Assembly (NCBI RefSeq): GCF_020405225.1
Contig: NZ_CP084473.1
Location: 62,001-126,000 of the forward strand
DNA from: Natrinema sp. DC36
GTDB taxonomy: Archaea; Halobacteriota; Halobacteria; Halobacteriales; Natrialbaceae
Direction of reading: 5' to 3'
Length of the DNA stretch: 64,000 nucleotides
Of this stretch, positions 1 to 64,000 are shown in pieces (positions within the stretch are counted from its first letter, which is position 1; the number at the start of each line of letters is the position of its first letter). A program made the position numbers and the translations under genes. The notes beneath the pieces were generated by a model. That model saw only the letters and a list, made by a program, of their open reading frames with translations. It did no database searches and was not told the DNA's origin.

Positions 1-407
1 CGAAACGACGGTACACACTCCATCAGCACATCGTCTTGCTCTGCCTCAAGGTACGGAAAACAACCAGAAAACACGACTCGCAGATCGCGCCGTCATTCAT
101 CAAGCGGAACACCAGTGAAGTAGCGATTCTTCTCGGTGACAAAGGCTATGACGATCAGAAGGTTCGTGTGTTAGCCCGTGAAGAAGGTGTTCGTCCGCTT
201 ATCAAGCACTAAGAGTTCTCATCACTTCACAAGGCGTGGAATGCTCGAATAGATGCTGATCTCTACGGTCAGCGCAGTCAGAACGAGACAGTAAACTCCC
301 GCCTCAAACGGAAGTACGGCGAATTCGTCCGCTCACAGTGCTGGTGGAAGCAGTTCCATGAACTCGCTATTGGCTGTCTCACTCACAACATCGACAAGAC
401 GCTCTAA
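1..407 (+). pseudogene. IS5-family (DDE) transposase, 3' part, degenerate
   Basis: The C-terminal half of a haloarchaeal IS5-type DDE transposase can be read: a GDKGYDD segment (second catalytic Asp), the text RPLIKH followed by an in-frame TAA near 210, then AWNARIDADLYGQRSQNE and TVNSRLKRKYGEF carrying the catalytic Glu, ending in THNIDKTL-stop. The upstream 120 bases are out of frame with this text, so at least one frameshift and one nonsense mutation are present and the copy is dead. The element begins outside the window. The tail is typical of these ISH transposases, so the family call is firm. Confidence 0.8.
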
Positions 408-487
408 ATGTTAGAAATAAAATTTTTATCCATCGATTCACTCCATTGGATGGCATATGAGGGAGGCTCTATACTGCCCAAACCTCA

Positions 488-661
488 TTACACGGTGGCC
501 TCTGCTCTGTCCTCCCGACATCTAGTAAACGAGAATCCAACGATGACTGCGAGGACAAGCGCAATCAGAGCAGGAACGGCCTCACCTGAAAGAAATGAAA
601 GCGTGCCTCCGGTCAAAAGCAATCCTACTCCTGCCAAATGAAAGGTGCTGATTGTATCCAT
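488..661 (-). CDS. small two-helix membrane protein (57 aa)
   Basis: ATG at 661 opens a 57-residue frame beginning MDTISTFHLAGVGLLLTGG. Two hydrophobic stretches (about residues 8-24 and 30-46) are followed by a charged tail, FTRCREDRAEATV. It looks like the small orphan membrane proteins common in haloarchaea; no function can be assigned. It stands alone between the transposase remnant and the lipoprotein gene. The competing plus-strand frame over the same bases has no hydrophobic or acidic character. The 300 bases between this gene and 967 show nothing else recognisable. Confidence 0.5.
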   Translation of the reverse strand: MDTISTFHLAGVGLLLTGGTLSFLSGEAVPALIALVLAVIVGFSFTRCREDRAEATV

Positions 662-966
662 ACATCATGGTTTCTGATCGACAATAATAAAACCCCGCAA
701 CACAGGTTCTACTCAAAAGTCATCCCCATTCGCGTACTGTCTGCTCATTCCGTAGGCACTATTCAGTTGAGGGGTGTGAAGTAAGCACACCTACCTAACA
801 GCTTTTTCAACGGGAAAGGTGTCGAGACAATAGGGTTTCACCAGAGTCGCCTATTACTAAATGTCGAATAATTCAGGCACCGGAGTACACTGAGCGGCGA
901 GATTCGATCAGTAGTTTCTGATTAACAGATGAATAAGGAAGGGGAAATAGTTTGTCACCACGACTG

Positions 967-2232
967 ATGACAGATCGGAATCGACGATCGTTCGTGACGA
1001 CTGTTGCAGCAGCTGGAACACTTAGCCTCTCTGGCTGTCTCTCACAGTTACGACAATGGCGGGGAAACGGTAACACGTCAAACCAATCACCATCGAACGA
1101 AGACTCTTCTGGACCTGGTGGCACTGACGGACTATCGAAGCTGCCCGGGGAATCAATCGAGAACTTTGAAACTCTCGACGAATGGAACGCAATGATCGAC
1201 GCTGGTACTCTCAAGACTGGGACGGATGATCCGTATGGCGGCTCGCAGTCGGCACACCTCACAGCGAGCGAGGACACGGAATATGCAGCTATATATAAAT
1301 TATTTGATAGCAAAGATCTGAGTGGGAAAAACCTCTCTCTCGCAGTGAAATTTACCGGACGTCAGCAACTCCGCCTCACGATCGAACTGTTCGCACCGAA
1401 CTCACGTAACGTACACGTGTTACATCGGACGCTTGTCGGGCCGGCCGATCGGTGGGTACGCGTCGACTTCGGTACCCATCGGATTGAAACACAGCCCGAC
1501 TTGGAAAACGTCCGGCAGATTCGGGTGACTGCTCGCCGCCGTGGTAATACGTCCGGTTCGCTCGACTGCCAAGTCGACGACCTCCGGACTGTCGACCGTC
1601 CGAAGACGGGAAAAGTTATGCTCTTGTTCAACGGGACCCTCGACGAACACTATGCGCACGCATTCAAGCAGATGGAGTCCTACGGCTATGCAGGTGTCGA
1701 GGCAGTTATGCCTGAAGCCATCGGCCGAGACGGCAGACTTACGATAAATCGACTTACGGAGATGAATGACGCAGGTTGGGATATGGCAGCTAGACCACGA
1801 ACTGGCGCGCAATTTCTCCACGAGTATTCTCCTAAAGAGCAACAGGAAATGGTTCAGTGGACAAAGGAATTTCTCGAAAGTCGTGGCTTCGAAGACGGTG
1901 CACAACACTTCGTCACACCAAAAAACGTACTCAGTCCGACTGCTCGCGATCTCGTTAAGGAGCGCCATGAACAGGCGTTTCGATTTGGTGGGAGTCCAAA
2001 TGGGTTACCGCTTACGGATCCACATAATATCGGGTTCTTCTCCGGCAGTGCTGGGGATGTGACGAGAACGTATATCGATTATGCCGCACAGTACGGTCAA
2101 CTCGCAGTGTTACAGTTCGATTACATCGGCGGTGAAGATGGGATGAGCGAACAGGCATTCGAACGTGTTCTTAAATATATCGACGGACAGGATGTCAAGG
2201 TCGTGACTGCGACCGATCTATTAGAATCGTAA
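967..2232 (+). CDS. Tat lipoprotein with polysaccharide deacetylase-like domain
   Basis: A 421-residue exported lipoprotein. The N-terminus carries a twin-arginine signal (NRRSFVTT, RR at 6-7) and a lipobox LSGC with Cys24, so it is probably Tat-exported and lipid-anchored. Residues about 45-205 form a beta-rich region resembling a carbohydrate-binding module (IENFETLDEW...VDDLRTV). Residues about 210-421 resemble the NodB/polysaccharide deacetylase fold: LLFNGTLDEHYAHAF takes the place of the usual TFDDG motif, followed by MEAVMPEAIG-like and GWDMAARPRTG segments. The usual Asp-Asp metal motif is not conserved, so it may bind or modify surface glycans without classical deacetylase activity. 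The ATG at 967 is preferred over a TTG at 952 because it places the RR motif normally. Confidence 0.7.
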   Translation: MTDRNRRSFVTTVAAAGTLSLSGCLSQLRQWRGNGNTSNQSPSNEDSSGPGGTDGLSKLPGESIENFETLDEWNAMIDAGTLKTGTDDPYGGSQSAHLTASEDTEYAAIYKLFDSKDLSGKNLSLAVKFTGRQQLRLTIELFAPNSRNVHVLHRTLVGPADRWVRVDFGTHRIETQPDLENVRQIRVTARRRGNTSGSLDCQVDDLRTVDRPKTGKVMLLFNGTLDEHYAHAFKQMESYGYAGVEAVMPEAIGRDGRLTINRLTEMNDAGWDMAARPRTGAQFLHEYSPKEQQEMVQWTKEFLESRGFEDGAQHFVTPKNVLSPTARDLVKERHEQAFRFGGSPNGLPLTDPHNIGFFSGSAGDVTRTYIDYAAQYGQLAVLQFDYIGGEDGMSEQAFERVLKYIDGQDVKVVTATDLLES

Positions 2233-2345
2233 CAACACTCGCCCACAGTTTAAACACGGTATCTCAATTACGGAGGTGTGATACGCTATTTACCTCGATC
2301 ACTGATGAAACAGGACGAGTGTTTTCAGTTATTATCACAAGGTGG

Positions 2346-2935
2346 TTCAGTAGACTACCCTACTTCGCTCGTTGAGGGTAGAGCTTTGATAAGGACTCCC
2401 GGAAATCAATCGCAGCGATAGGCTGGTGACTCTTGCCATTCAACGCCCCACCATTCACACGCACGTCTACTGGTGTCGAAGGAAATCGGAGATTTCCTGA
2501 CCATTGGAAAATTCCGTTTTCCAAGACACCTCCGCCCCCCGACGTGGGCGAGGAACCGAGTCTGTGGCGCCGCTTCCGGGCGTATCGTTGCACGATGTTT
2601 TTCGCCGTCGGATTTGTCGCGGTGCGCGAACCTACAGTCCGTCCGAGAACAGCGTTAGGACGTGTGGTTCGGAGCGACCTGTTCGACGGTGACGCCACGT
2701 TCTGGGGCCTTGTACTCAACGTACTCGAACAGACATCGGAACGCCTATACGTGATGCCACTTCGCCTGTGGAAGCCGCTCGCGGGTATCTGTTAGGTCTT
2801 CGGACACGATTACGTCACAGTTGTATTCGACGGTTTCATTGGCGACGGTGTGGCGCTCCTTGAGGTCGGAGACACCACCTTGTATTATGTTGAATCACGC
2901 GTGGTATTTGCGACGAACAGGACGTGAATCGTTGC
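2346..2935 (-). pseudogene. TnpB (IS1341-type) remnant
   Basis: Minus-strand text in shifting frames matches haloarchaeal TnpB: VSDLKERHTVANETVEY, CDVIVSEDLTDTRERLPQAK (RuvC-II region with Glu), FEYVEYKAPERGVTVEQVAP, NHTS-stop-RCSRTDCRFAHRD (zinc ribbon, broken by a stop). It runs on to a structured end near 2346 (GAGCGAAGTAGGGTAGTCTA on the minus strand). There are several stops and frameshifts, so it is dead. The 250 bases upstream (2935-3180) may be further debris but I cannot read a protein from them. The same terminal sequence recurs on the plus strand at about 5258-5276. Confidence 0.65.
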
Positions 2936-3237
2936 GTCGACCTAGTGAGCAATGTCTGTAGCGCGGTACAGGATGGCTGCCGCGCCGTTGCTCCCGTCAA
3001 ACGGGAAGAGAACAACCTCATACATAGTCCCATAACAGAGTTCGATAGCACATCGCTAATGCCTTTGCATCCTTGCAGTAAGCGGAAGTGCCTTTCTGTC
3101 CTCAACTCCGTAGTAAAGCATTCGTGCTTACCGGCCGGACGACGTCAAACGTTTCCGTCAGGCAACACTGAGTGTCACTATTGACAGAAATACGAGAAAG
3201 AGAAGGGCTCATTAGCCAGTAGTGTGAGTTTCAAGAC

Positions 3238-3915
3238 ATGGCATCGTGGAAACGGGATTTTGCAAGCGGGATCGTCGTCCTCGGTCCCATTCTCATCACA
3301 CTCTACGTTATCTATTGGCTCTATGGACTGGCCGCCGGTCTGACACCGGGGCTAATTCTTAACGCCGACACACTCGAGCCGCTCATTTCGGGCTCAAGCG
3401 CGTCGACTGAGCAAATACGCGAGCAAATGGCCCAATTTCTCCGCGTAATCACCGCGCTGACTGTGTTTGCCATCCTGACGTTTTCGATCGGGTACCTTAT
3501 GCGGACGACTATCGGTGGGCTGGTCGAACGACTCGTCGACAACCTGGCGAATCAAGTGCCCGTAATCCGACTCGTCTACAACGCCTCGAAGATGGCCGCT
3601 GAGACGGCCTTCGGCGAGCAGGAATCGCTCCAGAAGCCGGTCAAGATCGAGACCTGGGAAGGGCTACGGATGACGGCCTTCAAGACCGGCAAGGTGACTG
3701 ACGACGGCCGCGAAGTCTTATTCTTGCCCACCTCGCCGAACATCACGACGGGCTACGTCGTCGAAGTCGAACCCAGTGAGATCACCGACCTTGATGAGAA
3801 CGTCGAAGACGCGCTGACGCGCGTGCTCAGCGGTGGGTTCGGTGACGCAAACCATCGCGGTATGGATGCTGACATCTCCATCGACGAAGCGAAGCCGAGC
3901 AGGACCGACGACTAA
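3238..3915 (+). CDS. DUF502 family membrane protein
   Basis: 225 residues beginning MASWKRDFASGIVVLGPIL, the characteristic start of DUF502 proteins. A first membrane segment covers about residues 9-30 and a second about 65-90 (VITALTVFAILTFSIGYLMR). A conserved soluble domain follows with the signature text PVIRLVYNASKMAAE and VLFLPTSPNITTGYVVEV. DUF502 proteins are widespread in bacteria and archaea; their function is unresolved. Length is normal and the frame is intact. It sits between two TnpB fragments, with no partner gene. Confidence 0.85.
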   Translation: MASWKRDFASGIVVLGPILITLYVIYWLYGLAAGLTPGLILNADTLEPLISGSSASTEQIREQMAQFLRVITALTVFAILTFSIGYLMRTTIGGLVERLVDNLANQVPVIRLVYNASKMAAETAFGEQESLQKPVKIETWEGLRMTAFKTGKVTDDGREVLFLPTSPNITTGYVVEVEPSEITDLDENVEDALTRVLSGGFGDANHRGMDADISIDEAKPSRTDD

Positions 3916-3992
3916 CAACGAAAGTACGGTTCTCTCGGATCAGAACGCGATGTGCGCGCCATATCGATCATCGTCCCGCTCGCTTAGCGGTC

Positions 3993-4457
3993 TCATGGCC
4001 GTCCCTGTATGATGTTCACGGGTGCTACATGCCTGTTGATCTGAAATTCGACACCTTCGACGTCTGAAAGCTCCCGTATACTCCAGTGAGAGAGAACCAC
4101 GATAAGGGTCCCGGCAATACCGTTGATCCCGATGACCAGTTCTCGAGTAACGCCGAGGACATGCGGTGCTACCGCGATTCAAATTCCAAGTAGGGTAGTG
4201 AGCCCCGCGACGATGATGCTTGGGGACCGTCGTTCGCTGACTAGATAAGCCTGCAACGATGCAAGGAACGCAACCACTGCGCCGACAAGAACGTTCTGGG
4301 TTCCCATAAAGTTGGTAATCGTGAAAATAACCGTCGATACCATGATGAACGTGCCGAACACTGCTACCAGCCCGGCTATCCGTTCAACGAATACTAATGA
4401 ATCGGGCGCGGATCGCGCCCGATTCATGTGTGAATGTATGTCCACTTCGTATTTCAT
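3993..4457 (-). pseudogene. small membrane protein gene broken by a nonsense codon
   Basis: From ATG 4457 the frame reads MKYEVDIHSHMNRARSAPDS, then two hydrophobic segments (LVAVFGTFIMVSTVIFTITN and VLVGAVVAFLASLQAYLV) and SIIVAGLTTLLGI-stop near 4180. The same frame continues without a shift as IAVAPHVLGVTRELVIGING plus a further hydrophobic stretch, ending at 3993. A single TGA in a conserved-looking coding frame points to a recent inactivation. The family is not recognised. Confidence 0.5.
4398..4426. repeat. 13-bp perfect palindrome, 3-bp loop
   Basis: TGAATCGGGCGCG, then GAT, then CGCGCCCGATTCA. It lies inside the coding frame of the broken membrane protein gene, around its MNRARSAPDSL codons. 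Confidence 0.85.
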
Positions 4458-4538
4458 AATGGCGGACAGATCTCTCTCGAGGAAGTCCCATTTTTCGAAT
4501 CTACTGATAACGGATTCGGGACGTGTTCCTGGACCGGT

Positions 4539-5068
4539 GTCGAAGATGTGACACCGACGGTAGCACTGCTCCCCGTCAGGAGCACGGAACATCACGAACC
4601 ACACGCATCCGTCGGTACGGACACAATCATCACCCGTCCGATGGCTGCAGAAGTCGACCGGCGCAGCGACTTCGATTCAATCGTCCTGCCAACGCTACCG
4701 GTTGACATTGCGACGTATCACGGTCACTTTCCAGAGACGTTATCGGTCTCTGCGGAGACGCTTTGACAGTACGTCCGCGACGTTCTCGACTCATTGTCGG
4801 ACTCGAGCGTCGAGGTGGTCGTGTTCGTCAATGGCCACGGCTGGAACGGCAGAATGCTCGGGAATCTGGCCCGTAATGTTGCCGACGACTCTATAGTCGA
4901 CCTCGAAGCGTTTCTCTGGGAGTGGATGCGCGCTCTGTGGACGACCACGTCGGCCACGCGAGCGAACTTGAGACATCCGTGCACCTTCACATCTGTCCCA
5001 ATGGTATCGGCGAACCGGTCGAGGGCGACGCCACGGTGTGTGACGACACGGTCGCAAACGTAATCTGA
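4539..5068 (+). pseudogene. creatininase-family amidohydrolase, decayed
   Basis: The frame contains creatininase-family landmarks: VALLPVRSTEHHEPHASVGT, DTIITRPMAAEV, IVLPTLPVDIATYHGHFPET, then a TGA at 4764-4766, then DSSVEVVVFVNGHGWNGRML (the NGHGGN metal-site motif with one change). After about 4930 the reading shifts by one frame to VGHASELETSVHLHICPNGI and ends at 5068. One stop and one frameshift make it a pseudogene. The family hydrolyses cyclic amides such as creatinine; the original substrate cannot be told. Confidence 0.75.
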
Positions 5069-5147
5069 CTGGCAACAAAGGAGATCAGACTGAAGCATCT
5101 CCGTATGGCGCAAAAGTAGTTAGACGGAGCGCGCCCAGAGATATTCG

Positions 5148-5259
5148 CTTGAATCGCGAGACATTGGCCGTGAACGGCGAGTATGAGCCTACCAGAATGG
5201 CCAAAACGGGAGTTCACGTGAACACCCCACCCTCAATGAAGCAGACGGCGAAGCCGTGA
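5148..5259 (+). pseudogene. TnpB C-terminal tail with element end
   Basis: The plus strand reads NRETLAVNGEYEPTRMAKTG then VHVNTPPSMKQTAKP-stop, the typical C-terminal tail of haloarchaeal IS1341-type TnpB. It is followed directly by GAGCGAGTAGGTAGTCTACT, which matches the terminal sequence of the minus-strand remnant at 2346. Nothing of the catalytic domain remains. Confidence 0.6.
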
Positions 5260-5278
5260 GCGAGTAGGTAGTCTACTA

Positions 5279-5458
5279 TCAAAAGTTGACCTGAAAAAGC
5301 CGAGTCCGTCTCTTGTCCTCGGACAGTAGGGGCCGGGTTGAATCCGTGACGACACAGTCGGTACAGCAGAACTGGTTCCCGTCCTCTATAATTTCGCTCC
5401 CTTCAATGGGGAGGTCACAGAGTGTGCAACCGATTTCTGACGTAGTATGATCAGACAT
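5279..5458 (-). CDS. small CxxC zinc-finger protein, possibly truncated (59 aa)
   Basis: ATG 5458 gives MSDHTTSEIGCTLCDLPIEG then a FCCTDC motif: CxxC - 18 residues - CCxxC, a small zinc-binding knuckle. The arrangement resembles the N-terminal metal-binding segment of heavy-metal P-type ATPases or a free haloarchaeal zinc-finger protein. The last residues (TRLFQVNF) come from sequence abutting the TnpB element end, so the 3' part has probably been replaced. It starts 3 bases after the stop of the upstream membrane protein gene, suggesting one transcript. Confidence 0.45.
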   Translation of the reverse strand: MSDHTTSEIGCTLCDLPIEGSEIIEDGNQFCCTDCVVTDSTRPLLSEDKRRTRLFQVNF

Positions 5459-5461
5459 CCT

Positions 5462-5665
5462 TTAGTCACTGATGACAGTCACTGTGATTTTCTGTGTGTC
5501 GATACCATCGTAGAACGGTAGTTTCGGGTGTGGGATATGGATACCCAGTCCCATCAATCCGTGCGCTAGCAGGACGTACCCGAGCGCGACGAACGCGACC
5601 CCAAGCAGTCGGTGTATGCGCCGGCGATGACTGACATCGATGGAATCGATCACGGTCCCGTACAC
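5462..5665 (-). CDS. small membrane protein (67 aa or longer)
   Basis: The frame ends in KITVTVISD-stop at 5462. It contains a charged loop DSIDVSHRRRIHRLLG and a hydrophobic helix GVAFVALGYVLLAHGLMGLG. A GTG at 5665 is the first plausible start shown. The frame stays open to about 5785 through another hydrophobic stretch (AAVALAALSVGTLLTVFVYG), so the true protein may be about 100 residues with a non-standard or lost start. Function unknown; co-directional with the zinc-finger gene. Confidence 0.45.
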   Translation of the reverse strand: MYGTVIDSIDVSHRRRIHRLLGVAFVALGYVLLAHGLMGLGIHIPHPKLPFYDGIDTQKITVTVISD

Positions 5666-5904
5666 GAAAACGGTGAGAAGTGTGCCAACGCTGAGGGCTG
5701 CAAGTGCAACTGCGGCCCCGGCAGAAGTGGAACCTGATTCATAGCTGTCGGTTCGAACTTCGATATCGGTTAAGCTAGCCGTTCAAGGTAGTAATATATT
5801 TTGTCACGCCACCCTCAGCTTAGAGCGCATCAGCAACCGATTATTCATCCCTGCCATAGATAGTATCTTCGTCGAGATACCAAGAGTGATACCCATCTGT
5901 AGTT

Positions 5905-5948
5905 GCTGTTCAGTCTGTATACGTAGTTATCGTTTAGTACAGATGAAC
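5905..5948. repeat. GTAGTTGxxGTTCAGTACAG-type repeat, tandem degenerate pair
   Basis: GTAGTTGCTGTTCAGTCTG is followed by GTAGTTATCGTTTAGTACAG. Better copies of the same motif lie at about 15402, 16024, 19050 and 21358. It sits in a 540-bp intergenic stretch whose only other content is the 33-residue frame at 6005. Confidence 0.5.
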
Positions 5949-6004
5949 TACTTAGTGGTCATTGGTCAACTTTAACTGCATGAGTAACCAGAATCTATGT
6001 AGAA

Positions 6005-6106
6005 ATGGACTGGCTTGATATATCGGTATCAGTACTAGTCTTAGTCCTAATAGCAGTCTTTCTGCTGGGGACTATCATGGCCAGTGCGACCGCTGGGTTC
6101 TGGTGA
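6005..6106 (+). CDS. single-span membrane micropeptide (33 aa)
   Basis: ATG 6005 gives MDWLDISVSVLVLVLIAVFL then LGTIMASATAGFW-stop: essentially one transmembrane helix with an acidic N-terminus. Such archaellin- or halocyanin-independent micropeptides are common but rarely annotated in haloarchaea. It could be chance, but the composition is far from random. Confidence 0.4.
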   Translation: MDWLDISVSVLVLVLIAVFLLGTIMASATAGFW

Positions 6107-6331
6107 GTATCTACCGAACACTCCACGCAATGCTGGTTAAATGATCAGTAACAAGTTCCTGTTCAGCGATACGGTAATCACCGGTTCGTTCACCAAGTTC
6201 AATCAGTGTGGCCAGTGCAAGGTAGTGCTACACTAGACAGCGCCCGCACAATACGGGAGATATTCATATGGTATATAATACTACTTCATAGCCAATAAGT
6301 ATTTAAAAAATGATTTTCAATACCCAGATTG

Positions 6332-7021
6332 ATGCGCCCTCCACTTGACCTCCGTGACGCCTGTTACATTGCGGTGGTCCTTGTCGTTTCGAGTATCGTC
6401 GGTATGGCATCCGAACAGTCACCGTACCCGGTCCGCACAGACCTCATGTACACTCTTGAGGGAAATGCCGTCGCAGTACTCCAGCCCGACCCAAACCTTA
6501 TCTTAACCACGGTATTTGTCGTCGTCTATCTTCTTGTGTACCCCACACTGCTTCTCGCTACGTATATTAGTTTGAAATATCACCACGGTCGCAACCGGGC
6601 ACTTGATTACGTCACCACGTACACGACTGTCCTCATTGTGTCCATGCCATTCTTCTACTTCGTGCCCGTCGGCGTCACCGGATACTACTTGCAAGGCGTT
6701 GATCCAGTACTCTATGAATCCACCGGCCCGATTCAGACATTCATGAAGAATGTCGACACCCTTCAAAAGGCATTCCCGAGCTTGCACGCTGGCCTCGCCG
6801 GAACTGCAGCCCTCTACGCACCTAGTGGCTACAAACGGCTCAGTTGGGCGATCACCGGTACCATCCTCGCCTCCACGCTATATCTCGGCATCCACTGGCT
6901 CACGGACCTTGTCGTCGGCCTCGCCTTAGCATATGGCTGCTACCTTGCCACGCCGACAATCCGTGCCCACCTCAAACACGGTGGTCCGCAGCCGGAACCG
7001 GTTACCGTCACCGACGACTGA
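6332..7021 (+). CDS. PAP2-superfamily membrane phosphatase/transferase
   Basis: 229 residues with about six membrane segments. The acid phosphatase motifs are readable: KAFPSLHAGLAGTAAL (central Ser-x-His motif) and LGIHWLTDLVVGLALA (His...Asp motif). The family cleaves or transfers lipid phosphates (phosphatidate phosphatase, or inositol-phosphoceramide-synthase-like) with the active site facing outward. The ATG at 6332 is preferred over the TTG immediately before it. The upstream stretch TATTTAAAAAATG supplies an AT-rich promoter. No obvious operon partner. Confidence 0.8.
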   Translation: MRPPLDLRDACYIAVVLVVSSIVGMASEQSPYPVRTDLMYTLEGNAVAVLQPDPNLILTTVFVVVYLLVYPTLLLATYISLKYHHGRNRALDYVTTYTTVLIVSMPFFYFVPVGVTGYYLQGVDPVLYESTGPIQTFMKNVDTLQKAFPSLHAGLAGTAALYAPSGYKRLSWAITGTILASTLYLGIHWLTDLVVGLALAYGCYLATPTIRAHLKHGGPQPEPVTVTDD

Positions 7022-7378
7022 CCGCTTTGAGTGCCGCCTTCCTGCAAGAAACTGGTGCGTCTAGAAACTATGGACGAGGACAGAAGTATGCTGAAGTTCG
7101 GCGTCAGTAATGTGCTCGAAGAAAAATACTACTTTGAGTACCAAGAACGCGTCACGCTCAACGTTCGTGATACCCCCCACTGGGAGGGAGTGCCTTTCTT
7201 ACTTTGATCACAGAAAGCTAGCCGGTAAATAGGCAGCTGTAGTGACCAGTAGTTCCACTATATTAATTATATAAAGAAGTGGCTTTTAACAAAGCCAATT
7301 ATCCTGGGGGCACTGATTCGAAGGTTGAGAATGTAGAGCTTCGATTTGATTCTGCGAAACCGCTGGAGGAAATTCGAT

Positions 7379-7597
7379 CTATTCCGTTTTGGAGTTCTGA
7401 GCGCTCCCAACAGACCAATTCATCTTCGAAGAAAGTGTCTCGCCAAGCCACATCACCGACCCGAGGACAACCGTAACGCAGAGTGCCGTGAACGCAGCAC
7501 CCTGTGTTGCGTAATAGCTCGCAGATACCAGGGTTACCACGTATGTCCCTGCAGCGATTACGCTGAGTACAATCCACTTTCTGTCGATGGCTGTCAT
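7379..7597 (-). CDS. small two-span membrane protein (72 aa)
   Basis: ATG 7597 gives MTAIDRKWIVLSVIAAGTYV followed by a second helix FTALCVTVVLGSVMWLG and a polar tail. Two transmembrane helices, no recognised domain. The opposite-strand frame is rich in Lys/Arg/Ser and looks like a shadow. Confidence 0.55.
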   Translation of the reverse strand: MTAIDRKWIVLSVIAAGTYVVTLVSASYYATQGAAFTALCVTVVLGSVMWLGETLSSKMNWSVGSAQNSKTE

Positions 7598-7701
7598 ACT
7601 GGAATCTCGTTACGACACCCTAAGATCACCAAGGTTTCAAACGAAAGTCCAGGAAATGTGATTCCGTCCGATTGGTCTCAATCACCTCACTCAAGATCAG
7701 A

Positions 7702-8322
7702 TGACTATCGCTCGGCGTTTAATCTCCTCAAGAAACCTCAAAATGCCGCCCGGATAGGCACAGGGAGATGGCCGCCTGGCGGCATGGAAACTGGATCAGT
7801 GGGGTTGGGTGCTGATTGGATCGTGTCGCGCGGTGGGAAACGCGACAGTGAATCTGTTCGTCCTGCTCCATATCAACCCCGCTCCGATTCTAAGTGTCTT
7901 GGAACCGTCCTCCTGACCCGTTCAACTCCCGCCGATATCGGGTAGCTACTCTTCTGCGAGTTCGATACGCCAGCAATCGTCTTGGGAGCCGGCGAACGAC
8001 AGCCGCCAGTTCTGGATGAGATAACGTCCCCGATTCGAGGCCGGGCGCTTCCAGCGCGTCGATTGTCACCGTCTGGGAGCCCCCACCTGAGTCCCCAACG
8101 AAGGACTTGCCGTCTGGACCCGATCGCTCGAGGAAAGAATCTGAAGGAACGGAGACCGCTCGTTCCAGTCAGAAACTACTCTCCTCCACCGACAACCCGC
8201 TCTCGAAGCCGTTTTTCGCGCCTGACGGGTGAGGCGCGCTCACGTGTGCCTCGAGAACACCCATGAGCACAGATCGACCAATCCATCGCGAGCAACACCA
8301 AGACCACCACTATGACTGCAAC
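7702..8322. repeat. about 620-bp duplicated block, copy 1 (partner 17873-18497)
   Basis: This block closely parallels the later one, e.g. GGGTTGGGTGCTGATTGGAT and CTCAAGAAACCTCAAAA occur in both, and both end in a frame beginning MSTDRPIHREQHQDHH. Copy 1 is the more decayed. It carries frameshifts in the minus-strand reading frame, and the SWIM gene stops after 25 residues. Homology ends near 8322 inside that gene. Confidence 0.85.
8211..8237 (+). promoter_or_regulatory. leader element 1 (T-box plus G/C stem)
   Basis: GTTTTTCGCGCCTGACGGGT followed by GAGGCGC, 52 bp before the ATG at 8263. Same layout as the other leader elements. Confidence 0.55.
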
Positions 8323-8340
8323 GACAATAGTATTGACTAA
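8263..8340 (+). pseudogene. SWIM zinc-finger gene, 5' fragment
   Basis: 25 codons beginning MSTDRPIHREQHQDHHYDCN then NSID-stop. The first 22 residues match the N-terminus of the intact SWIM protein at 18439; homology then ends abruptly. A truncated duplicate, not a functional gene. Confidence 0.7.
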
Positions 8341-8384
8341 TAGGGCTTCAACAGAGTCAATGCTCCCGAAGATGATGGTAGAGT

Positions 8385-9386
8385 ATGCGCATTGGAACTG
8401 GATTGTTTAGCGGTCAACGACGACCGGACGATGATCGTTCGATGACCGAAATCTACGATGAGATGATTGAGCTCGGTAAACACGCTGAGGAAGTCGGCCT
8501 GGACAGTCTTTGGGCTTCTGAGCACCACTTCGCAGAAGACGCCTATCTACCAGGGGTGTCCACGACGCTTGGTGGCCTCGCAACCGCCACTGATGATATC
8601 CAAATCGGTACGTCGATGATCCTCGCCCCACTACACAATCCGGTCCGATTGGCAGAGAATGCAGCGACCCTTAGCCTGCTGTCTAACGGACGCTTCACGC
8701 TCGGTGTCGCAAACGGCTATCGGGACGTTGAGTTCAAAAACTTCGGCATCCCAAAACGGGAACGTGCGAACCGGACAGAGGAAGCTATCAAGATTGCGCG
8801 CCGCGCGTGGAGCGATGGTCCGCTTGACTACCAGCCGCTGTTTGCAGATGTCTCCGAGGACGCAATGATTACACCGAAGCCCGATATCGCCCCCGAGATC
8901 ACGATAGGAGGTCTATCGAAAAATGCGGTTCGCCGTTCCGCGCAGATGGCCGACGGTTGGACGGCCCCCGAAATGACTTCGCTTGACGATATCGCAAAAC
9001 GGAAGCGATACATCGAGCGGCTCCGCGAGGTGGAGAAGAAGTCTGGCGACTTCACTGTATACATCCAACGGTACTGCTACGTTGACGAGTCCGAGGAAGC
9101 GGCGTGGGAAACGATTCAGGACAGTCTATTCTACGTACAGCGCAAGTACGACGAGTGGTTCGGTCTCGGTGACGATGGTCTATCAGAGGAGCGGAAACAA
9201 GAAATCCGCGACTATACGATGGTCGGCTCCCCCGAGGAAATCGCTGAAGAACTCGATGAGTACGAGGACGTCTTGGGTGATGATATTCACATGATTCTCC
9301 GCACGTATCATCCCGGCATCGGGACTGAGAATCTGCGTCGCACGAACGAGATGATCGGGGACGAGATCGCCCCGCAGTTCCAGTAG
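8385..9386 (+). CDS. LLM-class flavin-dependent oxidoreductase
   Basis: 333 residues with the bacterial-luciferase-like TIM-barrel signature: EEVGLDSLWASEHHF near the start, IQIGTSMILAPLHNPVRLAE, LSNGRFTLGVANGYRD and late MVGSPEEIAEELDEYED. Members use FMN or F420 with substrates such as alkanes, sulfonates or methylene-H4MPT; the substrate here is not evident. ATG 8385 is in a standard position and the frame is intact. It directly follows the truncated duplicate and precedes a divergent MFS gene. Confidence 0.88.
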   Translation: MRIGTGLFSGQRRPDDDRSMTEIYDEMIELGKHAEEVGLDSLWASEHHFAEDAYLPGVSTTLGGLATATDDIQIGTSMILAPLHNPVRLAENAATLSLLSNGRFTLGVANGYRDVEFKNFGIPKRERANRTEEAIKIARRAWSDGPLDYQPLFADVSEDAMITPKPDIAPEITIGGLSKNAVRRSAQMADGWTAPEMTSLDDIAKRKRYIERLREVEKKSGDFTVYIQRYCYVDESEEAAWETIQDSLFYVQRKYDEWFGLGDDGLSEERKQEIRDYTMVGSPEEIAEELDEYEDVLGDDIHMILRTYHPGIGTENLRRTNEMIGDEIAPQFQ

Positions 9387-9533
9387 CACTCCAATTCAGC
9401 GGCGGTCCAATCTTTCGCCTCGTTTATCCGCATCCCGCGGTCGTCTGTAGAGTTGGCAATGTCGTTTTGTTGTGCGGCGCTCCGACTCGTCTACTGTTCG
9501 ATACTCGGGTCAAGATATCGTGAGGATTGTCGA

Positions 9534-10856
9534 TTAGCTATCGAGTCGCCGTATGGCCCAGAATGCACACACCACCATGAGAACTGCAGCACCAGCCGCA
9601 AGTGCAAATCCGATTCTGTATCCAGTCTCCGTGTAGACACGCGCTCCGTTGATCGTTTCCCCTGTCCAGAATGTATCGAGCATGGTCCCAAACAGTACCG
9701 GAAAGACTGCCGCACCGAACCAGCCTATCGAGTTTATCGCTCCAATGGCGGTCCCAGCGGCGGCCGGATCGAACCGCTCTTTGATAACGGTGAATGTAAG
9801 CGCCCCACTACCGCCCATAAACCGCACGGTGAAAAACAGCGCCCCGACTATGAGGAGGTTTACTGTCCCGAAAACAGCAAACGTCACCCAAACGAGAGTG
9901 ACGACTAGGACTGAACCGAGAACCAACGGCATACGCGTTTCCAACCGATCCGAGACAACTCCAAAGACTATCGGTCCGAACACCCAGCCGATCCCGGCAA
10001 CGAGAACATATGATGATGCAGAGGTGACAGTCAAACCATACGACTGGACGAGGTACGGGATTCCCCAGAGGCCGAAAATCGTGAAATCCACACCGATTCC
10101 ACAGAATAGAAACAGTCCAAGGAGCCAGGTCACGGGCGTCTGGAGGACGTGAAAGAGATTCGATTTGATGTCGGCAATACTCTGGGTGGGGGCAGGCGGG
10201 ACGCCATCGATTTGGGAAAGTCCGGCATCCATCGGGGTATTACGAACCGCGGTATACACAAGTATCGCGGTGAGAATCCCAGTAACCCCGATTCCAAATA
10301 TTGATTCGCGCCATCCGATTTGACTCACGGCGATCGCCAACGGAGTCGTTGCGAGTATTCCACCCAGAGCACCGACGGTGAGCGTCAGCCCGGACAACGT
10401 CGCAAATTCGTTCGCTCGAAACCAGTTCGCACAGAATCGGAGTACCGCCAGATACAGCACGCTCGCACCAAGTCCGATGAGCGCCCTCGCAGCGAGTGCA
10501 ACGGTATAAGTGGGACTGACAGCGAACACCATTGCCCCGACACTCATAACAAGTGTGCCATACACTGCCGTCTTTCGTGATCCGGCGTAATCAGTGATGA
10601 TTCCCGCGGGAAGTTGGAGCGCAGCATAGAGATAGAAGAACGACGAGTGCAGGAGCCCCAACTCAGTACCGGTCGTCTCGAACGTCCTTACGAGGACTTC
10701 CGCGAGCACGCCCATCGAGGTACGGTGGAGCCCAACGGAGAGAAATGCGAGAGACAGGGCGGCCCACCCCAACCACCGACGGTAGGATGGATCTGTCCAC
10801 ATCGCAGAGAGGTTCGATTGCACCTCCGAATGGTCAGAATCTGAATCCTCGCTCAT
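9534..10856 (-). CDS. MFS transporter
   Basis: 440 residues, about 12 membrane segments. The first loop carries LQLPAGIITDYAGSRKTAVY, the GxxxD-(R/K)-x-G-R/K-type motif between helices 2 and 3. A related motif, VFGVVSDRLETRMPLV, lies in the second half. Major facilitator superfamily, anion- or sugar-phosphate-type overall look; cargo unknown. Its start codon overlaps the stop of the thioesterase gene by ATGA, so the two are co-transcribed and translationally coupled. Confidence 0.88.
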   Translation of the reverse strand: MSEDSDSDHSEVQSNLSAMWTDPSYRRWLGWAALSLAFLSVGLHRTSMGVLAEVLVRTFETTGTELGLLHSSFFYLYAALQLPAGIITDYAGSRKTAVYGTLVMSVGAMVFAVSPTYTVALAARALIGLGASVLYLAVLRFCANWFRANEFATLSGLTLTVGALGGILATTPLAIAVSQIGWRESIFGIGVTGILTAILVYTAVRNTPMDAGLSQIDGVPPAPTQSIADIKSNLFHVLQTPVTWLLGLFLFCGIGVDFTIFGLWGIPYLVQSYGLTVTSASSYVLVAGIGWVFGPIVFGVVSDRLETRMPLVLGSVLVVTLVWVTFAVFGTVNLLIVGALFFTVRFMGGSGALTFTVIKERFDPAAAGTAIGAINSIGWFGAAVFPVLFGTMLDTFWTGETINGARVYTETGYRIGFALAAGAAVLMVVCAFWAIRRLDS

Positions 10857-11437
10857 CGGCCCCCAGCGGCTTCGCCTCGTAACGTCAGACAGACACTCTG
10901 GAGGTGGGCGACAAGTTCCCCGTCCGGTCCGGTGACATCACACGTGACCAGCCCCACGGTTCGTCCTGCATCCATGACTTGCCCCGTCGCAGTGAGCGGC
11001 TTCTCCCAGACGGGCCGCCGGAACTTGACGTCCAATTCGAGCGTCGTGAACGACTCATCGTCGCCGAGAGTGCTCCCATAGGCAGCACCCATCGCTAAAT
11101 CCCCGATATCACAGAGAACGCCACCGTGGAGCGTCCCCATCGGATTGGCGTGTTCCGGTCCAGGTTCGATAGTAACGACTGCTTCGCCGTCGCCAAACGA
11201 CTCCAACTGAAATCCGAGTAACTCTGCGATCGGTGGATTGGTCTCCAGCGGGTCCGAATCGGGTCCTGCCCCCTCATCGTTTCGGTCCGTATAGGCTTTG
11301 ATGGATTCTTGCATCTGTACATGATCCCTAGCGAGAGCCGCGAGCGTTTCCGCGACTGTCCCGTCTTTTTCTTCCAATTGCTCGGCCACGTCAATGGGTA
11401 GTTCTACTTCCAGGTTTCGGGTCGCCGGATCGTTCAT
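10853..11437 (-). CDS. PaaI-type hotdog thioesterase
   Basis: 194 residues. The C-terminal 130 form a hotdog-fold acyl-CoA thioesterase domain: EHANPMGTLHGGVLCDIGDL (N...HGG..D motif), TTLELDVKFRRPVWEKPLTA and AHLQSVCLTLRG. About 55 acidic residues precede it (ELPIDVAEQLEEKDGTVAET), reminiscent of a small coiled segment. Likely hydrolyses an aromatic or medium-chain acyl-CoA; with the overlapping MFS gene it may serve uptake or export of an organic acid. Divergent from the HTH_10 gene 115 bp away, a natural candidate regulator. Confidence 0.85.
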   Translation of the reverse strand: MNDPATRNLEVELPIDVAEQLEEKDGTVAETLAALARDHVQMQESIKAYTDRNDEGAGPDSDPLETNPPIAELLGFQLESFGDGEAVVTIEPGPEHANPMGTLHGGVLCDIGDLAMGAAYGSTLGDDESFTTLELDVKFRRPVWEKPLTATGQVMDAGRTVGLVTCDVTGPDGELVAHLQSVCLTLRGEAAGGR

Positions 11438-11551
11438 GCTACGCTGTCGGGCGGAGAAACACGTAATTCTATGTTTGCGTATACGTAACTATCCGGCAAA
11501 ATCCTCCACAAAGGCCCGAATAGATTTGTAGAGCCGAGACAGATACTGTAT

Positions 11552-12292
11552 ATGCGCGAATTTGTTTTCACAGCCAGATACGAACGAGGCGCTGATTCGC
11601 TCATGGACGTGTTCATCTCGTATCCAGAACTCGTCGGCCGTGCGCTCCGGATTGCCGGATCGAGTTCGGGACTCTGGCGCGTTGACCGGTTCGTCGGGCC
11701 GGAGGACGCGCTCAACGAAGTAGAGCGGGTGATGACGGATCACTCGGTATGCAACGAATGCCTCGGTGAGCATCCCGGTTGCACTATCGAGGGAGAGTAC
11801 GAAGTGGTCGCAGAGGAAAATGGAAGTCGGCTCATCTACGCGTATACGTCCGGCGGGAGATACTGCCACTCGATACCCTTCTTCACAACCCAAACCGTCG
11901 GGAACGGGGCGCTGTTCGATGCACGACGGCGCGAGAACGTGTACGAATGGCGAGTCCTACTCCCGGGTGAAACGAAGGGCGGTGAGATTTTCGACCAGCT
12001 ACAGGACGGGCTCCCGAAGGGCGTTAATATCTCGCTGAGCCAGGTCGGGTCTCCGTCGGCCTGGCCGAGGCCAGATCTCTCACAGATGAACCTCCCGTAC
12101 GACCAGCGCCAGGCCATCGAGGCAGCTGTTGAGTGCGGGTACTATGGAACGCCGCGAGAAGCATCGCTGGGTGACGTGGCTGCTGCACTAGATCTTCCGA
12201 AATCGACACTTCGGTACCGGCTCCGCAAAGCGGAAGAGTGGCTGACGAACACGGTATTTAGTGGAGCCACGCACGATACGGAGGAGGTATAA
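11552..12292 (+). CDS. HTH_10 (bacterio-opsin-activator-type) regulator
   Basis: 246 residues with the standard layout of haloarchaeal bat-like regulators. An N-terminal sensor-like beta domain begins MREFVFTARYERGADSLMDV and contains CNECLGEHPGC. The C-terminal HTH_10 reads LPYDQRQAIEAAVECGYYGT, PREASLGDVAAALDLPKST, LRYRLRKAEEWL. It probably binds DNA and controls the divergent thioesterase/MFS operon (inference from position). The two-Cys loop near residue 68 could be a redox or metal site. Confidence 0.85.
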   Translation: MREFVFTARYERGADSLMDVFISYPELVGRALRIAGSSSGLWRVDRFVGPEDALNEVERVMTDHSVCNECLGEHPGCTIEGEYEVVAEENGSRLIYAYTSGGRYCHSIPFFTTQTVGNGALFDARRRENVYEWRVLLPGETKGGEIFDQLQDGLPKGVNISLSQVGSPSAWPRPDLSQMNLPYDQRQAIEAAVECGYYGTPREASLGDVAAALDLPKSTLRYRLRKAEEWLTNTVFSGATHDTEEV

Positions 12293-12453
12293 TCCTGGGG
12301 GTCAGAGTCGATCTGTGTTGTAATTGTACGAATCGGTAGATGAAATATTCATACCTATCGATTCCTCTATCCCCTGTATTGACCATAACATCTCACTCTA
12401 TTATATTGAGTTCCGAACAGGCTTCAGCTAACGGCTTTATGAACTACTGATTC

Positions 12454-12813
12454 TCAGGAACACTCAAGTTGATCTGATCCGTGCCGTTCCATCCATATCT
12501 CTAGTCCTCGAAAAACTGGCGTGAGATCGTTTACCATTTCTGTTTCTTCGTATTCTACTCGTGGAGGAATTTCGTCGTACTGTGTGCGTTCAAGAAATCC
12601 AACTTCGACAAGTTCATCGAGTCGTCGAGAGAGTGTATTCGGCGAAAGTTCGAGCGAATCTTGGAGTTCGCCAAAACGGATCGACTGCTTGTCTGTAGTG
12701 ACAATTTCATTGAGAATTTCTAAGGTATGTGCCTTCCCAAGAAGTGAGAAGAGCGTACTCTCATCAACCCCTTCACCCCGTTTTGACCCTTGACTTCCTT
12801 TGCCCTCGCTCAT
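12454..12813 (-). CDS. HxlR-type winged-helix regulator
   Basis: 119 residues: LFSLLGKAHTLEILNEIVTT, IRFGELQDSLELSPNTLSRR, LDELVEVGFLERTQYDEIPP, RVEYEETEM, FRGLEIWMERH, the classic HxlR domain. A poly-charged N-terminal tail of about 18 residues precedes it. It is divergent from the dinucleotide-binding gene at 13032 with about 220 bp between, so it probably controls that gene. HxlR proteins often respond to quinones or aldehydes; the signal here is unknown. Confidence 0.85.
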   Translation of the reverse strand: MSEGKGSQGSKRGEGVDESTLFSLLGKAHTLEILNEIVTTDKQSIRFGELQDSLELSPNTLSRRLDELVEVGFLERTQYDEIPPRVEYEETEMVNDLTPVFRGLEIWMERHGSDQLECS

Positions 12814-13031
12814 AGCACCACTACGAAATTCGTAGTAATAGATGTTCCGGAGAGGAGTATCCTCAGTTGAGGATACTACAAGAGGAGCGAGCCACGTACT
12901 TCAGGTTTCAATTGAGACGGGTATGGATTGATAGGTTGATCCCTTCACTTCCACTCTCGGTAGTAGCAACCAGACTCCTAACTTGGTAGCTTTTCACGTC
13001 CCTACTCATAGGCTGGAACGGGAGACAATTG

Positions 13032-13820
13032 ATGAAAATCGGAATGATTGGCGCAGGGAATGTCGGGAGTACAGCCGCTCAGAACTTCGTTAAAGCAGGC
13101 CACGAGGTTATGATTAGCAATTCTCGAGGGCCAGAAACACTCATCGATCTCGTTGACGATTTGGGAAGCAACGCTCATGCGGGGACCGTCTCTGAAGCAG
13201 CCGATTTCGGCGAAGTCGTCATGGAGGCGATTCCGTTCAATGCATACAAATCCCTCCCTGCGGACACTCTCAGTGATAAGATCGTTATCAGTGCCTCAAA
13301 TTATTATCCGGGACGTGATGGACTAACCGACGTAGGGAAGACACATACGGACCTCATTGCGGATCATCTCGAAGACTCAAGAGTCATCAAGGCATTCAAT
13401 TCTATTTATTGGGAAAACCTCCGAGACGGACAACGGCTTGAGGCCGATCCGGATGATCGTTTTGCGATATTTATCGCTGGGGATGATGATGAGGCGAAAA
13501 GTGTAGTTTCGAGTCTTATCGAAGATATTGGATTCACTCCTGTGGATACAGGTCCACTTACTGAGGGAGGCCGTCACATAGAACCGGGTTCGCCGATCTA
13601 TACTGGCTCACTGACCGCGAGTGAGGCACGGACACGGTTAGCGGCACTCAAAGCGACTGTGGCTGCATATGAAAACGGCTATTACAGCCCTTCGCAGGAA
13701 GTCACAATCCAAGAACTAGCTAATGAATTAGACATGAGTGAAGAGTTTCTCTCAGAACATCTTCGTCGGGGGACAGAACAACTCATCAGTCAATATCTTA
13801 AGTCATTCCCCTTTAGTTAA
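13032..13820 (+). CDS. F420H2:NADP-reductase-like Rossmann protein with C-terminal HTH_10-like tail
   Basis: 262 residues. The N-terminal Rossmann domain starts MKIGMIGAGNVGSTAAQNFV (GxGxxG) and continues MISNSRGPETLIDLVDDLG, VVMEAIPFNAYKSLP, VIKAFNSIYWENL: the NADP-dependent F420-oxidoreductase-like fold, usually about 200-210 residues. The extra C-terminus, about residues 205-255, reads KATVAAYENGYYSPSQEVTI, QELANELDMSEEFLSEHLRR, GTEQLISQYL, which matches the HTH_10 module. This would be an enzyme-regulator fusion, perhaps a redox-sensing transcription factor. The ATG at 13032 follows a TTG; either gives the same protein less one residue. Confidence 0.75.
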   Translation: MKIGMIGAGNVGSTAAQNFVKAGHEVMISNSRGPETLIDLVDDLGSNAHAGTVSEAADFGEVVMEAIPFNAYKSLPADTLSDKIVISASNYYPGRDGLTDVGKTHTDLIADHLEDSRVIKAFNSIYWENLRDGQRLEADPDDRFAIFIAGDDDEAKSVVSSLIEDIGFTPVDTGPLTEGGRHIEPGSPIYTGSLTASEARTRLAALKATVAAYENGYYSPSQEVTIQELANELDMSEEFLSEHLRRGTEQLISQYLKSFPFS

Positions 13821-13852
13821 GACTCACAAGCTCTAGGGTTGAAGTCTATGCC

Positions 13853-13966
13853 GTCATGGGACTCACCAGAGCCGAACTAGCCAATGAACTGAATATGAGT
13901 GAATAGTCAATACCATAATATCTTTGTCAAGAAACGGAGCAACTCATCAATCGATATCTTGATTGA
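13853..13966 (+). pseudogene. second, decayed copy of the HTH_10 tail
   Basis: Downstream of the fusion gene the sequence reads TRAELANELNMSE-stop, then a frameshifted stretch, then ETEQLINRYLD-stop. It parallels IQELANELDMSEEF and GTEQLISQYL of the gene. Either a partial tandem duplication or the remains of a second paralog. Confidence 0.6.
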
Positions 13967-14053
13967 GGATCCATTTCTAGTTACTAATAAGTAATTACTA
14001 TCAAAATTTAATAATTGTCAGACAGGTGAATGGCTACTCCGGTAACGCTTTCA

Positions 14054-14093
14054 CCTGTACGTAACGTGATTTTCGCGCGACTTTCTGAATAAA
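14054..14093. repeat. 40-bp dispersed repeat, copy A (partner 57437-57476)
   Basis: Begins CCTGTACGTAACGTGATTTT, continues CGCGCGACTTTCTGAATAAA; differs from copy B at two positions. A partial third copy of the last 15 bases is at 22225. In copies A and C a leader element follows about 70 bp later. Confidence 0.8.
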
Positions 14094-14146
14094 AAAAACT
14101 GTACAACTATCTACTGTAACGGAGCCGCTCGAGCGCTCCCTCGAGT

Positions 14147-14177
14147 GTATTTACCTTCCCCTAAAGTGGTGAGGGGC
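14147..14177 (+). promoter_or_regulatory. leader element 2, upstream of the ArdC-like gene
   Basis: GTATTTACCTTCCCCTAAAG then TGGTGAGGGGC; the T-rich box lies about 60 bp before ATG 14210. Confidence 0.5.
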
Positions 14178-14209
14178 GTTCCAGAAAGGAGCGTCCGTCG
14201 TCAAGAACG

Positions 14210-15148
14210 ATGACTACGAGCGACTGTAGACAGGTGTCCTTCGATGATTCAGACACCAGACGTGACGAGATGCACAGTACAATGGAAGCCTGGGTCGACA
14301 ATCTCGTCGACGAGGTTGATGAAGCAGTCTCGAGTGAGCAGTTCGAAGAGTGGCTCGATGTCCAGAGTCACTTCCACGACTACTTCTACCGGAATACGTT
14401 GCTAATCACTCGTCAGTGTCTGGACGCGACTCGCGTCGCCGGTTATCGGACGTGGCAAAACGAATTCGACCGGCATGTGAAAGAGGGCGAGAGCGCGATC
14501 TGGATCTGGGCGCCGATCATCGCAAAGCAGTGCCCCGAGTGTGAAAACTCACCGTCGTATCACGATCGAAGTGACTGTGAATATGACGAGACGTCACCAA
14601 AAGAGTGGTCGAAAGGACTTGTCGGCTTTCGGCCAGCGCCAGTCTTCGATATTTCACAAACCGAAGGGGAGCCACTGCCCGAACTCGAGACCGAGGCGAC
14701 CGGGGAGGCCGGCAAACTGGTGCCAGCGCTTCTCGAGGGGGCTTCAATACTTGAAGTGGAAGTCGAGATTGTTTCTCCAGTAGAATGGCCTCACGGAGAT
14801 GCCAGAGGAGTGTGTCAGTACCGCTCTCCTGCGGAGCGACCACTAATCGAGGTCCGCGATCGTGAGAACAGCGCCGACCTTGCCGTAACGACCGTCCACG
14901 AATACGCCCACGCACTCTTGCACAGTGATATCGACGACAAGACCGAACGCTCGAAACGCGAGCTCGAGGCCGAAGCCGTCGGGTACATTGTCGGTCGGTA
15001 TTTCGGGCTGGACACGAGTGGGTCGGCGTTCTACCTCGCTGCATGGGAGAGCGAAGAGTCGGCGGCCATCCTCGATCGACTCGAGCGGATCAGTTCGACC
15101 GCTGCGGAGATTATCGATGTCGTCGACGAGGTGATTACAGATGAGTGA
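14210..15148 (+). CDS. ArdC-like antirestriction/M78-type metallopeptidase
   Basis: 312 residues. The N-terminal ArdC-like ssDNA-binding region reads EQFEEWLDVQSHFHDYFYRN, TLLITRQC, GYRTWQNEFDRHVKEGESAI, WIWAPI. It is followed by a haloarchaeal insert with four Cys/His (CPECENSPSYHDRSDC). The C-terminal peptidase has VTTVHEYAHALLHS (HExxH-like HEYAH metal site) and KRELEAEAVGYIVGRYFG (third ligand). ArdC proteins protect incoming plasmid DNA; the peptidase half resembles ImmA/IrrE. It overlaps the next gene by 8 bases. A relic of a second ardC 5' end lies at about 48165. Confidence 0.85.
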   Translation: MTTSDCRQVSFDDSDTRRDEMHSTMEAWVDNLVDEVDEAVSSEQFEEWLDVQSHFHDYFYRNTLLITRQCLDATRVAGYRTWQNEFDRHVKEGESAIWIWAPIIAKQCPECENSPSYHDRSDCEYDETSPKEWSKGLVGFRPAPVFDISQTEGEPLPELETEATGEAGKLVPALLEGASILEVEVEIVSPVEWPHGDARGVCQYRSPAERPLIEVRDRENSADLAVTTVHEYAHALLHSDIDDKTERSKRELEAEAVGYIVGRYFGLDTSGSAFYLAAWESEESAAILDRLERISSTAAEIIDVVDEVITDE

Positions 15149-15353
15149 TCGGGACCTCCTCTTCGAGATCGTCGACGCGCTCGAAACAGAGGGACTCGGT
15201 CGTGACGAGTACCAACTCTACCGGGTGATCGATGTCGAAGCCCTCGATCAACTCGTGGACTCAGCGAACGATGATCTTGAGGTTAGCTTCTCGGTCGGAG
15301 AGTTTCGTGTCCTCGTCACGCAGTCCGATGTACGGATCCTCACCAGTCCGTAG
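15141..15353 (+). CDS. HalOD1-like output-domain protein (70 aa)
   Basis: MSDRDLLFEIVDALETEGLG then VIDVEALDQLVDSANDDLEV and SFSVGEFRVLVTQSDVRIL. This matches the stand-alone haloarchaeal output domain (HalOD1): a helical N-half and a beta-hairpin C-half, often fused to receivers. Translationally coupled to the ArdC-like gene (8-base overlap). Probable adaptor or regulator; role unknown. Confidence 0.65.
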   Translation: MSDRDLLFEIVDALETEGLGRDEYQLYRVIDVEALDQLVDSANDDLEVSFSVGEFRVLVTQSDVRILTSP

Positions 15354-15496
15354 ATTAGCTCTGTTTACATTCTTATTCTTTGATGGTTTACACACTACCA
15401 ATCGTTCAGTACAGGTGAAGCACACAGCAGTCCGTACAGGCTACAGAGATACTATATGGGACAAAGTTTATTCCCCATGAAGAAGAAGTCAACTAT

Positions 15497-15937
15497 ATGA
15501 ACTATTCACCAATATCTCGCCGACATATGGTTGCTGCACTTGGTCTTTCATTACTTGCAGGCTGTACAGATGCTGTTTCACTCAAGTCAGACAGTGAAAC
15601 AGGCATCCCGTTAGGAAGCCTTTTCGTACATAACCCAAGTGAAGAATCACAATCAGTACAACTGCAACTCAAACGTGCGAACGAAATTGTCTACGAAGGG
15701 ACCGTAGAAGCAGCGGAGGGATACGAAATCATTGACCCATCGTGGTCAACGGAACCAGCCGAGTATACCCTACTGTATGCTACTGACGAATCAATTGGAA
15801 GTGCTTCAATTCCCGCAGATTTTGAAGGCAAAGTGGATTCAGCAGACTGCTACCACGCACTGTTCAACTTCCACGGCCCGCTGGAACCACAAGTTGAATT
15901 ATGGGATTCTGATGAGTTTGATGAGGGGGCCTGTTAA
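15497..15937 (+). CDS. Tat-type lipoprotein, unknown function (146 aa)
   Basis: N-terminus MNYSPISRRHMVAALGLSLL AGC: arginine pair at 8-9 and lipobox LLAGC, so a membrane-anchored exported lipoprotein. The remaining 120 residues look like a single beta-sandwich (IPLGSLFVHNPSEESQSVQL, VYEGTVEAAEGYEII), probably Ig-like, with two late cysteines. Monocistronic; preceded by a GTTCAGTACAG-type repeat at 15402. Confidence 0.75.
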   Translation: MNYSPISRRHMVAALGLSLLAGCTDAVSLKSDSETGIPLGSLFVHNPSEESQSVQLQLKRANEIVYEGTVEAAEGYEIIDPSWSTEPAEYTLLYATDESIGSASIPADFEGKVDSADCYHALFNFHGPLEPQVELWDSDEFDEGAC

Positions 15938-16186
15938 TCAATGCACGGTTCGATATGTGATTTGTAGAGCTTGAATATTTCTTTCAGATAATATCTAACT
16001 GAACGACACGGTCAGTACGCACACGTAGTTGCCGTTCAGTACAGGAGAGAGCGTTACTAGCAGGCCTATCTATCTATATGCTAACGGCTAAGGATTGCGT
16101 GCAGCATACAGAGAATGAGTCTAGCACGGTGAGAGCTATCTGTTCAAAAGTGTATAGATGAGTAATCCTCAGAACCATCGGTTTCA

Positions 16187-16318
16187 TCAGAATGCCATGA
16201 TATAAAACATAGCTATTAAAGCAAGAAAGAAGAGAAGTATTATGACTATTACCCAAGGGCTATCCGAACCCTTACTCGACCCGTCGAGAGGAATAACTGG
16301 CCCGCCACCTCCGTCCAT
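16187..16318 (-). CDS. small membrane protein (43 aa)
   Basis: ATG 16318 reads MDGGGGPVIPLDGSSKGSDS then a single hydrophobic helix PWVIVIILLFFLALIAMFYI and MAF-stop. A Gly/Ser-rich soluble tail with one helix is a recurring haloarchaeal small-protein design. The 250 bases up to 16550 and the 250 before 16187 hold no other readable gene. Confidence 0.5.
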   Translation of the reverse strand: MDGGGGPVIPLDGSSKGSDSPWVIVIILLFFLALIAMFYIMAF

Positions 16319-16549
16319 ACGAAAATGATATCTGGGTTTCACTAATATGTTTCGGTTATTTCATCCTGTTACGTCCGGGGGAAATACTATAGAGGGGGTA
16401 CTCTTTACGGAAGATATGCATGGTGTATCTTGTACAATGCTACGACCATAATTTGAAACTAGTAGGATTTTTATCGTTCAGTTGGTAGCTGTAGTGTACA
16501 GTTGTTCCGAAGGTGGGAAGATTCAAACAATATGATTTAACCGAACAGA

Positions 16550-16945
16550 TCAATCCAGTTCTGTAGTCTCTCGCGGATCAAACGGGACAGCCGCTTCTAA
16601 TTCTTTGTCGGTCGCTTCGTACTGTTTTGCGTTCCCCTGGCATCCTGATCAAATCGTAGTCGGCCATCTTGTCGAGATAGTTCCAGGCCTGCCGCCACGA
16701 GACCGGGTCATGCTCTCGCCCCTCGAAGATCGCACCCTTGTGCTTCCAGTAAGCTTGTTTCATCTCGGTTCCGGAAACCGGCCCGATCGTGCGGACGATC
16801 TCGTATAGCCGTTGATGGGGCAGCGATAGCGATCGCAGGTTGTCCTTTCGGATCGTCTGCATCGCGTGCTCGAACGCGTCCGCGACGTCCTCGTCGAAAA
16901 AGTGGTCATAACCTCGATCGACGGCCAACTCCGCAGCAGAGAGTC
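16550..16945 (-). pseudogene. C-terminal fragment of an Orc1/Cdc6-like AAA+ protein
   Basis: Minus-strand text SAAELAVDRGYDHFFDEDVA then DAFEHAMQTIRKDNLRSLSL and a winged-helix-like PHQRLYEIVRTIGPVSGTEM resembles the lid/winged-helix end of Orc1/Cdc6-type ATPases. A stop lies just before SAAELA, so the ATPase core is gone. Near the 3' end the frame must shift at a GGGG run to give KQYEATDKELEAAVPFDPRE-TTELD-stop at 16550. Both ends are broken. An unrelated winged-helix AAA ATPase is the alternative. Confidence 0.5.
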
Positions 16946-16973
16946 AAGAGGGCCCAGGACAAACTACTCGAAG

Positions 16974-17189
16974 ATGACTGACTCAGACGGCGACTCCAGC
17001 GTTCGGATCTACGAGTGTGCATCGCCTGACGACTGCGACTTCACAGCCGGCGGTACAGCCGAACTCCTCGAGCACGTCAACACCGAACACGCCGGAGAGT
17101 ATCAACAGGAGGACTGGCCGGCGACCGACATCGCCCAGGAAAAACGGGATCTGGACGAGGACGACAGCGACGAATCGGCCGACGAGTAA
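16974..17189 (+). CDS. small C2H2-like zinc-finger protein (71 aa)
   Basis: ATG 16974 gives MTDSDGDSSVRIYECASPDD then CDFTAGGTAELLEHVNTEHA: Cys...Cys...His...His spacing of a degenerate C2H2 finger, followed by a strongly acidic tail (KRDLDEDDSDESADE). Typical of small haloarchaeal plasmid zinc-finger proteins. From 17190 to 17565 nothing is convincing, apart from a short hairpin (GGTAACA TCGT TGTTACC) near 17217. Confidence 0.6.
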   Translation: MTDSDGDSSVRIYECASPDDCDFTAGGTAELLEHVNTEHAGEYQQEDWPATDIAQEKRDLDEDDSDESADE

Positions 17190-17565
17190 ACGAGTCTTCT
17201 CTTCCGTTCATCTGCCGGTAACATCGTTGTTACCAACATATACAGCCAGTAGAGTTATTCAAAAACAGACTCGAGATGATGATGACGAGGGGAAGGATTT
17301 AGTCGTTGCCCGACAGAATCCGCCCGACCCGAGACATACGATCCCTCGTCTTCCGAGATCGAATCACGTTCCGACGCGAAGCCAATAGCCATATTGTCAA
17401 GCACATCGGTCTCGGACCCACCCAAGTCGATAGCCATTGATATTGGATGGGGGCTCAACGCTGGCCTCTGGCTGGCGTTTTCTCGAGAAGGTGACCACTG
17501 TAGACCATCGTTCTCTATTGATCCACAATAGTCGAGCTACGTTCAAGAGTACTCACCCAGAAGCT

Positions 17566-17658
17566 ATGGATATGAGTTCACAACTCGGTGGCTGGATATG
17601 GATCACAGGCACAGCTGTACTCCTGTTCTTCGTTGTAATCCCGCACTTCCCAGTATAG
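17566..17658 (+). CDS. membrane micropeptide (30 aa)
   Basis: MDMSSQLGGWIWITGTAVLL then FFVVIPHFPV-stop: one hydrophobic helix. Too short for a firm call. Confidence 0.35.
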   Translation: MDMSSQLGGWIWITGTAVLLFFVVIPHFPV

Positions 17659-17701
17659 TAGGTCCTGATCTTTATCATGGAAGCCGCGGCCAACGCCGGC
17701 G

Positions 17702-18091
17702 ATGTCTCTCACCGATCGACAGGAGGGTCTCCTGATCGCCATCGCACTGACCGAGTTCTCAGTCCACTACGAGCAAGCCGATCCCGAGCTCGCCGAGCAC
17801 GCCTGGCAACTCGCAGCGAGCCGCCTCGTCGATCACGATGTCGGGCCCGCCGAGGCGTCGACGCACTCGAGATCGGATAGCTACCGCTCGGCGTTTGATC
17901 GCCTCAAGAAACCTCAAAAGGCCGCCCGGATGGGCGCAGGGGGATGGCCGCCGGGCGGAATAGGGACAAGGTCCAGTGGGTTGGGTGCTGATTGGATCGT
18001 GTCGCGCGGTGGGAACGCGACAATGAATATGTTCGTCCTATCCTATATCAACCCCGCTCTGATTCCAAGTGTGTTGGAATCGCCCTACTGA
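17702..18091 (+). CDS. hypothetical protein, N-terminal helical domain
   Basis: Starts MSLTDRQEGLLIAIALTEFS then VHYEQADPELAEHAWQLAAS, an acidic amphipathic helical region that reads as a genuine haloarchaeal protein up to about residue 60. After that the frame enters the duplicated block (KKPQKAARMGAGGWPPGG and on to 18091), which is arginine- and glycine-rich and less protein-like. The original 3' end may have been lost when the block inserted. No function known. Confidence 0.45.
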   Translation: MSLTDRQEGLLIAIALTEFSVHYEQADPELAEHAWQLAASRLVDHDVGPAEASTHSRSDSYRSAFDRLKKPQKAARMGAGGWPPGGIGTRSSGLGADWIVSRGGNATMNMFVLSYINPALIPSVLESPY

Positions 18092-18120
18092 CCCATTCAT
18101 GTCCCGCTGAGATTGGGTGG

Positions 18121-18440
18121 CTACTCTTCTGCGAGTTCGAGTTCGATACACCAGCGATCGTCCTGGTAGCCGGCGAACGACAGCCACCAGTTCTGGATGA
18201 GATACGTCCCCACTCGAAGCCGGCCGCTTCCAGCGCATCGATACCGTCTGGGTGCCCCCCGCTCGAGTCCTCGACCAAGGACTTACCATCTGGACCTGAT
18301 TGGTCGAGGAGGAATCTGAAGGAAGGGAGACCGCTCGTTCCAGTCAGAAACTGCTCTCCTCCACCGACAACCCGCTCTCGAAGCCGTTTTTTCGCTCCTG
18401 ACGGGTGAGGCGCGACGATATATGCCTCGAGAATATCCAT
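18121..18440 (-). pseudogene. hypothetical acidic protein, frameshifted
   Basis: From 18440 the minus strand reads MDILEAYIVAPHPSGAKKRL then GLPSFRFLLDQSGPDGKSLV and DGIDALEAAGFE. One frame over, the natural C-terminus is VGTYLIQNWWLSFAGYQDDR then WCIELELAEE-stop at 18121. A single indel near 18215 separates the halves. Copy 1 has the same protein with more frameshifts. The start codon overlaps that of the SWIM gene on the other strand, and leader element 3 lies inside the frame, so the true 5' end is uncertain. Confidence 0.45.
18386..18412 (+). promoter_or_regulatory. leader element 3, upstream of the SWIM gene
   Basis: GTTTTTTCGCTCCTGACGGG then TGAGGCG, 53 bp before ATG 18439. Confidence 0.55.
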
Positions 18441-19002
18441 GAGTACAGATCGACCGATCCATCGCGAGCAACACCAGGATCACCACCATGATTGCAACGA
18501 CACCAGTGACCGAGAGCGACGCTATTCCGGCGACGGTGCTCGACTGAACGGGCACGAACTCGTCGCCATCGACGAGTGGCTGCCAGGCACGGAGCCAACA
18601 CCGTACGAGATCGACCTCACCGATGGTTGTGAGTACCGCACGCGGTACTGGCGCTGCCGGAACTGTGGCCAAGAACGAAATCATCGTGACGAGTTCATCG
18701 AGCACTGTGAGACACCAGATTCACCGACCCCGCTCGAGGCCGGTAGCTACTCGATCGAGGATCCGCGAACCCGGCGTGCATTGAACGAGGAGATAGACAT
18801 CCGATTCGTCAGGGTGGGCTCGATCTACGAGGTCATTAGCGAGAGCGGGAACACCTACACGGTCGATGTTGAGGCAGGGACGTGTACCTGCCCAGATTAT
18901 GAACAACGCCAGCCCACTGATGGTTGCAAGCATCTCAGACGTGTTGATCTTGAGATCCGAACTGGGATCACCCCCGCTCCGAATGGGACGTTCAATCGAT
19001 GA
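18439..19002 (+). CDS. SWIM zinc-finger protein
   Basis: 187 residues. A central CxxC (YWRCRNCGQERNHRDEFIEH, with a further Cys) is a small zinc ribbon. The C-terminal SWIM motif reads YTVDVEAGTCTCPDYEQRQ then GCKHLRRVDLEIRTG (CxC...CxH). SWIM domains bind DNA or protein and are common in plasmid, transposon and recombination-associated proteins. A duplicated 5' fragment of this gene is at 8263. Preceded by leader element 3. Confidence 0.85.
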   Translation: MSTDRPIHREQHQDHHHDCNDTSDRERRYSGDGARLNGHELVAIDEWLPGTEPTPYEIDLTDGCEYRTRYWRCRNCGQERNHRDEFIEHCETPDSPTPLEAGSYSIEDPRTRRALNEEIDIRFVRVGSIYEVISESGNTYTVDVEAGTCTCPDYEQRQPTDGCKHLRRVDLEIRTGITPAPNGTFNR

Positions 19003-19142
19003 CGGTAGTTGGCGGCATTATTTCTCTATCCAATACTGACAATGAAAGCATCATTCAGTACAGGTCAAGAGGTAACGGAGCAATGAGCGATCTATCCAAG
19101 AGATAATAGAATTACATGCTGAATACGGAGGTCAAGATACCA

Positions 19143-19523
19143 TCATGCTATTGAGGAATATCCTTCTTCGAATCCCCAAATGCTTGCCCAGATCATACCA
19201 ATGCCCAGAAGGGTGAGGAGATTGATAAAGCCTAATCCCCATTCTGTCAATATCCCGCTCCCTAAGGCACCTAAACCCAGTGAAATCAATCCTAGGATAA
19301 TTGTGAGGACACCTGTTCCTAGTTGCATACTGGAATCGGTTTGTTGACCGAGGAAGGCCTGCGGCCCACCGAATCCTACAATGAGGTAGATCGCGATTCC
19401 AGCGGGGGTCACTGCCAATAATGTTGCTGTATTTGTGACGGCGCTAATCGCACCGTTGATTGTGAGACTTGCTATAACACAAACGAGAGAAACATATGAG
19501 AACTTCATATTGTTCGACATCAT
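19143..19523 (-). CDS. four-span membrane protein (126 aa)
   Basis: Begins MMSNNMKFSYVSLVCVIASL; hydrophobic segments at about 8-28, 33-53, 68-90 and 96-118 with small-residue-rich helices (GTGVLTIILGLISLGLGALG). No charged active-site motif. Function unknown; intact frame, monocistronic. Confidence 0.6.
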   Translation of the reverse strand: MMSNNMKFSYVSLVCVIASLTINGAISAVTNTATLLAVTPAGIAIYLIVGFGGPQAFLGQQTDSSMQLGTGVLTIILGLISLGLGALGSGILTEWGLGFINLLTLLGIGMIWASIWGFEEGYSSIA

Positions 19524-19689
19524 GCATCAGATATTAGTCTTGTGTGGCCTGTAGCCCCTGTGGTCAGAGAGAGATCCAGTGACGAGACCCGGTCTGGTGA
19601 TCTTCTCGTCCCTGAATTCACGTGGTTAGGCACGGCCCAGAGATTATATTCATCAGCGCGATCACTCACGAACGAACCGTTAGGTAGGC

Positions 19690-19850
19690 ACACATGACAT
19701 CCTCCCCGGCGTTTACGCCGGGGTTTCCTCGCGCTGGGAGTCTCGGCTATGCCGAGTCCACGGAGGCAACTTGCGGGTTCGTGTGCTCCTCGTTGGAACG
19801 GGGAGAGCGTGGTGACTCCAGCCATTCGTGACTGTCCCACTTGAGGCACA
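19690..19850 (-). ncRNA. candidate omega RNA (reRNA) overlapping the tnpB 3' end
   Basis: TnpB guide RNAs arise from the tnpB 3' end through the right end of the element. Here that stretch ends in an 8-bp perfect stem with a TTTA loop. Presence is inferred from the family; boundaries are not visible. Confidence 0.35.
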
Positions 19851-21030
19851 CAGGCCGTGCCATCGGCCGTGCTACGTCTGTTTCGTGCCGCCTCAGGAAC
19901 GTCTCGCTTGCCGAAAGGTCTGCGTGGCCCTCGAAGCCGCAGGTGCAGGTCAACGTGTCCTGGTGTCGCGTCGTGTCCTCGGTCGAACCGCAGTTCGGAC
20001 ACGTCTGTGAGGTCCATGCTTCCGTTCGAATCTCGACGGTGATACCGTACTCCTCGCCGGTGCAACTGAGCCGCTTGATGAACCGCCGGAACGCCCAGAA
20101 GTTGTGCAACTTGGCGTTCGTCCGAACCGACCAGTGCGTCTCAAGTACGTCGGTAAGATCGCCGACATACACTGTCGAAACGCCCTCGTCGTACAGCCGT
20201 TCGATCAAGTCGCGAGCGATCTCGTCCATTGCGTGGTTGCGCCGTCGCGTCCGGCGTCGATACAGTGAGTTGATTTGCTTCGAACTGTACCGGCCTTCGC
20301 GGAGCTTCGATTGCAGTTCTGCGATCCGTTGCGTATTCTCGCGGAACCGCTTGAACAGGTCGCGACCTTCGTACAGGTACTGTTCGCCAGTCGAAACCGT
20401 ACAGGCGACGATATTGTTTGCGCCGATGTCCAGAGCGGCGGTTTCGTCCGCCAGTGGGTGTGCCAGTCGAGAATTGTCGATAGTGACTGGCTGAAAAGCC
20501 CTGAATGTCTCGCTCACATCGTCGTAATACAGTTCCAACCGGCCCTGTTTGTCGTACTCTTTCCAATTGGGTTCGCCGCGAACCTTGAGCCGGAGACGCT
20601 CGCGGTATCCAAGACCGTACTCCTCTTTCAGGTCTTGGCCGACAAGAAGTTCGAGACGGGAGTGTTCGCCCCATTCGACCGAGTACGAGGTGTTTCGGAT
20701 GTACGTTCGCAGGTCGCGTCCCTCGTCTTGGTTGCCCCAGAAGCCGGGCTTGCCGTTGGCTTCGTCCTTTTCTCTGAGTGCGAAGAACGAGCGCCACGCT
20801 TCGCGGTTCTTTCGTTCGATCTGCTGAACAGTCGACGCGCCGAGCGTACCGCCGTACCGACCGCGGTACTCGTCGATCTCCCAAACGTCGCCATCCGGGT
20901 CGTCGAAATTGGTACGGCGCTGATAATTGATCTCGTTCCAGAGAGCGGCTGAAGCGTCCAACAGTCGATGAAGCAACTCCTCGTCCTCGTCGGACTGGGG
21001 AACTACTTCGAACTCGTTGGTGCGCTTCAT
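19747..21030 (-). CDS. tnpB: TnpB, RuvC-II glutamate apparently missing
   Basis: 427 residues, full length. Ruv[21 protein letters not shown]. RuvC-II region: [20 protein letters not shown], where the catalytic Glu of the usual (V/I)xEDL is Gly. Zinc ribbon: [26 protein letters not shown]. Ruv[16 protein letters not shown] with Asp. TnpB is an RNA-guided nuclease that promotes retention of its element. Without the Glu, cleavage is doubtful unless another residue substitutes. The C-terminal tail is the usual Pro/Ser-rich extension. Divergent from the small gene at 21087. Confidence 0.88.
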
Positions 21031-21086
21031 CGCTACTTCTGTGTACGAGCGTAACTAACATAAACCTACGGATTCTCGTAGACACT

Positions 21087-21227
21087 GTGTCGAACCACGT
21101 TAACATCGAAGTCCCTGACGACGAACAGTACGAGCGCATCAAACGCGTGAAAAACGAACACGGTCTGACGTGGCGAGGGATGTTGATCCACGCCGCTGAC
21201 GACTTGGAGACTCCATCTGGGGAGTAA
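21087..21227 (+). CDS. small ribbon-helix-helix-like protein divergent from tnpB (46 aa)
   Basis: GTG 21087 reads MSNHVNIEVPDDEQYERIKR then VKNEHGLTWRGMLIHAADDL and ETPSGE. A short beta strand followed by two helices is the layout of MetJ/Arc-type DNA-binding proteins. The start is 57 bp from the tnpB start on the other strand, so one shared control region serves both. I recall similar small frames beside other haloarchaeal tnpB genes, which suggests it belongs to the element. The paired role is inference. Confidence 0.6.
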   Translation: MSNHVNIEVPDDEQYERIKRVKNEHGLTWRGMLIHAADDLETPSGE

Positions 21228-21270
21228 CCGGTGGTTCGCGTAGTCGAGTGGCGCGATTCACTCCCGTCCT

Positions 21271-21335
21271 CAGAACGCGAAGCGTTCTGATGTGCGAACG
21301 AGACGCTTCGCGTCTCGTCAACGCCGTAAACGGCG
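21271..21335. repeat. three adjacent hairpins at the tnpB element end
   Basis: CAGAACGC-GAA-GCGTTCTG, CGAGACGC-TTC-GCGTCTCG and CGCCG-TAAA-CGGCG in sequence, each a perfect stem with a 3-4 base loop. Such subterminal hairpins are recognised by Y1 transposases of the IS200/IS605 group. Confidence 0.75.
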
Positions 21336-21445
21336 GGACTCTCTCGCTGTTTTAGGTAGTTGTCGTTCAGCACAGGGGCTGTACTTATCGCGGGTTTTAC
21401 GATTCATTCTAAAAATAGAGAGAGCATGCTACTATCTCCTGATAA

Positions 21446-21560
21446 CTACTCGATCAGAATAGTGAATTCGTCGTCAAGTTCAACCGTAACAGTGTATCCA
21501 GCATACGGAAACTCGATCGTCTAGGTTCTATCATCAATTGAGAGGTGAACAATTGGAGGG
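21446..21560 (-). pseudogene. fragment of a HalOD1-like domain
   Basis: Minus strand reads VHLSIDDRT-stop-TIEFPY then AGYTVTVELDDEFTILIE-stop, resembling the terminal beta hairpin of HalOD1. No start is visible and one internal stop is present. Confidence 0.3.
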
Positions 21561-21648
21561 TTATACGATCCAAATGCCCCATCTAAATAGACGTTCATTG
21601 ATTATCATCGTAGAAATATTGAAGACGTTCCAATTGATACTGTGTAGT

Positions 21649-21858
21649 ATGAGTCCAAGACTCACGCTCGAACCGGTTGACACTGTCCCCTCAGACTCCC
21701 AAGTATGCCACTACGACGAACTGAGTGAAGACGCGAAAGAAGAACTCCCTCTCCTCACAGTCTCTGATGATGTCTGTGTCGATGGATCAATTGCAAACGG
21801 GTTCCAGAACTGTGATCTCGTGAAGTATACCGACTACTACGAGGTCTCTGTTATCTAA
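21649..21858 (+). CDS. small acidic protein (69 aa), unknown
   Basis: ATG 21649 reads MSPRLTLEPVDTVPSDSQVC then HYDELSEDAKEELPLLTVSD, ending LVKYTDYYEVSVI. The composition is typically haloarchaeal. It ends 4 bases into the convergent padR gene. Upstream in-frame codons back to 21538 are unlike this part and are not included. Family not recognised. Confidence 0.5.
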   Translation: MSPRLTLEPVDTVPSDSQVCHYDELSEDAKEELPLLTVSDDVCVDGSIANGFQNCDLVKYTDYYEVSVI

Positions 21859-22142
21859 TCGATAAACTGTTCCTTCCACTTCTGTCTGTCCTCAATCGTC
21901 TCCTCCCCCTTATCTGCAATTGCGTAGTAGTTCGTTCGCCTGTCGAGTTGTCCTTTCTCAACCAACTCCTTGTTGACGAGCGTATCGAGATTGGGATAGA
22001 GCCGTCCATGATTGATATCGGCGTTGTAGTACTGTTCAACTTCTTCTTTGACGTCCTGGCCTGATGGTTGGTCTGCGCCTGCGATGACATACAACAAGTC
22101 GCGTTGGAATCCTGTGAGGTCGTCCATTTTGTCGGGTTCCAT
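21855..22142 (-). CDS. PadR-family transcriptional regulator
   Basis: 95 residues: GFQRDLLYVIAGADQPSGQD, VKEEVEQYYNADINHGRLYP, NLDTLVNKELVEKGQLDRRT, NYYAIADKGEETIEDRQKWK. This is the PadR winged-helix with the expected HGRLYPNLDTL recognition region and the KRTNYY-type wing. Length is typical for short haloarchaeal PadRs. The target is not evident. Confidence 0.85.
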   Translation of the reverse strand: MEPDKMDDLTGFQRDLLYVIAGADQPSGQDVKEEVEQYYNADINHGRLYPNLDTLVNKELVEKGQLDRRTNYYAIADKGEETIEDRQKWKEQFID

Positions 22143-22296
22143 TGAGGATAGTGTTTGCTATCCATCCGATATCATATTGTAAGCCCCACTGTAGTTACCG
22201 AATCGCCCGATTCGGTTTCAGGAATTTTCTGAATAAAGAGACCGAACTACTATCTACTGATAAACTGCGGGTTGAACTGGTCGTTCGCTCGAGATG

Positions 22297-22325
22297 GTTT
22301 ATCGCCCCAGGAGGGGTGCGGGGGT
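22297..22325 (+). promoter_or_regulatory. leader element 4
   Basis: GTTTATCGCCCCAGGAGGGG then TGCGGGGG, 55 bp before ATG 22352. Preceded at 22225 by the TTTTCTGAATAAA portion of the 40-bp repeat. Confidence 0.55.
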
Positions 22326-22351
22326 TCGACTGAAGCCCACCGCAGCAATCC

Positions 22352-22429
22352 ATGCGAACAACTGATGTAGCAACAGCGTCGCCAGACGCGGAAACGACCC
22401 GATACCTGGAGCGAGGTATCGGCAGATGA
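22352..22429 (+). CDS. short leader frame (25 aa), possibly the 5' end of the next gene
   Basis: MRTTDVATASPDAETTRYLE RGIGR-stop. Its TGA overlaps the ATG of the zinc-finger frame (ATGA). It is either a coupled upstream micro-ORF or the original N-terminus of the next protein, separated by a frameshift. Confidence 0.35.
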   Translation: MRTTDVATASPDAETTRYLERGIGR

Positions 22430-22581
22430 CCGAGCGCAACGCGTGTCGAATGTCGAGTTGTTCGGCACTCATTCGTGATTGGGCAGGATCCGCTGGCCAG
22501 TTCTGCTCGGACAATTGTGAAGTCCGGTACAAACACCTGCAGGCGGACGCTCGAGACGCGGCTCAGGAGGCTGTAGCCTGA
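22426..22581 (+). CDS. small Cys-rich zinc-finger protein (51 aa)
   Basis: MTERNACRMSSCSALIRDWA then GSAGQFCSDNCEVRYKHLQA and DARDAAQEAVA. CxxxxC ... FCSxxC spacing plus a basic/aromatic helix is a FCS- or MYM-like knuckle often seen in haloarchaeal plasmid proteins. It overlaps the following frame by one base and the leading micro-ORF by four, so it is part of a compact operon under leader element 4. Confidence 0.6.
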   Translation: MTERNACRMSSCSALIRDWAGSAGQFCSDNCEVRYKHLQADARDAAQEAVA

Positions 22582-23084
22582 TGCTCGAGCAGATCGACCA
22601 CCGTGGCAAGCGTTTCACGATCGATGACGACGATATCGTCGACGACGAGAGAATTGACCGCTGTCGTCGGACAGACGCTCTCGAACGGCAGGCCCAGAGA
22701 GAGAGTGCCGTGAACTCGAGCGGGCGAAAACGGTCGCTGGTCCAACTGGTGCAAATCCTGACGTCGAGGTGATCGACCGATGACGCCAGACGAGCCGATC
22801 CACAGGACGTCCCTGAGTTCGACCAAGCTCCCGGTGTCGACGATCTGGTTCCCGACTCGGCGTACGGTGATCAGAGATGTCACCCAAAACGTGGCGCCGT
22901 GGATGGTGGTCAGATTCCCGTCGACGATCTGCATGAGGTACTCCTCGAGGCCGAACAGACTCTGAGAGAGATCGACGTACAACTTCCTGAGCCACTGATG
23001 CTCGACAGGTCACTCACCAAACTGAGCGCTACTGCAGACGCGTATGCTCGGCTCGATTCTGAGCACCGCAACGGTGGAGACTAG
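22581..23084 (+). pseudogene. hypothetical plasmid protein with two frameshifts
   Basis: Starts MLEQIDHRGKRFTIDDDDIV with the acidic, charged text of a real gene; near 22725 the sense passes to another frame (KTVAGPTGANPDVEVIDR). Near 22780 it returns to the first frame as ARRADPQDVPEFDQAPGVDD then GGQIPVDDLHEVLLEAEQTL and HRNGGD-stop. Two compensating indels, or a stop plus readthrough, would be needed for one protein. The long minus-strand frame over this region is hydrophobic/neutral and is judged a shadow. Confidence 0.5.
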
Positions 23085-23180
23085 GTCGCCGTACGTAGCG
23101 TATCCGCTCGTCGAAGGTAGATCCCTGTCTCTCCCCCGGGGCTTGGTCCTCTTCGACAGTTCTGCAGAAGAGCGACTGAA

Positions 23181-23222
23181 TTAACCAACACTCCGGACTG
23201 TTTCCTACACAGTGTTGGTTAA
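23181..23222. promoter_or_regulatory. inverted repeat IR-1 (TTAACCAACAC/GTGTTGGTTAA)
   Basis: Perfect 11-bp arms, 20-bp spacer. 124 bp upstream of the winged-helix gene at 23346. Confidence 0.65.
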
Positions 23223-23345
23223 CGCTGTGCTAACTGAATTCCTTCACTCGACCCCTACTCGCCGCCTAGTACCTCGTCACAACGCCGGCGGAGTGACCCC
23301 AACACCCTTTACTGGTTCGCTGTAAACTGTAATCAAGAACGACCC

Positions 23346-23966
23346 GTGTCACGTACTCCTAATCGCACCGACGGCGACATCGTCCGGAACTTCCTCTCGG
23401 TCGCCGATCTCCTCGAAGAGCCACAGCTCGCCCAGCTGTACGCGTATCTCACCCGGGAGGGCGAGGCGACCGTCCAAGACGTGATGGACGACCTCGAGCT
23501 CGCCCAGGGGACCGCCTACAGCTACGTCAACCGGCTCGTCGACGCCGGCGTCATCGACGTCACCGACGACGAACAGCCCCGGCGATACGTCGCCCGGGAG
23601 ATTGACCTGACCGTGACGACGGCTGCCGGCGACCGCGAGTACACGATCACGCCGGCGTTCATCGATGCAGTTGGCCGCCGCGAGACGAGCGCCGACATCG
23701 ACACCTACATCGACCGCCACGGCGTCGCCGGCCTCGCAACGGCGCTCACCTACGCGGTTGCTCGGGAGCGCGGCGAGGTAACCCACCGGCTGATGGCGGA
23801 GGAGCTGGACATCTCGGCGCTGGCTGCGGAGATTATTCTGCAGGCGCTCCGGCCCGTCGTCCACGAGCACTACGACATCGAGGCAGAAGGGGCGTCGCTC
23901 GATGAGTTGGACATCGACGACGGTGACTCGATGACTGTCAACACCACTGACGGAGATAACCGATAA
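23346..23966 (+). CDS. winged-helix protein (DUF7342-like)
   Basis: 206 residues from GTG 23346: LLEEPQLAQLYAYLTREGEA then TVQDVMDDLELAQGTAYSYV and NRLVDAGVIDVTDDEQPRRY, an N-terminal winged helix. A second helical domain follows: IDTYIDRHGVAGLATALTYA, VARERGEVTHRLMAEELDIS. I recall such proteins next to toxin-type genes in haloarchaeal plasmids. It precedes the Doc gene by 85 bp, so it may be the regulator or antitoxin of that locus. Confidence 0.7.
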   Translation: MSRTPNRTDGDIVRNFLSVADLLEEPQLAQLYAYLTREGEATVQDVMDDLELAQGTAYSYVNRLVDAGVIDVTDDEQPRRYVAREIDLTVTTAAGDREYTITPAFIDAVGRRETSADIDTYIDRHGVAGLATALTYAVARERGEVTHRLMAEELDISALAAEIILQALRPVVHEHYDIEAEGASLDELDIDDGDSMTVNTTDGDNR

Positions 23967-24050
23967 CTAGGCCATCCCACACAATCGACGATGAGACCTG
24001 ATCTCGACGGTTGAGAAACGGTTAACGGGCGGCGTGAGAAAGTCGGATAC

Positions 24051-24449
24051 GTGACTGACGATCTCGCGTATCCCTCTGTCGAACTTATTCTGGATCTCCA
24101 CGACCAGATCGTGGCAGAAGGCGACACCACGGAACCAGGAGTTCGGTCAGAAGACGTGATTTCCTCAGCGTTGCAGTATATCTCGGAGGGGTTTTTCGGG
24201 GAGGTGCCCGAGACGATCCATGACAAAGCTGTCCATCTGATGCGACTGCTCGTTGCGGAGCATCCATTCGTCGATGGGAACAAACGAACAGCGCTCCGAA
24301 CGGTGGTCGTTTTCTATATGACGAACGGGTACAGGTTCGAGTACAGTGATGAAATCAGGGCCCTTTTGCACCGCTTCGCAACTGACGAAGCCGCGGTCGA
24401 CATAGAGACTGCAGTCATCTACTTCCGGGCCTGTGCTCGTCGCAACTGA
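24051..24449 (+). CDS. doc: Doc-type (Fic/Doc) toxin
   Basis: 132 residues. The Fic/Doc core motif is intact: EHPFVDGNKRTALRTVVVFY (HPFxDGNKR). N-terminal YPSVELILDLHDQIVAEGD and helical FFGEVPETIHDKAVHLMRLL fit the death-on-curing family. Doc phosphorylates EF-Tu in bacteria; the archaeal substrate is presumably aEF1A but is not shown here. Flanked by the winged-helix gene upstream and a 56-residue acidic protein 33 bp downstream, one of which should be the antitoxin. Confidence 0.85.
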   Translation: MTDDLAYPSVELILDLHDQIVAEGDTTEPGVRSEDVISSALQYISEGFFGEVPETIHDKAVHLMRLLVAEHPFVDGNKRTALRTVVVFYMTNGYRFEYSDEIRALLHRFATDEAAVDIETAVIYFRACARRN

Positions 24450-24482
24450 TAAAGGGACACACAGAGTATACTCAACAGAACA

Positions 24483-24653
24483 ATGGCGTCCAGCACCGAT
24501 TCCTCGACGGCGGTTGACGACGAGGTCCGCCAGCTTTACGAGCGGTATCAGGCGGCCGAGAGCGATGCCGAACGTCGCGAGATCGCCCTCGAGATGGGGC
24601 AGCTTGACGGACGCCGCCACGCGGAGATCTATGCAGCACTCGAAGACGAGTAA
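24483..24653 (+). CDS. small acidic protein after doc (56 aa), putative antitoxin
   Basis: MASSTDSSTAVDDEVRQLYE then RYQAAESDAERREIALEMGQ and LDGRRHAEIYAALEDE: two acidic helices without a DNA-binding motif. Position directly behind doc suggests the neutralising partner, but by position alone. Confidence 0.5.
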   Translation: MASSTDSSTAVDDEVRQLYERYQAAESDAERREIALEMGQLDGRRHAEIYAALEDE

Positions 24654-24734
24654 TTCGTCACGATTACTCAGTGCTTCCGTGGCTATCGACGGAGCAACCA
24701 GTATACGTCAATAAGCTTGGAGAGGAGAACTACT

Positions 24735-24854
24735 ATGCTGAACTCACATGAATTCGAAGACGATCAGCGCCAGAATATAAACGAGATGGCTGCGGCTAGC
24801 GACACCGATCCAGTTCAGTTCACGGCCGCTCGCAAGTGGGTGCGTGGTCGATGA
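24735..24854 (+). CDS. small protein (39 aa), first of a coupled pair
   Basis: MLNSHEFEDDQRQNINEMAA then ASDTDPVQFTAARKWVRGR-stop. The TGA overlaps the next ATG. Function unknown; possibly a truncated N-terminal half of a longer gene. Confidence 0.35.
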   Translation: MLNSHEFEDDQRQNINEMAAASDTDPVQFTAARKWVRGR

Positions 24855-25018
24855 CCGACGAGGACGCGGACACCCAAGAGATCGCGGCCACTTACTACGA
24901 TGACGAAATTACCATCGACCAGCTCACACAGCTCGTCGGCGCCGAAGCGGCGGCGAACCTGTGGGTGTTGAAACAGCAGTTGGACGAGGACTTCGTTAAC
25001 GAAGTGGCTGACGCGTGA
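24851..25018 (+). CDS. UPF0175-like antitoxin-type protein (55 aa)
   Basis: MTDEDADTQEIAATYYDDEI then TIDQLTQLVGAEAAANLWVL and KQQLDEDFVNEVADA. A short helix-turn-helix-like segment (ITIDQLTQLVGAEAAANL) resembles UPF0175 antitoxins that pair with PIN toxins. No PIN gene follows; 25019-25259 holds no gene. Confidence 0.45.
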   Translation: MTDEDADTQEIAATYYDDEITIDQLTQLVGAEAAANLWVLKQQLDEDFVNEVADA

Positions 25019-25259
25019 CCGCTCACAGCGTCGCACCCATTGGTTCCCCTTGTTGACCCACCTCACAAACTTCCCAGCGTTATGGAAGGCTGGCCCGCCA
25101 CCCGCTAGCTTCAATCTCCGCTCCAGTCGACAAACGGCATAGCTGCTACTGGCGCCATCGAACCCACCTGGTTTATGGCCGCTCGAGCTTGTCTGCGCGA
25201 TCGATGACTGCCTTCAGATCCGTACACTGGGACGCTAGAACAGTCCAATACTACTCGGC

Positions 25260-26336
25260 TTAGTTGATACGGAACCGGAGGAGCGCTCCAAGGCCCCCGA
25301 ATGCAGTATCGAACTGAGCACCTCGATCTGTGTCAGTCGACACAACGAGACACTCACCGCCTTGGTCGGTCGTCGCTGCCTCCATCTCACGAATCTCCGC
25401 TGGTGGCCGTGCGTCTGAAACGAGAAGGACGTCGACTGCTCCATAGTCGAGGGCGGTTTGCGTTTCATCAGCTCCGTAGGCGACATCTCCACCCTGTCCC
25501 AGCGCCACGAAGAATCGATCGAGAGCTTCCCGTTCCCGTCGGCGCTCAGCATCAGACAGTACGTCCTCGGCACGCTCAACGAGCTGCGAGAGACCCTGCT
25601 TGGTCGCGTACTCAATCGGATAGACGCCTAGTATGTGGTCCCGCAACTCGTGGTGGAGATAGTCATCCTGCTGGAACTCGTCGACGGTGATCGTCGTCCC
25701 GCCGAGGATGACGCCATCGACAGTGGGCTCATCGAGGAACGTCTGCTCGGCAGCGTCGGCGACCTGCTCGAAGAACTCGTGTTTCTGGCGGTCGCGCTCA
25801 CGTTCGAATCGCTGCGCACTCTGACCGCCAGCACGGGATTTTCCCATCACTTGACTCTCGAAGGTCCGACTGGAAACGATGCGCTCGCCAGCGAGGCGAC
25901 CAAGGGCGGCACGGCCCCGTTCGAGAACGACCAGACCGTACACCTCTGACGGGGTGAGCGCCTGCTCGACGGGGGCGGTCTCGAATTCAGCCGCACAGCG
26001 GTACAGCGAGACGTCGACGGGGACGTCGAGATCGTCGAAGACGGCGTCCTGCAGCTCACCGTCGACGACACCAGCGTAGATGACGAGGCCGCTTGGTGGG
26101 GTCTCTTCGTACGCTTGGAGGAGGCGTCGGATGCGTCCGAGAGCGTCCTGGACGTGAGTTCGTGTCTGATCGGATTTGATGTTCGCAGCCTGTGCATATT
26201 CGCGGTCGATGCGCTCACGGACCGCATGGAGTGATTTGTCTGGCGGGACGGCCACGGTGATGAGCTCGGTGCCCTCGCCACGGTAGTTTGTGAGCTGGTC
26301 GATTCGATCGCGGAGTTCGTACTCGGTGGTCTGCAT
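25260..26336 (-). CDS. class-I peptide chain release factor (aRF1/eRF1) paralog
   Basis: 358 residues from ATG 26336, shorter than a housekeeping aRF1 (about 410-420). All three hallmark motifs are visible: NIKS at 52-55, YxCxxxF as YRCAAEF at 112-118 (stop-codon decoding), and GKSRAGGQSAQRF with GGQ at 170-172 (peptidyl-tRNA hydrolysis). The C-terminal domain (DVLSDAERRREREALDRFFV then ALDYGAVDVLLVSDA) is present but lacks the usual insert. It may release ribosomes under stress or in defence; its presence among plasmid genes is unusual. Confidence 0.8.
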   Translation of the reverse strand: MQTTEYELRDRIDQLTNYRGEGTELITVAVPPDKSLHAVRERIDREYAQAANIKSDQTRTHVQDALGRIRRLLQAYEETPPSGLVIYAGVVDGELQDAVFDDLDVPVDVSLYRCAAEFETAPVEQALTPSEVYGLVVLERGRAALGRLAGERIVSSRTFESQVMGKSRAGGQSAQRFERERDRQKHEFFEQVADAAEQTFLDEPTVDGVILGGTTITVDEFQQDDYLHHELRDHILGVYPIEYATKQGLSQLVERAEDVLSDAERRREREALDRFFVALGQGGDVAYGADETQTALDYGAVDVLLVSDARPPAEIREMEAATTDQGGECLVVSTDTDRGAQFDTAFGGLGALLRFRIN

Positions 26337-27044
26337 TTGTCTCGGTGAAAGTGGCGTCGCTGCACGATGAGAAGGCGATACACCCGCCGGCGCCGCTACC
26401 AACTACGAAAGAACAGAGCAAGCGCTCATCGTCCGTACGTTCACCTGTTGCACCGGCGGTGTGTGGTGCATACTATGTCGTTCGTGACGGTGCAGGATAA
26501 TGCTTCCGTCGAGACGGTTAGCGGTGGCCGAGAACGGATAGAAAGCCCTCGGCCGCTCGGCATCCCGCGACCCACGCTGCGCTCCTCGTGCCTGTGGTGC
26601 TTGCGGGGTCGGGGGACGACCGAAACGGCCTCGCCCTTTCTGAGTCAACCAGGATATCGGCTGTGTGACTGAGCGTCAAGCCCGGTTGAACAGGTTCTTT
26701 GTTACGGCCCGCCCCGCTCGCCGCTGCCGCCCTCCGCGTCGCTCGCGACCGACCATTCCGGGCGTGCGGGCGCTCTCCGCACCGCCCGCGCCCGTTCCGG
26801 GCTGAAATGCATGTGCCCTCGGCGCCAGCGGGTATCCCCGTCGGTTGCGCCCCTTGCGGGCTTTCGCGTTCCAGCGCTTTGTGCCGCCTGCGCTGTCGCG
26901 CGCCACACGGCGGCGCGCGTTCTCGACGACAGTTGCCCTGGACACGGTCCCGCGCATCGGACCGGACACGAGCGGGCATATCCCGCTGGACGCTTACTCC
27001 GGGCGGATCGGCGCGCGGTTCTGGTTGGGTGACCTTCCTTTGGC

Positions 27045-27095
27045 GCGCTCTCGCTCGCGCCCCAGGGGCGCTCACGAAGGCGCGAGCGAGAGCGC
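27045..27095. repeat. 16-bp perfect inverted repeat, 19-nt loop
   Basis: GCGCTCTCGCTCGCGC pairs with GCGCGAGCGAGAGCGC. The loop is CCCAGGGGCGCTCACGAAG. Confidence 0.85.
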
Positions 27096-27128
27096 ATAGA
27101 TGGTTCTGTCGGGCGTTGTCGTCGAAGA

Positions 27129-27152
27129 ACCGCGATGTAGGAGCATCGCGGT
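27129..27152. repeat. 9-bp hairpin 41 bp before the OB-fold gene
   Basis: ACCGCGATG - TAGGAG - CATCGCGGT, perfect stem with a 6-nt loop. Confidence 0.8.
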
Positions 27153-27192
27153 GTCGGGCGCGTGAGCGCCTTCGGAACTAGGTTGAGTTCCA

Positions 27193-28089
27193 ATGTCAAG
27201 TAAGAACGTTACCAGTCAAGTAGTTTCGGTCGATGAACAGGCATTCGAAAAAGCGGGCGAAGCGGCGGTCGATGAAGAGGGCTTCGAGGTCGTCGATGAG
27301 ACGCCGGAGTTCCAAGCGACGGTGCAGATGGAGGTGCAAGCAAAAGTCGATGCGAACCACCCGGACGGGATGGTCGACACGAGTGAAGAGCGGATCTATG
27401 GTGCGACCCTCGAACAGGAAGAGCGCATTCGGGCGCGGGAAGCTGAACTGGAGCGCATCAGTGCCCAAGCGGAGATGGGGACGCAAGAAGGTCGGGAAAA
27501 GCGTACGCGAGACATCGCAGCGAAGCGGAGTGCTGAGCGGCGTGCAGAGTTTCAGAAGCGGGCGGCGAGCGTGGACCCGTGGGAGGACCCAGAGCGGGAC
27601 GACCCTCGTGCAGAACTGACGCAGGAGCAGTTGGCGGCGGTGAACAAGCAGTCGATGCGGCTGGCGGAGAAGCTGGATGGCTGGTCGCGAGCGGCGATTG
27701 GCCGGCGACTGGGTGAAGCCGTAATCAGTGGGAAAGACTTGATGAGTGCGGTCGTCAGGGTGTTCGAGGAGTTGCAAACGGCGCCGGGGCAGGTGGTTCC
27801 CATCGGGAAGCTCGAGGACGTCAATCGCAAGGAGGTGAGTATCGAAGGTACCGTGACGCAGCTGTGGGAGAGCAACTCGCCAGCAATTCAGCAAGTCGGA
27901 CTCATCGAGGACGACAGTGGGAAAACGAAGCTGACGTCGTGGGTCGCAAGTGACCAACCCTGGATCGAAGAAGGCGAACGAGTTCGCATTCACGGGGCTG
28001 CGAAGAACTGGTACAACGGGCGCGTTTCCATAGCGCTCACCGGGTGGAGCACCGTACATTTCCCTGAGCGCAGTCGGTGGTGGGAATAG
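27193..28089 (+). CDS. OB-fold ssDNA-binding (RPA/SOSS-B-like) protein
   Basis: 298 residues. The N-terminal half is charged and coiled-coil-like (EERIRAREAELERISAQAEM, GREKRTRDIAAKRSAERRAE). A helical middle follows (MRLAEKLDGWSRAAIGRRLG). The C-terminal 95 residues form an OB fold: VPIGKLEDVNRKEVSIEGTV, GLIEDDSGKTKLTSWVASDQ, VRIHGAAKNWYNGRVSIAL. This arrangement is seen in haloarchaeal plasmid-borne single-strand-binding proteins, likely for replication or repair. The gene sits behind the GC-rich hairpin region, which may control it. Confidence 0.75.
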   Translation: MSSKNVTSQVVSVDEQAFEKAGEAAVDEEGFEVVDETPEFQATVQMEVQAKVDANHPDGMVDTSEERIYGATLEQEERIRAREAELERISAQAEMGTQEGREKRTRDIAAKRSAERRAEFQKRAASVDPWEDPERDDPRAELTQEQLAAVNKQSMRLAEKLDGWSRAAIGRRLGEAVISGKDLMSAVVRVFEELQTAPGQVVPIGKLEDVNRKEVSIEGTVTQLWESNSPAIQQVGLIEDDSGKTKLTSWVASDQPWIEEGERVRIHGAAKNWYNGRVSIALTGWSTVHFPERSRWWE

Positions 28090-28246
28090 CCAGTCGTCGT
28101 ACCCTCTTTTTTGCTACGTGCCGGACCGACCCAGACCCCACCGCCCCACCCTCCGCTCCGTGCTCGCTTCGCTGCGCGCGCAGCCACGACCTTGTTCCGC
28201 AGTCAAGGATCTGCTAAGACCCTTATCGAAAGAAAGACGAGAGGAA

Positions 28247-28277
28247 TTTTTTTCTGCGCCGAGAGCGGTGAGGCGCT
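28247..28277 (+). promoter_or_regulatory. leader element 5, upstream of the HNH gene
   Basis: TTTTTTTCTGCGCCGAGAGC then GGTGAGGCGCT, about 55 bp before ATG 28305. Confidence 0.5.
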
Positions 28278-28304
28278 AATCTACTGTCGGCGTCCTGATC
28301 TTCG

Positions 28305-29285
28305 ATGGAATCAGAGAAGCGAGTGTATACGTGTGAGATTTGTGGAGCCGAGTTCGAAACACCAGGAGCAAAGGGCGGTCACAAACGAGCGCATCAGCTC
28401 AAGATCAGCCGCGAAGAATTACTAGCGGAACTTCGGCGGCTGGCGAACGTCTCGGAGCGGGCACCGACAATGAAGATGATGGACGAACAGGGTGCGTATT
28501 CTGCGGCTTGTATAAGGCAACGGTTCGGTACTTGGGGAGATGCACTACGAGAAATCGGATTATCACCGAACATCAGATACGACATTCCGCCAGCGGAAGT
28601 CAAAGAGGACATCCGAACGATCGCAACAAAACTTGGACGTCCACCGACGTCACCAGAGTACCGTGCACGAGGGGATTTCTCCGTTAGCCTTGCACAAAAT
28701 TTGTTTGGGAGTTGGAATGAGGCACTAGCAGCTGCTGGGTTTGAGCCACAGTTCGAACACCGAATCCCCGAGGATATTCTCCTCGATGAAATCCGGACGC
28801 TTGTCGAGGCACTGGGGAAGGTCCCAACAGCGACCGATATGGACGAGTACGGTCGGTTTTCTTGTCGGTGCTATTTTGATCGATGGGACGGCTGGCAGGC
28901 CGCAGTTCGATCTGCTGGCCACGAGCCAGTTGGTCGTCCATCAGGCCCTGCCAACGGCAACTGGAAAGCGGACTCAAAGGATGAGCGACGATACTACGGG
29001 CCGAACTGGAAGGCTCAGCGGGCGAAGGCGCTTGAGCGAGACAGCTACGTTTGTCAAACACCAGGTTGTGACTGGTCACAGACTGCCCATCGTGAGGCGT
29101 TCGGGAAGGGGCTGCACGCCCATCATATCCAGCCGCTCCGCTCATTCGAAGACAGACACGACAATGTGGACTTCAAGCAGGCCAACCGGCTTGAGAATCT
29201 CGTGACGGTTTGCGTTCAGCATCATCGCCTATGGGAACGAGTCTCGCCGCTTAGGCTGGATATGAACCGGTCACCTCGAGACTAA
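28305..29285 (+). CDS. HNH endonuclease with C2H2 finger and HNH-associated repeats
   Basis: 326 residues. An N-terminal C2H2 finger reads YTCEICGAEFETPGAKGGHK RAH. Three homing-endonuclease-associated repeats follow, each with a W/F-x-x-x-L-x-x-x-G core: FGTWGDALREIGLSP, FGSWNEALAAAGFEP, WDGWQAAVRSAGHEP. The C-terminal HNH reads CQTPGCDWSQ then LHAHHIQPLRSFEDRHDNVD and LENLVTVCVQHHRLWE. Repeats and finger probably contact DNA. It could be a free-standing homing-type nuclease or a defence nuclease; it is the first gene of the defence-rich stretch and has its own leader element. Confidence 0.85.
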   Translation: MESEKRVYTCEICGAEFETPGAKGGHKRAHQLKISREELLAELRRLANVSERAPTMKMMDEQGAYSAACIRQRFGTWGDALREIGLSPNIRYDIPPAEVKEDIRTIATKLGRPPTSPEYRARGDFSVSLAQNLFGSWNEALAAAGFEPQFEHRIPEDILLDEIRTLVEALGKVPTATDMDEYGRFSCRCYFDRWDGWQAAVRSAGHEPVGRPSGPANGNWKADSKDERRYYGPNWKAQRAKALERDSYVCQTPGCDWSQTAHREAFGKGLHAHHIQPLRSFEDRHDNVDFKQANRLENLVTVCVQHHRLWERVSPLRLDMNRSPRD

Positions 29286-29363
29286 AATGTGTAACTCAGA
29301 TCCGGTGTTCTCGAAGGCTCAACTAGTGAACGTCGATGGTCCCGTAATCACCGTGGAGAGTAG

Positions 29364-29395
29364 GTTTTTCTGCCCTCCAAGGGGGCGGAGGGCAC
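29364..29395 (+). promoter_or_regulatory. leader element 6
   Basis: GTTTTTCTGCCCTCCAAGGG then GGCGGAGGGCAC; 57 bp before ATG 29421. Confidence 0.55.
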
Positions 29396-29420
29396 AGCGA
29401 TAGCGTGTCCTCAACGAAGT

Positions 29421-29663
29421 ATGTCCAAGGAAACCACTCTTACAACCCGTAAGCGACTTCGAATTCATCTTCAAGAGGCGAAACGAGCGACCACCTCTCC
29501 GGCCGTCGAGGCACAGTTGGCGGCCGCGTTGGATGTCTGGGGCGACCTGCCGCCAACGCCGTTACAGGAGTGTCCAATCTGTGGGAAAGTGGGATTGCCA
29601 GAACGAATACAGCAACACAGGTGTGGAACCCAAGATCCGAATGGTGAGAATATCCGGTTCTAA
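29421..29663 (+). CDS. small zinc-finger protein (80 aa)
   Basis: A helical N-terminus (KRLRIHLQEAKRATTSPAVE) and a C2HC-like finger near residues 50-68: CPICGKVGLPERIQQHRC. Probable small DNA-binding regulator. Preceded by leader element 6; convergent with the HEPN gene. Confidence 0.6.
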   Translation: MSKETTLTTRKRLRIHLQEAKRATTSPAVEAQLAAALDVWGDLPPTPLQECPICGKVGLPERIQQHRCGTQDPNGENIRF

Positions 29664-29716
29664 TACGACGTGGTGACTCATTTCGTGACTCAAAACCCTC
29701 TAAGTAAATCCAAGAG

Positions 29717-31207
29717 TTAGCCGAATAACTCAGACGAGTCCACACCAAGGGCTGCTTCATCCATCAGCTCGCCGATCTCGTCAATACTCAGTCCTGTCTC
29801 CTCAGTCAAGTCCATATAAGCGACGACAGAAGCGCCCATGAAACGGCGCGCTTCAGCTACCACGTCTTTCGGATGGTCGAACTTCTCGTCTAGCACCTTT
29901 AAACGACTATTCCGCTCCAAAACATCCGCAAGATACTGATTCTCGTGCACAATATCCCCCCTGAGTGAGTAGATATCCTGTAGAAACTTTTGGATGTACT
30001 CTCGTTCGTAGGGTAGCCTATCGTGCAATATCTGGCCTCCACGTAGTTTGAGTCGGAGGGTAATCGAGCCCCCCGATCCAACCCCTTGGAGAAGAAGTCC
30101 CTCAAGCCCAATTAGACAGTCAAGGAGCTGATCTTCGTAGAACCGCTTCGACCAGATCTCATTGAAGCGCTGAATTGAACGCGTGAACTGACCGTCCCTA
30201 TCAAGACGAATCCGTTGACAGTGACGTCCCCAAAACTCGGTGAATTCATCAACAGAGTCTGGATACAGTAGGAATGCTTCTTGCCGTTGTGTTCGGTCTT
30301 TATGCGCGTCTCCGATTACTGTGAAGTCGGGAACCCCCTCTCTGAATTCAAGCCAACTGGGTTCTTGTCGGAAGGATGTGCCAACTATCAGGTCTCCTGT
30401 TTCTGGGTCGGGGTCAAAAAGCCGCAGTGCAGTCGCTAACCGCTCTCCAATTTCTTCCCCCGGGTCATAGAGAGTGCCTTCAGGTTCTCGTGCCGCTATC
30501 TCTGCATAGATTTTGTACTTACAGGCGTCAACAGGGTTGAGATTGAACCGCTCCCCTCCACCTGCGGAGGATGTATGGACACCCCGTCTTTCTGGATCAG
30601 TAATAGGGCAGATCTTAAGCGATTCAACTCGATAGTAATTGTGACGTCTTCGACGGAGTTCAAATTCTGGCGATAATTCGATAACTGCCTCGTCGTCTCG
30701 TGGAATATTGAATAGGTGAAGTGGAATGATGATCTCAAAGGTTTCCAGCCCGGTCTCGTACTTCGTAAGCCAGTGTTCCTCGAATGCCCGATCGAACCCT
30801 CCATCCGTGACCACGTAGCCGCCCGAATAATCCATCACTGTGCCAGCGAAGTTGAAAAGCGCGTTAACGTAGGAGAATAGATTAGGTTCCTCAGGGGGTT
30901 CATAGTCCTCCGGTGCGCCGAGAAATACAACGTCTTCATCATCAGGGTCCGCAGGCTCGTTAAGACCAAATCCGTTTCCGGTCTCGTGCATCCACTCTGC
31001 AGTCTCTTCGAAGAACTCCTGCTGGCGTGAGGAATAGAACGTAATGATCCGGGAAGGCTCATCGATGATCTTCTCTTTCCTGTCCATCCGATCTCCTGCA
31101 GCAATTCGGAGTTTAGGGACGAAATCCTGCTCCTCACGAACGGTTTCAACGAAATCATCCACACACTCTCTGACCCGCTCTTTCAATCCGCCTCCCGAAC
31201 TGCCCAT
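29717..31207 (-). CDS. ApeA-like HEPN-domain protein, probable defence RNase
   Basis: 496 residues from ATG 31207, N-terminus MGSSGGGLKERVRECVDDFV. The C-terminal third is a HEPN-type helical domain: YEDQLLDCLIGLEGLLLQGV, SITLRLKLRGGQILHD and LQDIYSLRGDIVHENQYLAD. The last carries the R-x4-H motif (RGDIVH) typical of HEPN ribonucleases. The N-terminal 330 residues are a large sensor-like region resembling ApeA-type proteins. Such proteins abort infection by cleaving RNA. A TTG six codons upstream is an alternative start. Adjacent to, and divergent from, the AAA+/DUF6414 pair. Confidence 0.7.
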   Translation of the reverse strand: MGSSGGGLKERVRECVDDFVETVREEQDFVPKLRIAAGDRMDRKEKIIDEPSRIITFYSSRQQEFFEETAEWMHETGNGFGLNEPADPDDEDVVFLGAPEDYEPPEEPNLFSYVNALFNFAGTVMDYSGGYVVTDGGFDRAFEEHWLTKYETGLETFEIIIPLHLFNIPRDDEAVIELSPEFELRRRRHNYYRVESLKICPITDPERRGVHTSSAGGGERFNLNPVDACKYKIYAEIAAREPEGTLYDPGEEIGERLATALRLFDPDPETGDLIVGTSFRQEPSWLEFREGVPDFTVIGDAHKDRTQRQEAFLLYPDSVDEFTEFWGRHCQRIRLDRDGQFTRSIQRFNEIWSKRFYEDQLLDCLIGLEGLLLQGVGSGGSITLRLKLRGGQILHDRLPYEREYIQKFLQDIYSLRGDIVHENQYLADVLERNSRLKVLDEKFDHPKDVVAEARRFMGASVVAYMDLTEETGLSIDEIGELMDEAALGVDSSELFG

Positions 31208-31363
31208 AGTAGGGAAAGTGACCAATTTGTCTTCAAGACTATGCTACCACCGACACGGCGGTGGCTACGAAGGGTTGCTTCTATCGAGTCTACTGATCGA
31301 CAATAGGAATCTGTGAGCATTCATTAAGTAGATTCAAGAAAGTATGAGTCACCAGGTTATAAC

Positions 31364-32656
31364 ATGAGTGACGGGAAGCTGGCCCTCGTTAATGAAATAG
31401 CCGACAGTGGCGACCTTATTGTAGGTTATATAGACGGTTCCGGGTCAGCCACCGTATCTAATCATACGGACGATGCCGAAGTCGGTGATATTGTCGAAGT
31501 TGAAGAGACCGTCCTTGACAGGGACAAAGCCGTAGAAGTCGTCAAGAAAGGAGGCTACGACCGAGGCAGAACTGTCGGGGTTGTAGAAGCCGTCTTCAAC
31601 CAGACCATTGCAGTAAGAACCGAAAACGGACTCGTCGAAATCAATCGTCCCGATGAAACCATAGAGAAAGGATACACTATCGCAATAACACCTTCTCAAA
31701 CATTCTCTCAGGTCTTAAGCGAGGAACCCATCGAGATCACGCCCAAGCCAGATCTCGAAGTAGACGCAATCAACCTGAACCTGGGATCTGACAACGAAGA
31801 TGAGCAAGAAGAAACCGAGCAAAGGAGCTTATACCAACCTGAAAATATCGAAGATGTCATATTTGACGATGTGATCGGGTTACAGGACGCAAAAGACCGG
31901 CTTACAGAGGCAGTGAGCCTTCCAATGGAAAAGCCCGACAAGATGGCTGAATTCGATCTTGAAGGTCGGTTCGGAATCCTGTTCTACGGGCCTCCAGGCA
32001 CCGGGAAAACCATGATGGCAAAGGCAGCTGCCAACGAATGGGGATCTTCCGACTCATTCTTCCATATCGGTGGACCAGAAATTGTGAGCAAATATTACGG
32101 AGAGAGCGAACGCCAGATCCGAGATGTCTTCGAAGCTGCCAAACAGAAGGCAGAGGAAGAAGACGAACCCGCAGTAGTATTCATCGACGAGATCGACAGC
32201 GTCGTACCACGCCGGGATCGTGCCGATGAGACGGAACGCCGGATCGTTGCACAGTTTCTGAGTGAGCTAGACGGGTTAGAGGATCGAGGAGACATCGTAG
32301 TGATCGGTGCAACCAACTTGGTCGAGATAATTGATCCAGCGGTGCGACGACCAGGACGATTTGACGAGGAGATTGAATTCAGCCTGCCTGACGCCGGAGA
32401 ACGAAGAGATATTCTAAAAGTCCACTCACAGAATATGCCTATTTCCTCATCCGTGGATTTCCAGGATATCGCGGAGCGGACTCGTGGATGGTCGGGTGCC
32501 GACCTTGAATCCATAGTAAAGAAATCCGGACTCATAGCGGTCAAAGAAGACCGGCCAGAAGTTCATCACGAGGACTTCATGATCGCTTTCGAAAGGTTTG
32601 ATGAGCAAAGGGAGGTTAAACGCCAGCAGATAAAGGAGGTGAGGCAGCGGGAATGA
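31364..32656 (+). CDS. AAA+ ATPase (Cdc48/PAN-like single ring)
   Basis: 430 residues. Residues about 1-145 are a beta-rich N-domain (LIVGYIDGSGSATVSNHTDD, GRTVGVVEAVFNQTIAVRTE). One AAA module follows: Walker A FYGPPGTGKTMMAKAAANEW, pore-loop-like SKYYGESERQIRDVFEAAKQ, Walker B VVFIDEIDSV, sensor-1 VIGATN, arginine fingers RRPGRFDEEIEF, lid GWSGADLESIVKKSG. It lacks the second ring of Cdc48 and the coiled coil of PAN. Its stop overlaps the DUF6414 start by 4 bases, so the two are coupled. A specialised unfoldase in a defence module is likely. Confidence 0.85.
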   Translation: MSDGKLALVNEIADSGDLIVGYIDGSGSATVSNHTDDAEVGDIVEVEETVLDRDKAVEVVKKGGYDRGRTVGVVEAVFNQTIAVRTENGLVEINRPDETIEKGYTIAITPSQTFSQVLSEEPIEITPKPDLEVDAINLNLGSDNEDEQEETEQRSLYQPENIEDVIFDDVIGLQDAKDRLTEAVSLPMEKPDKMAEFDLEGRFGILFYGPPGTGKTMMAKAAANEWGSSDSFFHIGGPEIVSKYYGESERQIRDVFEAAKQKAEEEDEPAVVFIDEIDSVVPRRDRADETERRIVAQFLSELDGLEDRGDIVVIGATNLVEIIDPAVRRPGRFDEEIEFSLPDAGERRDILKVHSQNMPISSSVDFQDIAERTRGWSGADLESIVKKSGLIAVKEDRPEVHHEDFMIAFERFDEQREVKRQQIKEVRQRE

Positions 32657-33966
32657 CCCGTCTAAAAATCCGTCAAAGAATGTATTCAGTGGTGTCACGG
32701 CTACAGCGATGGCTTGCTAATAGCCAATTTGACGATCTCCGAGAATTCGTTTATCTGGACGAAATCAGTGTAAGGAGTCTCTTAGCGTCTACTGGTGAGG
32801 GCGGTATTGTTTCTGAGACGGTCGATGAGGAGATGCGAAGGCGACGTTCTGGGTCTAGTGTAGGCGGTTCGATATCTGCTGGCTCGGCCTCTGTCAATGC
32901 GAAGGTTTCAGAGGAAAGTGAGCATCAAAGGACGACAGTTGAGACTCGGAACTACGACTTGATTCAGTCAAAGTTTACTAGGTTGTACAGGAGCGATGTA
33001 GTGGAGAAGAAGCTGTCACTAGATCAGATACCGAAAGAAGATGAATCTGTAGACGACCCATTTTCAGGACTTGCAACCTCTGAGTTGACTCGTGGTGATG
33101 TAGTCGAACTTCGGGTGAATATTTCCGCAAATCTCTTGTTCAGGTTATATCGGGCAATTGATTACTTCGCTGACGCGTTCGAAGACCAAATTGATTCTGA
33201 TATCGAAGAAATGCTGGAGCTGATCGGCAGCAGTCTTGGCAATCGTATTCCGGTTGTCGGCAAGGCTGTTGATTACAAAGTTGTCGACGAAGAAGACGGG
33301 AAGACGATCAAACGCAGCGCTGAACTTGATAGCGACGAGAAGGTGGACGCAGAAGATCTTGAGATTGTTACACTGCTTAATTTGGATAGTCTGTGGGTTG
33401 ATCCGATACAGACCTTATTCAACAATGACCGGTTCGTGGTCTACTGTAGAGTGGAAGATGTGGATATTGATCGTTGGTATCCGTTGAAGGTGACTCGTGC
33501 GATTAATAGTCTCTCAGAGCCGGCGGCGGAGAATTTGAACCGGGAATTCGAACGAGGACTCCAAGATATAAGGAACCAATTATCTGAAATTCAGAATTTT
33601 ACCGACTGGTCCACTGATTCAGCTGCGCAGTGGAGCCGAGATATTCAGCAGTACACCGAATCTTTGGAAGACGAGTACGATCAAGATGTTTCTGAGGACG
33701 AACAGGAGCAGTTGATTGTAGAGGCTTTGGGAACTGTTGATGTTGGCGATGAGGTTAGTCAAACAGCACAACGAAAGAAGGTGCTTAACGCCTATACAGA
33801 TTCGTTCATCGAGATGCTTGACCTAGATCCTATTGGTGATGAGAAACGTCAGCAACTACGCTCAGACGCTTCAGAAACTGTTGGGGCTGGCAACCAGATC
33901 GATGAATTAGACGGAAGTAGCAACGTATTCCGAATTGAAGCGAAAGCCGTAGCGATGTACTGGTGA
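32653..33966 (+). CDS. DUF6414-like protein
   Basis: 437 residues. After a basic leader (RLKIRQRMYSVVSRLQRWLA), the text DLREFVYLDEISVRSLLAST and GEGGIVSETVDEEMRRR matches the start of DUF6414 proteins; a Gly/Ser loop (SGSSVGGSISAGSASVNAKV) follows. The middle has VVELRVNISANLLFRLYRAI and the C-terminus is acidic and helical. Function is unknown in the family. Here it is translationally coupled to an AAA+ ATPase, which suggests it is the substrate or effector partner. Confidence 0.65.
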   Translation: MTRLKIRQRMYSVVSRLQRWLANSQFDDLREFVYLDEISVRSLLASTGEGGIVSETVDEEMRRRRSGSSVGGSISAGSASVNAKVSEESEHQRTTVETRNYDLIQSKFTRLYRSDVVEKKLSLDQIPKEDESVDDPFSGLATSELTRGDVVELRVNISANLLFRLYRAIDYFADAFEDQIDSDIEEMLELIGSSLGNRIPVVGKAVDYKVVDEEDGKTIKRSAELDSDEKVDAEDLEIVTLLNLDSLWVDPIQTLFNNDRFVVYCRVEDVDIDRWYPLKVTRAINSLSEPAAENLNREFERGLQDIRNQLSEIQNFTDWSTDSAAQWSRDIQQYTESLEDEYDQDVSEDEQEQLIVEALGTVDVGDEVSQTAQRKKVLNAYTDSFIEMLDLDPIGDEKRQQLRSDASETVGAGNQIDELDGSSNVFRIEAKAVAMYW

Positions 33967-34031
33967 GGGAAACATCGAGATATACTGCATCTAATAACCG
34001 CGCAATTGAAAACTCACACCATCCATAGCCC

Positions 34032-34244
34032 TCATTCTGCGCTTCGTTTTATGTTTAGAAAGCGAACCTCGGCACTCATATAATCTAAGTGGAATATAGG
34101 ATATACAGAATCCAATTCGTTATCAACTATATCTGAATAATCTATATCTGACTCAATCAATCGAAGAATCCGGCGTATCTCCATCTTCAAATGATAATCC
34201 TTCTCCGGATTGAGCGTAGCCTGTTCCAGCTTATCCGAGATCAT
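34032..34244 (-). CDS. small helical protein (70 aa), unknown
   Basis: MISDKLEQATLNPEKDYHLK then MEIRRILRLIESDIDYSDIV and DNELDSVYPIFHLDYMSAEV. The composition fits an expressed protein. It lies convergent to the DUF6414 gene and divergent from the decayed KOW-like gene. No family recognised. Confidence 0.5.
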   Translation of the reverse strand: MISDKLEQATLNPEKDYHLKMEIRRILRLIESDIDYSDIVDNELDSVYPIFHLDYMSAEVRFLNIKRSAE

Positions 34245-34329
34245 TTACACAGGATATAGTGACAGGAACTAATATACATCCGGGATCTCCCAATGGATTT
34301 GTTTCCATCCCCATAGTCTGTATAGGAAC

Positions 34330-34594
34330 ATGATGGCAACAATAGGAGTAGAGACGGAAGACAAATCGGAGAAGATTATAAGATCGGTGACCGGGTCCAG
34401 CTTGTTCTTGACAAAGAACTAAGTCCAGACAACTAGTAGCACGGCAAGAAGGTCATCTCACCGGTATAGAATTCGATGACGTCGGCTCGGTAACTGGAAA
34501 TCCTAAAGACAACTTTGTGTACAAGATTGAACTGGATGGCGGAGAGTCACCGGACCTCCATCTTAGAAGGTGCGATCTCAAAAAGCCGGAGTAG
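34330..34594 (+). pseudogene. small beta-barrel (KOW-like) protein, decayed
   Basis: Across three frames the text DYKIGDRVQLVLDKELSPDN (then two stops) and EGHLTGIEFDDVGSVTGNPK then DNFVYKIELDGGESPDLHLR and RCDLKKPE-stop makes one small SH3/KOW-like barrel protein of about 80 residues. At least two indels or stops are present. It lies directly before the QueC-like operon and may once have been part of it. Confidence 0.55.
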
Positions 34595-34688
34595 TTACCG
34601 AATCTTTAGTACTAACACGAAGAACCCAAGGCGCTGGTGTCACTGGCCAATAACTATTTATGGTTAGTGTTTCAAACTTTCTATATAA

Positions 34689-35168
34689 ATGGGAAGTGCA
34701 TCTGCTAGTTCCTCAGCTGCATCTAATATAGGATATGAGGATGCGAAAAAGGGGATGAACAAAGCCTTAGAATCAGACAGAACTCAGATCGCAGTTGATA
34801 TCGCTGTGACAGGAGCTTTAGCAGTACAGCCCAACGGTCCGGCAAAAGTCACGACCTACTCCTACCTCAAACACACAAACACCTTTATCCAGACAACGAA
34901 CCAGGACGGTATCCAAGCAGGTATCGAGGCCACCGGAAAAAGCGCTATCCAAGGAGAGATCGTAAACCAGATCTCTGGAGGAGTAGTTCACAGCTCACAG
35001 CAAGCGGTTTCAGCGGCTTCTGAAAACGAGACAGTAGGAAGAGGGGTTGATGAAGTAAACAACAACTTTGGCACGCCTTCAGAGGAAGCCGCGAAAGCTA
35101 CTCTTGGAAGCGTTATCTCAAACGGTGCTGATGCGATGAAGACAAAAGGTTCGAACGACGATGAGTGA
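34689..35168 (+). CDS. MGS-starting small protein, QatB-like candidate
   Basis: 159 residues: MGSASASSSAASNIGYEDAK then KGMNKALESDRTQIAVDIAV and TGALAVQPNGPAKVTTYSYL. The C-terminal half is Gly/Ala/Ser-rich helical (EIVNQISGGVVHSSQQAVSA). A mature N-terminal Gly followed by a Ser/Ala-rich flexible tail recalls QatB, which I remember as starting MGTS. In QueC-bearing defence operons the N-terminal Gly has been reported as the site of deazaguanine attachment. Nothing else in it is recognisable. Overlaps the next gene by 8 bases. The QatB link rests on context plus N-terminus only. Confidence 0.55.
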   Translation: MGSASASSSAASNIGYEDAKKGMNKALESDRTQIAVDIAVTGALAVQPNGPAKVTTYSYLKHTNTFIQTTNQDGIQAGIEATGKSAIQGEIVNQISGGVVHSSQQAVSAASENETVGRGVDEVNNNFGTPSEEAAKATLGSVISNGADAMKTKGSNDDE

Positions 35169-35586
35169 AGATCCGTTCGTAGACGATGAGGAGGCGGAAC
35201 AGAACATCCAGGAGTTCATCGAAGAACATGGGAACGAAGGCCTGTTTGTGGTCTACTTCCGCCAGTTCATCTTTAGCTTCATAATACAGGAACTGAAGTC
35301 TAGCGACGACGAAATCAACGATATTGGAACACAGCTTCATCTCAGTGCGGACGGCGATCAGCTTCTCAAAGATCAACGCGAACAGATGTTGGAACGGTGT
35401 GAGCACTGGGCTCAAGACCTCGTCGACCATCTGAAAGAAGATGACGTCGTATCCGAGGTCATTGAATCCGGAGACATCTCTCGGCTTGAAGACGACGACA
35501 TTGAAGAGCGCGTTCATCAAGCGATACACGAGAAGTTCGGCGAATGGGAAACCCTTCTCGAAACATTTCTGGAGGACCTGGAATGA
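35161..35586 (+). CDS. unknown acidic helical protein in the QueC-like operon
   Basis: 141 residues: MSEDPFVDDEEAEQNIQEFI then GLFVVYFRQFIFSFIIQELK and acidic helices to the end (FGEWETLLETFLEDLE). It has one hydrophobic aromatic helix near residues 28-44. Overlaps its upstream neighbour by 8 bases and the QueC-like gene by 4 (ATGA), so all three are translated as a unit. Family not recognised. Confidence 0.6.
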   Translation: MSEDPFVDDEEAEQNIQEFIEEHGNEGLFVVYFRQFIFSFIIQELKSSDDEINDIGTQLHLSADGDQLLKDQREQMLERCEHWAQDLVDHLKEDDVVSEVIESGDISRLEDDDIEERVHQAIHEKFGEWETLLETFLEDLE

Positions 35587-37022
35587 CGACGGAGAAATAC
35601 TTCGCTCTGCGGCATCCTGAGTTTCGGAAACGGGCTGACTCGAAGATCCGGGAAAAGGATGAGACGGACTACGAAGAGGTTATAGCGGTTGTTCCGTACA
35701 AGGAGGACAAGTTTCCTCATGAGGAGGATTATAACAGAAGGGTACCTGCGGAGGCAGATGAGTCTATCAAATACGATCACTCTATCACACATCACCTATT
35801 CGGAGAACGGGTACCAGATATTGTTTTAGATATTGTTGAGATCTCGGTGATCACGTTTGCTGCTGATAAGGCGGCAGACCGCGGAATCCAGATTGACAAC
35901 GAGGATCTTGATGAGAGCCGGCTTAACACCCGGAACATCAAACTACAGATCCCGGTCCTCTCACCAAAGATGGCGACCGAAGAGATGGAACAGCTCTACT
36001 CGGAGATGGTGTCTCATATGACTCGAGATATCATCGAGTACGACTTCCAGCTCGTCGATAAGCAAGAATCCGTAGAGGTATCTACTAATCAGAGTGAGTT
36101 TGATGCGGTTTGTCTTCTTTCAGACGGATTGGACAGCACAGCCGGGATCTACCATAATCTGAGGCGAGAAACAGACTCGGAGCACGTTACAGTCAACTAT
36201 GGAAGCGGAGCCGGATCGAAGGCCAAAGAGATAGCGGACCAAGCAGATGTTAGTTCACGGATCTTCAGAACACAGTACAACGACAAGGGTGAATCGACAC
36301 AGTTCTCTCGAGGACTGCTTCATCTTAGCTTTGCAGCTGTAGCGGCGTCAGCCCATGGAACCGAAGAAATACGGTGTTTCGAAAACGGGATTATGGCCCA
36401 GTTCCTCATACTATCAGAGGGCTGGATGACCACTAGAACAGTTTCACCGCTGTTCTTGACCTACTTCAACAAGATACTGGACAACGCTCTTCCACAACCC
36501 ATCGAAGTCAAGAACCCGTTCGTCAACCTCACCAAAACAGAAATCATAAACAAAATTCCCAGCACAGAGTTAGTCCAGAAAACCCTTTCCTGTCCTCACA
36601 AATCCTGGTTCGGACATAACAACTGCGGGCTTTGTATGCCCTGCCTCATACGGAATATCGGTATCATCAGAAGCGACCATGAAATCCCATTAGAAGTTCT
36701 ATCCAGATACGATCCACTGCTTTCAGCGGACTTCGAATACCAATCCTTCGAGGTAGATGGCAACGAAAATCTGAACAATTCTGCAAACACTCCAAGTATA
36801 TTCTTCAAAGGAATAACGGAGATCGCATACTTCTGTCGCCGTATCTTAGAGGATGACCCTCGCGATCTCGCAACTGAGCATCCGGAGCTATTGAACAAGC
36901 CGATATACGAACAACACCGTCAATTCGCTGAAAACTTCACAGAAGCTTTAGAACTAATTTCCGAGCAGAACTCTACCATCCAGACCCTACTAACCGGTCA
37001 ACAGCACAAACTACCCCAGTAG
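35583..37022 (+). CDS. QueC-like PP-loop ATPase (QatC-like)
   Basis: 479 residues from ATG 35583, set by the ATGA overlap. About 175 N-terminal residues with no recognised fold precede a PP-loop domain: FDAVCLLSDGLDSTAGIYHN (SxGxDS), then VTVNYGSGAGSKAKEIADQA. The QueC-type zinc site reads LSCPHKSWFGHNNCGLCMPC (C-x10-C-x2-C-x2-C). QueC makes preQ0 (7-cyano-7-deazaguanine); long QueC homologs in Qat and type IV CBASS operons instead serve immunity. The N-terminal extension and operon context favour the defence subclass. A housekeeping QueC is about 220-230 residues, so this is not the tRNA-modification enzyme. Confidence 0.8.
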   Translation: MTTEKYFALRHPEFRKRADSKIREKDETDYEEVIAVVPYKEDKFPHEEDYNRRVPAEADESIKYDHSITHHLFGERVPDIVLDIVEISVITFAADKAADRGIQIDNEDLDESRLNTRNIKLQIPVLSPKMATEEMEQLYSEMVSHMTRDIIEYDFQLVDKQESVEVSTNQSEFDAVCLLSDGLDSTAGIYHNLRRETDSEHVTVNYGSGAGSKAKEIADQADVSSRIFRTQYNDKGESTQFSRGLLHLSFAAVAASAHGTEEIRCFENGIMAQFLILSEGWMTTRTVSPLFLTYFNKILDNALPQPIEVKNPFVNLTKTEIINKIPSTELVQKTLSCPHKSWFGHNNCGLCMPCLIRNIGIIRSDHEIPLEVLSRYDPLLSADFEYQSFEVDGNENLNNSANTPSIFFKGITEIAYFCRRILEDDPRDLATEHPELLNKPIYEQHRQFAENFTEALELISEQNSTIQTLLTGQQHKLPQ

Positions 37023-37033
37023 CCCTGTAGGAT

Positions 37034-37441
37034 CTATCGATTTTCACGGATCTGTTCCTGCAAATCTCTAAACGACTGTTGGAGCCGAGCCATCTGCGTT
37101 TCAAGCTCAAGGACACGGTCAACTAACTCCTCGTACTCCATCTCCTGATATTTCTCCGTTTTTCGATCGCTGTCTCGGAATACTAGCTCTGCATCTTCAG
37201 TGAGGTTTACCCTTTTCGGTGCTTTGAAGACCCGTTTCTGACGGTCGACAACTCGCTCAGTGTAACCTTCCGGTTTGTGGATAGTGATCAGTCCGAGATT
37301 CTTGAGCTTTGTGAAACAGTAGTTGACCTCGTGGTTCTCCAACGTGGTTTCGGAAGTGATCTTCTGGACATCATCATAGCCTTCCCGAATCTTCTTGAGG
37401 ACCGCTAAATCCTTCTCTCGGAGCGGGTATTCGTCACTCAT
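37034..37441 (-). CDS. winged-helix protein with C-terminal coiled coil
   Basis: 135 residues from ATG 37441: YPLREKDLAVLKKIREGYDD then VQKITSETTLENHEVNYCFT and KLKNLGLITIHKPEGYTERV, a winged helix. A heptad-like tail follows (YEELVDRVLELETQMARLQQ, SFRDLQEQIRENR). Convergent with the QueC-like operon (11 bp gap). Probably its regulator or an unrelated plasmid regulator. Confidence 0.65.
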   Translation of the reverse strand: MSDEYPLREKDLAVLKKIREGYDDVQKITSETTLENHEVNYCFTKLKNLGLITIHKPEGYTERVVDRQKRVFKAPKRVNLTEDAELVFRDSDRKTEKYQEMEYEELVDRVLELETQMARLQQSFRDLQEQIRENR

Positions 37442-37527
37442 AGGGCCCTTCGTTACGTTGTTGAGGGCTACAACGCCGTAATTCAATCACGCCAAATCCC
37501 TCAGTAGGTGCGCCAGTCCTGCACAGA

Positions 37528-37557
37528 GTCTTTCGTCCCCTCAATGGGTGAGGGGCT
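37528..37557 (+). promoter_or_regulatory. leader element 7, upstream of TFB copy 1
   Basis: GTCTTTCGTCCCCTCAATGG then GTGAGGGGCT; about 64 bp before ATG 37594. Confidence 0.5.
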
Positions 37558-37593
37558 CGCCGTACTGGCGGGTTCCCGAATACGGTGAGAACG

Positions 37594-38267
37594 ATGGCAA
37601 CCAGAGACATCTACGAGACTGGCTTCGACGAAGACATCCGTACGGAGTCGAGTACGAACCAATGTCCCGAGTGCAACGGGCAGATCACGACGAACGCTGT
37701 CGAAACAGTCTGCGAGGACTGTGGCCTGGTCATCGACGAACAACGCATCGATCACGGGCTGGAGTGGCGGGCATACGACGAGAAGTGTGAGCGAATGGGC
37801 GCCCCGCTAACTGCTGCTCGCCACGATCGGGGCTTGTCGACGGAAATCGGTCATGGCACCGACGGCAAGCGAAACGAAGTCTCCGGGGAGAAGCGATGGC
37901 GGCTCGCTCGGATGCGACGTGAGTAGACCCGTGGACATTAGCGACCGAAAGCGGAACGGAATCTCGCACACGGTTTGGGCGAGGTTCGCCGGCTGGCGAG
38001 TGCCCTCGAGCTCTACGACTCGGGGCGCGATCAGGCGTGTCAGCTCTTCCGAAGTGCCCAGAACGAGGATCTGCTTCGTGGCAGATCCATCGAGGCCATC
38101 GCTGCGGCCAGCGTGTACGGGGCCTGCCGGTGTAACGACCTCTCACGGTTGGTGGACGACGTCAGCGAGATGGCCCGCATCGCGGAGTCACGAGTCACGA
38201 ACGCGTACAAAACGCTGAACGAAGAGCTGAGGCTCCCTGCCGAGCCCGTCTCCCCCATATGTTCGTA
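37594..38267 (+). pseudogene. TFB (TFIIB-like) copy 1, decayed
   Basis: Starts MATRDIYETGFDEDIRTESS with zinc ribbon CPECNGQITTNAVETVCEDC, then GAPLTAARHDRGLSTEIGHG and a TAG at 37924. One frame over it continues as KAERNLAHGLGEVRRLASAL, GRSIEAIAAASVYGACRCND and RVTNAYKTLNEELRLPAEPV, then departs from TFB text at about 38250 (SPICS-stop). One nonsense, one frameshift and loss of the second cyclin fold: non-functional. Confidence 0.8.
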
Positions 38268-38320
38268 AAGCCGCCAGTACGGACGACACGGCGGACGCGA
38301 CGCTCCTCGGGATCGTCCAC

Positions 38321-38908
38321 ATGGTCGTCGAGTCTACCACGTTCTACGGGGCCGTCGCGAAGGGCGGGGCCGCTGCGAATCTCCTCACCACCAACGAGGC
38401 GGAGCCGGCCGTCGACGACTACACGCTCATCTACGACCTTGACGAGACGCCTGCGCCTCAGCTGGCCGACCGATGGTCTCCGGTCCCCGCCGCGGTACAA
38501 ACTGCCTCAGCAGCGGGTGGGCAGCTTCTCGCAGCCGCCCGCGACCGAACAGGGTGGAGTGGGTACGGACCGTCGGAGCGCGACCAACAGGCCCCGACGC
38601 GGCTCTACGACCAGTGTGGAAACGGTATCCGCGACGAGTCACGCCTCAGTGAGGTCCTCAACGACGCCGACGACCAGGCGTGGTTGGTTCCAGCAATTGC
38701 GCTGACCGAGACTGCTGGTGAGGACGAGTCTGATAGCCAGCGTCCATCGGGACCGACGACGGAGCACCTCGACTGTCAGAACTGCGGGAAGGCGACCGAC
38801 CATCAGTTCGAGACCCACGAATCGATCCCTGATGAGACGTGGATGGGACAACCAATCTGGGAGTGCCAGGTGTGTGGGACAGCTCGCTACGGGCCCGCTC
38901 TCGAGTAG
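38321..38908 (+). CDS. hypothetical protein with C-terminal zinc ribbon
   Basis: 195 residues as drawn (ATG 38321), but the frame is open back to about 38262 (RKAASTDDTADATLLGIVHM), where the TFB text ends, so the start is uncertain and the gene may be 5'-truncated. The C-terminus carries LDCQNCGKATDHQFETHESI and WECQVCGTARYGPALE: two CxxC knuckles forming a ribbon. The middle is acidic and featureless. Family not recognised. Confidence 0.5.
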   Translation: MVVESTTFYGAVAKGGAAANLLTTNEAEPAVDDYTLIYDLDETPAPQLADRWSPVPAAVQTASAAGGQLLAAARDRTGWSGYGPSERDQQAPTRLYDQCGNGIRDESRLSEVLNDADDQAWLVPAIALTETAGEDESDSQRPSGPTTEHLDCQNCGKATDHQFETHESIPDETWMGQPIWECQVCGTARYGPALE

Positions 38909-38928
38909 CGCAGAGATTAGCTCACTGA

Positions 38929-38969
38929 TTAACCAACACAGACGAATGAGGTCGAGCTTCGTTGGTTAA
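38929..38969. promoter_or_regulatory. inverted repeat IR-2
   Basis: TTAACCAACAC - 19 bp - TCGTTGGTTAA, 20 bp after the stop of the zinc-ribbon gene and 83 bp before leader element 8. Confidence 0.65.
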
Positions 38970-39051
38970 CGAGGTGGTCACCCCGTATCGCTCCTCGAAC
39001 TCTCAGTGCTGACGTGTCTCACTTGGCGTAAGGAGAGATATTCGTTGGCCA

Positions 39052-39083
39052 GTTTTTCACCCCCTGATGGGTGCCGGGGATTG
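39052..39083 (+). promoter_or_regulatory. leader element 8
   Basis: GTTTTTCACCCCCTGATGGG then TGCCGGGGATTG, 56 bp before an ATG at 39108 that is in frame with the AbiEi-like gene. Confidence 0.5.
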
Positions 39084-39219
39084 AACGAGCACCCTGCGAA
39101 TAGAACGATGAGCTGGATAAGTGATCCACAGTCATCTGGAGAGTCACACAATTCCTCGCTAAAGATGCTCGCCAGATCCAGCCAGCAGATCTACACGAAG
39201 AGTAATTCTTTTGTCTGCT

Positions 39220-39232
39220 GCACAAAATTGTG
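39220..39232. promoter_or_regulatory. possible operator just before abiEi-like gene
   Basis: GCACAAAATTGTG contains CACAA-AA-TTGTG, a 5-bp inverted repeat 11 bp before the ATG, a natural site for autoregulation. Confidence 0.35.
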
Positions 39233-39242
39233 TAACCATAGG

Positions 39243-39908
39243 ATGTACGAAGTGTGTGGTGAGAAGGAACTCAAGGTCATCCTCGCGCTCGATTCAGGAG
39301 ATTCCATCTCCGGCGTCGCACGGAAGATCGACGAGAACCGGGAGACGATTCGGCGCGTCGTGAACCGTATCGAAGAGGCGGGATACGTCGCGTACGATGA
39401 TGGCCTCCACCTCGTCGACCAGACAATCCGAGACGCCGGTCTCAAGTTTCTGATGTCGTCAGCAGACATCTCGCCACCGTCAATTTCAGAAGCGTATGTC
39501 CTCCCCCAGTTCGCGGGGATGGATTATGCATACACTGCCATCGATGCGGTCTACGTCTGGACCCGCGGTGGCTATCAGGTCGCTCGCGATCCAGAGGACT
39601 ATCCGCTATTCATCGCCGTCCGCGAGTCCGATCTTGACGCCTGGACGGCGTTCTTCGATCGGTTCGGAATCCCGACTGTGGAGGAACGCCAGCCCGCCGA
39701 CGACCTCGATGGCACCATCCAGGTCGTTCTGGAGCCACGGTCACCGATCGATGCCGAGATGGTCGACGGACGGCCCGTTATCCCGCTCCAGGAAACCGTG
39801 GCGTTCGCAAACGAGTACTACGCGACCTTCGAGTCCGCACTCGACATGCTCGGACGGATGTACGACGACGTCGACACTGACGCGAGCTACCGCATGGAGC
39901 CAGCCTAA
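39243..39908 (+). CDS. AbiEi-like winged-helix antitoxin/regulator
   Basis: 221 residues from ATG 39243 (MYEVCGEKELKVILALDSGD). N-terminal winged helix: ISGVARKIDENRETIRRVVN, RIEEAGYVAYDDGLHLVD. The C-terminal domain, about residues 80-221, reads YAYTAIDAVYVWTRGGYQVA, DLDAWTAFFDRFGIPTVEER and VIPLQETVAFANEYYATFES. Followed 2 bp later by a nucleotidyltransferase, the arrangement of type IV (AbiE-like) toxin-antitoxin systems. The in-frame ATG at 39108 would add 45 residues (MSWISDPQSSGESHNS) that look unlike the rest and may be a relic. Confidence 0.65.
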   Translation: MYEVCGEKELKVILALDSGDSISGVARKIDENRETIRRVVNRIEEAGYVAYDDGLHLVDQTIRDAGLKFLMSSADISPPSISEAYVLPQFAGMDYAYTAIDAVYVWTRGGYQVARDPEDYPLFIAVRESDLDAWTAFFDRFGIPTVEERQPADDLDGTIQVVLEPRSPIDAEMVDGRPVIPLQETVAFANEYYATFESALDMLGRMYDDVDTDASYRMEPA

Positions 39909-39910
39909 TT

Positions 39911-40606
39911 ATGAGCCAAGAAGACCGCAGTGTAGCACTCATCGAGGTCCTCGAAGAACTGGAGCAGTCCGATATCGGGTTCGTCCTCGTTGGTGGGTAT
40001 GCGATCAGTCAGTTCGAGACGCGATTCTCGACCGATCTCGACCTCGTCATCGCCCCGGACGACTACGACGAAGTCATTGCTTTCCTCGAAGCGCGCGGGT
40101 TCGAACGTCAGGCTGACCTCGAAGTCCCACCGGAAGAGACCATCTACAATCGTGAAATTGAACTCTTCGAGCGCGCCAAAGGGCTTCCTCACCCGGTCGG
40201 TGTGGACATCCTCGTGAACGGTCTCGGCTGCCGACAGACCGGTGCAGAGTGGTCATTTGACTATCTGCGCAAACACAGTTCCCCGACGACGATTTCAGGC
40301 GGAACTCGGTCGACGATCGCCCGAGCAGCTGATGGAGAAGTGCTCGTCGCAGCCAAGCTCCATAGTGGCCGGAAAACGGATCTCGCTGATGTCCTCGCTG
40401 CAATTCCGTCGATCGACCTCAACATGGTTGAGACGCATCTGCATCGTGGAGATACTGATGCCCTCCGGGAACAGCTCAGTGATGCACAAGCGTTCATCAA
40501 AGAGGGTGGACTCGATCACCGGTTCAAGAGCATGTTCGGCCAATCTTTGGCCTCGGCCGAGGATATCGATACGCTCCTCGAGTTCCTCAAGCGGCAACAG
40601 AAGTGA
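39911..40606 (+). CDS. AbiEii-like nucleotidyltransferase (toxin)
   Basis: 231 residues. Nucleotidyltransferase core: GFVLVGGYAISQFETRFSTD LDLVIA (GG...xDxDxx motif), VDILVNGL third Asp, and KLHSGRKTDLADVLAAIPSI (K...D motif of the MenA/AbiEii group). AbiEii toxins add nucleotides to tRNAs or other targets and are bacteriostatic; AbiEi neutralises and represses. Co-transcribed with the winged-helix gene. Confidence 0.8.
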   Translation: MSQEDRSVALIEVLEELEQSDIGFVLVGGYAISQFETRFSTDLDLVIAPDDYDEVIAFLEARGFERQADLEVPPEETIYNREIELFERAKGLPHPVGVDILVNGLGCRQTGAEWSFDYLRKHSSPTTISGGTRSTIARAADGEVLVAAKLHSGRKTDLADVLAAIPSIDLNMVETHLHRGDTDALREQLSDAQAFIKEGGLDHRFKSMFGQSLASAEDIDTLLEFLKRQQK

Positions 40607-40629
40607 AACAGTGTTCGCTGTGACAGCAG

Positions 40630-40660
40630 CAGCGACGGTGTCTGTGAGTAGCCGTCGCTG
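40630..40660. terminator. hairpin downstream of the AbiEii-like gene
   Basis: CAGCGACGG - 13 nt - CCGTCGCTG, 24 bp after the stop. No T-run follows, so a terminator role is only possible. Confidence 0.3.
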
Positions 40661-40748
40661 AAGTCGAGCCGGACAGGGAACGAACTGGCCGCTGTTTGTC
40701 GTCGCCTTGAGAAGGCTGAGGCGACAGAAGTGAGTGACTCTTCAGATT

Positions 40749-40951
40749 AATCTGTCGGATCAGATGGTCACACACCAGAACAGCGTCTTGAACCACCAAA
40801 CACCCGACTTATCAACGCTGGTATCGCGACAATTCACGACATGGAGACGCTGCGAGCCTATATCGCCTACGAGAACGCGAACCAGGGGCGTGTCCAGATT
40901 CTCCGTCGGCTCGAAAATCGGGCCAGCGAAATCCGCGCAAAGGATGGCTGA
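40749..40951 (+). pseudogene. hypothetical haloarchaeal protein fragment
   Basis: Reads EQRLEPPNTRLINAGIATIH then DMETLRAYIAYENANQGRVQ and ILRRLENRASEIRAKDG-stop. This helical text is characteristic of a small haloarchaeal protein, but an in-frame stop precedes it and no start codon is visible before an internal ATG at 40842. Treated as 5'-truncated. Confidence 0.45.
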
Positions 40952-41049
40952 ACCTGTGGTCTTGGGCTGTTTGTCGGCACCGTCATGGGTAGAGGCTCGA
41001 ATGGAATGAGCAACCGACCCGTGATCGAGACCCAGCAACAGACCGCGTT

Positions 41050-41253
41050 CGGAGATAAAGGCTAACTCGAAGTTATAGGACGAGCGTCGAAATCTCACTC
41101 GAAGGCTTCGTGCGAGCGGTGTCCACACTGCGTCCCGAGTACGAACGCGATCCGCTGCTAGGTATCGTTGGCCACCTTGAGCAACTGTTCTACTTCGTTC
41201 TGGCTGAACCAGACCTTCATATCGTCGCGGTTCCCGTGCTGTTGCAGATTCAT
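41050..41253 (-). pseudogene. tyrosine recombinase (XerC/phage-type) remnant
   Basis: Minus strand from 41253: MNLQQHGNRDDMKVWFSQNE then VEQLLKVANDT-stop (41158-41160), continuing in frame QRIAFVLGTQCGHRSHEAFE-stop. This is the start of the catalytic domain of haloarchaeal integrases, up to the region of the first Arg (normally G-x-R-x-x-E). Two stops; the rest of the domain is missing. Confidence 0.6.
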
Positions 41254-41341
41254 CCGTCCGGGTTACCTGCATTCCAGACAAAAATCACCAGCAATCTAGT
41301 TATTTCAGTGATCCTCGAGGGAGTGATTGGGGAGATTCTGT

Positions 41342-41397
41342 CCGACACTACCGTCGTTTTCAGACACAGCGCTCGCAGTAACTACAGATACAAACTA
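41342..41397. repeat. imperfect direct repeat, left copy (right copy 41881-41937)
   Basis: Shared core TTTTCAGACACAGCGCTCGC / ATTCTCAGACACAGTGCTTC followed by CAGTAACxACxGATACxAA in both; the pair brackets the membrane gene at 41437. Confidence 0.55.
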
Positions 41398-41436
41398 CAC
41401 ACATACAATACTAATCTGTATTTCTTCTCTTGGTGC

Positions 41437-41793
41437 CTAAGAAGAGATAGTAAGTAGAATTACAACCCCCACGGCGATTGAGGAGTACGTGTACCAGATA
41501 ATGTTGTAATATCCTTCTGGGAGTTTAGTCTCCGTCGCGTATGACAGAATTGCGATTCCGCTCACGACGATCCCGATGTCGGCGTATAAGAGCAACCATT
41601 CTGGCGGCATTAGAAACTCGTATACATAGACGTTCAACGCAATTCCGTTGGCAAACATTGCTGGCCGGCTAACGTAGTGCTTCTCGACGAGAAATCCTGT
41701 AATGATTAGACCGAATACCCCCAAATTCACGATGAAAAACTCAGGAAGCGACTCTACTAACATATCGTATATTACTGTAAAATACAACAACAT
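41437..41793 (-). CDS. four-span membrane protein (118 aa)
   Basis: ATG 41793 gives MLLYFTVIYDMLVESLPEFF then IVNLGVFGLIITGFLVEKHY; further helices at about 55-75, 78-95 and 98-118. A GTG ten codons upstream is an alternative. No functional motif. The bracketing direct repeat suggests it arrived as a unit. Confidence 0.5.
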   Translation of the reverse strand: MLLYFTVIYDMLVESLPEFFIVNLGVFGLIITGFLVEKHYVSRPAMFANGIALNVYVYEFLMPPEWLLLYADIGIVVSGIAILSYATETKLPEGYYNIIWYTYSSIAVGVVILLTISS

Positions 41794-41935
41794 GAGTATT
41801 TCGACGCGATGACCGCAACTCACTTAGTATACTGAGCGATGTATCCTTCACCTGCACTTATTATTGAGCCGAGTTTGGTCGTCCGACCCTGTTCGTATTC
41901 TCAGACACAGTGCTTCCAGTAACGACGGATACGAA

Positions 41936-42322
41936 TCAGTCAAGCCCAAGTCGCTGTTTGATCCAATGTTCCCACTCGAATTCCAGACTATAAATTTTGA
42001 GTAGCGAAAGGCGCTCCTCATACCCGTCAGATTGTCTGATTACTTTTGGACGCCCGGGCGGATTGGAGTCGAGAATATACTTCCCACCACGTTTTCCTTC
42101 GACCTTGATGTTCGGTGCGCCACCAGTACCAAATCCTATTTCAGTGATATAGTAAGCACTTTTGTGCTTCATGTGGTTCGAACCGGACCACTCAATAAGA
42201 TACTTTTCCGGCTTGTTCCGATCCAGTTTGTTGATAGCGGTAGATACCCCGTTGGAACTAGGTGAGGAGAGGCCGTAGAGTTCGAATTCATCGACTCCAT
42301 CAGGTTCGCTATTTGAACTCAT
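41936..42322 (-). CDS. hypothetical protein (128 aa)
   Basis: MSSNSEPDGVDEFELYGLSS then AINKLDRNKPEKYLIEWSGS and SAYYITEIGFGTGGAPNIKV, C-terminus LLKIYSLEFEWEHWIKQRLG. It mixes beta-rich and aromatic segments. No family recognised. It stands 197 bp after the GIY-YIG-like gene on the same strand, so the two could form a transcript. Confidence 0.5.
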   Translation of the reverse strand: MSSNSEPDGVDEFELYGLSSPSSNGVSTAINKLDRNKPEKYLIEWSGSNHMKHKSAYYITEIGFGTGGAPNIKVEGKRGGKYILDSNPPGRPKVIRQSDGYEERLSLLKIYSLEFEWEHWIKQRLGLD

Positions 42323-42519
42323 ACGGCCCGTGTTAGGACTGATGTGTGATAATTGTACTTGCTGTACTTAGCGGACCATGGTGTCCCCGATCTACGTATT
42401 ATCCCTGCAGAACGCGAAGAATCGCACTATCAGCACGAAAACCAGCCTGAATCTCGACTCAAATGACCACGAGGAGTGGGTTCGCGGACACGGTGTTTAC
42501 GGTAAAATGTAAATAGCAT

Positions 42520-43590
42520 TCAAAGAGAGAAGGATTTAGGTTTGTATATTGCATGCTCCGAATTCAGTAGTTTCGATCCATAAATATAACTAGCCATGTG
42601 TATGAGGTTCTCTTCGGAGATAGTCACATCAACGTCGAACCATGGTAGGACTTCTACGAAGATCGGTTCACTAAGTCTTCGCTCACCATCTTCAAACAAC
42701 GCGTGACTCCATTTCTGATACTTTTCTTTTGCATTCTGATCAGGGTCGGCGAAACATGCCTGACTTAGTGCTCCTAGATGTTGGTTTTCGCCGTATCCCC
42801 ATCGTGCCATTCTAGATTTATTTGTGATCTTCGCGAGATCATGATTCAATTTTCCAGTCCCATTTTTGTCTCGACGACATATCCCGATATATCTCGGCAC
42901 GTCCTCCTTCAGATCCTTAGAGGTCTGTGTGAGATTTTCTCGAGAGTACATGAGATAGAGGACACCATCAAGCGGATTCCGACGAGAAATCGGCATCCAA
43001 CTAAGAGATCGCTCACTCTTTGTGTGTACTCTGGCTCCCTTAGTGACGGTATTAATTACCTGTTGTTGGATTGTCTCTGAGACGAGATCCGTCCCTCTGC
43101 CGCAGATTTCTCCCTCTGTCAATGCGTGTTGTAGAACGAGTGTCTTTCCTGTGTGGTTAAGTATAGCTTCAAACTGGTCGCTATACTGGAGCACTGGTCT
43201 GTTGTCCTCACCGAACGTGTCAGTAGTCACCATCTCAGTACCAGGCTCTGTTTCGAACAGCGGTGTCGGAGTATAAGGATTCAGCTGTAGAACTGGAATC
43301 TGAGCGTTTAACGCCGCACAGGTGTACGGAGTGAAACCATTCCTATGTTTCAACAAGAATTGCCAGTATGTTTTCCAGAAATCTTTGATGCGTTCGTCAT
43401 TTGCCTTTTCATCACCAAATTTTCCCACCCAAATATCTCGTAGATCGTCGTTTCCAATAGTACGGTTTTCAATAAGCTGACGAAACACTGACGGATCGAA
43501 CACACCTTGGATCGTCTCGTCGTACTTGTCACTTTGTGAATCCACCATTTCTTCAATCTCGATTTCAGTATCTTCATAAATGACAGCCAT
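42520..43590 (-). CDS. GIY-YIG-like nuclease, one domain
   Basis: 356 residues. The C-terminal half reads LDGVLYLMYSRENL then VPRYIGICRRDKNGTGKLNH, SRMARWGYGENQHLGALSQA and RRLSEPIFVEVLPWF. This aligns by eye with the second half of the protein at 46455 (GLIYLMYQ...IPRYIGKA...FARWGDGDYWHVGELSMALF...YLWTRAW). The (L/I)YLMY...RYIG pair is the GIY-YIG core. The N-terminal half (PSVFRQLIENRTIGNDDLRD and VTTDTFGEDNRPVLQYSDQF) is unassigned. Probably a restriction- or defence-type nuclease. Confidence 0.6.
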   Translation of the reverse strand: MAVIYEDTEIEIEEMVDSQSDKYDETIQGVFDPSVFRQLIENRTIGNDDLRDIWVGKFGDEKANDERIKDFWKTYWQFLLKHRNGFTPYTCAALNAQIPVLQLNPYTPTPLFETEPGTEMVTTDTFGEDNRPVLQYSDQFEAILNHTGKTLVLQHALTEGEICGRGTDLVSETIQQQVINTVTKGARVHTKSERSLSWMPISRRNPLDGVLYLMYSRENLTQTSKDLKEDVPRYIGICRRDKNGTGKLNHDLAKITNKSRMARWGYGENQHLGALSQACFADPDQNAKEKYQKWSHALFEDGERRLSEPIFVEVLPWFDVDVTISEENLIHMASYIYGSKLLNSEHAIYKPKSFSL

Positions 43591-43855
43591 TCACTAATAT
43601 AGGATTAGGGTTGATGTATAAGAGTGTTTCTACAGGAATATTAGAGCCGTGATGGAGACGATTCCTGTATTTAGCACACCTTTCTAGTAGCTGTCAGATT
43701 AAATACATTATCTCCGGTAATGTCTTTGTCTGTACTTATCGCTGTCCGTGAAGTCAGGGTTCGAGGTTCCCTGCTAATAATTTCTAAGCTCTCTATCACC
43801 TATGAAATTGTGAAAAGTTGGATTTTTCAACTAGTTATGTGACTAGTGAGGCTGT

Positions 43856-44341
43856 ATGCTTGTTGACCCCCGGGACGACAAATCCTCATTCGAAGAAGTG
43901 GTCGCTGCAATGGACAAGAATATCCTCTCCGACGAAGGAAAAGTCCAGATGTATAAGGATCGTCGGTTTGGCATTGATTGGGGAGTGGGAGCCCATATTT
44001 CCGATGCTGCAATCAATAAAGAAGACTGGGGAGTTTCAATGGACAAGATGTGGGAGCTCTGCCGCGACGGCGGCCTCGTATTCCTCCCCGCGAAAAACAC
44101 ACCTGATATTAAAGGCGGTTTGATCGGTCAAGTTCCTGCTGGCGCCGACGTAGAACTTGAAGACTACCCTTCAGACAATAGTGAAGTGACGATGAAGACT
44201 CTGAAACTCCATCGCGTTCGTGAAGTCTATCCTGGTGACGATACTGGAGTTTTCGACGAAGTCAACTACGGTCACCATACCGTGCATTCACTCAACGAGC
44301 ACGGCGATAAGGTCGTCACTGCCTACGAAGAACTGTATTAG
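43856..44341 (+). CDS. hypothetical protein (161 aa)
   Basis: MLVDPRDDKSSFEEVVAAMD then KNILSDEGKVQMYKDRRFGI and LIGQVPAGADVELEDYPSDN, ending HGDKVVTAYEELY. Mixed alpha/beta, no known motif. Lies upstream of the SRA-HNH gene (181 bp gap) on the same strand and may be its partner. An ATG in a typical context follows an AT-rich stretch. Confidence 0.5.
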   Translation: MLVDPRDDKSSFEEVVAAMDKNILSDEGKVQMYKDRRFGIDWGVGAHISDAAINKEDWGVSMDKMWELCRDGGLVFLPAKNTPDIKGGLIGQVPAGADVELEDYPSDNSEVTMKTLKLHRVREVYPGDDTGVFDEVNYGHHTVHSLNEHGDKVVTAYEELY

Positions 44342-44522
44342 AAGTTCAAACGCTAAACGTCTATTTCTTCCCGATAGGTTGAACGAAGATGATTTATTAC
44401 TGAATAGTACGAGCATCTCCTATACTCACCCTAACTGATGGATTCGCGGACATAGCCGAGGTTCTACCACAGAAGGGAATTTCACAAGGAAGTATGAAGT
44501 TTAGTGAACCGAAAGGTGGTCT

Positions 44523-45323
44523 ATGAGAGAACTTCCGTTTGAAATCGGGCGAACATACCATCGGGTCGAGGATATTCACGAAGAGTTCGGCGGGAACAGG
44601 TATAGTGGAATCGCACCCTGTGCAGACTACCCGTACGTCTTCATCTTCTTCGGCGAATCTGGGGAATGGCATGGTTATGACGACGAACTCCTCGAGGATG
44701 GGAGGCTTCTCTATACCGGGGAAGGACGGGACGGAGACATGACAATGGACGCCGGAAACGCAGCGATTCGAGATCACGCAAAAAATAACGACGAGATTCA
44801 CGTCTTCGAAAGCGGCGAAGGTGCGTGGGAGGTGTCCTACGTCGGTCAGTTCGAATATGAGGACCACAACTGGCTGCGTCTACCAGATCGGAACGATAAT
44901 ATGCGTGATGCAGTTCGATTCGAGCTCGTCCCTGCTGGTGGTGTAGAGATCGATACTGGAATCACGAACCTTGATGATATCTCCATAGACGAACTGTACG
45001 ATCAAGCTGAGGCAAGTGTGAACGGCGAAAGCCGAACGACAAGCGAATCGCGATCTCGAACCACGTATCCGCGATCGGAGGTCGTTAGAAAATACGCACT
45101 CCGAGTCGCTGACGGTGTATGTCAAGGCTGTGGTGACGATGCCCCGTTTCTCACTGATGATGGAGAACCTTTCCTCGAGGTACACCATCTTCGTCGGCGC
45201 AGCGACGGTGGAGCCGATCACCCAAAGAATGTGATCGCACTCTGCCCGAATTGCCACCGACGGGTCCACCATGGGCGTGATGGAGACGAATTCAATCAAA
45301 AGATCATCAACAGAACAGAATAA
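44523..45323 (+). CDS. SRA-like plus HNH restriction endonuclease (McrA-type, type IV)
   Basis: 266 residues. N-terminal SRA/YDG-like domain, about residues 1-150: GRTYHRVEDIHEEFGGNRYS, YPYVFIFFGESGEWHGYDDE, YTGEGRDGDMTMDAGNAAIR. C-terminal HNH: VCQGCGDDAPFLTDDGEPFL, EVHHLRRRSDGGADHPKNVI, ALCPNCHRRVHHG. This layout is that of modification-dependent ScoMcrA-like enzymes, which sense methyl- or phosphorothioate-modified DNA and cut nearby. All HNH ligands are in place. A small zinc-ribbon frame overlaps its 3' end on the other strand. Confidence 0.82.
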   Translation: MRELPFEIGRTYHRVEDIHEEFGGNRYSGIAPCADYPYVFIFFGESGEWHGYDDELLEDGRLLYTGEGRDGDMTMDAGNAAIRDHAKNNDEIHVFESGEGAWEVSYVGQFEYEDHNWLRLPDRNDNMRDAVRFELVPAGGVEIDTGITNLDDISIDELYDQAEASVNGESRTTSESRSRTTYPRSEVVRKYALRVADGVCQGCGDDAPFLTDDGEPFLEVHHLRRRSDGGADHPKNVIALCPNCHRRVHHGRDGDEFNQKIINRTE

Positions 45324-45408
45324 TTATACTCGAAGTAGCCGATCGAGCACCGCCGGCTGGGGTCTCGGTTGTCATACGCCCACCGCAGTGGGGACAGTAC
45401 CGGCTCAC
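45307..45408 (-). CDS. zinc-ribbon micropeptide (33 aa)
   Basis: GTG 45408 reads MSRYCPHCGGRMTTETPAGG ARSATSSI..., a CPHCGG knuckle at the start of a very short frame that runs 17 bases into the SRA-HNH gene. Possibly the head of a longer lost gene. Confidence 0.3.
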   Translation of the reverse strand: MSRYCPHCGGRMTTETPAGGARSATSSIIILFC

Positions 45409-45575
45409 GCATCCCACCTCTCTGCTATGGAATCCGCCAGAGGGCGCAGAACCCCCAACAAGAACCTTGTTCCACTCAGAATTTGCGGCCGTCTCGAGAG
45501 GGATAAAATCGAAAGACTGCGGGCTATTCGGGATCTGCCATACTTCGACGGGAAAGAGAGTCCGTCCTCCCCGAA

Positions 45576-45719
45576 GTGAGTGAATTCGGTGTCGACGACT
45601 GGCCTAAAGTAGAGCAAGTATCCGTAGAAGATCAGTCGATGCTCTTCACTGATACGGATGAAGATCAGCAGACGTTCATCGGTGACGACGCGGCAATGTG
45701 CTACCTATTTTGGGCTTAA
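45576..45719 (+). CDS. small acidic protein (47 aa), doubtful
   Basis: GTG 45576 reads MSEFGVDDWPKVEQVSVEDQ then SMLFTDTDEDQQTFIGDDAA and MCYLFWA-stop. Acidic haloarchaeal composition, no motif. Its stop codon lies inside the left arm of IR-3. Confidence 0.3.
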   Translation: MSEFGVDDWPKVEQVSVEDQSMLFTDTDEDQQTFIGDDAAMCYLFWA

Positions 45720-45755
45720 TCAACGAGAGCGAAGAATGGGTCTCGTGTTGGTTAA
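45716..45755. promoter_or_regulatory. inverted repeat IR-3
   Basis: TTAATCAACGA - 18 bp - GTGTTGGTTAA: left arm with mismatches, right arm perfect. Confidence 0.55.
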
Positions 45756-45858
45756 TCCGCATCAGCATACTATCTCAGAAGTCTATGCCTGAAAGACAGA
45801 TCATCGAAGAGTAATTGATCATGGCTATGGAGATCTCAACGCTGAATTCTTTATGAGA

Positions 45859-46455
45859 TCACTCTGTGAGTTCCCAAGTAATGACCGCACCCTGTTGATG
45901 TACTGGATGGCGTAAGTCCGTGAACTCAGCGATCGTCTGTGTCGTGAGCGTCAGATCGTACCAGTAATCAACGTCTCTAGTGACCTTCTCTGCCAGCTTC
46001 GGAGCATCCATAGAGGATGGAACCTCGTCAGCTGGTTCGTAGTAAAGTCCGAGTAGCCCTCTGCTGGTCTCGAATTCGCTAGCCGCGAGTTTCTGCGCAT
46101 CGGCAACAAGCGAGTTAGAAAACAGACTGTAGACCGTCGAATAAGCGGCCGGTTCAAGATCACCGTTGTCACGATAAAATCGAAGGAGTTTCGCCTCGAT
46201 CGGGATCTGAACCCCGTCTCGGTCGAGTATGATATCACACCGCTGATCGCTGTTCGGATACCGAACTTCGGTTCTCGTATCCGCATAGTGGGTAGACTGC
46301 TGTTCGAGGTGCTCGAGGATCCGTTCTATCTGTACTTTCTCGTCGAACGCACCAATTCCAGGCTGCCAGCGTCGGTGCTCAGCGGTTGTATCAATCTGAG
46401 GGATGACGGAGGCAATATCTCGTGCAAACTGGTCAAGGACAGTGACCGTAGTCAT
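45859..46455 (-). CDS. PD-(D/E)XK nuclease, coupled to the GIY-YIG gene
   Basis: 198 residues from ATG 46455. The catalytic core is visible: TEVRYPNSDQRCDIILDRDG then VQIPIEAKLLRFYRDNGD (D...ExK), followed by YSLFSNSLVADAQKLAASEF. The N-terminal helices (TVLDQFARDIASVIPQIDTT) and the C-terminal strand-rich part are unassigned. The start overlaps the stop of the upstream gene by ATGA, so the two nucleases are made together. This is not a standard restriction-modification set: no methylase is present. Confidence 0.7.
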   Translation of the reverse strand: MTTVTVLDQFARDIASVIPQIDTTAEHRRWQPGIGAFDEKVQIERILEHLEQQSTHYADTRTEVRYPNSDQRCDIILDRDGVQIPIEAKLLRFYRDNGDLEPAAYSTVYSLFSNSLVADAQKLAASEFETSRGLLGLYYEPADEVPSSMDAPKLAEKVTRDVDYWYDLTLTTQTIAEFTDLRHPVHQQGAVITWELTE

Positions 46456-47822
46456 CAAGCACCCTCGAACGTAAACTCAGATGACTTAATTGGTGCATCA
46501 TCAGGGACGTCACTCTTGTTCAATAACCGATTGGGGTATGCAACATGAGCAACGCTGATTAGCTGTGGTTCAACTTCGGCAAGGTACGCATGGTAGCCAT
46601 AGGGGCTCGTGTGTTGGTCCTGGTTCCAGGCTCTCGTCCAGAGATATACCTGGTCTTTGAGCCGATGAGTTCCCTGCTCAAACAGTTCACTCGCCCATGC
46701 CACCTTCCGCGAATCGTCCTCGAAGAGTGCCATAGATAACTCGCCAACATGCCAGTAATCGCCATCTCCCCAGCGGGCAAAACTCCGTGTTGCTTGGCTA
46801 CCGATTGCGATTCCCTTAAAATTCGCACTCAGCTCGTTCTTTTTCCCGTACGCTTCTGCCTTCCCGATATACCGAGGAATAATCTGTGGGTGATCACTGC
46901 TGTCGAGGTCGGCTAGCTGGTACATGAGGTAGATCAATCCCTCATAACCGTTATCTTTGACACCATCAGAGTGGATACATTTCCGTCCCTCGGCACGGAT
47001 CCGTTTGTCGATCATGGCTGTCCGCTTGAGTCGGCCAGCGTCGGTGAGCTCAACCTGTAGCCGATTGTCCGTAGCGAACAACGGGATCGGATCAGCCGTC
47101 GATTCGTCCATGAGATCCGGATAAACGTGTGTCTTGAGCCACTGGTCCCACAGGTCAGCTTTCGAGTACTGTGCCGTATTGATCTCGTCTTGAGGGGGAG
47201 AATCTGCCGTGCTAGCCATCGTGGGGTCAGTTGTGAGCCACTCGCGTCCGGCCTTTCCGATTTCGTGAAGGACTCGGTTTGGGACGAACTCGCGATTCGT
47301 CATGGTCGGCCGAAACTCAGGGTGTGCGTAGATCAGGCCGATCAGTTTCGCCTCGAGTTCCTGCCGGTAGGTTGCAGCACCGTATGGGCAGGTATCGAGG
47401 CTCTCAACGTCGAAAATCCAGACGTACAGCTGTGAGTCGGCTGCTTCACGAACCGCCGCGATATGGTCGTACTTCGAGAAGCTACCCCACGAGCCATCAT
47501 CCTCCCAGTCCTCGATTGGAAGGGCCTCGTCAATTTTCTTGTAGTGCTGGTAGATTCGAGAGCCGATATTTCTGGATTCGCCGACGTACACGGGAGTGAT
47601 GTCGGAGGTATTGGTGATCGGGTCGTCTGCCAAATAGATGAGATACAGGTATTCACCGTCGTTCTTCCCATACCGATAGCGGTCAAGTGCGTCGGTGGTG
47701 GTGAGTTTACCCTCAACTGTCGTCAGGAACGGGACTGGATCCGGCTGATCAGGCGTGTGGATATCTTCAAGAAGAGTTTCCTCAATCCAGGTAGCCCAGA
47801 GAGCAGCCTTCGAGGAGGTCAT
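46455..47822 (-). CDS. tandem GIY-YIG-like nuclease (455 aa)
   Basis: Two related halves. First: GEYLYLIYLADDPITNTSDI, TPVYVGESRNIGSRIYQHYK (the GIY-YIG-like YLIYL...VYVG core with Arg), TYRQELEAKLIGLIYAHPEF (Glu). Second: GYEGLIYLMYQLADL, IIPRYIGKAEAYGKKNELSA, FARWGDGDYWHVGELSMALF, AYLAEVEPQLISVAHVAYPN. Each half opens with a similar helix (KAALWATWIEETLLEDI and KADLWDQWLKTHVYPDL), so the protein arose by internal duplication. Coupled to the PD-(D/E)XK gene. The second half is shared with the gene at 42520. Confidence 0.72.
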   Translation of the reverse strand: MTSSKAALWATWIEETLLEDIHTPDQPDPVPFLTTVEGKLTTTDALDRYRYGKNDGEYLYLIYLADDPITNTSDITPVYVGESRNIGSRIYQHYKKIDEALPIEDWEDDGSWGSFSKYDHIAAVREAADSQLYVWIFDVESLDTCPYGAATYRQELEAKLIGLIYAHPEFRPTMTNREFVPNRVLHEIGKAGREWLTTDPTMASTADSPPQDEINTAQYSKADLWDQWLKTHVYPDLMDESTADPIPLFATDNRLQVELTDAGRLKRTAMIDKRIRAEGRKCIHSDGVKDNGYEGLIYLMYQLADLDSSDHPQIIPRYIGKAEAYGKKNELSANFKGIAIGSQATRSFARWGDGDYWHVGELSMALFEDDSRKVAWASELFEQGTHRLKDQVYLWTRAWNQDQHTSPYGYHAYLAEVEPQLISVAHVAYPNRLLNKSDVPDDAPIKSSEFTFEGA

Positions 47823-48164
47823 CTAATATGTATTTCATCGGTATATTGACTTACCAATTTCGCCACTACTGAGTGAAGAATTAGATATCGTATTCCCAGT
47901 CTCCTTTCTTCCATTCAGAAGGGAGCCACCAATTTACAGAGTATTCTCTCGTCCGCCGATGTGACGAAGTAAGCTGTTTTTTACGCCCAGAAAGAGCGAG
48001 GGCCCGATCCAGAGAAACCTCCAAGATGGTGATTTTACGTGAGTAAGCATTAAAGTTCGACCGACGTCTCGATCGATGCGATTCCAGTCCGTGATATCGA
48101 CCACACGTGTTCCATCGAGCTCTCGTCGAATGTCGTATGCTCTCAATCAGACAACCTAGTCGTT

Positions 48165-48421
48165 CAACGATTCGGAAACCCGTCACGACGAGATGCACAG
48201 CACGATCGAGGGTGGGCCGAGGACCCCGTCAACGAACGGAACGGCGATGGAGAGAATTGGACCGACCTCTGGGAGCAGTATGGCAATCTCGATCACTGAG
48301 TGATGTACGTTGATCACATCGAACGGATCGCGGACGGCGGTCACCCGCTTGAGGAGTCGAACCTCCAGACGCTCTGTGCGGACTGTCACAGAGAGAAGAC
48401 GGTCGACGAGAACAACGATTG
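48165..48421 (+). pseudogene. composite relic: ardC 5' fragment joined to an HNH fragment
   Basis: First about 50 bp: SFNDSETRHDEMHSTIE, matching SFDDSDTRRDEMHSTME at the start of the ArdC-like protein (14237 on). After a frame change: GWAEDPVNERNGDGENWTDL then EQYGNLDH-stop, VMYVDHIERIADGGHPLEES and NLQTLCADCHREKTVDENND-stop: an HNH core (DHI...N...C..CH..K). Neither part is complete. 47823-48165 has no gene I can support. Confidence 0.55.
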
Positions 48422-48485
48422 AGATCCAGCGCTGAACGTGACGCTTACCGACTATCTGAATCACGAGTCCTAATCCAGTACCCAC

Positions 48486-48744
48486 ACCCCATCGTGTCCA
48501 GTGTCTTCTCGCAATCTGCGAACCGAACTGGACCCCTCCCCACTACGTCCAGTGTCTCGGATAGCTCGAGAATAGCAGGACACCCCATCGTGTCCAATGT
48601 CTTCGCGGCCATTTCGGTACTCGAACGACTACCCCATCGTGTCCAGTGTCTCAGACTCCTCGAGAGTAGCAGGACACCCCACTCTGTCCAGTGTCCAAAT
48701 CACTAGCAGGGCGACAGAATACACCCCATTGTGTCCAGTGTCTT
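48486..48744. repeat. ORB-like repeat cluster downstream of orc1/cdc6 (six direct copies)
   Basis: Consensus ACCCCATCGTGTCCAGTGTC(TT). Copies at 48486, 48582, 48631 and 48723 are near-perfect; those at about 48538 and 48676 are degenerate. A seventh degenerate copy at 48792 lies inside the orc1/cdc6 3' end. All are in the same orientation. The layout (C-run, 2-3 bases, CGT, TCCA.TG) parallels archaeal origin recognition boxes. Confidence 0.8.
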
Positions 48745-48751
48745 CCGGGTG

Positions 48752-49969
48752 TCAGAGGTCCTGATCGAGACGCTGCTGAACGGCGTCGGTTACCCCCACC
48801 ATGTCCACTGTCTCGTCGAGAGCTTCGAGTAGGAGATCGGGATTTGTGTCGAGAGCATACTCGTAGTACCGACCACCCGATTCACCTCTGTTCCGCTCTG
48901 TACGACTCGCAATTCCTAACATCGAAAGCTCGCCGAGATGGTCACGCATCCGTCGGGGAACGAGCGGGTCAACTGCAGCTCGACCACAAATAATTTCGTA
49001 TCGATCCTGCACGTCACGTGCCCGAATCGGTGTATCACCCTCTTCGTGTAACATCAGGAGGGCGTACAGCACGAGATGTCCCTGCTGGGTGAGACCAGCA
49101 ACGCCGTCGACGATCCGACTCCGCACGAGGGACTCTCGAGCCTGGTCGACGTGGTCGACGGTTACCTGCGTGGCGTCCTGTTCAACAGCCACGTCCCCTG
49201 CTTCCATAAGCAAATCCAAACTCTGTCGGGCGTCTCCGGCGTCTTTAGCACCAAACGCCGCACACTTCGCGATGACTTCATGCGGCACGACATCGTCGAA
49301 AAACGCGATGTCAGCGCGTTGACGAAGGATATCACGAAGCTCATTCGCATTGTAGGCAGGGAACTGGAGTTCCTTTTCACACAGGCTCGACTGGACTTTC
49401 GAACTCAGCGACTCGCGGAACTTGAAGTCGTTTGAGATACCGATAATTCCGACCTTCGATTCCTCCAGATTGCCGTTAGCCCGAGCGCGGGGGATCTGGT
49501 ACAAAATCGAATCATCGTCGATGTGATCGACCTCGTCGAATACGATAATGACGGTGCCGCCGATCGCGTCGAGTTCCTCCCAAAGCCATTCGTTGACTTG
49601 TCGTCGGGGATATCCGGTCGGCTTCAAATGATCCTCTGGATCGCGGAGATCGTTGATTAGTTGAATCGCGACTTGATAGCTCGTACTCAGGTCCTCGCAG
49701 TTCGTACGGATAGTTGTGAGATCAACATCGAATTCAGCCGCGTCGTCTTTGAGTTCCCGAAGAAGATAGCGCGTACAGGCGGTTTTCCCGACGCCGGCTT
49801 TGCCATAGAGAAAGATATTCGCAGGCTGATCTCCGTTGATGACGGGCTGCAGGGCCGAAATATACTGCTGTAGCTCTTCATCGCGACCGACAATCTCCTC
49901 TGGTTGATAATCTTCACGGAGGACATCTCGCTCCTGAAAGATATCTGTGTCAGGCTGGAACAAGCCCAT
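48752..49969 (-). CDS. orc1/cdc6: Orc1/Cdc6 replication initiator
   Basis: 405 residues. AAA+ core: DYQPEEIVGRDEELQQYISA, Walker A FLYGKAGVGKTACTRYLL, Walker B IIVFDEVDHIDDD, sensor VGIIGISNDFKFRESLSSKV. The C-terminal winged helix reads GLTQQGHLVLYALLMLHEEG, VPRRMRDHLGELSMLGIASR. It binds ORB repeats and loads the MCM helicase. The gene is bracketed by its own candidate ORBs, six downstream and a convergent pair upstream, which marks an active or recently active origin. Plasmid-type Orc paralog rather than the chromosomal Orc1-1, judging from diverged ORBs. Confidence 0.9.
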   Translation of the reverse strand: MGLFQPDTDIFQERDVLREDYQPEEIVGRDEELQQYISALQPVINGDQPANIFLYGKAGVGKTACTRYLLRELKDDAAEFDVDLTTIRTNCEDLSTSYQVAIQLINDLRDPEDHLKPTGYPRRQVNEWLWEELDAIGGTVIIVFDEVDHIDDDSILYQIPRARANGNLEESKVGIIGISNDFKFRESLSSKVQSSLCEKELQFPAYNANELRDILRQRADIAFFDDVVPHEVIAKCAAFGAKDAGDARQSLDLLMEAGDVAVEQDATQVTVDHVDQARESLVRSRIVDGVAGLTQQGHLVLYALLMLHEEGDTPIRARDVQDRYEIICGRAAVDPLVPRRMRDHLGELSMLGIASRTERNRGESGGRYYEYALDTNPDLLLEALDETVDMVGVTDAVQQRLDQDL

Positions 49970-50066
49970 AGTGTTCTTGCCTTAGCGTATTTGGAAATCA
50001 ACATAAAACCATCGCGTCGAGTGTGTCCAGTGTGTCTAGTGTCGCGTTTTTCATCCCCTCACCCCC

Positions 50067-50273
50067 ACCCCATCGTGTCCAGTGTCTTCCCGAAATAACA
50101 AGGGAACTCCGTTGACGAAGAACTCTAAATATAGGAAAAGTTTAAGAGGTCTATCTACAAAATAGTCCGAACGATAGCTAGTACAGCAGTGAGTGAATGA
50201 ATCTCTTGGGTTGAAGTGACTATAACAGCTTTCCGATCAAACTGGCGCACAAAGACACTGGACACGATGGGGT
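50067..50273. other. candidate replication origin: convergent ORBs around an AT-rich stretch
   Basis: One near-perfect ORB at 50067-50088 (plus) and one inverted at 50252-50273 (AAGACACTGGACACGATGGG) flank an AT-rich segment (CTAAATATAGGAAAAGTTTA at about 50127) that could be the unwinding element. It lies about 100 bp upstream of orc1/cdc6. Inverted ORBs around an AT-rich core are the standard archaeal origin design. Confidence 0.7.
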
Positions 50274-50332
50274 GGGTGTGTCCACAACTACCGACTTTCG
50301 AAAATCGGAATCGTCGGTGTGACGAGTGCTAC

Positions 50333-50655
50333 TTAACCTCTTTGTGTCCGTCCTTCCGACGAACGAGGTTGTTTGAGTTCAAGTTCTTTGAACTTGCCAC
50401 CGGATTTGCCACGGTTAGTCTCGGTCGACGAAATAATCCCTAGTGTTTCGAGCTCCGCGAGGGACTCCTGGACGGCCCGGGTTGAGACTGGATCATACCG
50501 GTTGCACAACACTTTGTAGGGTTCGCGAATCTCTCGTGTCCGCACAGGCGTCTCGTCACGCTCCTTGAGCAACATTAAGGCCCACAACACAAGTCACCTG
50601 ATCAGTCTGGAGTCGATGTCTCGAGAGGCCGTGCTGGACGTGACGCTTGAAGGAC
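50333..50655 (-). pseudogene. second Orc1/Cdc6, winged-helix fragment
   Basis: Minus strand HGLSRHRLQTDQ then, after a one-frame shift, LWALMLLKERDETPVRTREI, REPYKVLCNRYDPVSTRAVQ and LGIISSTETNRGKSGGKFKE. This parallels the winged helix of the intact protein (LYALLMLHEEGDTPIRARDV... GIASRTERNRGESGGRYYEY). The AAA+ core is missing. A sister initiator was lost here. Confidence 0.7.
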
Positions 50656-50849
50656 TACCTCGAATCGTCTGGATAGCTGGTACGATGTCGGTATACCCCA
50701 TCAGACCCCAGGTGTCGAGTGTAAACTATTGAATTCATGCGTTAAATCCGACATATAGCCCACTCAGAAACCCAGTAGATAGAGTTCAATGACTCGAAGA
50801 CCACTCGTGAGGCCTTTTCCAAAGCGGATGGAGAACCGACATTACTGCA

Positions 50850-50890
50850 TTAACCAACAAAACTATGGGTTGGCGTTCCGTGTTGGTTAA
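50850..50890. promoter_or_regulatory. inverted repeat IR-4
   Basis: TTAACCAACAA - 19 bp - GTGTTGGTTAA, ending 14 bp before ATG 50905, so it would sit over that gene's promoter or leader. Confidence 0.65.
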
Positions 50891-50904
50891 CACGAGAACA
50901 GCTG

Positions 50905-51297
50905 ATGTCCTACGAGCCACCGACCCCACCGGCGAACCTCCCAACGGAAATAGTCACCACGCTCAACGAGTCCACTCCGGAGCACCTCCAGGACGTTGCT
51001 ACGTACGCTGAGGAGCTAGCCGAACACAAGGAACGCGAAGCTCGTCTCGAGGAGGAGGCAGACAAGGATGGGGTAGAGGAACGACCAGACGACCTACCGG
51101 ACGACGTCCCCGCAAAGGCGACGATCACGATCTAGGAAATCAACGACAATCGTTACTACTACTGGCAGTGGAAGGAAGGCGAAAAAGTGACCTCCAAATA
51201 CAAAGGTCCGGTCAATCCAGACCTTCGAGGCCAGCACCGAGATCGCCACCGAAACCACGTGAGTATTTCCTCAGTACTGGTTGCTGGCTGTGAGTAA
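50905..51297 (+). pseudogene. DUF6788-like gene interrupted by TAG
   Basis: MSYEPPTPPANLPTEIVTTL then HLQDVATYAEELAEHKEREA and DDLPDDVPAKATITI-TAG-EINDNRYYYWQWKEGEKVTS KYKGPV. The part after the TAG (51133-51135) is in the same frame and matches the (I/V)NxRYYYWQWREG core of DUF6788-type haloarchaeal proteins. A single nonsense codon splits helix and core. It is either a pseudogene or, less likely, a recoded stop. Confidence 0.65.
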
Positions 51298-51454
51298 GCG
51301 TACTGCTGGGGGTTCGATGTCTCGAGAAACGCCGGCCAGAGACCGGCGTTAGAGCCCCCTATCACTCAAGTGATGTGTCCATTGGGGGAAGCTGCCTGAA
51401 ATTTGGCACCGATACCACGGATCCTTCTACTGGACTCTGGAATCAACTAGTGGT

Positions 51455-51484
51455 GTTTATCGCCCCAGAAGGGGTGAAGGGGGC
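51455..51484 (+). promoter_or_regulatory. leader element 9, upstream of the intact TFB
   Basis: GTTTATCGCCCCAGAAGGGG then TGAAGGGGGC, 58 bp before ATG 51513. Confidence 0.55.
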
Positions 51485-51512
51485 TGATCAGTTGTCCTCT
51501 TCGGAGTTATCG

Positions 51513-52442
51513 ATGGTAACGAGAGACATCTACACGACTGCGTTTGACGAAGGCGTTCAGACGACTACAACTACCTGCCCAGACTGTGGCGGCAGCGTTC
51601 GAACGATTGACCGCGAGACGATCTGTGAAGACTGTGGACGTATCCTTGAGGACACTAAACTAGATCGAGGACCAGACTGGGGTCGACATGACGAGCAGGG
51701 ATCCAAGAGACGGACCGGTGCCCCGCTGACACCGACACGCCACGATCGAGGCCTTTCCACCGAGATCGGGTACAAGCAAGACGGACATGGAAACGCCCTC
51801 TCGAACACGAAGCGCCGACAATTGAACCGGCTGCGTCGCGAACAGTCCCGTGCCCAGTGGCAGTCGAAAGCTGAACGGAACTTCGCCTATGGACTCGGTG
51901 AAATCCGGCGAATGGTCGCGAGTCTCGGCCTCCCACAGAGTATCCGGGATCAGGCGTGTTCGCTGTTCCGAACGGCACAGTCCGAACAGTTCTGCCGCGG
52001 ACGATCCCTCGAAGCGGTGGCTGCAGCCAGTATCTACGCAACTGCTCGGTGTAACGGACTCGGACGGCCACGGGCAGAAGTCGCAGCCTGTGCGCGCTGT
52101 GATCAGCAGAAACTCACTAACGCCTACACCGTGATGAACGTCGAACTCGAGTTACCGACACAGCCGATTGCAGCAACAGATCGGATTCCCAGGCTTGCGA
52201 CAGAACTCGAGGTTCCGGATCACGTACGGCGACGAGCACTCGATCTCGCACAGACGGCACGCGAACGCGGAATGACGATCGGCCGCCGACCGAGTGGCGT
52301 CGCAGCGGGCTGTCTCTATCTCGCTGCCCAGCGAGTCGGATTCTGTCTCTCTCAACAGCAGATCGCCGATATCGCAGGAACATCACCAAACACGCTCCGC
52401 AGTCGGCGAGACGAACTACTCGAGATTGAAGCGGAAGCTTGA
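51513..52442 (+). CDS. tfb: transcription initiation factor TFB (intact copy)
   Basis: 309 residues from ATG 51513. Zinc ribbon CPDCGGSVRTIDRETICEDC at about 20-39, B-reader/linker GAPLTPTRHDRGLSTEIGYK, then two cyclin-fold repeats: GRSLEAVAAASIYATARCNG in the first and GRRPSGVAAGCLYLAAQRVG in the second, with a C-terminal HTH SQQQIADIAGTSPNTLRSRR. TFB bridges TBP and RNA polymerase and contacts the BRE. Plasmid-type TFBs act like alternative initiation factors. Its own promoter carries the leader element shared by ten other sites here. Relatives: 37594 (decayed) and 57477 (5'-truncated). Confidence 0.92.
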   Translation: MVTRDIYTTAFDEGVQTTTTTCPDCGGSVRTIDRETICEDCGRILEDTKLDRGPDWGRHDEQGSKRRTGAPLTPTRHDRGLSTEIGYKQDGHGNALSNTKRRQLNRLRREQSRAQWQSKAERNFAYGLGEIRRMVASLGLPQSIRDQACSLFRTAQSEQFCRGRSLEAVAAASIYATARCNGLGRPRAEVAACARCDQQKLTNAYTVMNVELELPTQPIAATDRIPRLATELEVPDHVRRRALDLAQTARERGMTIGRRPSGVAAGCLYLAAQRVGFCLSQQQIADIAGTSPNTLRSRRDELLEIEAEA

Positions 52443-52731
52443 TACAGCAAACCAGAGGAACGCTTGCAACCAGTAGTTGCTAGTTCGGTTTCTTTATTCA
52501 GATATTTGGGTGAGATGGATTGGGCGACTCGGTAACTACATGTGCTTATTGACTACTGGGGTTCCTGCCAATCAGCGTATCTGTTCGAAGAGTTATGATG
52601 GATACAGAGCGCGAATCTCGCCCAGTAACAGGTCACGAGTCTGGGCGCGGGAAGCGTTCGATACAGAGGAACTAGCTGGCATTGACTAGATGGCTTTATG
52701 CCGACAGACCGCCTCTCAGATAGCGGTTCAC

Positions 52732-53304
52732 ATGAAGACACAGTACTACACCGCGACGAGTATCGACGGGTATCTTGCCGACGAGGACAATTCACTCGAC
52801 TGGCTGTTCCAGTTCGGAGAGATTGATGAGATTGAGGGCGTCCAGGACAGCTTCCCACAGTTCGTCGAGCACGTTGGCGCGGTGGCCATGGGTTCGACGA
52901 CGTATGAGTGGGTCGTCGAGCAGGAGGGCCTCTTAGAGGAGCCGGAACAGTGGCCGTACGAGGACCCGGTCTGGGTGTTTAGCAGTCGAGAATTACCGAT
53001 GGTCGACGGGGCCGACATACACTTCGTGCGGGGAGACGTTGCGCCCGTCCATGCGGAGATGGTGAGGGCCGCAGACGGGAAAAACGTCTGGCTCGTCGGT
53101 GGCGGTGACCTCGTCGGCCAGTTCCACGATCAGGGGCTACTTGATGAGATCATTCTCAGCGTTGCGCCTGTCACGCTCGCTTCGGGTGCACCACTCCTGC
53201 CTCGCAGGATCACTACCCCGCCCTTGCGACTGACTGACGTACAAAAACAGGGTGACGTTTTTGCGGAGTTGACCTACGAGGTACAACACTCCAGCCAAGG
53301 CTAA
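52732..53304 (+). CDS. dihydrofolate reductase-family (RibD C-terminal-like) protein
   Basis: 190 residues from ATG 52732: MKTQYYTATSIDGYLADEDN then SLDWLFQF, AVAMGSTTYEWVVEQEGLLE, VWVFSSREL, NVWLVGGGDLVGQFHDQGLL and DEIILSVAPVTLASGAPLLP. This is the RibD-C/DHFR-like fold with its NADP-binding GGG loop. Members reduce pteridine- or flavin-precursor-like substrates; the exact substrate is unknown. An upstream in-frame ATG would add 14 residues without family similarity. Confidence 0.85.
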   Translation: MKTQYYTATSIDGYLADEDNSLDWLFQFGEIDEIEGVQDSFPQFVEHVGAVAMGSTTYEWVVEQEGLLEEPEQWPYEDPVWVFSSRELPMVDGADIHFVRGDVAPVHAEMVRAADGKNVWLVGGGDLVGQFHDQGLLDEIILSVAPVTLASGAPLLPRRITTPPLRLTDVQKQGDVFAELTYEVQHSSQG

Positions 53305-53447
53305 TTCTTGCTTAGTACCGTTGTTACTCATGGAGTTTTCTTATCGTTTTAATAGAATAGTTGTGCTGTTGGCAGAGTTGGCAGTGAACATGCACGCCCG
53401 CAAGAGGGGTTCGCAGCTGCCCTAGGTATCACACAAAGGCGGGCTCC

Positions 53448-54248
53448 TCACCAGCCCATTCCCGGATTTTCGGCGGCCTGCCGTACCCAGGAGGCGACCT
53501 GCTCCTCGTCCAGCAGGTCCGTTTCTTCGAGGTCCAGGGCCTGTCTGTCCGGCCCCGTACCGCTGGGGGGCCTCGGATCGAGGTACGATTCGGCTACGAA
53601 CGCGAGCTTCACGTGTTTCGAGAACGCGCTGAACGAGGCGAACCATCCCTGCTCTTCGGCGCCGTAGAACGGCTGGTGCCACTTCACGGCGCGGCGCACG
53701 TCGGGCACTTCCTGCTGGATGATCTCGTCGAACCGCGTCGCAACCTCGCGCTTCCACCCCGGCAGCGCTGTGATGAACGCCTTCACCGCTGCTGAGCCGT
53801 CGGTGTCGTCGTCCTTCCTAGCCGCTTGATACCGTTTTTGGTGTTTCCCCCACTCTTCCTCGGTGGGAACCTGGTCCGGCAACTTGACCTCCCCGAACTC
53901 CTCGTCCACGATGGTGGTCTCTCCCTCTCGGCCCGACATCGCGGTCACGACCAGGACCGGGTCAGATTCATCTGGTCCCGAATACAGATCGAAGTCCAGG
54001 CGCAACGTCCCCTCTCGCCAGTGGCGAGCGAAGCCCACCCAGCCGTCGGGGTGGTCGTCCCGGGGGTCTTCCTCGACTCGGAACAGACCCAGCAGTGCTG
54101 GGATGGCGTCGGCACCCCACTGGAGTCCGCGATCCGGGTCCGTGAACTGGACCCCCTCATCGTGGCCTTTCTCGTAGTAAGGCGCTCTGATTACTCGGTT
54201 CGCCAGCACAAGGTCGCTGACCTGTTGCGCCGTAATTGAACTGGGCAT
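53448..54248 (-). CDS. DUF1801/YdhG-like protein with N-terminal extension
   Basis: 266 residues from ATG 54248 (MPSSITAQQVSDLVLANRVI). The C-terminal 110 residues fit DUF1801: AAVKAFITALPGWKREVATR, FDEIIQQEVPDVRRAVKWHQ, PFYGAEEQGWFASFSAFSKH VKLAF. The N-terminal 150 residues (PDRGLQWGADAIPALLGLFR, GRTLRLDFDLYSG-like) are not assigned. The family has a frataxin-like fold of uncertain role. Followed by the ArsR/SRPBCC operon on the same strand, whose SRPBCC member is often found beside DUF1801 genes. Confidence 0.75.
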   Translation of the reverse strand: MPSSITAQQVSDLVLANRVIRAPYYEKGHDEGVQFTDPDRGLQWGADAIPALLGLFRVEEDPRDDHPDGWVGFARHWREGTLRLDFDLYSGPDESDPVLVVTAMSGREGETTIVDEEFGEVKLPDQVPTEEEWGKHQKRYQAARKDDDTDGSAAVKAFITALPGWKREVATRFDEIIQQEVPDVRRAVKWHQPFYGAEEQGWFASFSAFSKHVKLAFVAESYLDPRPPSGTGPDRQALDLEETDLLDEEQVASWVRQAAENPGMGW

Positions 54249-54388
54249 ACTATAATCACTCACCGAAAGGTGGTCCAGCATCACTAAGACCCCTATGGTT
54301 CAACATGTTTGTGACAATACCTGTCGCTCGTGCTCGGCTGTCTCCGGAGCTACCTGGCGAAAGTTTAGTCGAATACATGGCTCGTCGG

Positions 54389-54616
54389 TCACCCTATCAC
54401 CAACTGGAACACAACGAATCCAGTGACGAAGAAGAGGACGATACCGACGAGAGCGTGTAGCGAGGGGTGCATCGCACTACCCGCCAGCAACGAGTAGTGT
54501 GCCCCAGTAGCCAGGAGGATCGAGAGCAGTACGGAGAGGCTGATCTTCCCCCACTCCGTGTTTTCACCAGTCCTGGAGTCTTCGCCCGCGTTTCTGGGAG
54601 TGGAGTCGGTCGACAT
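54389..54616 (-). CDS. small two-span membrane protein (75 aa)
   Basis: An acidic head (MSTDSTPRNAGEDSRTGENT) then two helices: ISLSVLLSILLATGAHYSLL and LHALVGIVLFFVTGFVVFQL. It starts 2 bases after the SRPBCC stop, so it is the third gene of the ArsR operon. Function unknown. Confidence 0.6.
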   Translation of the reverse strand: MSTDSTPRNAGEDSRTGENTEWGKISLSVLLSILLATGAHYSLLAGSAMHPSLHALVGIVLFFVTGFVVFQLVIG

Positions 54617-54618
54617 GG

Positions 54619-55113
54619 TCAGCCCTCCACCTGGCCAGCGAGCTTCTCGAGGGAGTCTTCCCAGGCCTCCGCGACCCCGTACTCCTCGATATCGACGTCC
54701 TCGGGGATGCCCTCTAGACGGAGAGTGATCTCGGTCCCGTCAGGAACGCTATCCAGAGTGACCGTCACAGTACTGTGGTCATCACCCTCTCCTGTCTCCT
54801 CGGTCCAGACAATCTTCTCGCCGCGTTCTAGTTCCCGATAGGTTCCTTCGAACGTGTGGGAGTACTGGTCCATCCCCTCTGCCTCGCCGACGTTCTCGAT
54901 TCGGAAGGACCCGCCCTCCTCAGCCTCAACCTCCTGGACGTCGGCGCGGAATCCTTCCGGGGGCGCCCACACAGCCATGTCCGGGGGGTTCAGGAACGCC
55001 TCATAGACCCGCTCGGGGGACGCTTCTATTACACGCTTTACAGTTATACACTGTCCTCCGTCCACAGTGTTCTCCGTCGTCGGTGCATCGCCTTCGTTGG
55101 GATTGTTTGTCAT
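54619..55113 (-). CDS. SRPBCC/AHSA1-domain protein
   Basis: 164 residues from ATG 55113 (MTNNPNEGDAPTTENTVDGG). CITVKRVIEASPERVYEAFL, NPPDMAVWAPPEGFRADVQE, GGSFRIENVG, SHTFEGTYRELERGEKIVWT and GVAEAWEDSLEKLAGQVEG are the AHSA1 (activator of Hsp90 ATPase-like) signature of small hydrophobic-ligand binders. The start overlaps the arsR stop (ATGA). Such SRPBCC genes are classically coupled to an ArsR repressor. Confidence 0.88.
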   Translation of the reverse strand: MTNNPNEGDAPTTENTVDGGQCITVKRVIEASPERVYEAFLNPPDMAVWAPPEGFRADVQEVEAEEGGSFRIENVGEAEGMDQYSHTFEGTYRELERGEKIVWTEETGEGDDHSTVTVTLDSVPDGTEITLRLEGIPEDVDIEEYGVAEAWEDSLEKLAGQVEG

Positions 55114-55448
55114 TGGTCTTCGTTCTCCAGATGGTTGGCCAGCGCATCCAAGCGGTCCTCCCAGAAGACGCGGTATTGGGTTAGCCACCCGAACGCCGCG
55201 GAAAGCGGTACAGCATCGAGGTGGCAGCGACGAACGGTACCGTCCTTCTTAACGTCGATCAAGCCAGCGTCCTCCAGCACGCGCAGGTGCTTGGATATGG
55301 CAGGCAGGGAAATGTCGTGAGGTTCGGCCAACTCGCTCACACTTTCGGGACCGTCGGTCAACTGTTCGAGAATTGACCGACGGATCGGGTGTGAGAGTGC
55401 CTGGAAGACTGCGTCGAGGTCCAGACCGGCTGGCTCCTGTTCAACCAT
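55110..55448 (-). CDS. ArsR-family repressor
   Basis: 112 residues: VFQALSHPIRRSILEQLTDG, PESVSELAEPHDISLPAISK, HLRVLEDAGLIDVKKDGTVR, RCHLDAVPLSAAFGWLTQYR. An ArsR winged helix of the subgroup paired with SRPBCC proteins; no metal-binding Cys cluster, so it is not a classical arsenic or metal sensor. The first gene of a three-gene operon; the AT-rich TTAACCTTCTAGTTAA palindrome just upstream (about 55477) is a candidate operator. Confidence 0.88.
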   Translation of the reverse strand: MVEQEPAGLDLDAVFQALSHPIRRSILEQLTDGPESVSELAEPHDISLPAISKHLRVLEDAGLIDVKKDGTVRRCHLDAVPLSAAFGWLTQYRVFWEDRLDALANHLENEDQ

Positions 55449-55476
55449 CTAATCAAGTATACGAGCCTCAACTATT

Positions 55477-55493
55477 TAACCTTCTAGTTAAAT
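55477..55493. promoter_or_regulatory. palindrome upstream of arsR
   Basis: TTTAACCTTCTAGTTAAA contains TTTAAC..nn..GTTAAA-type symmetry and overlaps the probable TATA box of the minus-strand operon. Confidence 0.4.
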
Positions 55494-55642
55494 AGTCGCT
55501 CAGGGCACATTGAAGTTGGATGCAATAACCCACTTTCGACGAATTAATCCATTCACCCGTCACAATGTCTGCATGTAGCGATCTGATGAATCCATCCTCT
55601 CTATGCAGCACCGGGTGATCTACCAGAAGGGGGGTTGTTCGG

Positions 55643-56347
55643 TTATTTGTGGTGGACTCGACGGAGTGCATCGGCGGTCGCGGTTCCGGATATCCGGATG
55701 TACTTCTGGGCAGTCGCCAGGTCACTCCATCCCATCAGTGCTTGTAGCGGTACCAGGGCTACTCCCTTGTACGCATGATGGCTGGCTGCTGTTGCCCGCA
55801 GACAGTGTGGATAAATTCGTCCAGTGAGATTCGCTTGTTCGGCGGCTTCTTCGACGCGTCGGTTGACCGTTGACCGCGACCGTGGGAAGCCACTATAGCG
55901 GTTTGCGAACCGTTCAATACAGAGTTCGATTCGCAGTGAGAGATCAAAGGGGATTGACCGAGCTGACGCGACAGTCTTAGGGTGCCAGCGTGAAGCGATA
56001 GCGTCGGTTTCAGTCAGTTGGTCATTGTGAGCGACTTCCTGTCGGGCCTGTCGCCGACAGTAACCACAGTCACACGGCTCGTGCTGTGGAATCCGAATGA
56101 GCTTGCGGTTCCAGTCTAACCAAGCGCTATGAAAGTGTGCGATTTCCCCAGCGCGAAGGCCAAGCCGACCGCCGAGCAGACAGATGAACCGCGCCTCGAA
56201 GCCACGCGGTGCTGGCAGATCACCACACGCCTCTAATAGCAGTTCGAATTCTCGGTCGTTGAGTACATCTTCATGGGAATGGCGGGTGGTCAGTGCCTGT
56301 CGGTGTCGGTCGGCCCATTCGTTCTTCGACGTTCCTTGATGAACCAT
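55643..56347 (-). CDS. tyrosine recombinase (integrase)
   Basis: 234 residues from ATG 56347 (MVHQGTSKNEWADRHRQALT). Catalytic residues: LLGGRLGLRAGEIAHF (Arg), HCLRATAASHHAYKG (H-x-x-R), LMGWSDLATAQKYIRISG (W/H and Tyr nucleophile). A Cys-rich insert, CDCGYCRRQ, lies after the first Arg. It lacks the long N-terminal arm-binding domain; such short enzymes occur on haloarchaeal plasmids. It may integrate or resolve this element. Confidence 0.85.
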   Translation of the reverse strand: MVHQGTSKNEWADRHRQALTTRHSHEDVLNDREFELLLEACGDLPAPRGFEARFICLLGGRLGLRAGEIAHFHSAWLDWNRKLIRIPQHEPCDCGYCRRQARQEVAHNDQLTETDAIASRWHPKTVASARSIPFDLSLRIELCIERFANRYSGFPRSRSTVNRRVEEAAEQANLTGRIYPHCLRATAASHHAYKGVALVPLQALMGWSDLATAQKYIRISGTATADALRRVHHK

Positions 56348-56478
56348 CCTTTGCAGGAGTGTGGTGACCGAGAATGAGTATTCCCCAGACCAACGACAAC
56401 TACCAGCCACTCTGCTACATAGAGAGCGCATCTCTTGCTCTCCATTTACAGTTGTACCTGGTGTAGCCCGAAAACGGG

Positions 56479-57270
56479 TTAGCGTTCTCCAGCTTGTACG
56501 TCGAAAGAGGCGGTAATCAGCTCGCCATCGGGCTTCGCCTGGAGGAAGAGACGGTATCCACCGGTGGTAGGGAATCGAACGGCGAATCGAACGATACCGT
56601 CTTCTGGGTTTGTCTCTTCGGGGTGAACGTGAAGATATGCGAGGTCACCGTCTCGAAGCGCTACGAGGTGGCCGAGTGCACCGAGATACGGATCGAGATG
56701 AGCGACGCCGCCTCCGCCCTGATGCACCTCGAACTCGATATCGACAGTCTCACCCGCAGGGATCTGGTCTGATGAAAGTTCGACACTGTATCCCTGGACT
56801 GCGGCCTCTCGTGTGGTTTGCGGACGCTCTACGTACTGAGCCGGCCCCGACGATAGTACATCTACACCGAGTGTCGTCGGCTGACCATCTACCAGGACGT
56901 CAACGAATGCCCGGTAAACGCCGGGATCGGGAAGGACCAACTCTACTGACCACGTCCCGTCGTCGGCCAGTGTCGGATGAAGATGCTGGAAACGCGTGAG
57001 GTCACGACGGACGAGAATCAAGTGAGCAAGCTGGTCATGCGTATCTTCGAACTCTGTGACCACGCCACCATTCTCATCGTGTATCTGGTACGTCCACTCG
57101 TGGGTTTTCCCCGGCTCCAATCGCGTCTCGGATGCCTCAAGCTGGAGTTGATCTGCGGCGACGGTTAGTCCACCTGGGTGAGCATGACTACCCGCGTCAG
57201 TGTACCCGTGAGGAGCATCGTGACCGTGGTGAGTGACTGTGGACTCCGGATCGTGATTGTCGTTATCCAT
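56479..57270 (-). CDS. His-rich beta-sandwich protein, metal-resistance-type
   Basis: 263 residues from ATG 57270 (MDNDNHDPESTVTHHGHDAP). The His-rich head is followed by two beta-sandwich repeats, each with conserved His clusters: LAHLILVRRDLTRFQHLHPT and LGHLVALRDGDLAYLHVHPE. Ends TGGYRLFLQAKPDGELITAS. I recall such proteins beside copper or heavy-metal ATPases. No signal peptide is visible, so the gene may have lost its 5' end, and sequence upstream of 57321 is element debris. Confidence 0.6.
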   Translation of the reverse strand: MDNDNHDPESTVTHHGHDAPHGYTDAGSHAHPGGLTVAADQLQLEASETRLEPGKTHEWTYQIHDENGGVVTEFEDTHDQLAHLILVRRDLTRFQHLHPTLADDGTWSVELVLPDPGVYRAFVDVLVDGQPTTLGVDVLSSGPAQYVERPQTTREAAVQGYSVELSSDQIPAGETVDIEFEVHQGGGGVAHLDPYLGALGHLVALRDGDLAYLHVHPEETNPEDGIVRFAVRFPTTGGYRLFLQAKPDGELITASFDVQAGER

Positions 57271-57436
57271 ACCCAATGTACGCCCGCCATCACCTACTGT
57301 CTTGTCCTGCTCGATTATCAACCAATAGAGCCGGAAACGACGAAATCAGGTATCTTGGAGAATATACGCTCTATATTTAGCAGACGGCTTTTGGCATAGT
57401 TCGGATAGATCGATAGCCGCTTCGGCAACTGCTTGC

Positions 57437-57476
57437 CCTGTACGTAACGCGATTTTCGCGCGACCTTCTGAATAAA
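57437..57476. repeat. 40-bp dispersed repeat, copy B
   Basis: Begins CCTGTACGTAACGCGATTTT. Its end is exactly where TFB copy 3 begins (GAATAAA then the TFB frame). Confidence 0.8.
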
Positions 57477-58283
57477 GAAACTGGACTCATCCTCGAGGAG
57501 AACAAACTCGATCGAGGGCCTGATTGGGGACGGAGTGACGGACAGAAATCGAAGAAACGGACTGGTGCACCACTGACGCCAACGCGTCACGACCGCGGTC
57601 TGTCCACTGAAATCGGCTATCACCGAGATGGGAACAGAAACACGCTCTCGAGTCAGAAGCGACGGCAGCTGAACCGACTGCGTCGCGAACAGTCTCGCGC
57701 ACAGTGGCAGTCGAAATCGGAACGGAACCTCGCGTATGGCCTCAGTGAAGTCCGGCGAATCGTCGCTCGTCTCGGTCTCGCGGAGAGTATCCGTGACCAG
57801 GCGTGTACGCTCTTCCGACGGGCCCAATCCGAAGGGCTTTGTCAGGGTCGGTCGCTCGAGGCGGTAGCTGCAGCCAGTGTCTATGCAACAATGCGGTGTA
57901 ACGGGCTTGGACGATCGCGGACAGAAGTCGCTACCAGTGCTCGCTGTGATCAGGAGAGACTCACCAACGCCTACGACGCCATGAACGTCGACCTCGAGTT
58001 ACCGGCACAGCCAATATCGGCGATCGATCGCATTCCAAAACTAGCGACGGAGCTCGAGGTACCGGACTGGGTCCGTCGACGGGCAGTTGACCTCGCACAG
58101 CAGGCGAGTGAAGCTGGACTCACGATCGGCCGTCGGCCGAGTGGCGTCGCAGCGGGGTGTCTGTATCTCGCTGCTGAGCGAGCTGGAGTGTGTCTCTCAC
58201 AACACCAGATCGCCGATACTGCAGGAACATCGCCGAATACACTTCGAAATCGACGGGACGAGCTACTCGAGCTCGATTCCTGA
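57477..58283 (+). pseudogene. TFB copy 3, 5'-truncated
   Basis: Reads ETGLILEENKLDRGPDWGRS then GAPLTPTRHDRGLSTEIGYH and two complete cyclin folds (GRSLEAVAAASVYATMRCNG; GRRPSGVAAGCLYLAAERAG), ending NTLRNRRDELLELDS-stop. The zinc ribbon and start codon are absent; the 40-bp repeat abuts the break. The frame is otherwise intact, so this is either a pseudogene or a ribbon-less TFB if a start exists upstream (none seen; CTG/TTG only). Confidence 0.82.
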
Positions 58284-58347
58284 TTCGATCAGAAAGAAAC
58301 GGATAAGATGGAGGCAGCGAGGTTTGCTCGAACGGTGACTCGTGTAG

Positions 58348-58375
58348 GTTTTTCATCCCTATGGGGTGAGGGGCG
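58348..58375 (+). promoter_or_regulatory. leader element 10 (orphan)
   Basis: GTTTTTCATCCCTATGGGGT then GAGGGGCG. The expected start at about +50 exists (ATG 58397) but opens only seven codons, so its gene has been lost. Confidence 0.5.
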
Positions 58376-58416
58376 TTCTCAGAATAGAGTATCCCAATGA
58401 TTACGCGCGTTGCTGA

Positions 58417-58456
58417 TTAACCAACACAGACGAATAGGCCACGTTTCGTTGGTTAA
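58417..58456. promoter_or_regulatory. inverted repeat IR-5
   Basis: TTAACCAACAC - 18 bp - TCGTTGGTTAA; the spacer starts AGACGAAT as in IR-2. Confidence 0.65.
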
Positions 58457-58558
58457 CAGAATAATCTCCGTTCGAGAAGCGAGTCTCAGCGAGCCTTACC
58501 CCCTATGACCCTCAGACAGGATAGTTCTCCTCTTCGAGATGTCTGCGTCAAATAGAGA

Positions 58559-58620
58559 GTGAATATCACTTCAGGAAAAATACTACTATCGTAGTTAGAT
58601 TTATAATTAAAGATATTCAC
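58559..58620. promoter_or_regulatory. 9-bp inverted repeat around the GH97 promoter
   Basis: GTGAATATC ... GATATTCAC with a 44-bp spacer containing an AT-rich TATA-like stretch (TTAGATTTATAATTA); ends 7 bp before the start codon. Confidence 0.4.
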
Positions 58621-58627
58621 AGGGCAG

Positions 58628-61600
58628 ATGATGTCTGAGAACCACAATCAGGATTTGCCGGTGAATGTGAACCGGCGGGAGTTTGTCGGGATCACATCAC
58701 TGCTAGCGGCGTCAGCCTTCTCGTTATCCGTGCCAGAGGCGGTCGCTGGACAAGTCACGAATAGTAATGATACGACCAAACAGACAGTTACCTCGCCGGA
58801 TGATACCGTTGGAGTGACCGTCGACGTCGTAGATGGGTCGCCAACCTACAGCGTCGCCTATGACGGGACGACTGTCATTGACGATGCCGGCCTAGGCTTT
58901 GAATTCCAGAACCAGTCCGACTTCGGCGACGACGTCACTGTCACCGGCAGCGAGCGGACGACGGTTGACGAGACGTGGTCACCAGTCTGGGACCAGTACG
59001 ACGAGATTCGGGAGCACTACGAGGAACTGCGTCTCGGCTTGGCCGAAGAGTCGGACGGTCGCGCACTAACGCTCGAGATCCGCGCGTTCAACGACGGTGT
59101 CGGATTCCGCTACGTGTTCCCGGAGGCAGGAGGCTTCGGCGATTTCGTCATTACAGCTGAACGAACCGAGTTCGCCTTCGCGGATGACTACACGTCTTGG
59201 TGGATCCCGAACGACTTCAACAGCTACGAATACACGTATACTGAGACGCCGGTAAGCGAAATCGGCAACCAGAGCGACTTCGGCGGTGCGCACACGCCGA
59301 TCACGATGCAGGCCAATGATGACCTCTACATAAGCGTTCACGAGGCGGACCTCATCGACTATGGTGCGATGGCTGTCGAACCCTCCCAAGACGGAGGGAC
59401 GACCTTTGAATCTGCGCTGGCGCCCCTTCCCGACGGGACGAAGGTTGCGGCGTCGGCACCCCACCGAACACCCTGGCGGACGATCCAACTGGGCGAGCGG
59501 CCGGGCGACCTCATTGAGTCGAATCTCATTGTCAACCTCAACGAGGACTACGATGCCGACGAGTTCCCGCAGGGCGTCGACTGGATCGAACCCCAGAAGT
59601 TCATCGGCGTCTGGTGGCTGATGATCACCGGCCGTGCCGACTGGGAGTACATGGGCTCCGAGACCGGCAACCACGGCGCCCAGACCGGGCGTGTCAAGCA
59701 GTACATGGACTTCGCTAGCGAGCACGATATCCCCGGCGTGCTCGTCGAAGGGTGGAACCAAGGCTGGTCGAGTTACCCCGACGGCGGTGGTGACGCGTTC
59801 GACTTCACCGAGCCCTATCCGGACTTCGACCTCCAGGCGGTGACCGACTACGGGTCGACCCTCGAGCCGCCGACCCAGATGACGATGCACAACGAGACGG
59901 CGGGCGGATTCCAGAACTACGAGTCCCAGATCGGCGATGCGTTCGGGCTGTACGACGACCTGGGCATTCACACGATCAAGAACGGCTACGTCAACGATGA
60001 TGGGAACCTGTCCGGGGAGGGTCATAACCACCACAATCAGGTCATGGTCAACCATCACCACGTCGTCGCACAGACGGCGGCGGCGAACCGGCAGATGCTC
60101 GATATACACGAACCGGTCCACCCGACTGGCCGTCGTCGGACCTACCCGAACCTGATGACCAGTGAGGGTGTGTTCGGTCAGGAGTACGATTCCTTCGGCG
60201 ATGTCCCGCCCGCACACCATGTCACCTTCCCGTTCACCCGGATGCTCGGTGGCCCCGTTGAGTACACGCCGGGAATCTTCGACATGGACTCGGGCTCGGG
60301 CGGCATCCAGACGACGCGGGCCAAGCAGCTCGCGATGTACCCGACGTACTTCAGCGGGCTGCAGATGGTCGCCGACTTGCCGAGCTCCTACCTTGCCGAA
60401 CAGCCGGCGACGATCAGCGTCGGCGATGTCGCACAGGCTGAATGGGCCGAGCTTGATGGATTCGTGACGGCCGCCAGCTGGGCCAACGCGCAGGGCGAGC
60501 AGTACGTCGAGGTTGACCCCAACAGCGTCGCCGCCGGTTCGACGATCACGTGGGCCCTCGAGGATGTCAACGCCGGCGAGTACGAACTCCACCTGCGGTA
60601 CGCTAGCGATGCAGAGGATAACGCCGTTCCGGCCGACGAGCCGCGTACGGCGACCGTTACAGTCGATGGAGAACCCGTAGCGGAGGTCACGTTCCCAACC
60701 ACCGACTATTGGGATGTCTGGAACGGAGTCTCGACGACCGTCACTCTGGACGGCGACAGCGAAACCGTCGGCGTGGCGCTGACGGCGGACGACACCGGCG
60801 GGTTCAACCTCGATTCGGTTGCGCTCACGGAAACGGGTGAACCGATGCCCGAGCCGGAAACCGTGCCGATTCGAGGTCCGACCGTCGACGAGTTCCAGTT
60901 CATCGAGGATGTCCCAGCCAGCGGCTGGGATGACACCCGCGTCGTTGAGTCGGCCATCGGCGAGTACATGGTTACGGCACGGAAACAAGATGATGAGTGG
61001 TACGTCGGTGCGATGACCGACGAGAACGGCCGCGCGATCGACATCCCGCTCGACTTCCTCGATGACGCCCCTGGTAAACGGAAGGGCCACGAAAAGGGTT
61101 CTAGTAAGGGGAGGAGCCACCAAAAGCCGAACAGCAACGGCAAGGGGAAGGGACACAGCAAAGGGAAGTACGTCGCAGAAATCTACTCAGATGGTATCGA
61201 GGCTAGCTACGACGATACCCTCGAGCCGGTCCGCGTCGACAGAGCGATAGTCGACGCCGACACGACGCTGCTGGCATCGATGATAGAATCGGGCGGAACT
61301 GCTGTCCGACTGTACCCCGCCTCGTGGGAGGACGTCTCTGAGTTGCCGGCTTACGAGCATCCTACACAGGACGTCAGCGTCGACATCGCAGACGACGTGT
61401 TCATTCAAGAACCGTTCGTCGAAGCAACGGGGTCGAACCAGAGCGACTATATTGGCGGGCAAACCGTCGAACTGGTCGTCGACGGGGAGACAATCCGGAC
61501 AGCGAACGTCCGCTTCCCGCCGAACGCGAGCGATGCGACCTACGAGTTCTCCTACAGCATCAACCAGCCTGGCACCTACGATATCGCAGTGCGGACGACC

Positions 61601-62332
61601 GACGGCGATACGTTAGCCACAGAGACGGTGACGGTCAGACCGCCGGAAACCATCGCTTCTCTCGATGACTCCGAGGGCGACGACCACGGACCCGGGACGT
61701 ACACGTATCCCACTGCCGACGCATACCAGTCGGGTGCATTCGACCTCCGGTCGGTCTCCGTTGCACAGACGCCAAGTCTCGTGCAGTTCGAGTTCGAGGT
61801 GGAGAACCTCTACGACGTATGGGGCGGCCGCTTCTCGCCGCACCTGTTCGCCGTGTGGGTTAGCGACCCCAATGCGAGCGGTGGTACCACCGAAAGCCTC
61901 GACGATCTGGGGGCGAACGTTTCCTTCGAGAAATCTTGGCACTACCGCCTCCACGTTGGCGGGTGGTCCATGGCTGCCGTCGACGCCGGCGGCTCAGATC
62001 TGACCGGTGACGATGGAAGCACCATCAGTCCCCAGTCCACCGTCGACTTTGACGCCGATACGGTCACGCTGACTATCGATCGTGCCGCCTTCGACGGGAC
62101 CGACCCCGCCGACTTAGAGGTGGTCGCAGGCGTCGGTTCGGCAGAGTACAGCGCCTTCCGCCCGGTACAGGAGACGGCAAGTGGCCACAGGTTCGGCGGT
62201 GCAAAAGCCGGTGCAGTAGATAATGCACCGCGACTCATCGACGTAACGACGCCCACGGACGTTTCCCAGAAGACAGCGCTCGGCTATTCCGCCGAGGAAC
62301 GGGCAACCTTGCCATTCGTTTCCCTCGACTAG
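58628..62332 (+). CDS. secreted GH97-family glycoside hydrolase, multidomain (1234 aa)
   Basis: Tat signal NRREFVGITSLLAASAFSLS at about 15-35. The GH97 N-terminal beta domain reads TVTSPDDTVGVTVDVVDGSP and LEIRAFNDGVGFRYVFPEAG. The (beta/alpha)8 catalytic domain has QKFIGVWWLMITGRADWEYM, DIPGVLVEGWNQGW, DIHEPVHPTGRRRTYPNLMT and SEGVFGQEYDSF. A CBM6/35-like insert lies at about 602-736. The GH97 C-terminal domain follows, with a Lys/Gly-rich basic insert at 815-847. The last 250 residues resemble the C-terminal module of glucodextranases (LVQFEFEVENLYDVWGGRFS PHLFAVWV). Likely an extracellular alpha-glucosidase or alpha-galactosidase. Confidence 0.85.
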   Translation: MMSENHNQDLPVNVNRREFVGITSLLAASAFSLSVPEAVAGQVTNSNDTTKQTVTSPDDTVGVTVDVVDGSPTYSVAYDGTTVIDDAGLGFEFQNQSDFGDDVTVTGSERTTVDETWSPVWDQYDEIREHYEELRLGLAEESDGRALTLEIRAFNDGVGFRYVFPEAGGFGDFVITAERTEFAFADDYTSWWIPNDFNSYEYTYTETPVSEIGNQSDFGGAHTPITMQANDDLYISVHEADLIDYGAMAVEPSQDGGTTFESALAPLPDGTKVAASAPHRTPWRTIQLGERPGDLIESNLIVNLNEDYDADEFPQGVDWIEPQKFIGVWWLMITGRADWEYMGSETGNHGAQTGRVKQYMDFASEHDIPGVLVEGWNQGWSSYPDGGGDAFDFTEPYPDFDLQAVTDYGSTLEPPTQMTMHNETAGGFQNYESQIGDAFGLYDDLGIHTIKNGYVNDDGNLSGEGHNHHNQVMVNHHHVVAQTAAANRQMLDIHEPVHPTGRRRTYPNLMTSEGVFGQEYDSFGDVPPAHHVTFPFTRMLGGPVEYTPGIFDMDSGSGGIQTTRAKQLAMYPTYFSGLQMVADLPSSYLAEQPATISVGDVAQAEWAELDGFVTAASWANAQGEQYVEVDPNSVAAGSTITWALEDVNAGEYELHLRYASDAEDNAVPADEPRTATVTVDGEPVAEVTFPTTDYWDVWNGVSTTVTLDGDSETVGVALTADDTGGFNLDSVALTETGEPMPEPETVPIRGPTVDEFQFIEDVPASGWDDTRVVESAIGEYMVTARKQDDEWYVGAMTDENGRAIDIPLDFLDDAPGKRKGHEKGSSKGRSHQKPNSNGKGKGHSKGKYVAEIYSDGIEASYDDTLEPVRVDRAIVDADTTLLASMIESGGTAVRLYPASWEDVSELPAYEHPTQDVSVDIADDVFIQEPFVEATGSNQSDYIGGQTVELVVDGETIRTANVRFPPNASDATYEFSYSINQPGTYDIAVRTTDGDTLATETVTVRPPETIASLDDSEGDDHGPGTYTYPTADAYQSGAFDLRSVSVAQTPSLVQFEFEVENLYDVWGGRFSPHLFAVWVSDPNASGGTTESLDDLGANVSFEKSWHYRLHVGGWSMAAVDAGGSDLTGDDGSTISPQSTVDFDADTVTLTIDRAAFDGTDPADLEVVAGVGSAEYSAFRPVQETASGHRFGGAKAGAVDNAPRLIDVTTPTDVSQKTALGYSAEERATLPFVSLD

Positions 62333-62814
62333 GGGTAGCTGAGTCATTCCCCTTTCACGGGATTTGACTACGGGCGAGCATAGGCTATTGAAGTCGAACG
62401 TCGCCGAGTGCTGTGGATGGAACCGTACCTGCAGTAAGGTTTATTCTCGGGCCGAGAAGGGTGGCCCGTCCCGATAGGGCCAGATTCACAGATGAGTCTG
62501 GAAGTCATCGACCGGCACAGTGAAGCACTGTTCGAGTTCCTCTGGTGTCCCGAGCCTGTCGGAGACAGTTCGGTCTCAGTCCGTAAAGTAGGATTATTAA
62601 TGCTCGACCTTATTAGGACAAATCCGAATGCTGTATTTCGATAGGCTCAGATACTCAACCTACGGGCAGCAGCTGAAAGCGGACAGCGACGACGGGTCGC
62701 AAGCGTCGCTCGCCGGCGTGAACTCTACCAGACTGGACAACCAGCCCACCTAGAGTGTACATCGAAGACCGTCGCGCAGAAGCCATATAGCGGCTGAGGC
62801 ACTACGACGTGGTA
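62333..62814. other. intergenic stretch, no supported gene
   Basis: A 50-codon frame at 62492-62644 (MSLEVIDRHSEALFEFLWCP) is present but has no recognised similarity. The text around 62645-62780 looks like decayed coding sequence. Nothing else seen. Confidence 0.4.
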
Positions 62815-63579
62815 ATGGATGATTCGCCCTCGGCACAGACTCAACGTTGTATCCACACGGCGCCGCGAACGGATGTCTCGCAGGATCAGGGCAAGTTCCG
62901 GATACACCTCAACTTCCCCGGTCGGGCCGTCCCCGACCACGACGATCACGGCTATGGGCCGCTGGCAACCGTCGTCGAGTCATTCATGGATCCGGGGACG
63001 CTGATCCGAATGCACCAGCACCGCAACGAAGATATCATCTCCTGGGTCCCCAACGGCGTAATGCGCCACGACGACCGCCAGGGCAATAACCTCGTTACTG
63101 ACGCCGAACACCTGATGGTCATGAACGCCGGCAGCGGCTTCTGGCACGCCGAGGAGACGCTAGCAAACGACCCGCCGCTTCGAATGCTCCAGATCTTCGT
63201 CCGACCACACAGCCTCGATCTCGAGCCGGACATCCAACACGAGCCAATTCCCGATCCCGTCACGAACGAATGGCGGCACCTGTTCGGCCCCGAAGGGACC
63301 GACGCCCCGCTGTTTGTCCGCAACGATGTCGACTTCTACGATTGCCGCCTCACCGCCGGCGCCACGACTACGCTGCCGTCCCGGTCGGATTGGGATACCT
63401 ATCTATACGTCTTTGATGGCGTCATCGACGTTGGCGAGGAGTCCCTCGGGTACACCGAGAGCGCACTCGTGACTGGCGATAGCGACGTAACCGTCACCGC
63501 AACCGAGGACTCCACCATCGTCGCGTTTACCATCAACCCTGACGCCCCGATCACGCGCCAAGGCACGATTGGCCGCTGA
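62815..63579 (+). CDS. pirin-family protein (bicupin)
   Basis: 254 residues from ATG 62815. The N-terminal cupin has GTLIRMHQHRNEDIISWVPN GVMRHDD (metal His pair and Glu) and MVMNAGSGFWHAEETL (HxxE). Then LRMLQIFVRPHSLDLEPDIQ, a pirin hallmark, and a second cupin, LPSRSDWDTYLYVFDGVIDV. Pirins include quercetin dioxygenases and redox sensors; which applies is open. GTG at 62809 is the alternative start. Confidence 0.87.
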   Translation: MDDSPSAQTQRCIHTAPRTDVSQDQGKFRIHLNFPGRAVPDHDDHGYGPLATVVESFMDPGTLIRMHQHRNEDIISWVPNGVMRHDDRQGNNLVTDAEHLMVMNAGSGFWHAEETLANDPPLRMLQIFVRPHSLDLEPDIQHEPIPDPVTNEWRHLFGPEGTDAPLFVRNDVDFYDCRLTAGATTTLPSRSDWDTYLYVFDGVIDVGEESLGYTESALVTGDSDVTVTATEDSTIVAFTINPDAPITRQGTIGR

Positions 63580-63605
63580 GACACCGGCAAGCGAGCCCCG
63601 GTGAT

Positions 63606-63636
63606 GTTTTTTTGTCCACCTGAGAAGGTGAGGGCT
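63606..63636 (+). promoter_or_regulatory. leader element 11
   Basis: GTTTTTTTGTCCACCTGAGA then AGGTGAGGGCT, 54 bp before ATG 63660. Confidence 0.45.
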
Positions 63637-63659
63637 TCATCAAGCACTCTCACAGTTAG

Positions 63660-63857
63660 ATGATTTCCGTGAACCAACAGCAGACAACGGGCGATGTATC
63701 GATCGACGATATTCTAGTCAATCACCCGTTGGCTTGCCTGCGAGCATCCGCCGACGAAACCACTAGTCGTGTTGAAAGCGGCTCACTGGTGGCGGTATCT
63801 ATTGAGGGTCTTCTCCTCGATATAAGACTGCTCACTGGCCTTCAGCAGTCGCCTTAA
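63660..63857 (+). CDS. hypothetical protein (65 aa)
   Basis: MISVNQQQTTGDVSIDDILV then NHPLACLRASADETTSRVES and GSLVAVSIEGLLLDIRLLTG. It follows leader element 11 at the typical distance, which is the main support. It overlaps the convergent zinc-finger gene by 26 bases, so the true 3' end may differ. Family unknown. Confidence 0.4.
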   Translation: MISVNQQQTTGDVSIDDILVNHPLACLRASADETTSRVESGSLVAVSIEGLLLDIRLLTGLQQSP

Positions 63858-64000
63858 TTTCCACCTCGCAGTTCCAACCAAGATCTCCGTGTTTTTCATC
63901 CTTTGAGCCAGAGATATGACCTTTGATGCTTCTGATAGAGTCTGATGAATAGTTGTGACATATCGGACAGGGGTATTTCCCGCTGTTAACAGTCGAATCG
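63832..64000 (-). CDS. zinc-finger protein, C-terminal part (runs off the window)
   Basis: Minus strand from the window edge reads DSTVNSGKYPCPICHNYSSD then SIRSIKGHISGSKDEKHGDL and GWNCEVEIKATAEGQ-stop at 63832. A CPIC...H...H finger is clear. The start lies beyond 64000. Confidence 0.6.
   Translation of the reverse strand, partial: DSTVNSGKYPCPICHNYSSDSIRSIKGHISGSKDEKHGDLGWNCEVEIKATAEGQ

Follow-up and report, generated by a model that had tools for sequence, protein, structure and literature searches.

The A-B-C operon and its copies

The window analysed here is the whole stretch of 64,000 nucleotides from Natrinema sp. DC36, and it contains an operon of three overlapping genes, referred to below as A, B and C. 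The operon, the features of its 5' end and the segment in which it is duplicated are located as follows.

34198..38083, no strand, outer limit of a duplicated segment, 94.7% identical to the copy on contig C3 of the same genome
34655..34663, + strand, TATA-like box (TTATTTATG-like), 26-34 nt ahead of the start of A (at about -35 to -27)
34689..35168, + strand, gene A, 159 aa, N-terminus MGSASASSSAAS, partner and putative substrate
34692..34694, + strand, codon for Gly2 of A, the putative acceptor once Met is removed, conserved without exception among A homologues
35161..35586, + strand, gene B, 141 aa, acidic and all-helical
35583..37022, + strand, gene C, 479 aa, QatC-like PP-loop/zinc enzyme

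Direct reading of the window confirmed the noted overlaps of exactly 8 bases between A and B and exactly 4 bases between B and C, and the same gene order recurs in 11 further haloarchaeal loci. The start of A can be considered secure, since an in-frame TAA lies immediately 5' of its ATG and the upstream TTATTTATG-like box agrees with it. This box precedes A at equal spacing in the window and in loci L010 and L006, a position consistent with a leaderless A transcript. A, B and C are under purifying selection, with dN of 0.08, 0.09 and 0.19, respectively, and dS >1.6 between the window and its nearest relative. Two copies of the operon are present in the genome (5.1 Mb in 7 contigs), one on contig C2 (320 kb), to which the window belongs, and one on contig C3 (334 kb); A is identical in both, B 97% and C 99% identical, and the immediate flanks are without match.

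Linkage and distribution

Of 391 haloarchaeal genomes, 13 have C and 11 have A, for which an independent profile search was made; all 11 are among the 13 with C, and in the remaining two genomes C is truncated or incomplete close to the end of a contig. A always adjoins C (hypergeometric P of co-occurrence about 1e-19), and the A-B-C order with overlapping genes holds throughout the haloarchaeal loci, including those of divergent haloarchaea. In other genomes, too, the linkage of both A and B with C is strict, and the two are not accidental neighbours, as the original prediction of a three-gene unit required. Gene B of Natrinema salinisoli (L026:7520-7930) carries an internal stop codon, and A and C are open at that locus.

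A like layout exists in three non-haloarchaeal genomes from two further groups of the phylum (L064, L098 and L065), whose hosts are probably methanogens. These trios comprise an A-like protein starting MGSQNRS or MGGRKS, a middle gene of 94-96 aa and a QatC-like enzyme; they illustrate the layout rather than homology of A and B, because neither protein aligns convincingly with its haloarchaeal counterpart. The trio C was not found in the viral contigs searched, and phage records yielded only distant QatC-like matches in two Listeria phages, OR848142 (H44) and OR846725 (H45), where the QatC-like genes are unannotated. A literature search found no description of such an archaeal system.

Gene C and the QatC family

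The following elements were recognized within C.

35583..36107, + strand, QatC-type N-terminal extension, C residues 1-175, matched by QatC models from residue 76-79
36120..36137, + strand, PP-loop SDGLDS, C residues 180-185
36432..36440, + strand, Thr-Arg-Thr, C residues 284-286, aligned with QatC T278/T280 (PMC13279940)
36591..36644, + strand, zinc site C337, C348, C351 and C354, all four zinc cysteines present

Pfam QueC matches C at 4.4e-13, and the QatC models outdo it both in quality of match and in the part of the protein covered: PADLOC QatC matches at 1.6e-29 (C residues 76-361) and NCBIfam QatC at 5e-33 (C residues 79-361), and the QatC chains 9vlk and 9zee of the PDB match with an E of 3.9e-12. 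The extension of 175 residues, originally called unexplained, is a QatC-type N-terminal domain because the QatC models match better and over more of C; its residues D95, R100 and R117 are conserved. On NCBIfam NF041925 (QatC) C reaches 114.6 bits, below the whole-protein curated cut-off of 280 bits for assignment to QatC, and the distant C of L014 and true QatC reach 154.7 and 523 bits, respectively.

The PP-loop of the window clade, SDGLDS, departs from the strict SGGxDS, and distant members of the L014 type have SGGLDS. T284 and T286 stand where QueC and Cap9 have the Tyr and Asp that bind 7-carboxy-7-deazaguanine (CDG), and Thr-x-Thr also occurs in the non-haloarchaeal relatives (TRT in L064, TYT in L065). 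C also keeps ENG, P-x4-TK and the QatB-facing loop, which in QatC packs against QatB and is absent from QueC and Cap9 (as defined in PMC13279940). The haloarchaeal C proteins group together in a maximum-likelihood tree, as a clade with support of 99-100% that stands apart from canonical QatC, a third QatC-like group and the genome's own QueC (L001). The latter is encoded on the main contig together with QueE and QueD and has kept the YPDC and VPxRN motifs, neither of which was found in C. The proposal that C is a defence-type QueC homologue has therefore held up, the QatC lineage being supported and clustering with housekeeping QueC being absent from the tree. Judged by these models and this tree, QatC is the closest known family of C, which stands as a separate clade. 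Archaea-only QueC clusters 7, 8 and 10 have been named but left unanalysed (PMC13329287), and the trio enzymes may fall into one of them.

Other relatives were observed in the course of these searches. The third QatC-like group comes from IMG/VR contigs (L078, L081, L083, L086, L087 and L089-L094) and consists of proteins mostly of 640-735 aa, with an upstream partner of about 260 aa that starts MGHxxLGxLPRSRKW; no qatA or qatD was seen on these contigs, and several of the loci adjoin a recombinase-like gene. A Bradyrhizobium plasmid (L044:546-6299), possibly with a further variant, combines a QatC-like protein and a Gly-rich partner that starts MGSGS with a protein of 1041 aa and an ASCH protein. 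At L102:1717-3517, a QueC-like protein of 213 aa lies beside a sugar-kinase/nucleoside-deoxyribosyltransferase-like ORF, an arrangement that resembles 'cluster 4' of PMC13329287.

The N-terminus of A and the split-QatB reading

A is a small, Ala/Ser-rich protein. Every haloarchaeal A starts MGS or MGT, and the MG[ST]A start is invariant though identity drops to 29%; M1, G2, A4, S9 and S12 are invariant across these proteins. Non-haloarchaeal A-like proteins start MGS or MGG, canonical QatB starts MGTS and the partner in the third group MGH, against a baseline of about 6% (8/135) of the other ORFs in these neighbourhoods that start MG. The N-terminal Gly that had drawn attention to the partner is thus a conserved feature. 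In CBASS a deazaguanine is attached to the exposed Gly (PMC11996544), and Qat defence depends on Gly2 of QatB (PMC13279940).

B contains 43 Asp/Glu in its 141 residues. Its structure model is all-helical (pLDDT 76), and a fold search of the PDB with this model gave no informative match, which by itself excludes nothing; the model of A (pLDDT 38) is unusable. The QatB model NF041924 matched neither A nor B, nor did either single profile match QatB significantly, and identity of A alone or of B alone with QatB was accordingly dropped as a candidate assignment. The best alignments of A alone and of B alone nevertheless fall each in the expected part of QatB. Joined into one profile, A+B aligns end to end and collinearly with a profile of 17 bacterial QatB sequences (HHalign score 43.8, probability 81%; 45.4 and 84% without the N-terminal tails). 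Among the controls, none of 280 block shuffles in four sets exceeded 32.3, B+A in swapped order scored 27-29 and reversed profiles about 20-23; rotating A+B circularly, by which much of the order is preserved, still gave 33-41, so that the margin of the match is modest.

The end-to-end alignment of the joined profile makes the partner look like a split QatB, and the reading of A+B as QatB divided over two genes has moderate support. On this profile evidence, A would probably correspond to the QatB tail together with the N-terminal helices, and B probably to the C-terminal helical domain of QatB. The suggestion that the 141-aa protein fills the role of QatA or QatD fares less well than the reading of B as the second half of a split QatB.

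Neighbourhood of the trio

Two features beside the trio call for mention.

31364..33966, + strand, AAA+ ATPase and DUF6414 pair, optional neighbour
37034..37486, - strand, winged-helix/coiled-coil gene, non-core, near the trio in several other loci

No qatA (KAP-type NTPase) or qatD (TatD-type nuclease) was found beside the trio in the loci read, which bears out the absence noted at the outset. This agrees with the reported finding that QatB and QatC alone suffice against some phages (PMC13279940). The AAA+/DUF6414 pair, once considered as the missing component, adjoins the trio in only two loci, the window and Halosimplex L006, and its absence beside the second copy, on C3, and elsewhere rules it out as a core component. 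The label IetA was rejected for the AAA+ protein, on which generic PAN/CDC48 models score far better.

The immediate neighbours of the trio vary, and many copies lie on plasmids. Defence genes occur nearby in some loci, namely type I restriction and GmrSD enzymes in L065, an Mrr nuclease in L030 and Hma-like genes in L029. At 37585-38268 of the window, a broken TFB gene is split between one ORF with the zinc ribbon and another with the TFIIB repeat, and in L031-L033 an intact TFB-like gene is divergent from the trio. Elsewhere in the window lie a release-factor (aRF1/eRF1) homologue of 380 aa encoded on the 320 kb contig (25260-26402, - strand), a protein with HNH homing-endonuclease-associated repeats (28305-29285) and an IS605 OrfB/TnpB-type gene that Cas12f models match too (19747-21030, - strand).

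Comparison with known systems

The trio resembles the QatB-QatC core of Qat (qatABCD) in that C has the QatC-type N-terminal extension, the Thr/Thr pair, the zinc site and the partner-facing loop, and in that the adjacent upstream partner starts MG[ST] and, as an A+B profile, gives a collinear match to QatB. Unlike Qat, the trio is archaeal, its partner is apparently split in two genes and lacks the P-x-W tail motif, QatA and QatD are missing, and C falls below the QatC cut-off, in a separate clade and with the PP-loop SDGLDS. Type IV CBASS (Cap9 plus CD-NTase) likewise pairs an enzyme of the QueC fold with a neighbouring protein that has an N-terminal Gly motif, but A has no CD-NTase match, no Cap10 was seen adjoining the trio, and C differs from Cap9 in its large extensions and in having Thr/Thr instead of the CDG-binding Tyr/Asp. 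The PP-loop and zinc fold are common to C and the preQ0 synthase QueC, whereas C is twice as long and lacks YPDC, VPxRN and YxQxHxxE, and QueC itself is a separate gene of the same genome, linked to queD and queE.

The CDG pathway in trio hosts

QueC, QueD and QueE were surveyed in 12 haloarchaeal trio genomes. Five (G000, G143, G085, G112 and G051) have a full-length QueC together with QueE and QueD, and in the other seven (G318, G145, G093, G207, G319, G126 and G074) none of the three was found; six of these seven carry an intact C within an intact trio. All three non-haloarchaeal hosts have QueC, QueD and QueE matches. Several candidates in the seven genomes were rejected: weak QueE-like matches in G074 and G145 belong to mycofactocin maturase, pseudo-SAM and NrdG2 proteins, the QueC-like protein of G319 scores 76 bits against the 150 required by the family, and the PTPS paralogues of G318, G207, G319 and G126 look like the second copy of other haloarchaea, which is not QueD. 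No PTPS family member of any kind was found in G145, G093 and G074. The simplest reading is that these seven hosts salvage preQ0, because archaeosine TGT is present in all trio genomes checked.

The absence of the three genes from 7/12 hosts, together with Thr/Thr at the CDG residues, argues that C does not use host-made CDG and that the group on Gly2 of A is something else. The attachment of a CDG-derived deazaguanine, as originally stated for relatives of C, has thus become doubtful for the trio, though salvage or a virus could be a source of CDG.

Proposed mechanism and alternatives

We consider it somewhat better than an even chance that A-B-C is an archaeal Qat-like module cut to the QatB-QatC core, in which the conjugated group is probably not CDG; both conjugation and antiviral action are inferred. 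In this module, A, with a flexible N-terminal tail and N-terminal helices, and B, with C-terminal helices, would form a two-chain QatB that docks on C. Removal of Met would expose Gly2 of A, which could then enter the active site of C, where a small carboxylate, adenylated with ATP, would be transferred to the N-terminal amine of A. The conjugated group would probably be other than CDG, and the complex would restrict viruses or plasmids without QatA or QatD. Rather more tentatively, at a likelihood somewhat short of even, C may perform an undescribed conjugation, of a non-CDG, ATP-activated carboxylate onto the Gly of A, within an archaeal defence complex with a split QatB. Bacterial QatC, by extension, may likewise work without CDG.

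The first alternative keeps the Qat-like module and has C conjugate a CDG-derived 7-deazaguanine, host-made or salvaged, to A. Cap9 acting on its CD-NTase offers a precedent (PMC11996544), and the pathway genes are matched in 5/12 haloarchaeal and 3/3 non-haloarchaeal trio hosts; the seven hosts without them, six with intact trios, and the replacement of the CDG-holding Tyr/Asp by Thr/Thr make it unlikely. Less likely again is that the trio has no part in defence and serves to mature a small modified protein with a role in plasmid maintenance or signalling or as a halocin-like toxin, C acting as the N-terminal modifying enzyme. The plasmid location of many copies, the size and composition of A and the changing neighbours would suit such a maturation cassette; they are set against the antiviral QatC proteins as the closest relatives of C, an A+B match to QatB better than that of shuffles and restriction genes adjoining some loci. 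Virus-supplied CDG might also act as the trigger in pathway-less hosts, so that modification of A reports infection. Halovirus HVTV-1, which encodes the four preQ0-pathway proteins (PMC6884629), could be such a source and several trio hosts lack the pathway, but in the 5/12 hosts that make CDG themselves the trigger would be permanent, and the Thr/Thr active site is unlike a CDG site; we regard this as very improbable. Finally, despite its Pfam QueC match, C can virtually be dismissed as a misannotated housekeeping QueC with A and B as accidental neighbours, given its separate grouping in the tree, its missing QueC motifs, the strict linkage of the trio and the true QueC/QueE/QueD set on the main contig.

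Significance

The Qat-like module bears on a wider problem, since the group that QatC places on QatB is a stated open question, the activity not having been reconstituted by the authors (PMC13279940). Hosts with an intact trio and without QueC, QueD and QueE provide a clean natural test of the conjugate chemistry: a modified A in such hosts would mean that the group has a source other than host-made CDG. With many hosts unable to make the molecule that is supposed to be attached, the chemistry may be new, and a two-chain QatB may be easier to dissect. The trio would be an archaeal relative, not described before, of the antiviral Qat system of bacteria, and its enzyme probably attaches a small molecule to the glycine that leads the partner protein; the trio extends Qat-like systems to archaea and reveals a Gly-led partner and QatC as the conserved parts.
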